DNA of 14,233 nt from Chloroflexota bacterium (lineage in GTDB: Bacteria; Chloroflexota; Dormibacteria; Aeolococcales; Aeolococcaceae): contig DNAU01000228.1 of assembly GCA_003491925.1 (NCBI GenBank), positions 1 through 14,233 on the forward strand, written 5' to 3'. How positions within the stretch are numbered: position 1 is the stretch's first letter; each line of letters opens with the position of its first letter. The translations under genes and the position numbers were made by a program. Below the pieces are notes generated by a model. The model did not search any database. It had not been told where the DNA came from and was given only the letters and a program-made list of their open reading frames with translations. This document shows positions 1 to 14,233 of this stretch, piece by piece.

Positions 1-643
1 CGCGGGCGCTCAGCGCGGGGTCATCAGCAAGGACTGTCCCGATCCCCACCAGGATCGCGTCGTGCGTATGGCGAAGGCGATGTGCGTCGGCGCGCGCCTC
101 GGCACCAGTGATCCATTGCGACTCACCCTGGACCGTCGCGACCTTGCCGTCCAGGCTGATGGCCAGCTTGAGGGTGACGAACGGAAGACCAGTTCGGACC
201 CACACCGAGTAGTACTCGATCAGCCGCTCCGCCTCTTCACGATGCTCGCCTATGAGCACCTCGATCCCAGCGCTTCTGAGCTCCGCCAGGCCACGTCCAT
301 CGACGGTAGGATTGGGGTCGATGCCGGCAACGTGCACCCGGGCCACCCCCGCCTCGATAACCCGCTCGGTGCAGGGCCCAGTCCGACCGTTGGTGCAGCA
401 CGGCTCGAGAGTCACCCAGAGTTCAGCGCCCCGGGCCCTCTCACCGGCCTGATTCAGAGCAAGCACCTCAGCGTGGGGCTCGCCAGGTCGGTGGTGGAAT
501 CCCTCCCCGACGACCTCGCCATCCGTCACGATCACGGCACCCACCATGGGATTCGGCGAAGTGGCGAAGTCAGCTCGGCCGGCCAGCTCCAGAGCCCGCG
601 CCATGGGATCGGGTCCCACGGCCAGTCTTGGTGCCCGAGCCAT
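1..643 (-). CDS. ribD: RibD, bifunctional riboflavin deaminase/reductase, 3'-truncated by window edge
   Basis: RibD deaminates the pyrimidine ring and then reduces the ribosyl side chain in the second and third steps of riboflavin synthesis, in the cytoplasm. The first 214 residues are visible. The deaminase domain (about 10-145) has TSPNPMVGAVIV at 28-39, the zinc/catalytic HAE at 57-59, and the second zinc motif LEPCC...GPC with Cys82 and Cys91. The reductase domain starts near 150 with FVTLKLAISLDGKVAT at 155-170, followed by SQWITG and a DAILVGIGTVLADDP stretch, all typical of RibD/RibG. The rest of the reductase lies beyond position 1. The ATG at 643-641 is chosen because GGGAGAG sits just upstream. 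A later Met (residue 14) is possible but has no comparable ribosome-binding site. The gene is preceded by an FMN riboswitch, which confirms the assignment independently. Usual RibD length is about 360 residues, so around 150 are missing. Confidence 0.95.
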   Translation of the reverse strand, partial: MARAPRLAVGPDPMARALELAGRADFATSPNPMVGAVIVTDGEVVGEGFHHRPGEPHAEVLALNQAGERARGAELWVTLEPCCTNGRTGPCTERVIEAGVARVHVAGIDPNPTVDGRGLAELRSAGIEVLIGEHREEAERLIEYYSVWVRTGLPFVTLKLAISLDGKVATVQGESQWITGAEARADAHRLRHTHDAILVGIGTVLADDPALSAR

Positions 644-699
644 AACTCTCCCTGCTCGTGGGGCAGGAAGCTGCATCTGAAGCTGCGGCACTCCAGATG
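643..699 (-). promoter_or_regulatory. Riboswitch expression platform: SD-sequestering hairpin and competing pairing
   Basis: Downstream of the aptamer, the minus-strand arms CCTGC (667-663) and GCAGG (655-651) form a stem whose 3' arm covers the first half of the ribD Shine-Dalgarno GGGAGAG (652-646). The longer 5' segment CCTGCCCC (667-660) is perfectly complementary to GGGGCAGG in the aptamer core (850-843). When FMN folds the core, the SD hairpin can form; without FMN the core can hold CCTGCCCC and free the SD. A second stem, GCATCTG/CAGATGC (700-694 with 679-673), lies between them. No T-run follows, so control looks translational. Confidence 0.6.
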
Positions 700-857
700 C
701 GTCCTCTCTCATCCAGACTCAAAGAGCAGACCATCGCGTCCATCTCTTCTGACTGTCGGCCCCGGAATCGCACCGGATCCTGCTCGGCCAAGACCAATCC
801 TGGCTTCGCTCGCGGACTATCACCGCCGGTCGGGATTTTCACCCTGCCCCGAAGACG
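700..857 (-). promoter_or_regulatory. FMN riboswitch (RFN element) upstream of ribD
   Basis: The minus strand reads the conserved RFN core in order: GGGGCAGGGTGAAAATCCC, then GACCGGCGGTGATAGTCCGC, then GATTCCGGGGCCGACAGT, then AGTCTGGATGAGAGAGGA. The closing helix P1 is CGTCTTC (857-851) with GAGGACG (706-700), seven pairs including one G-U. Length (158 nt) and order match the known aptamer. It binds flavin mononucleotide and turns riboflavin genes off. Only the variable-arm stem was not checked base by base. Confidence 0.95.
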
Positions 858-862
858 ACGCA

Positions 863-871
863 AGAATAGCA
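863..871 (-). promoter_or_regulatory. Candidate extended -10 promoter for ribD leader
   Basis: The minus strand reads TGCTATTCT, an extended -10 (TGn followed by TATTCT). Initiation 6-7 nt downstream would fall at about 857, the first base of the riboswitch P1 helix. No good -35 hexamer is seen 17 nt upstream, which is acceptable for an extended -10 promoter. The call rests on position and motif only. Confidence 0.4.
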
Positions 872-929
872 CTTCGGCATAGGCACTGCCGCCTTTGGCG
901 TCAGCCGGCGTCGCGGGTGCGCTACCCTC

Positions 930-1324
930 GCGCAGCGCCGAACCGGTGAGGTTGCAGAGGTTGAAGGCTCCCTTGGCCTCCCCAGGGGATGCTCATCTGG
1001 CCGGTAGCGGTAGCAGTGTCCGTCCTTGGTTAGATCGTCGAGGACCGCCTCGAAGGTGCGGAGGGTGCGGGGATAGTCGGACCGCCCGGCGCCCCGCAGC
1101 TCGGGCAGCAGGAGCGCCGCATCGACGCGGGGGTCATCGGGGCCCGCTGCCAGCGACCGTCCGGGGTCACGGCGGTGCAGACGCACTCGGCCAGGATCGA
1201 GTCGGCGACGGCGAGCCACCGCCTCGATTGCTGCTCCTCCGCGCCGTCGCAATGGGCGATCAGCCTCAGGCCGGCGGTGCAGATCAGGCGGCTGTGCAGC
1301 CACCGGGCCGGATGTGCCCTGCGC
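930..1324 (-). pseudogene. Remnant of a GH15 family glucanase/trehalase-like gene, frameshifted and truncated
   Basis: Three minus-strand frames together read the C-terminal part of a GH15 (glucoamylase-fold) enzyme. The first segment carries WLHSRLICTAGLRLIAHCDG, aligning with the W-x-H-S...CWVALDRALRLA helix of the family. It continues to TPDGRWQRA, then after a frameshift DDPRVDAALLLPELRG (family DASLLLLPL) and LTKDGHCYRYRPDEHPLG, then after a second frameshift EAKGAFNLCN (family EAEGAFLLC). Each break is repaired by adding one base to a four-base homopolymer (1139-1142 and 980-983). The N-terminal two-thirds of the enzyme is absent, since the M24 gene ends at 1325. Homology fades after GAFNLCN, so the C-terminal end is also lost. 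No start codon or ribosome-binding site serves it. It is most likely a decaying relic; sequencing indels could explain the frameshifts but not the missing ends. Confidence 0.6.
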
Positions 1325-2500
1325 TCAGAGTTGGAGGATCGCCGGCCGCCGCATCGGCCCGAGCTCGGTGTCGACGGTCAGTGCCGGCCAGCCGTCGGTG
1401 TTGGACACCGACCGCGCACCGCCCCCGGCGACGATGAAGGTGTCCTCCGACTTGGCGCCCTGCACCGTCGGGTTCCAGGCGAAGCCGGCGCCGATCGTGA
1501 TGAGGGTGGCGGCGCTGGCCGTGCCCGGCACGACGTCGAACTCCCGCGAGAGGTAGCCGACCGGCCCGCCCTGGAAGTGCGCCCGCCATTCACCGGGAAA
1601 GCCGGCGTCCTCGTAGGCGACCTTGCCGACCTCGACCACGCTCTCCCAGCTTCTTCCCGGGCGCGTGGCGGTGATCATGGCGGCCTCGACCGCGCAGGCC
1701 GCCCGGTGCCGTGCCTCGAGGTCGGCCTGCGGAACGCCCGCGCAGACAGTCCGCGAGCACGACACATTGAGCCCTCCGCGAAGCCCCACGATGATGGCCA
1801 GGGCATCCCGCCCGGTGACGGCGTCGGTCGGTACCGGGTGACGGAAGGCTCGCCTCCGCTCCGCGCCGCCGACCAGGATGAGCGAGGCCAGCAGGCGGCG
1901 CTTCTCCAGCGCGGCCGCGATCCTCGCCGCGAGGTCACACTCCCGCTCGGCCGGCTGCCAGTCGCGCAGGGCGCCCTCCAGGGCCTCGGCGCAATCGGGG
2001 CCCATGGCGGCGAGGCGCGCCGATTCCTGAGGTGTCAGGGGGAGCCTCAGGCCGGCCAGCCCGTCCGGCTCCGGGGTGCCCGGACCGTGACCATCGTTGG
2101 CCAGCCGCGCATCGCCGCTCAGCTCCCTCGCCACCGCGTCGAGTCCCCCGGGCCGGTCCCAGGGTGTCGCCTGCAGGTCGAGGCCGAGCCCGGCCAGGCC
2201 CTCCTCCTCGGATAGCCGCTTCCCCTCGACGTTGGTGGTGATCAGGTGGATCCCGGAAGCGTCGACCAGCGCCCACACCACCCCGGGCTCCTCGTTGCGG
2301 CTCACCCGATCCTCGAGACCGGCGGTCACCCAGGCGAGCCCGGGCTGGCCGGTGAAGAGGGCGGCGTCGTACCCGGATCCATCCAGCCACGCCCGCACGC
2401 GGTGCAGCTTGGTCGAGAGCTCCTCCAGGCGGGACCGGCTGCTGGGAGGCTCCGGCGCCTCTTCCCCCTGAACCCGCGAGCTCCGACGCCCATCCATCAT
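1325..2500 (-). CDS. M24-family peptidase-like protein lacking most metal ligands
   Basis: This 391-residue protein has the two-domain layout of aminopeptidase P/creatinase. An N-terminal creatinase-like domain spans about 25-150 (LDGSGYDAALFTGQPGLAWVTAG) and a pita-bread M24 domain about 155-365. Family landmarks are RHPVPTDAVTG (220-230), HFQGGPVGYLSRE (308-320) and AFAWNP-type GFAWNPTVQGAKSEDTF (339-355). His308 and Glu352 sit at two of the five dinuclear-metal positions. Where classical M24 enzymes have D-x-G...S-D-x-T-R-T, this one reads VGLRGGLNVSCSRT (238-251) with no Asp, and the expected Glu of T-x-E-P-G is replaced in TIGAGF (335-340). It resembles a ligand-poor M24 subgroup I recall from Actinobacteria, so it may be a binding protein or an unusual hydrolase. 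The start at 2500 follows GAGGGAG by five bases; an adjacent ATG (2497) is equivalent. It is transcribed divergently from the sugar locus. Confidence 0.8.
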   Translation of the reverse strand: MMDGRRSSRVQGEEAPEPPSSRSRLEELSTKLHRVRAWLDGSGYDAALFTGQPGLAWVTAGLEDRVSRNEEPGVVWALVDASGIHLITTNVEGKRLSEEEGLAGLGLDLQATPWDRPGGLDAVARELSGDARLANDGHGPGTPEPDGLAGLRLPLTPQESARLAAMGPDCAEALEGALRDWQPAERECDLAARIAAALEKRRLLASLILVGGAERRRAFRHPVPTDAVTGRDALAIIVGLRGGLNVSCSRTVCAGVPQADLEARHRAACAVEAAMITATRPGRSWESVVEVGKVAYEDAGFPGEWRAHFQGGPVGYLSREFDVVPGTASAATLITIGAGFAWNPTVQGAKSEDTFIVAGGGARSVSNTDGWPALTVDTELGPMRRPAILQL

Positions 2501-2667
2501 GGCTGCTCCCTCGATGTCTGATCGTGGTTCGCTGCCACCCGCCGCTCTCCCGGGTGCCAGACGTGAGTGCGCTCCCGCCGGGCGTCCCCGCGGGCGAGGA
2601 GGCTGCCCTTCACGGTGGGGGCGGTGACGGAGGCGAAAGCTTCGGTTTTACTTGCAACATGAACACT

Positions 2668-2697
2668 GATCTATTTCGATTCTGCCAAAACTGTCAA
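2668..2697 (-). promoter_or_regulatory. Candidate promoter for the M24-like gene
   Basis: The minus strand carries a perfect TTGACA at 2697-2692 and, after 18 bases, TAGATC (2673-2668) as a weak -10. Transcription would start near 2661 and give a leader of about 160 nt before the ATG at 2500. The -35 is good and the -10 is poor (TA and one further match), so confidence is low. Confidence 0.3.
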
Positions 2698-2855
2698 CGG
2701 CGAGAATCCTAGCCTTCGGCTCAGACAAGGTCAAGCGCAAGACATCACCTTCTGAGTCCGTGTATCATCGGCAGCCTGATGGCTTCTGGAATCGCGCTCG
2801 ACACCCGCAGCCCGGGGAATCCGTTGCCGTCAACCAGGAATTCGATAGCTTTGCC

Positions 2856-2884
2856 TTGACTTTATGCAAGGGAAAACGAAGAAT
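2856..2884 (+). promoter_or_regulatory. Candidate sigma-70-type promoter for the sugar locus
   Basis: TTGACT (2856-2861) is followed after 17 bases by AAGAAT (2879-2884), giving five of six and four of six matches to the -35 and -10 consensus at ideal spacing. Initiation near 2891 would give a leader of about 87 nt before the aldolase ATG at 2978. It lies in a local AT-rich patch. Confidence 0.45.
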
Positions 2885-2891
2885 AAACGAA
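2874..2891 (+). promoter_or_regulatory. Candidate DeoR-family operator: two AAACGAA direct repeats 11 bp apart
   Basis: AAACGAA occurs at 2874-2880 and again at 2885-2891, an exact 11-bp period, so both copies face the same side of the helix. A weaker AAACAGG follows at 2893. On the other strand the units read TTCGTTT, resembling the TTTCGTTT-type direct repeats bound by DeoR-family sugar regulators such as AgaR and SrlR. The repeats cover the -10 element and start site, as expected for a repressor. The likely ligand-responsive protein is the DeoR regulator at 6874-7647. This is inference from motif and position. Confidence 0.45.
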
Positions 2892-2964
2892 CAAACAGGC
2901 GTGATGACCCACCCCGGGAGCCTCCTCGGCCCTCGGGCCCTTCCACGCCGTCACCCGGTTCGTT

Positions 2965-2970
2965 GGAGGT
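2965..2970 (+). promoter_or_regulatory. Strong Shine-Dalgarno deciding the aldolase start
   Basis: GGAGGT lies seven bases before the ATG at 2978. The same frame stays open back to an ATG at 2864, but the added 38 residues (K/R/P-rich) have no ribosome-binding site, overlap the promoter and are not part of the aldolase fold. Confidence 0.8.
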
Positions 2971-2977
2971 GCCACGG

Positions 2978-3808
2978 ATGACCATGGGAGCGGAGATCCG
3001 CCTCGGGCGGCTGTTCGACGAGGGCCGCAACGCGGTCGTCGTCGCCGTGGATCACGGTCTGTACAACGGACCGCTGGCCGGCTTGAACGACCTGCCCGTG
3101 ACCCTTCGAGACCTCGGCGCCGCTGACGCGATCCTGATGAGCCCGGGGATGGCGGCTCATGTGGGACACCTCTTTGCGCACCGGGGGGCGCCGGCATTGA
3201 TGATCCGGCTGAACTGGGGGACCCAGTACGCCTCCCAGTGGCAGTACCACGAGAGCCGGAGCGTCCCCGTCCTCACCGCCGCCGAGGCCGTGGCCCTGGG
3301 CGCCGACATCGTCCTGGTGGGGATGTCCATCCACACGGGGTCCGAAGCGGTCGACGCCGAGAACGTGGAGATGGTGGCTCGGGCCGTGAGCCAGAAGCGC
3401 GCCGCCGGCGTCCCCATAGTTGGCGAGGTCTATCCCGCCGATCAGGAGGACCTCCCCGCCGACGAGCGGCACGAACGGATCGCCGTGGGCTGCCGCGTCG
3501 TCGCCGAGCTCGGCGTGGACCTGGTCAAGACCTTCTATACGGGTGAGCGCTTCGGCGAGATTATCGCCGCCACGCCCATCCCCGTCCTCGCGCTCGGATC
3601 TCGCAAGCTTCCCCGCGAGGTCGACGCTCTCAAGCTCGCGGCAGAGGCGATCCACAGCGGAGCTCACGGCGTCGTCTTCGGCCGCAACGTGCTGCAGGCA
3701 CGGGACCCCAAGCGGTTTCTGGCCGCCCTCTGTGCCGTGGTCAAGGAGGCCACACCGCCTGAGGTGGCCGCTGACCGCTGCGGTCTCATCGAGGCCGTGC
3801 TGGCCTGA
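2978..3808 (+). CDS. Class I DhnA/LsrF-type (DeoC/LacD superfamily) sugar-phosphate aldolase
   Basis: This is a 276-residue TIM-barrel Schiff-base aldolase, expected to cleave a phosphorylated ketose into a triose phosphate and an aldehyde, or to transfer such a unit. AVDHGLYNGP (23-32) carries the conserved Asp25-His26 of the DhnA/LsrF family. ADAILMSPGMAAH is the second strand region. VDLVKTFYTG carries the presumed Schiff-base Lys184. GRNVLQARDP (235-244) is the family's phosphate-binding end. Length matches the family (about 260-290). The stop overlaps the kinase ATG by one base (TGATG), so the two are translationally coupled, and the third coupled gene is an isomerase. The family includes fructose-bisphosphate aldolase, LsrF thiolase, aminodideoxyheptulosonate synthase and sulfofructose-phosphate aldolase relatives. 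The neighbouring kinase and isomerase favour a catabolic sugar aldolase; the exact substrate is unknown. Confidence 0.85.
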   Translation: MTMGAEIRLGRLFDEGRNAVVVAVDHGLYNGPLAGLNDLPVTLRDLGAADAILMSPGMAAHVGHLFAHRGAPALMIRLNWGTQYASQWQYHESRSVPVLTAAEAVALGADIVLVGMSIHTGSEAVDAENVEMVARAVSQKRAAGVPIVGEVYPADQEDLPADERHERIAVGCRVVAELGVDLVKTFYTGERFGEIIAATPIPVLALGSRKLPREVDALKLAAEAIHSGAHGVVFGRNVLQARDPKRFLAALCAVVKEATPPEVAADRCGLIEAVLA

Positions 3809-5400
3809 TGGGACTGCTCCTGGGGGTCGACGCGGGCACCACCTCGCTCAAGGTGGGGCTGTACGACGACGCCGGCAACGAGCGGGCGGTGGCGGTGGAG
3901 GAATACGCCCTCCAGACCCCTGAGCCCTCGCGTGCCGAGATGGACCCCCAGCTCTACTGGAGATCCCTGGTCGGCGCCGGGCGCCGCGCCCTCACCAAGG
4001 GCCGCGCGCGGCCCGGGGACGTCGAGGCGCTTGCCGTGTCCAGTCAGGGCGAGACCATCATGCCGGTGTCGGCATCCGGGGTCGCGCTCGGCCCGGCCAT
4101 CGTCTGGCTCGACAACCGGGCGGTGGCCGAGGCCAGCGACCTCGCCGCGCAGCTCGACGCCCACGCTGTCTACGCCGCCACCGGCGTTCCCACCATGGTG
4201 CCCACCTGGCCGGCCTGCAAGCTGCTCTGGTGGAAGCGGCACGATGCCGACCTCTTCCGGAGCGCCGCTCACTTCCTTCTGGTGGAGGAGTTCCTCATCC
4301 AGCGTCTCACCGGACGCTTCGTCTCCGAGGCCGGGGTCCAATCGAGCTCTCTGCTCTATGACATCGCCCGCCACGCCTGGTGGCAGCCGATGTTCGACCT
4401 GCTGGAGATCTCCCCGAGCCGGCTCGGGGACCTCGTCGCCCCCGGAACGGTGGTCGGGTCACTGACCTCGGAGGCCGCCGACGCCCTTGGATTGACCACC
4501 GCCGTACGCGTCGTCGCCGGCGGCATGGACCAGGGTGCGGGAGCCGTCGGGGTGGGCAACCTCGCTCCCGGCATCCTCTCCGAGAGCACCGGCGGAGCTC
4601 TCGCTGTGCAGGCCTCGATCGATCGATCAGACCGGGACGCCAGCGGACGGATTCCCGTCTACGTGCACTCCGCCCCGGGCACCTACCTCTACTGCCCGGT
4701 GTGCCCGACCGGGGGGATGGCCCTGACCTGGTTCCGCGACCGGTTCGGCCAGCCGGAGGTGGCTCGCGAGAGGGCGGAGGGCGTCAGCGCCTACGACCAG
4801 CTCACCGGCATGGCCGCAGGTGTCCCGCCCGGGGCGGACGGGCTCATCATGCTTCCCCACCTCTCCGGCGCCTTCAGCCCCGAGTACGAGCCCGCGGCTC
4901 GTGGGGTGTTCTTCGGCTTCACCCTCGGGCACGGTCGGGAGCACTTCGTCAGGGCGACCCTGGAGGCGGTCGCCTTCACCCTCCGCCGCAACCTCGAGCT
5001 GCTCGAGGGCATCGGTGCCAGCGCCGAGGAGGTTCGCTCGCACGGGGGCGGTGCCCGCAGCGCGCTCTGGAATCAGATCAAGGCCGACGTCTGCTCCCTG
5101 CCGGTGGTGACCCTCCAGGGGACGGAGGCCGCGGTGCGCGGCGACGCCATGCTGGCCGGGGTGGCCTCGGGGAGCTTCAGCGACCTGGACCAGGCCTGTG
5201 CCGCGGCCGTCCGCCCGGAGGCTCGGTACGAGCCCCACCTCGAGACGCACGCCGCCTACGAGGCCACCTACCGGCGGTACGTCGAGCTGTTCGACAGTCT
5301 CCGCTCGCTGTTTCGATGGACCGAGCCGCCGCTCGCCGCACCGGAGGGCCCCGGCCGGCCGGCCCCTCTCAGTCAATGGCCTCGGGAGGATGTGACGTGA
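3808..5400 (+). CDS. FGGY-family carbohydrate kinase
   Basis: This ATP-dependent kinase of 530 residues probably phosphorylates the ketose made by the downstream isomerase, feeding the upstream aldolase. The N-terminal phosphate loop GVDAGTTSLKVGLYD begins at residue 6. A substrate-domain segment has PAIVWLDNRA. The catalytic base is probably Asp241 in GGMDQGAGAVGVGN, and the C-terminal nucleotide motif is SHGGGARSALWNQIKAD (411-427). The two FGGY domains are complete. The last 15-20 residues (PPLAAPEGPGRPAPLSQWP) form a proline-rich tail outside the fold. The ATG shares one base with the aldolase stop, and the end overlaps the isomerase GTG by four bases (GTGA). FGGY members act on xylulose, ribulose, fuculose, rhamnulose, gluconate, erythritol and AI-2. 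Residues visible here do not allow me to choose among these. Confidence 0.9.
   Translation: MGLLLGVDAGTTSLKVGLYDDAGNERAVAVEEYALQTPEPSRAEMDPQLYWRSLVGAGRRALTKGRARPGDVEALAVSSQGETIMPVSASGVALGPAIVWLDNRAVAEASDLAAQLDAHAVYAATGVPTMVPTWPACKLLWWKRHDADLFRSAAHFLLVEEFLIQRLTGRFVSEAGVQSSSLLYDIARHAWWQPMFDLLEISPSRLGDLVAPGTVVGSLTSEAADALGLTTAVRVVAGGMDQGAGAVGVGNLAPGILSESTGGALAVQASIDRSDRDASGRIPVYVHSAPGTYLYCPVCPTGGMALTWFRDRFGQPEVARERAEGVSAYDQLTGMAAGVPPGADGLIMLPHLSGAFSPEYEPAARGVFFGFTLGHGREHFVRATLEAVAFTLRRNLELLEGIGASAEEVRSHGGGARSALWNQIKADVCSLPVVTLQGTEAAVRGDAMLAGVASGSFSDLDQACAAAVRPEARYEPHLETHAAYEATYRRYVELFDSLRSLFRWTEPPLAAPEGPGRPAPLSQWPREDVT
5385..5390 (+). promoter_or_regulatory. Shine-Dalgarno deciding the GTG start of the isomerase
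   Basis: GGAGGA sits six bases before GTG 5397-5399, inside the end of the kinase gene. The isomerase frame is open far upstream through the kinase gene (to about 4380), but that upstream part is a compositional artefact and not protein-like. Confidence 0.75.
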
Positions 5401-6785
5401 CCAGGCAAACGAAGATCGGCGTGCTCACCATGGCGCTGCTCGAAGACGCCTACAACAAGACCGCGCACATGCGCCCGGCGGCGACCGAGACAGCGCGTGG
5501 CGTGGCCAGGGCGCTGGAGCCGTACGGCACGGTGGTGCACCCCGGTCTGGTCGAGGACGAGGACCAGGCGGCGGCGGCGGCCCGCCAGTTCAACGCCGAG
5601 GGCGTCGACATCATCGTCGCGATGGAGCTCGCCTACACCAAGGGGCTGGTCCCCGCCCGCTGCTTCCTCGACACCACCGCTCCGGTGCTGGTCTGGAACA
5701 CCCAGCAGATCGGGCGTCTCCAGGAGGGAGACGGATTCGACGTCATCATGCTCAACTCGGGGATGGCCGGCATGCCCGAGCTGACCGCGGCCCTGATCCG
5801 CACCGGCCGGGAGTTCTCGCTGGTCACCTCGCGGTTCGACGACCCCGCAGGTCGGGAGAAGCTCGCCCGGGTGATCCAGGCTGCGGGAGTGCGCAGCCGG
5901 CTCCGCTCCGCCAAGGTCGGCCTGGTGGGTCACCCCTTCGAGGGGATGACCGATCTCATGTTCGACGCCGTGGCGCTGCGCCAGTCCGTCGGTCCGGCGC
6001 TCTGGCCGGTCGAGCCGGAGGCCGTGGCGGTGCGCTTCGGGGAGATCCCCCAGTCCGAGGTCGACGACCTGGTTGCAGCCGAGAGGGCGCGCTACCACGT
6101 CGAGATGGAGGCGGACCTCTTCGAGCGCTCGGTGCGGCTCGCGCTCGCCCTGGAGTCGGTGGCCCGCGAGCAGAGGCTCGACGCCTTCACCGCCTTCGAT
6201 CAGGTCTGGCTGAGCGATCCCCGGGTCGGGGTCATCCCCTCCTACGGCACCGGCCGCCTCTGCGAGGTCGGCATCCCGGCGGCCCCCGAGGGCGACGTCA
6301 CCACCGCGGTCTCCCAGCTCGTCATGCAGGAGCTCGCCGGCCAGGCCACCACCCTCGAGAACTACGTGATCGACTTCGACAACAACGCCGTGATGTTCTC
6401 CCACGATGGCCACGGCAACCCGGCACTGGGGACGCCCGGAGCGGTCGCGGTCAAGCACTCCATCTACTACAAGGGCGTGCACGGGTACGGAGCGGGCTTC
6501 GAGTTCGTCTACGAGCCGGGACCGATCACCAACCTGGCGATCGTGACCGTGGGCGACAACCGCTGGCGGTTCGTGATCTCGGAGGGGCAGCTCCTCCCCA
6601 TGGAGCCGCGGCCGATCTCGGCACCCCAGGCCCTCTTCCGGCACGACACGCTGGCCGTCGACGAGTGGTGCAACGCGTGGCTCCGCGCCGGGGCTCCGCA
6701 TCACATGGGTGCGGCGCGCGGTCGCTGGACCGCTCAGCTCCTCGAGCTGGCGCAGATGCAGGGGATCGAGGCGGTGATCGTCTGA
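5397..6785 (+). CDS. L-fucose/L-arabinose isomerase family protein (sugar ketol-isomerase)
   Basis: This 462-residue protein probably converts an aldose (or sugar derivative) to its ketose using a divalent metal. The N-terminal half (KIGVLTMALL at 5-14, then VDIIVAMELAYTKGLVPA and VLVWNTQQIG) matches the substrate-domain pattern of the fucose/arabinose isomerase superfamily. KVGLVGHPFEGMTD starts the second domain. The metal/active-site region has Glu298 in PEGDV, Asp326/Asp328 in VIDFDNN and His336/His339 in SHDGHGN. The C-terminus has PHHMGAARG with His435-His436 followed by an LLELAQMQGIEAVIV helix, as in the family. The GTG start is chosen from GGAGGA upstream and gives a clean N-terminus. 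It is coupled to the kinase by a 4-bp overlap. Distance from characterised FucI/AraA prevents naming the sugar; D-arabinose, L-fucose, a branched or a sulfonated sugar are all possible. Confidence 0.8.
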   Translation: MTRQTKIGVLTMALLEDAYNKTAHMRPAATETARGVARALEPYGTVVHPGLVEDEDQAAAAARQFNAEGVDIIVAMELAYTKGLVPARCFLDTTAPVLVWNTQQIGRLQEGDGFDVIMLNSGMAGMPELTAALIRTGREFSLVTSRFDDPAGREKLARVIQAAGVRSRLRSAKVGLVGHPFEGMTDLMFDAVALRQSVGPALWPVEPEAVAVRFGEIPQSEVDDLVAAERARYHVEMEADLFERSVRLALALESVAREQRLDAFTAFDQVWLSDPRVGVIPSYGTGRLCEVGIPAAPEGDVTTAVSQLVMQELAGQATTLENYVIDFDNNAVMFSHDGHGNPALGTPGAVAVKHSIYYKGVHGYGAGFEFVYEPGPITNLAIVTVGDNRWRFVISEGQLLPMEPRPISAPQALFRHDTLAVDEWCNAWLRAGAPHHMGAARGRWTAQLLELAQMQGIEAVIV

Positions 6786-6873
6786 TGACCGAGCTGCCAG
6801 GTTGGTGCCGGTCCCGTCCGCGCCTGCCGACGCCGGGCGGGTGGGTCCGCCGCCGCGGACCGGGTGGAAGGCC

Positions 6874-7647
6874 ATGGCCAGCCTGACCCCGGCTCGCGCG
6901 CGCCGGGACACCATCACCAAGCTTCTCGAGGATGGCGGCAGCGTCAGCGTCTCCGCGCTCACGGCTCAGTTCGGGGTGACGGAGACCTCCATCCGCCACG
7001 ACCTCACGGTGCTCCAGGAGGTGGGCAGGCTGCGTCGCGTCCGCGGGGGCGCGGTCAGTGCGCGAAGGCTCGCCCCGCCACCCGGGGCCATGGCTCGCGC
7101 ACGTGAGAACTCGGTGGAGAAGGCGCGGATCGGCCGCCTGGCCGCGACCCTGGTCCACACCGGTGACGTGGTGCTCTTCGACTCCGGATCCACGGTGCTC
7201 CAGGTGGTGACCAGCATCCCACCGCCGCGACGGATCACCGTGGTCACGCACGCCCTCCAGGTGATGGAGGAGGTGGGCGCCTGGGACTACCCGCACCTCA
7301 TCTGCCTGGGCGGCCTGTACCTGAGAGAGCACCAGTTGTGGGTGGGGCCGCTGACCCTGCTCAACCTCCGCGATCTCACCGGGGACATCGCGTTCCTGGG
7401 CTGCGACGGGTTGACGGTCGAAGGTGGGATGACCACCGCGGACATGCTGGTCGCCGAGGTCGGAGCGGCGCTGGCCGCGCGTGCCCGGCGGGTGGTCGTC
7501 GTCGCCGACGCCAGCAAGCTGGGACGGGCGGGATTCACCCCTTTCGTGACCCTCGACGCCATCAACGTGCTGGTCACCGACGAGCGTGCCGATCCCGGCA
7601 TCGTGGCCCGGATCCGGGAGATGGGGATCGAGGTGCTGCTGGCATGA
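6874..7647 (+). CDS. DeoR-family transcriptional regulator
   Basis: This 257-residue regulator is the likely repressor of the sugar locus, sensing a phosphorylated intermediate. Residues 8-62 form the DeoR winged HTH: RRDTITKLLEDGGSVSVSAL, then FGVTETSIRHDL (family VSxxTIRRDL), ending GRLRRVRGGAV. The DeoRC sugar-phosphate sensor domain follows, with KARIGRLAATLVHTGDVVLF, a DSGST loop, FLGCDGLTVEGGMTT and VVVVADASKLGR, all family signatures. The ATG at 6874 places the HTH seven residues from the N-terminus, as usual, but the ribosome-binding site is weak (GGAAGG very close). In-frame GTG 6841 and TTG 6802 are alternatives that add an atypical proline-rich tail. It begins 88 nt after the isomerase and ends 202 nt before the binding-protein gene. 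Confidence 0.9.
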   Translation: MASLTPARARRDTITKLLEDGGSVSVSALTAQFGVTETSIRHDLTVLQEVGRLRRVRGGAVSARRLAPPPGAMARARENSVEKARIGRLAATLVHTGDVVLFDSGSTVLQVVTSIPPPRRITVVTHALQVMEEVGAWDYPHLICLGGLYLREHQLWVGPLTLLNLRDLTGDIAFLGCDGLTVEGGMTTADMLVAEVGAALAARARRVVVVADASKLGRAGFTPFVTLDAINVLVTDERADPGIVARIREMGIEVLLA

Positions 7648-7680
7648 ATGCCATCCGCTCTTGGGTTGGACTCCACAGGT

Positions 7681-7698
7681 CGCGGCGCGAGAGCCGCG
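7681..7698 (+). terminator. GC-rich hairpin after the regulator gene, possible weak terminator
   Basis: CGCGGC (7681-7686) and GCCGCG (7693-7698) form a perfect six-pair stem with a GCGAGA loop, 33 nt after the DeoR stop. Only a short GCTTT follows, so termination would be inefficient; it could be a processing or stabilising stem instead. An overlapping perfect palindrome AGCCGCGCGGCT starts at 7692. Confidence 0.3.
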
Positions 7699-7800
7699 CG
7701 GCTTTGGCGGTGAGCTTGTCAAGGAGGGTGATGCTGGGTGAAACGCGCACGGGGGGGTTCGAGGTTGGTTTCCGGGTCTTCGGCCGGCTGGGTTCAGATG

Positions 7801-7822
7801 AGGGGCGTCGCATAACGCCCCT
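7801..7822 (+). promoter_or_regulatory. Inverted repeat just upstream of the ABC binding-protein gene
   Basis: AGGGGCGT (7801-7808) and ACGCCCCT (7815-7822) are perfect inverted repeats around a six-base CGCATA. The repeat ends 27 nt before the ATG at 7850. It could be an operator for a dimeric regulator or an mRNA hairpin upstream of the Shine-Dalgarno. No convincing promoter hexamers were found in 7648-7849. Confidence 0.35.
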
Positions 7823-7849
7823 TCCGATCACGAATACGGGGAGCTAGTT

Positions 7850-9175
7850 ATGACAGGCAACTCGACACGAGGGCTGATGGGGCGGCTGAGCCGCCTCGGC
7901 GCGGTCGCGGTGGGCACGGCCCTGCTGGCGACGGCGTGCGGCTCGGGCGGCTCGGGTTCGACGGTGACCCTGACGCTCTGGCAGAACTACGGCACCGAGT
8001 CCAATGCCACCGCAACCACGAACTTGATCAACGCCTTCGAAAAGCTGCATCCCGACATCCACATCAACGACGTGGCGCAGCCGGCGGACAACTACTTCGC
8101 CCTGCTTCAGGCTGCCGCCATCTCCAAGACCGGCCCGGACCTCGCGGTCATGTGGACCGGTCTCTTCACCCTCCAGTACGACAGCTATCTACAGAACCTG
8201 AAGTCGTACATCCCGCAGAGCGACCTCTCCGACATGCTGGGGATGCAGTGGGTGGCCCCGGGATTCAACACGGCTAACGGGGCGTATGTCATACCCCTGG
8301 AGGACCAGTTCTACATCGGCTTCTACAACAAGTCGCTGTTCACCAAGGCGGGGATCACCCAGGTCCCGCAGAACTGGACCCAGCTGATGACGGACTGCGC
8401 GGCCTTCAAGGCGATGGGGACCAACTGCCTCTACTACGGGGCCGACACCCAGGCGCTCGGGGCGGAGTTCTACCCTTACTACGACCTCAGCTACCTGATG
8501 ATCGGTGCGCTGGGAGTGTCCCAGTGGGAGGAGCTGTACAACGGCCAGCTCTCCTGGACGGATCCTATCGTCGAGGCTCAGCTGACCAAGTGGGCGGCTC
8601 TCCACGCGGACGGCTACACCAACTCCAACGTGATCAGCTCGGGCGACTCGCTGATCGCGCTCGAGAAGGGTCAGACCGCCATGATCGTGGACGGCAACTG
8701 GGACACCGCCGCCCTCTACCAGTCGATGGGCAGCAACCTGGGAACCTTCGTGCCGCCTTACTCGGACACGTCGATCAATGGCGTGGTCCAGTTCCCGGGC
8801 GACGGGTACTCGATGACCACCTACTCGCAGCACAAGACCCAGGCGGCCGAGTTCCTCCAGTTCCTCACCACCACCCAGGCGGCGACCATCATCGACCAGA
8901 GCGGCCTGATCCCGGACCTGCAGGGGTCGACGTCGTCGAACCCGGTCAACCAGGACATGCTGAACTTCGCCGCCCAGGACGGGATGACGCCCTACCCGAT
9001 GCTCGACAACGTGACCCAGGTCGGGGTGGTGAACGAGGGAAGCAAGGTGCTGCCGCAGCTCCTGGCCGGTCAGATCAGCGTCTCCACGGCCGCCCAGGAC
9101 CTCGAGCAGGCGTGGCAGGCCCTTCCGGCAGGTCAGCGCAGCTCGTCATGGGCCAGTTACACGGCCAGCTCCTGA
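7850..9175 (+). CDS. CUT1-type sugar ABC transporter substrate-binding lipoprotein
   Basis: This 441-residue extracytoplasmic solute-binding protein (family 1, MalE/UgpB-like) captures the sugar for the importer encoded directly downstream. The N-terminus is a lipoprotein signal: positive residues (R7, R12, R15), hydrophobic LGAVAVGTALLATA, and the lipidated Cys30 followed by a flexible GSGGSGS linker. The mature protein starts with VTLTLWQNYGTES and has a family-1 motif FEKLHPDIHINDV. YVIPLEDQFYIGFYNKSLF (about 145-163) is the typical segment where the binding protein contacts sugar and hinge. Many Trp/Tyr residues fit carbohydrate stacking. The ATG follows GGGGAG by six bases. Ligand size cannot be read from the sequence; CUT1 systems usually import di- or oligosaccharides and glycerol-phosphate-like compounds, but monosaccharide members exist. 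Confidence 0.92.
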   Translation: MTGNSTRGLMGRLSRLGAVAVGTALLATACGSGGSGSTVTLTLWQNYGTESNATATTNLINAFEKLHPDIHINDVAQPADNYFALLQAAAISKTGPDLAVMWTGLFTLQYDSYLQNLKSYIPQSDLSDMLGMQWVAPGFNTANGAYVIPLEDQFYIGFYNKSLFTKAGITQVPQNWTQLMTDCAAFKAMGTNCLYYGADTQALGAEFYPYYDLSYLMIGALGVSQWEELYNGQLSWTDPIVEAQLTKWAALHADGYTNSNVISSGDSLIALEKGQTAMIVDGNWDTAALYQSMGSNLGTFVPPYSDTSINGVVQFPGDGYSMTTYSQHKTQAAEFLQFLTTTQAATIIDQSGLIPDLQGSTSSNPVNQDMLNFAAQDGMTPYPMLDNVTQVGVVNEGSKVLPQLLAGQISVSTAAQDLEQAWQALPAGQRSSSWASYTASS

Positions 9176-9183
9176 GGCAAGGC

Positions 9184-9220
9184 TGGGTGGGGCGGCCGCC
9201 GCGGCGGTCCGCCCCGCCCA
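9184..9220 (+). promoter_or_regulatory. Strong GC hairpin between binding-protein and permease genes
   Basis: TGGGTGGGGCGG (9184-9195) pairs with CCGCCCCGCCCA (9209-9220) over 12 pairs with one G-U, and the loop itself is the self-complementary CCGCCGCGGCGG. It starts eight bases after the lipoprotein stop. No T-tract follows, so it is better read as a 3' mRNA-stabilising or partial read-through element that raises binding protein over permease, as known for malE-malF-type intercistronic structures. Confidence 0.6.
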
Positions 9221-9323
9221 ACCCCCGGGAGCTCGGGACGTGATCGGCGACCGGTGAGGCGGTGGCCATCGCCGGTCGGGCTTGGGTTCGTCCGCCGGTA
9301 ATATGGGAAGCAGAAGAAGCCAG

Positions 9324-10265
9324 ATGGCACAGGCAGAGGTCGAGGCGGTGCGCGTCCGGCCCTCGCTGCGCGAGGGCAGTAAGCGCGGCCGCAGGGCATC
9401 CGGGATCGCACGCCAGCGGGCGCGCGCCGGCATCGTGCTGACCGCGCCGGCCTTCGTCGTGGTCGTGCTCCTGCTGATCATCCCCATCGGTGAGGCCGTC
9501 TACTACAGCATGACCAATTGGGACGGCATCACCGCCCAGTGGGTGGGCCCGCGCACCTACCTCAACCTCTTCGAGACTCCGACCTTCTGGCGGGTCCTCG
9601 AGAACAACGGGCTGCTGCTCCTGGCACTTCCGATCGCCGTCTTCATCCCGCTCGTCATAGCCGGCATGCTGCACGAGCACGTCTGGGGCTGGAAGGTGTT
9701 CCGATCACTCATCTTCCTGCCCACGGCCGTGTCATGGGTGGTGATCGGTATCGTCGCGATGCAGGTGTTCGCGGCCAACGGGACCGTCAACTCCCTGCTC
9801 GGCGCCCTGGGGTTGAAGTCCCTCGAGATCAACTTCCTCGGCTTCGAATACAGCGCTCTGGCGGCGGTGGCGGTCACCTTCATCTGGTCGATGGTCGGCA
9901 CCAACACCATCGTCTTCCTGACCGGGATGTCGACCATCGACCCGGCCATCTACGAGGCCGCACGGCTGGATGGAGCCGGGCGTCTGATGGTCTTCCGCCA
10001 CATCACTCTCCCGCTGCTGAAGCGTTACTTCCAGTTCGGGTTCGTGATCACCACGATCAGCGCCTTCACCGGGCTCTTCAGCCTGATCTTCATCATGACC
10101 GAGGGGGGTCCGGGGTATGGCACCACGACCCTGGAGTTCTTCGTCTATCAGCAGGCGTTCGCCATTGGCGCATTCGGAACCGGGGCCACGGTCGGCATCG
10201 TCCTGCTGGTCATCATCTTCGGGGTGAATCTCCTGCAGATGCGGATTCTGCGTGGTGAGACGTGA
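9324..10265 (+). CDS. Sugar ABC transporter permease (MalF/UgpA type)
   Basis: This inner-membrane subunit, about 313 residues, is one half of the importer channel. A basic N-terminal tail (R-rich, 1-35) precedes TM1 (about 36-60, ending IIPIGEAVYYSMTNWDG). Further hydrophobic segments lie near 96-116, 128-150, 178-200, 236-260 and 288-308, giving six. The cytoplasmic EAA loop that docks to the ATPase is YEAARLDGAGRLMVF (210-224) followed by RHITLPLL. The proline/glycine segment MTEGGPGYGTTTLEFFVYQQ is typical of MalF/UgpA. The start is uncertain: ATG 9324 has AGAAG four bases upstream, ATG 9303 and TTG 9282 lie in frame upstream without better sites. It lies about 150 nt after the lipoprotein gene, behind a hairpin, and its stop is 14 nt before the next gene. 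Confidence 0.9.
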   Translation: MAQAEVEAVRVRPSLREGSKRGRRASGIARQRARAGIVLTAPAFVVVVLLLIIPIGEAVYYSMTNWDGITAQWVGPRTYLNLFETPTFWRVLENNGLLLLALPIAVFIPLVIAGMLHEHVWGWKVFRSLIFLPTAVSWVVIGIVAMQVFAANGTVNSLLGALGLKSLEINFLGFEYSALAAVAVTFIWSMVGTNTIVFLTGMSTIDPAIYEAARLDGAGRLMVFRHITLPLLKRYFQFGFVITTISAFTGLFSLIFIMTEGGPGYGTTTLEFFVYQQAFAIGAFGTGATVGIVLLVIIFGVNLLQMRILRGET

Positions 10266-10278
10266 TGGGAGTGGCGAG

Positions 10279-11184
10279 ATGACCCTCCAGGGCGAAAGCG
10301 CGGCCACGCGCCCGGGGATCGAGCTCGGCGGACGGGCAGGCGCGCGGCGGCGCGGCGGGCCGACCCTGGGGCGGCGGCTCCGGAGAGATCCGGGGGCGGT
10401 GATCATGTTCCTGGTGCTCGTGGTCGTCTGCATCGTCATGCTGTACCCGTTCGCCTTCATGATCATCAACTCGCTGAGAACCGAGACCCAGTACCTCAAC
10501 GGGAGCGGCTTCTCCACCTCGAGCTGGTCCGGTCTCTTCAGCGCCCTGCCGGTGGGCTCGGAGCTTCTCAACTCGACGCTGATCTGCGCGGGCTCGATCG
10601 CGATCATCCTGATCGGCTCGAGCGCGGCCGGATTCGCGTTCGCCAAGCTGCACTACCGGCGCCAGAACGTCGTCTTCCTCGGGATCATCGGCAGCATGAT
10701 GATCCCGGTCCAGTCGATCATCATCCCGGAATACGTCAATCTCAGCAACGTCGGCCTGGTCAACAACTACCTGGCTCCGATCCTGGTCTACTCGGCACTT
10801 GGCATGCCGTTCGCCACGTTCCTGATGACGGTGTTCTTCCGGGGTCTGCCCGACGAGCTGATCGAGGCGGCGTTGTGCGACGGCTTCGGCTACGTGGGTG
10901 TGTTCTGGCGCATCGCGGTCAGGATGGCCGCTCCGGCGCTGGCCACCGTCACCGTGCTGCAGTTCATCCAGATCTGGGACGACCTGCTGGTCGCGCTGCT
11001 CCTGCTCCAGGAGCCGGCCAACCGAACCATCACGGTGGGACTGGGGGTCCTCTCGTCGGGGCGCGCGGTGAGCATTCCCGCCCTGATGGCGGGATCGCTG
11101 ATCAGCGCCCTCCCCGCCATCATCGTCTACCTGATCTTCCAGCGCTACCTCATCTCGGGTCTCACCATGGGGGTCAGTCGCTGA
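10279..11184 (+). CDS. Sugar ABC transporter permease (MalG/UgpE type)
   Basis: This second channel subunit, about 301 residues, pairs with the preceding permease. After a basic N-terminus (1-38), TM1 covers about 40-64 (VIMFLVLVVVCIVMLYPFAF) and is followed by a short periplasmic stretch. Other TM segments lie near 102-122, 131-150, 163-187 and 255-285. The MalG-type landmark PVQSIIIPEYVNLSNVGLVN (143-162) is present. The EAA loop reads IEAALCDGFGYVGVFW (195-210), with RIAVRMAAPAL after it. The end, YLIFQRYLISGLTMGVSR, matches the QRYFVxGLTxGAVKG type C-terminus that contacts the ATPase. ATG 10279 follows GGGAG at seven bases; an upstream in-frame GTG (10252) overlaps the previous gene and is less likely. 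Confidence 0.92.
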   Translation: MTLQGESAATRPGIELGGRAGARRRGGPTLGRRLRRDPGAVIMFLVLVVVCIVMLYPFAFMIINSLRTETQYLNGSGFSTSSWSGLFSALPVGSELLNSTLICAGSIAIILIGSSAAGFAFAKLHYRRQNVVFLGIIGSMMIPVQSIIIPEYVNLSNVGLVNNYLAPILVYSALGMPFATFLMTVFFRGLPDELIEAALCDGFGYVGVFWRIAVRMAAPALATVTVLQFIQIWDDLLVALLLLQEPANRTITVGLGVLSSGRAVSIPALMAGSLISALPAIIVYLIFQRYLISGLTMGVSR

Positions 11185-11274
11185 GATGCCCGGGAACGGC
11201 GTGAGCCCGTTGCCGGTGGGGAGCCGGTCCATTCATTGCTGGCCACATCCACGGCCGGAGCCAGGGGAGTACAG

Positions 11275-12492
11275 ATGGCGACAGTAGAGCTCGACGAGGT
11301 GACCAAGGTGTACCCCAACGGCGTGGAGGCGGTTCAGAACGTGAGCCTGGAGATCGGCGATGGGGAGCTGATGGTGCTGGTCGGCCCATCGGGCTGCGGC
11401 AAGACGACCGTGCTGCGGATGGTCGCCGGTCTCGAGGAGATCTCGGACGGCGAGGTGCGCATCGGGGGGCGGGTGGTCAACGACGTGTCTCCGAAGGATC
11501 GGGACATCGCCATGGTCTTCCAGAACTACGCGCTCTACCCACACATGACGGTGGCTCAGAACATCGGTTTTGGCCTCAAGATGCGCCGGTTGCCCCGGGC
11601 CGAGGTCGAGCTCAAGGTCCGCAACACCGCCAAGATGCTTGGCCTGAGCCAGTGGTTGGAACGGAAACCGGCACAGCTCTCGGGAGGGCAGCGACAGCGG
11701 GTGGCGATGGGGCGCGCCATCGTTCGCGAGCCCAAGGTGTTCCTCATGGACGAGCCGCTGAGCAACCTGGACGCCAAGTTGCGCGTGCAGATGCGCGCCG
11801 AGGTCTCGCGCATTCAGCGGCGCCTGGGGGTGTCGATGCTGTACGTCACCCATGATCAGACTGAGGCCATGACCATGGGTGACCGCGTCGCGGTGTTGCT
11901 CGGAGGCGTGCTCCAGCAGTGTGCCGCGCCCCAGGAGCTGTACGAGCGACCCATCAACATCTTCGTGGCCGCGTTCATCGGCTCGCCGGCGATGAACCTT
12001 TACGAGGGGGCGCTGACCCCGGAGGGGACGGCCGTCAGCCTGGGTTCCCAGCGACTCGAGCTCTCCGAGGAGGTGCGGAGGGCGCGTCCGGCGCTCGCCG
12101 CCTACCGGGGCAAGGGGGTCGTGGTGGGGATCCGCCCGGAGCACATCTCAGCCGCCGCGCCAGGGGACGCTGCGGCACTGCAGGGTGACGTGGAGCTGCT
12201 CGAGGCCCTGGGGTCGGAGCTGCTGGTGCACTTCAGCCTGGACGCGCCCTTTGCTGAGGTGCTTGGTGCGGCGACCGGCAGCGGCGGCAGCCAGCCCGAG
12301 GGGGACGATTCGGGCTCGACCGCCTCGGCTTGGGGTGTCGCCCGGGTGGACTCCGGGACCCGGATCCGGGTTGGCGAGCGGGCGAGCTTCGCGGTCCGCG
12401 CCGGCTCGATGCACTTCTTTGACCCGCACACGAGCATGGCCATCTGGGATGAGACCCCGGGCTCGGGTGGCGTCCCGATGCCCGCTTCCTGA
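11275..12492 (+). CDS. Sugar ABC transporter ATPase (MsmK/UgpC/MalK type)
   Basis: This 405-residue cytoplasmic ATPase energises the two permeases. The nucleotide domain is complete: Walker A GPSGCGKTT (37-45), Q-loop Gln83 in VFQNYALYPHMT, signature LSGGQRQR (135-142), Walker B VFLMDE (155-160) with PLSNLDA, and H-loop His193 in YVTHDQTEAMT. The C-terminal part (about 235-405) is the regulatory OB/TOBE domain with VVGIRPEHI. Within it, about 325-350 is a Gly/Ser/Asp-rich segment (TGSGGSQPEGDDSGSTASA) that interrupts the usual TOBE sequence and is probably a flexible loop. ATG 11275 follows GGGGAG by five bases; an open TTG upstream at 11236 is not favoured. It begins 90 nt after the permease gene. 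Such ATPases are sometimes shared by several importers, but here it completes a dedicated cassette. Confidence 0.95.
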   Translation: MATVELDEVTKVYPNGVEAVQNVSLEIGDGELMVLVGPSGCGKTTVLRMVAGLEEISDGEVRIGGRVVNDVSPKDRDIAMVFQNYALYPHMTVAQNIGFGLKMRRLPRAEVELKVRNTAKMLGLSQWLERKPAQLSGGQRQRVAMGRAIVREPKVFLMDEPLSNLDAKLRVQMRAEVSRIQRRLGVSMLYVTHDQTEAMTMGDRVAVLLGGVLQQCAAPQELYERPINIFVAAFIGSPAMNLYEGALTPEGTAVSLGSQRLELSEEVRRARPALAAYRGKGVVVGIRPEHISAAAPGDAAALQGDVELLEALGSELLVHFSLDAPFAEVLGAATGSGGSQPEGDDSGSTASAWGVARVDSGTRIRVGERASFAVRAGSMHFFDPHTSMAIWDETPGSGGVPMPAS

Positions 12493-12567
12493 TTCGCGAT
12501 GAACGACCCTCGTCCCCGCTGCGAGCCGGCGCTCGCCACCACGCCAATTCAGAGGAGACATTCCCAG

Positions 12568-13065
12568 ATGTCCGTCTACCACGAGTCCTTCCAGATCCAG
12601 TCAGACAGGCTCCCCACTTTCCACGATGTCACGCCTCAGGCGCAGGAGGCGCTGGGGCGCTCCGGGATCAGAGACGGCATCCTGATGGTCTACTCGCAGC
12701 ACACGACCTGCAGCGTGCTGATCCAGGAAGAGTCCCACGACGTGAACTACTGGGGCACCCCGCTGCTGATGCAGGATCTGGTCAACGTCCTCGAACGTCT
12801 GATCCCGACCTGCCGGACGGAAGGGCAGTACCTCCACCCGGGGCCGAAACACATCGAGGTCGCGGTCGACACCCTGCATGAGCAGGCGGCCTGGGGTTTG
12901 AACACCGATGCCCACCTGAGGTCGGTGATGCTGGGGCGCTCGGAGACGGTGCCGGTCATCGACGGCGCCATGGTCCTCGGCGAGTTCGGCCGATTCTGGT
13001 TCGTCGACTTCGACCAGGTGCGAGCGCGTGAGCGGACGGTCCGCATCCAGATCGTCGGGGAGTAG
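12568..13065 (+). CDS. YjbQ/UPF0047-family protein
   Basis: This 165-residue protein belongs to the YjbQ family, a small beta-rich trimeric fold. Some members show weak secondary thiamine-phosphate synthase activity, but the biological role is unsettled. Conserved segments are MVYSQHTTCSVLIQEE (40-55, with the family's His in a HTT-type turn), LNTDAHLRSVMLG (111-123, the NADAHIKASLLG signature) and VPVIDGAMVLGEFGRFWFVDFD (128-149). It is about 25-30 residues longer than common members because of extra sequence around 60-108 (including HPGPKHIEVAVDT). ATG 12568 is chosen from GAGGAG ten bases upstream; an open ATG at 12499 has no such site. It sits 75 nt after the ATPase gene and only 5 nt before the TPI-like gene, so a role in the same sugar-phosphate pathway is likely. 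That is inference. Confidence 0.85.
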   Translation: MSVYHESFQIQSDRLPTFHDVTPQAQEALGRSGIRDGILMVYSQHTTCSVLIQEESHDVNYWGTPLLMQDLVNVLERLIPTCRTEGQYLHPGPKHIEVAVDTLHEQAAWGLNTDAHLRSVMLGRSETVPVIDGAMVLGEFGRFWFVDFDQVRARERTVRIQIVGE

Positions 13066-13070
13066 TCGTC

Positions 13071-13775
13071 GTGTACCGGGGGCTGGAGATCACGCCACCC
13101 TTCTTCGAGATGGGCCCGAAGGCGTACATGTTCGGCCCTGAGATGGTGCGGATAGCGCGGTGCGCCGACGAGCTGAGCCGGGAGTATGACGTGCAGGTCA
13201 TCATCGACCCCCAGTACGTCGACATACCGGCCATCGCCCAGCAGGTGCAGCGAGCGCTGGTCTTCGCTCCGCACATGGACCCGATCGCCCGTGGACGGGG
13301 ACAGGGTGCGGTGCTTCCCGAGGCAATCAAGGCGGCCGGCGCCTCCGGCGTCGTCCTGAACCACGTCGAGCACCGGCTGTCCCGGGATGAGCTGGTGCGG
13401 ACCATCCGTCGCGCCGACGAGGTGGGACTCGCGACGATGGTCTGCGCGGACGATGTGGAGGGGGCGGTGTCGATCGCCGAGCTGGCGCCGAACATCATCG
13501 TCGTGGAGTCGCCCGAGCTGATCGGGACCGGCAGCGGGGGCGAGCGTGACAGTGCGACGATCGCGGCCACCCACCGCGCCATCTGGCTTGTCAATCCGGA
13601 GATCCGGGTCCTCCACGGGGCGGGCATAGGGTGCGCACAGGACGTCTTCGGCGTCATCGCGGCAGGCGCCCAGGCAACCGGGTCGAGCAGCGGGATCTTC
13701 AAGGCCCAGGACCCGGAGGCCGTGCTGGGGGAGATGATCAGAGCGGTGCGCGAGGCGTGGGACGCAAGACATTGA
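13071..13775 (+). CDS. Archaeal-type triosephosphate isomerase homologue
   Basis: This 234-residue TIM-barrel protein follows the short archaeal TPI pattern closely. HMDPIARGRGQGAVLPEAIK (68-87) corresponds to the HIDP...GxGxxLPEAVK region. VVLNHVEHRL (94-103) carries the catalytic His98 (archaeal LLNHSEHR), VVESPELIGTG (144-154) carries catalytic Glu146 (archaeal EPPELIGTG), and VLHGAGIGCAQDV is the phosphate loop. The N-terminal NxK motif is changed: PKAY keeps Lys17 but has Pro/Gly in place of the Asn, and Ser after the His is Val99. The Lys-His-Glu triad is therefore intact but the substrate pocket altered, suggesting an isomerase for a different small phosphoketose, as in TPI-like L-erythrulose-phosphate isomerases. 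The GTG start follows GGGGAG by eight bases, five bases after yjbQ. Its stop overlaps the probable TTG of the SIS gene. Confidence 0.85.
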   Translation: MYRGLEITPPFFEMGPKAYMFGPEMVRIARCADELSREYDVQVIIDPQYVDIPAIAQQVQRALVFAPHMDPIARGRGQGAVLPEAIKAAGASGVVLNHVEHRLSRDELVRTIRRADEVGLATMVCADDVEGAVSIAELAPNIIVVESPELIGTGSGGERDSATIAATHRAIWLVNPEIRVLHGAGIGCAQDVFGVIAAGAQATGSSSGIFKAQDPEAVLGEMIRAVREAWDARH

Positions 13776-14233
13776 GCGATGTTGCTGACGACCACGAGCC
13801 CCCATGGCGGCTCACTGAGGGGGGGGTGTCCAGAGCCCTTAGCCTCGTCGAGGCGGAGGTGTCCAGAGCCCTCGGCCTCGTGGAGGTGGCGGAGGTGGAG
13901 CAGCTTGGAGCCACCCTGGAGCGTCCCCAGGGGCGGCGCTTCTTCACCGGCCAGGGACGCTCGGGATTCGTGGCGCGGATGGCGGCCATGAGGCTGATGC
14001 AGCTGGGTGGGCGGGCACATGTGGTGGGAGAGGCCACCACGCCGGCGTTCGGCGAGCAGGACGTCCTGGTGGTGATCTCTGCATCGGGGGCGACGCCGAC
14101 GTCGCTGCTTCATGCGCAGCAGGCCCACGCCATTGGTGGAACGGTGTGCTGTCTGACCACCGATCGCACCAGCCCGATAGCCCTCCTCTTCAAGCCCTGC
14201 GTGATCCTCCCGACCGAGGGCTCTGTGCAGTTC
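13772..14233 (+). CDS. SIS-domain isomerase, 6-phospho-3-hexuloisomerase (HxlB/PHI)-like, 3' end outside window
   Basis: The first 154 residues are visible and the frame stays open to the last base. A helical N-terminus (EVSRALGLVEVAEVEQL, 29-45) leads into the SIS domain: RRFFTGQGRSGFVARMAAMR (55-74), LMQLGGRAHVVGEATTPAF (75-93), DVLVVISASGATPT (97-110) and TVCCLTTDRTSPIALL (124-139). These match the PHI order GAGRSGLVARAFAMRLMHLG, VVGETTTPAI, DLLIVISGSGET and TSNPDSPLA. The enzyme would interconvert a phosphorylated 3-hexulose and 2-hexulose, or a related sugar phosphate. The start is uncertain: TTG 13772 overlaps the previous stop (TTGA), while GTG 13859 in the same frame would give the usual PHI N-terminus. 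Between them lie a run of eight G and a 33-bp in-frame tandem repeat. Usual length is about 180-200 residues, so roughly 40 or more are missing. Confidence 0.82.
   Translation, partial: MSDVADDHEPPWRLTEGGVSRALSLVEAEVSRALGLVEVAEVEQLGATLERPQGRRFFTGQGRSGFVARMAAMRLMQLGGRAHVVGEATTPAFGEQDVLVVISASGATPTSLLHAQQAHAIGGTVCCLTTDRTSPIALLFKPCVILPTEGSVQF
13825..13890 (+). repeat. 33-bp in-frame tandem duplication in the SIS gene
   Basis: Two adjacent copies begin GGTGTCCAGAGCCCT at 13825 and 13858 and continue GCCTCGT-GAGG with few differences. The period is 33 bp, or 11 codons, giving VSRALSLVEAE followed by VSRALGLVEVA. It duplicates one turn-length of the N-terminal helix and does not break the frame. 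Confidence 0.85.

Follow-up and report, generated by a model that had tools for sequence, protein, structure and literature searches.

A long form of the YjbQ protein (UPF0047) and an archaeal-type homologue of triose-phosphate isomerase (TPI) are close genomic partners inside sugar-catabolic gene clusters, where the transporters, kinases, and isomerases around them vary. We predict, with a probability of roughly 0.55, that the two are phosphosugar isomerase-type enzymes of one route, and the long YjbQ itself is most likely a sugar-phosphate isomerase or epimerase rather than a thiamine enzyme. The YjbQ family is so far without a settled function. A partner kept over seven phyla, together with operons in which YjbQ has hardly more company than a PTS and isomerases, points its chemistry to phosphosugar isomerisation, a prediction that a handful of purified proteins would be enough to test.

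Gene content of the window

The window is a stretch of 14,233 nucleotides (G000:C155:1-14233) from a Chloroflexota assembly that is 71% complete, and all of the genes named here lie on its forward strand. A gene for a DeoC/LacD-family (DhnA-type) class I aldolase, probably an enzyme of the pathway (2864..3808; PF01791), is followed by those for an XylB-like FGGY sugar kinase (3808..5400; PF00370/PF02782; TIGR01312 at 321.6 bits, under the cut-off of 380), an AraA-like aldose-ketose isomerase (5397..6785, the start being approximate; PF11762), and a DeoR-family regulator (6802..7647; PF00455 and PF08220 above cut-off). Next come the parts of a sugar ABC transporter: a solute-binding protein (7850..9175; PF01547), a first permease (9282..10265; PF00528), a second permease (10252..11184) with 59% identity, in translation, to part of locus L038, and an ATPase of the UgpC/MalK type (11275..12492; NF008653 at 466.5 bits against a cut-off of 432). 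The long YjbQ (12568..13065; 165 aa; PF01894, TIGR00149), the archaeal-type TPI homologue (13071..13775; 234 aa; NF003302 above cut-off), and a SIS-domain protein resembling HxlB, the 6-phospho-3-hexuloisomerase (13772..14233; PF01380), close the stretch, the last of these being truncated to 154 aa where the contig stops. Position 14233 is apparently the contig terminus, because locus L002, which was meant to reach 1,500 bases beyond YjbQ, goes no further. The sequence-only reading had described these three genes as adjoining and tightly spaced, and the coordinates agree: 5 nt separate YjbQ from the TPI homologue, and the TPI stop overlaps the SIS gene by 4 nt, an overlap that depends on the putative TTG start at 13772.

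Family profiles run on ten window proteins returned neither a dehydrogenase family nor PF01261. An AI-2 (Lsr) system was considered and dropped, given that the kinase and aldolase reach the LsrK and LsrF models only far under cut-off; the solved structures nearest to the aldolase are MJ0400 and LsrF. Relatives of the window isomerase, kinase, and aldolase were compared for substrate and no substrate emerged, and the literature listed on apiose and apulose pathways yielded nothing usable.

A conserved YjbQ-TPI pair

Public sequences gave 61 loci from seven phyla, and in 52 of them the long YjbQ lies next to the TPI homologue. The 51 loci in which tblastn located the pair have gaps of 8-219 bp with a median of 52, and in every one of these closest pairs TPI precedes YjbQ; the window, with YjbQ first, has the reverse order of all 51. 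Of the nine genomes behind the non-adjacent loci, eight could be searched. All eight match the TPI homologue, two of them only in part, and five have another YjbQ gene next to that match. A set of 400 genomes from the phylum of the window, with up to seven candidates scored per genome, holds the TPI homologue in 10, a strong YjbQ match in 11, and both in 10, although nine of these ten genomes belong to one family (the window's own counted) and kinship is uncorrected. The pair is adjacent in nine of the ten shared genomes and divided between two contig ends in the tenth. A similar set of 395 genomes from the phylum of G453, the Bacteroidia MAG that carries locus L074, gave one match per gene, both in G453 itself, and is uninformative. 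Five Shinella plasmids also have the pair side by side. The sequence-only reading had allowed for YjbQ being interchangeable filler next to unrelated genes, a view that we reject on the strength of the adjacency over seven phyla and in the Shinella plasmids, the reciprocal co-occurrence in the 400 genomes, and the exception genomes.

The enzymes upstream of the pair vary while the pair itself persists, because median identity to the window in loci outside Chloroflexota is 30% for the kinase (32 loci) and 23% for the sugar isomerase (10 loci), compared with 52% for the TPI homologue (45 loci) and 56% for YjbQ (49 loci, a value biased by the use of YjbQ as the search bait). Counts on plasmid records show that the pairing can be broken: 160 of these records have a long YjbQ, and the TPI homologue was found on just 12 of the 160 (two haloarchaeal TPI left out). 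Near-identical copies of one YjbQ account for 146 of the 160, with E. faecium throughout among the matches listed. None of the titles and abstract openings listed from the PMC full-text literature, which largely leaves out subscription journals, presents a YjbQ-TPI module.

Fold and residues of the two partners

The window YjbQ matches PF01894 at 92.6 bits (cut-off 27) and TIGR00149 at 91.3 bits (cut-off 67.75), and the YjbQ fold is present. It has the fold and core residues of the short-form YjbQ/UPF0047 proteins (PDB 1vmj, 2p6h, 1vph, and others) but does not match the compact, insertion-free form of the solved members, which are chains of 129-151 residues. Two conserved insertions, at about residues 56-63 and 89-111, set the long form apart, as does the company of the TPI homologue, which was found near short YjbQ genes in 0 of 26 loci (within at most 1.5 kb). 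A tree splits 72 long YjbQ rows from 5 short rows with support of 100/100, and His45, Glu54, Asp70, His90, Asn112, His116, Asp149, and Arg154 do not vary across 47 long and 3 short rows. Of 14 well-known control genomes, both bacterial and archaeal, 10 have a match to the family, which includes nine distinct solved sequences. The fold offers no functional hint, because the close folds found in a search with YjbQ are all YjbQ-family entries.

For the TPI homologue, PF00121 gives 56.3 bits (cut-off 20.1) and the archaeal-type model NF003302 gives 179.3 bits against a cut-off of 132, whereas the general TPI equivalog TIGR00419 stays at 79.1 bits, below its cut-off of 130.6. The protein resembles archaeal-type TPI (PDB 1hg3, 2h6r, 1w0m) in length, family, and the Lys, His, and Glu that we take to be catalytic in TPI; with the window aligned to 1hg3, these are Lys17, His98, and Glu146, and they are kept in 58 of 58 aligned rows. 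It differs in being a second copy in its genome (an ordinary TPI of the host is at G000:C198), in usually adjoining YjbQ, and in the N-x-K motif, whose Asn is replaced by Gly15 in the window and by Gly in 97% of the 58 rows. The Asn is retained in Enterococcus and Lacticaseibacillus relatives.

Variable third partners

The sequence-only reading had joined YjbQ, the TPI homologue, and the HxlB-like protein into one module, and this larger unit did not hold up. The exact trio was found in this window only, and HxlB is at the pair in 1 of 13 related genomes (12 with the YjbQ-TPI pair and one with a contig-end YjbQ piece), the window's own. One of the others, G401, has a weaker HxlB match on a different contig from the pair; the same-genus cluster L032 has no HxlB, and cluster L033 ends right after YjbQ and is not informative. 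A SIS isomerase as third partner did survive, in a different type from the one proposed: a KpsF/GutQ-like protein, so identified from one scanned representative, is near the pair in 34 of 55 loci, some on contigs too short for all neighbours. A search of the 13 related genomes, run without a positive control, returned no KpsF-like SIS. The best model for the window SIS protein is HxlB (TIGR03127; 118.3 bits against a cut-off of 160, for a protein cut by the contig end), and its solved relatives are 1vim, 1m3s, 9lj9, 1viv, and 1jeo.

The DhnA-type aldolase, whose co-occurrence with these families the sequence-only reading had proposed to survey, is near the pair in only 9 of the 55 loci and never together with a KpsF-like SIS (0 loci with both, 34 and 9 separately; Fisher 4.6e-5), and it was rejected as a constant partner. 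The split may be a single historical event because it largely tracks the YjbQ tree. HpcH/HpaI-like and class II aldolases were spotted by eye in some SIS clusters and stand outside the 9/55 count. An FGGY-family kinase lies within 10 kb of the pair in 41 of the 55 loci, and an AraA-like isomerase is beside the TPI homologue in the other nine TPI-bearing genomes of the 400-genome set (L099-L107).

Plasmid operons show YjbQ in further company. In the PTS-YjbQ-RPE-HxlB form, YjbQ follows a sugar PTS without an aldolase and without TPI; two other forms are PTS-YjbQ-SIS-RPE-HxlB and PTS-class II aldolase-TPI-YjbQ. YjbQ and HxlB are together in all three Lactobacillales PTS operons of this type that were read, and such operons occur in E. 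faecium and L. paracasei. The TPI-lacking E. faecium-type operons read have only isomerases or epimerases beside the PTS (RPE, HxlB, and once SIS). No kinase or dehydrogenase is listed inside the PTS plasmid operons read, and therefore YjbQ should meet a phosphosugar.

Whether the HxlB-like gene of the window belongs with the pair at all can be doubted. It may be a local accident, perhaps the start of a separate operon that continues beyond the contig end and lies outside the YjbQ-TPI pathway, and its presence in only one of the 13 related genomes, its absence from cluster L032, and the inverted YjbQ-TPI order of the window would fit such an origin. We consider this possible but unlikely, given the 4-nt overlap with the TPI gene (if the start is at 13772), the recurrence of YjbQ with HxlB in E. 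faecium and L. paracasei, and the other SIS isomerases near the pair in 34 of 55 loci. HxlA, too, had 0 matches in the 71%-complete host genome, which speaks against an accident and also makes a RuMP pathway less likely. The window shares a putative HxlB-type SIS isomerase with the HxlA-HxlB system of that pathway but differs in having HxlB accompany YjbQ.

A proposed isomerase relay

We propose an isomerase relay that would carry rare phosphoketoses into central metabolism, and for which we infer both the substrate and the exact reactions. A kinase or PTS would supply a rare ketose as its terminal phosphate, probably the 1-phosphate. The TPI homologue, with its Lys/His/Glu triad kept, would move the carbonyl from the 2-keto to the 3-keto position, in analogy to the presumed role of EryH on tetrulose phosphate, and the isomerisation or epimerisation that follows on that chain would fall to YjbQ. 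The route would be completed either by a SIS-type isomerase, which is HxlB in the window and KpsF/GutQ-like in other clusters, or by an aldolase, giving fructose 6-phosphate, pentose phosphates, or trioses. HxlB converts a 3-keto-6-phosphate to a 2-keto-6-phosphate and may perform this same step in the window. The relay would be unneeded where a DHAP-type aldolase is present, because the ketose 1-phosphate could then be split directly. A more specific version, which we offer as speculative and rather improbable, would have the carbonyl walk along the chain from hexulose 1-phosphate to hexulose 6-phosphate in exactly three 1,2-carbonyl shifts, with the TPI homologue acting from C2 to C3, YjbQ as the middle isomerase from C3 to C4, and HxlB or another SIS protein from C4 to C5, a last shift that would equal the known HxlB conversion of a 3-keto-6-phosphate to a 2-keto-6-phosphate. 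Such a walk would need neither a phosphatase nor a second kinase, and RPE-type epimerases would fix the stereochemistry in some operons.

The closest known parallel is the Brucella erythritol relay EryA-EryC-EryH-EryI, reportedly described by Barbier et al. in 2014. EryA is of the FGGY type, and EryH, formerly TpiA2, is a TPI homologue. The roles of the relay enzymes are given in a legend of PMC11508834. Like that relay, the window has an FGGY kinase followed by sugar-phosphate isomerases with a TPI homologue among them. The differences are that the ten scanned window proteins include neither a xylose-isomerase-like EryC (PF01261) nor a dehydrogenase EryB, that YjbQ and SIS/HxlB stand in their place, and that the window has an aldose isomerase and an aldolase and no polyol dehydrogenase. 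Our best reading is that the long-YjbQ relay would work like the EryC-EryH-EryI relay and yet not be built from its proteins.

The parallel might extend to the substrate, so that the module would be a non-homologous counterpart of the erythritol relay in which the kinase yields tetrulose phosphate, the TPI homologue acts as EryH, YjbQ acts as EryC (racemase/epimerase) or EryI (erythrulose-4-P to erythrose-4-P), and the SIS protein is the last isomerase. The matching roles of an FGGY kinase, a TPI homologue, and two more isomerases are consistent with this route, as is a Shinella cluster with an SDR, a TIM-barrel epimerase-like protein, TPI, YjbQ, and an FGGY kinase, near which lies a dihydroxyacetone-kinase-family gene. 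Loci L057 and L058 bear an SDR (family-scanned for L057) and a Zn-ADH-like gene (seen by eye), and, according to PMC7954711, an excess of E. coli yjbQ relieves a pdxB mutant, one that is missing a C4-phosphate dehydrogenase. However, no dehydrogenase is among the ten scanned window proteins, the AraA-like isomerase and the aldolase would be superfluous, and HxlB and RPE as partners point to chains of C5-C6, all of which leaves a tetrulose substrate conceivable and on balance doubtful.

It is quite improbable that the pair instead handles aldolase products, with the aldolase splitting a ketose 1-phosphate, the TPI homologue serving as a dedicated copy for DHAP to GAP, and YjbQ taking the aldehyde half. 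The intact TPI triad, the DhnA-type aldolase in 9 of 55 loci, and the class II aldolase of the plasmid aldolase-TPI-YjbQ operons would suit this division of labor, but an ordinary TPI is already encoded by the host, a SIS occurs without a DhnA-type aldolase (the only type counted) in 34 of 55 loci, and the PTS-YjbQ-RPE-HxlB operons read lack both aldolase and TPI. Least probable of all is that YjbQ is a thiamine-phosphate synthase or repair protein co-transcribed with sugar genes and outside their pathway. Such a role is suggested by the NCBI family name (secondary thiamine-phosphate synthase, a name only, on a hypoth_equivalog model), by a title cited in PMC4731195 that credits the family with thiamin phosphate synthase activity, and by the counting of yjbQ as a thiamine condensation gene in PMC5613172. 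Against it, the cited title itself refers to low secondary activities, long YjbQ keeps one TPI homologue over seven phyla, YjbQ accompanies phosphosugar isomerases in PTS operons, and inspection by eye of 15 fully printed loci revealed no thiamine gene. On the preferred reading of the pair as phosphosugar isomerases, the source names triose-phosphate isomerase and secondary thiamine-phosphate synthase, where given, are probably both wrong.

Genomic Partnership of Long YjbQ and the TPI Homologue

A survey of public genomes showed that long YjbQ, the subfamily with two insertions relative to the short, structurally solved YjbQ (165 aa in the window member), and the TPI homologue are genomic partners. 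With the window YjbQ (12568-13065, + strand) as bait, 61 loci were collected; the TPI homologue was recognized in 55 of them and lies on the same strand within 300 bp in 52 of the 61. By record titles and tree labels, these 52 loci span seven phyla (Chloroflexota, Bacillota, Bacteroidota, Spirochaetota, Lentisphaerota, Kiritimatiellota, and Actinomycetota) and include named strains of Maribellus, Christensenella, Anaerotruncus, and Mediterraneibacter. A tblastn recount, which omits L045 with its YjbQ cut by a contig end, gave 51 adjacent pairs with gaps of 8-219 bp (median 52), all in the order TPI, then YjbQ. The window order is reversed, with TPI at 13071-13775 (+) after YjbQ, so a rearrangement changed the order without separating the two genes. 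Nine loci lack an adjacent pair. All eight genomes searched for these contain a TPI-homologue match at E ≤ 1e-6: a second long YjbQ adjoins the TPI homologue in five (G446, G447, G448, with a partial TPI match, G449, and G451), the TPI homologue is 3.2 kb and 1 kb from YjbQ in two others, and the G450 match is confined to a fragment where a contig ends (E 2.6e-7). Within the ninth locus itself, L054, TPI is 7.2 kb from YjbQ. As a control, 26 short YjbQ loci with flanks up to 1.5 kb contained no such TPI. A literature search judged by titles and the starts of abstracts returned no published description of the pair.

A reciprocal test covered 400 genomes of the window's phylum, presumably Chloroflexota (E ≤ 1e-10 for the TPI homologue, with at most seven candidates scored per genome, and E ≤ 1e-20 for YjbQ). 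The TPI homologue was found in 10 genomes, YjbQ in 11, and both in 10, the window's genome included; the eleventh YjbQ match has only 40% identity. The two genes are adjacent in nine of the ten shared genomes, and in the tenth TPI sits at the end of its contig while YjbQ begins 139 bases into another. The hypergeometric P of 4e-19 is uncorrected for kinship, nine of the ten genomes being from one family. In a second set of 395 genomes, neither gene was found except in the set's own center.

Eight loci (L044, L045, L047, L052, L053, L056, L059, and L072) combine one TPI homologue with at least two nearby genes for long YjbQ. In the YjbQ tree, from which the second L045 copy was left out, five loci have one group A copy and one from a small clade B subgroup, and two have both copies in clade B. 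Copies from one locus thus occupy separate tree branches in seven cases out of eight, which suggests two related YjbQ reactions within one route.

Judged from its sequence, the window TPI homologue is distinct from ordinary TPI. Lys17, His98, and Glu146 are retained in 58 of 58 alignment rows, and the protein scores 79 bits against the general TPI equivalog model, below the cutoff of 130.6. Gly replaces the Asn of the N-x-K motif, which Enterococcus and Lacticaseibacillus relatives retain. The host genome encodes a second, ordinary TPI (contig C198, 270 bits), and a database TPI of Candidatus Dormibacteria bacterium shares 89% identity with the window homologue.

Variation in the Third Partner

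The sequence-only reading had proposed YjbQ, TPI, and a PHI-like SIS protein as one candidate module downstream of a sugar importer, with an upstream aldolase. The positions of the three adjacent genes were confirmed in the window, the HxlB-like SIS gene (13772-14233, +) being interrupted by the contig end; the host assembly is 2.65 Mb and 71% complete. A 33-base in-frame tandem duplication with nonidentical copies was read in the 5′ part of this gene (13826-13891). The upstream same-strand run contains a DhnA-type aldolase, an FGGY kinase, an AraA-like isomerase, a DeoR regulator, and an ABC sugar importer, its second permease assigned by similarity only. Where an AraA-like isomerase adjoins the pair (L099-L107, L032, and L033), it is more conserved than the neighboring TPI homologue (71-89% versus 45-65% identity to the window).

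The exact trio was not seen outside the window, and the DhnA-type aldolase put forward as its companion occurs in only 9 of the 55 loci, never with a SIS protein. A KpsF/GutQ-like SIS protein, so labeled from a family scan of one representative, is encoded no more than 10 kb away at 34 of the 55 loci and within 2.5 kb at 31; the aldolase/SIS split mostly tracks the YjbQ tree. An FGGY kinase is nearby in 41 of the 55. Outside Chloroflexota, median identity to the window is 30% for the kinase (32 loci) and 23% for the sugar isomerase (10 loci) versus 52% for TPI (45 loci) and 56% for YjbQ, the bait (49 loci). Therefore, the upstream chemistry varies around a constant pair, the pattern that a shared downstream node would predict.

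Plasmid Clusters

In Shinella, TPI and YjbQ are adjacent in five plasmid records; the one read encodes, consecutively, an SDR, a TIM-barrel epimerase-like protein, TPI, YjbQ, and an FGGY kinase. E. faecium pQL50 and L. paracasei pLPCN-1 carry a PTS, a class II aldolase, TPI, and YjbQ. In two other E. faecium plasmids (L123:4935-10773 and L126:1935-7773), a PTS operon ends in YjbQ-RPE-HxlB, and one L. paracasei plasmid has PTS-YjbQ-SIS-RPE-HxlB. The TPI homologue is absent from these E. faecium operons and from one L. paracasei operon, and it was found on 12 of 160 plasmid records carrying long YjbQ, a count that covers plasmid records only and does not include two further matches to haloarchaeal TPI. 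These operons speak against strict YjbQ-TPI pairing.

YjbQ is accompanied by HxlB in the two E. faecium YjbQ-RPE-HxlB operons and the L. paracasei YjbQ-SIS-RPE-HxlB operon, as in the window, and both plasmid HxlB proteins scanned exceed the HxlB cutoff (208 and 175 versus 160). All three IIC proteins that were scanned are of the galactitol type, yet score below that model's cutoff. No kinase or dehydrogenase is listed in the PTS operons read, the remaining enzymes being isomerases or epimerases, and therefore the compound meeting YjbQ should already be a phosphosugar. E. faecium-type YjbQ occurs at ≥99% identity in 146 plasmid records, with neighbors read in two; many of the listed records are from human samples.

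Proposed Phosphosugar Isomerization

We infer that YjbQ, the TPI homologue, and their isomerase partners perform consecutive phosphosugar isomerization. EryH, a TPI homologue, probably shifts a 2-keto-1-phosphate to the 3-keto position. The window TPI homologue would fit an EryH-like shift of this kind because the full triad is kept; YjbQ may then perform an intermediate step between the TPI homologue and HxlB, or an epimerization, and HxlB would make the final shift to a 2-keto-6-phosphate. The logic is common to the Brucella erythritol relay (EryA-EryC-EryH-EryI) and the proposed window route, but the proteins are different. The enzyme roles in the erythritol route follow excerpts of PMC11508834. 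Such a relay is not obviously needed in the aldolase-containing variants.

According to excerpts of PMC7954711, excess E. coli yjbQ rescues a pdxB mutant; the unsolved route enters vitamin B6 synthesis at a point before the SerC and PdxJ steps. Thiamin phosphate synthase activity of YjbQ is reported as a low secondary activity in a title cited in PMC4731195, and the retrieved part of PMC5613172 counts yjbQ as a thiamine condensation gene. The rescue and the synthase activity are hints that YjbQ meets small phosphates. The retrieved portions of these three papers contain no treatment of long-form YjbQ clusters.

Other Cluster Compositions

L075:1687-10501 and similar Bacteroidales loci have a nine-gene set: an MFS transporter, an HpcH/HpaI-like aldolase (assigned by eye), NagA-like, distant NagB-like, and Ceramidase_alk-like proteins, an FGGY kinase, SIS, TPI, and YjbQ. 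Six Chloroflexota clusters encode a protein of ~500 aa (cluster C41; for example, L036:6224-7780 and L042:1481-2974), and the one member scanned had no Pfam match. A fused E1 dehydrogenase/transketolase-type protein is found beside SIS, TPI, and YjbQ in L081:3730-5982 (family-scanned) and in L083:10256-12742 and L057:52-1794 (both recognized by eye), with an RPE-like gene in two of these three clusters.
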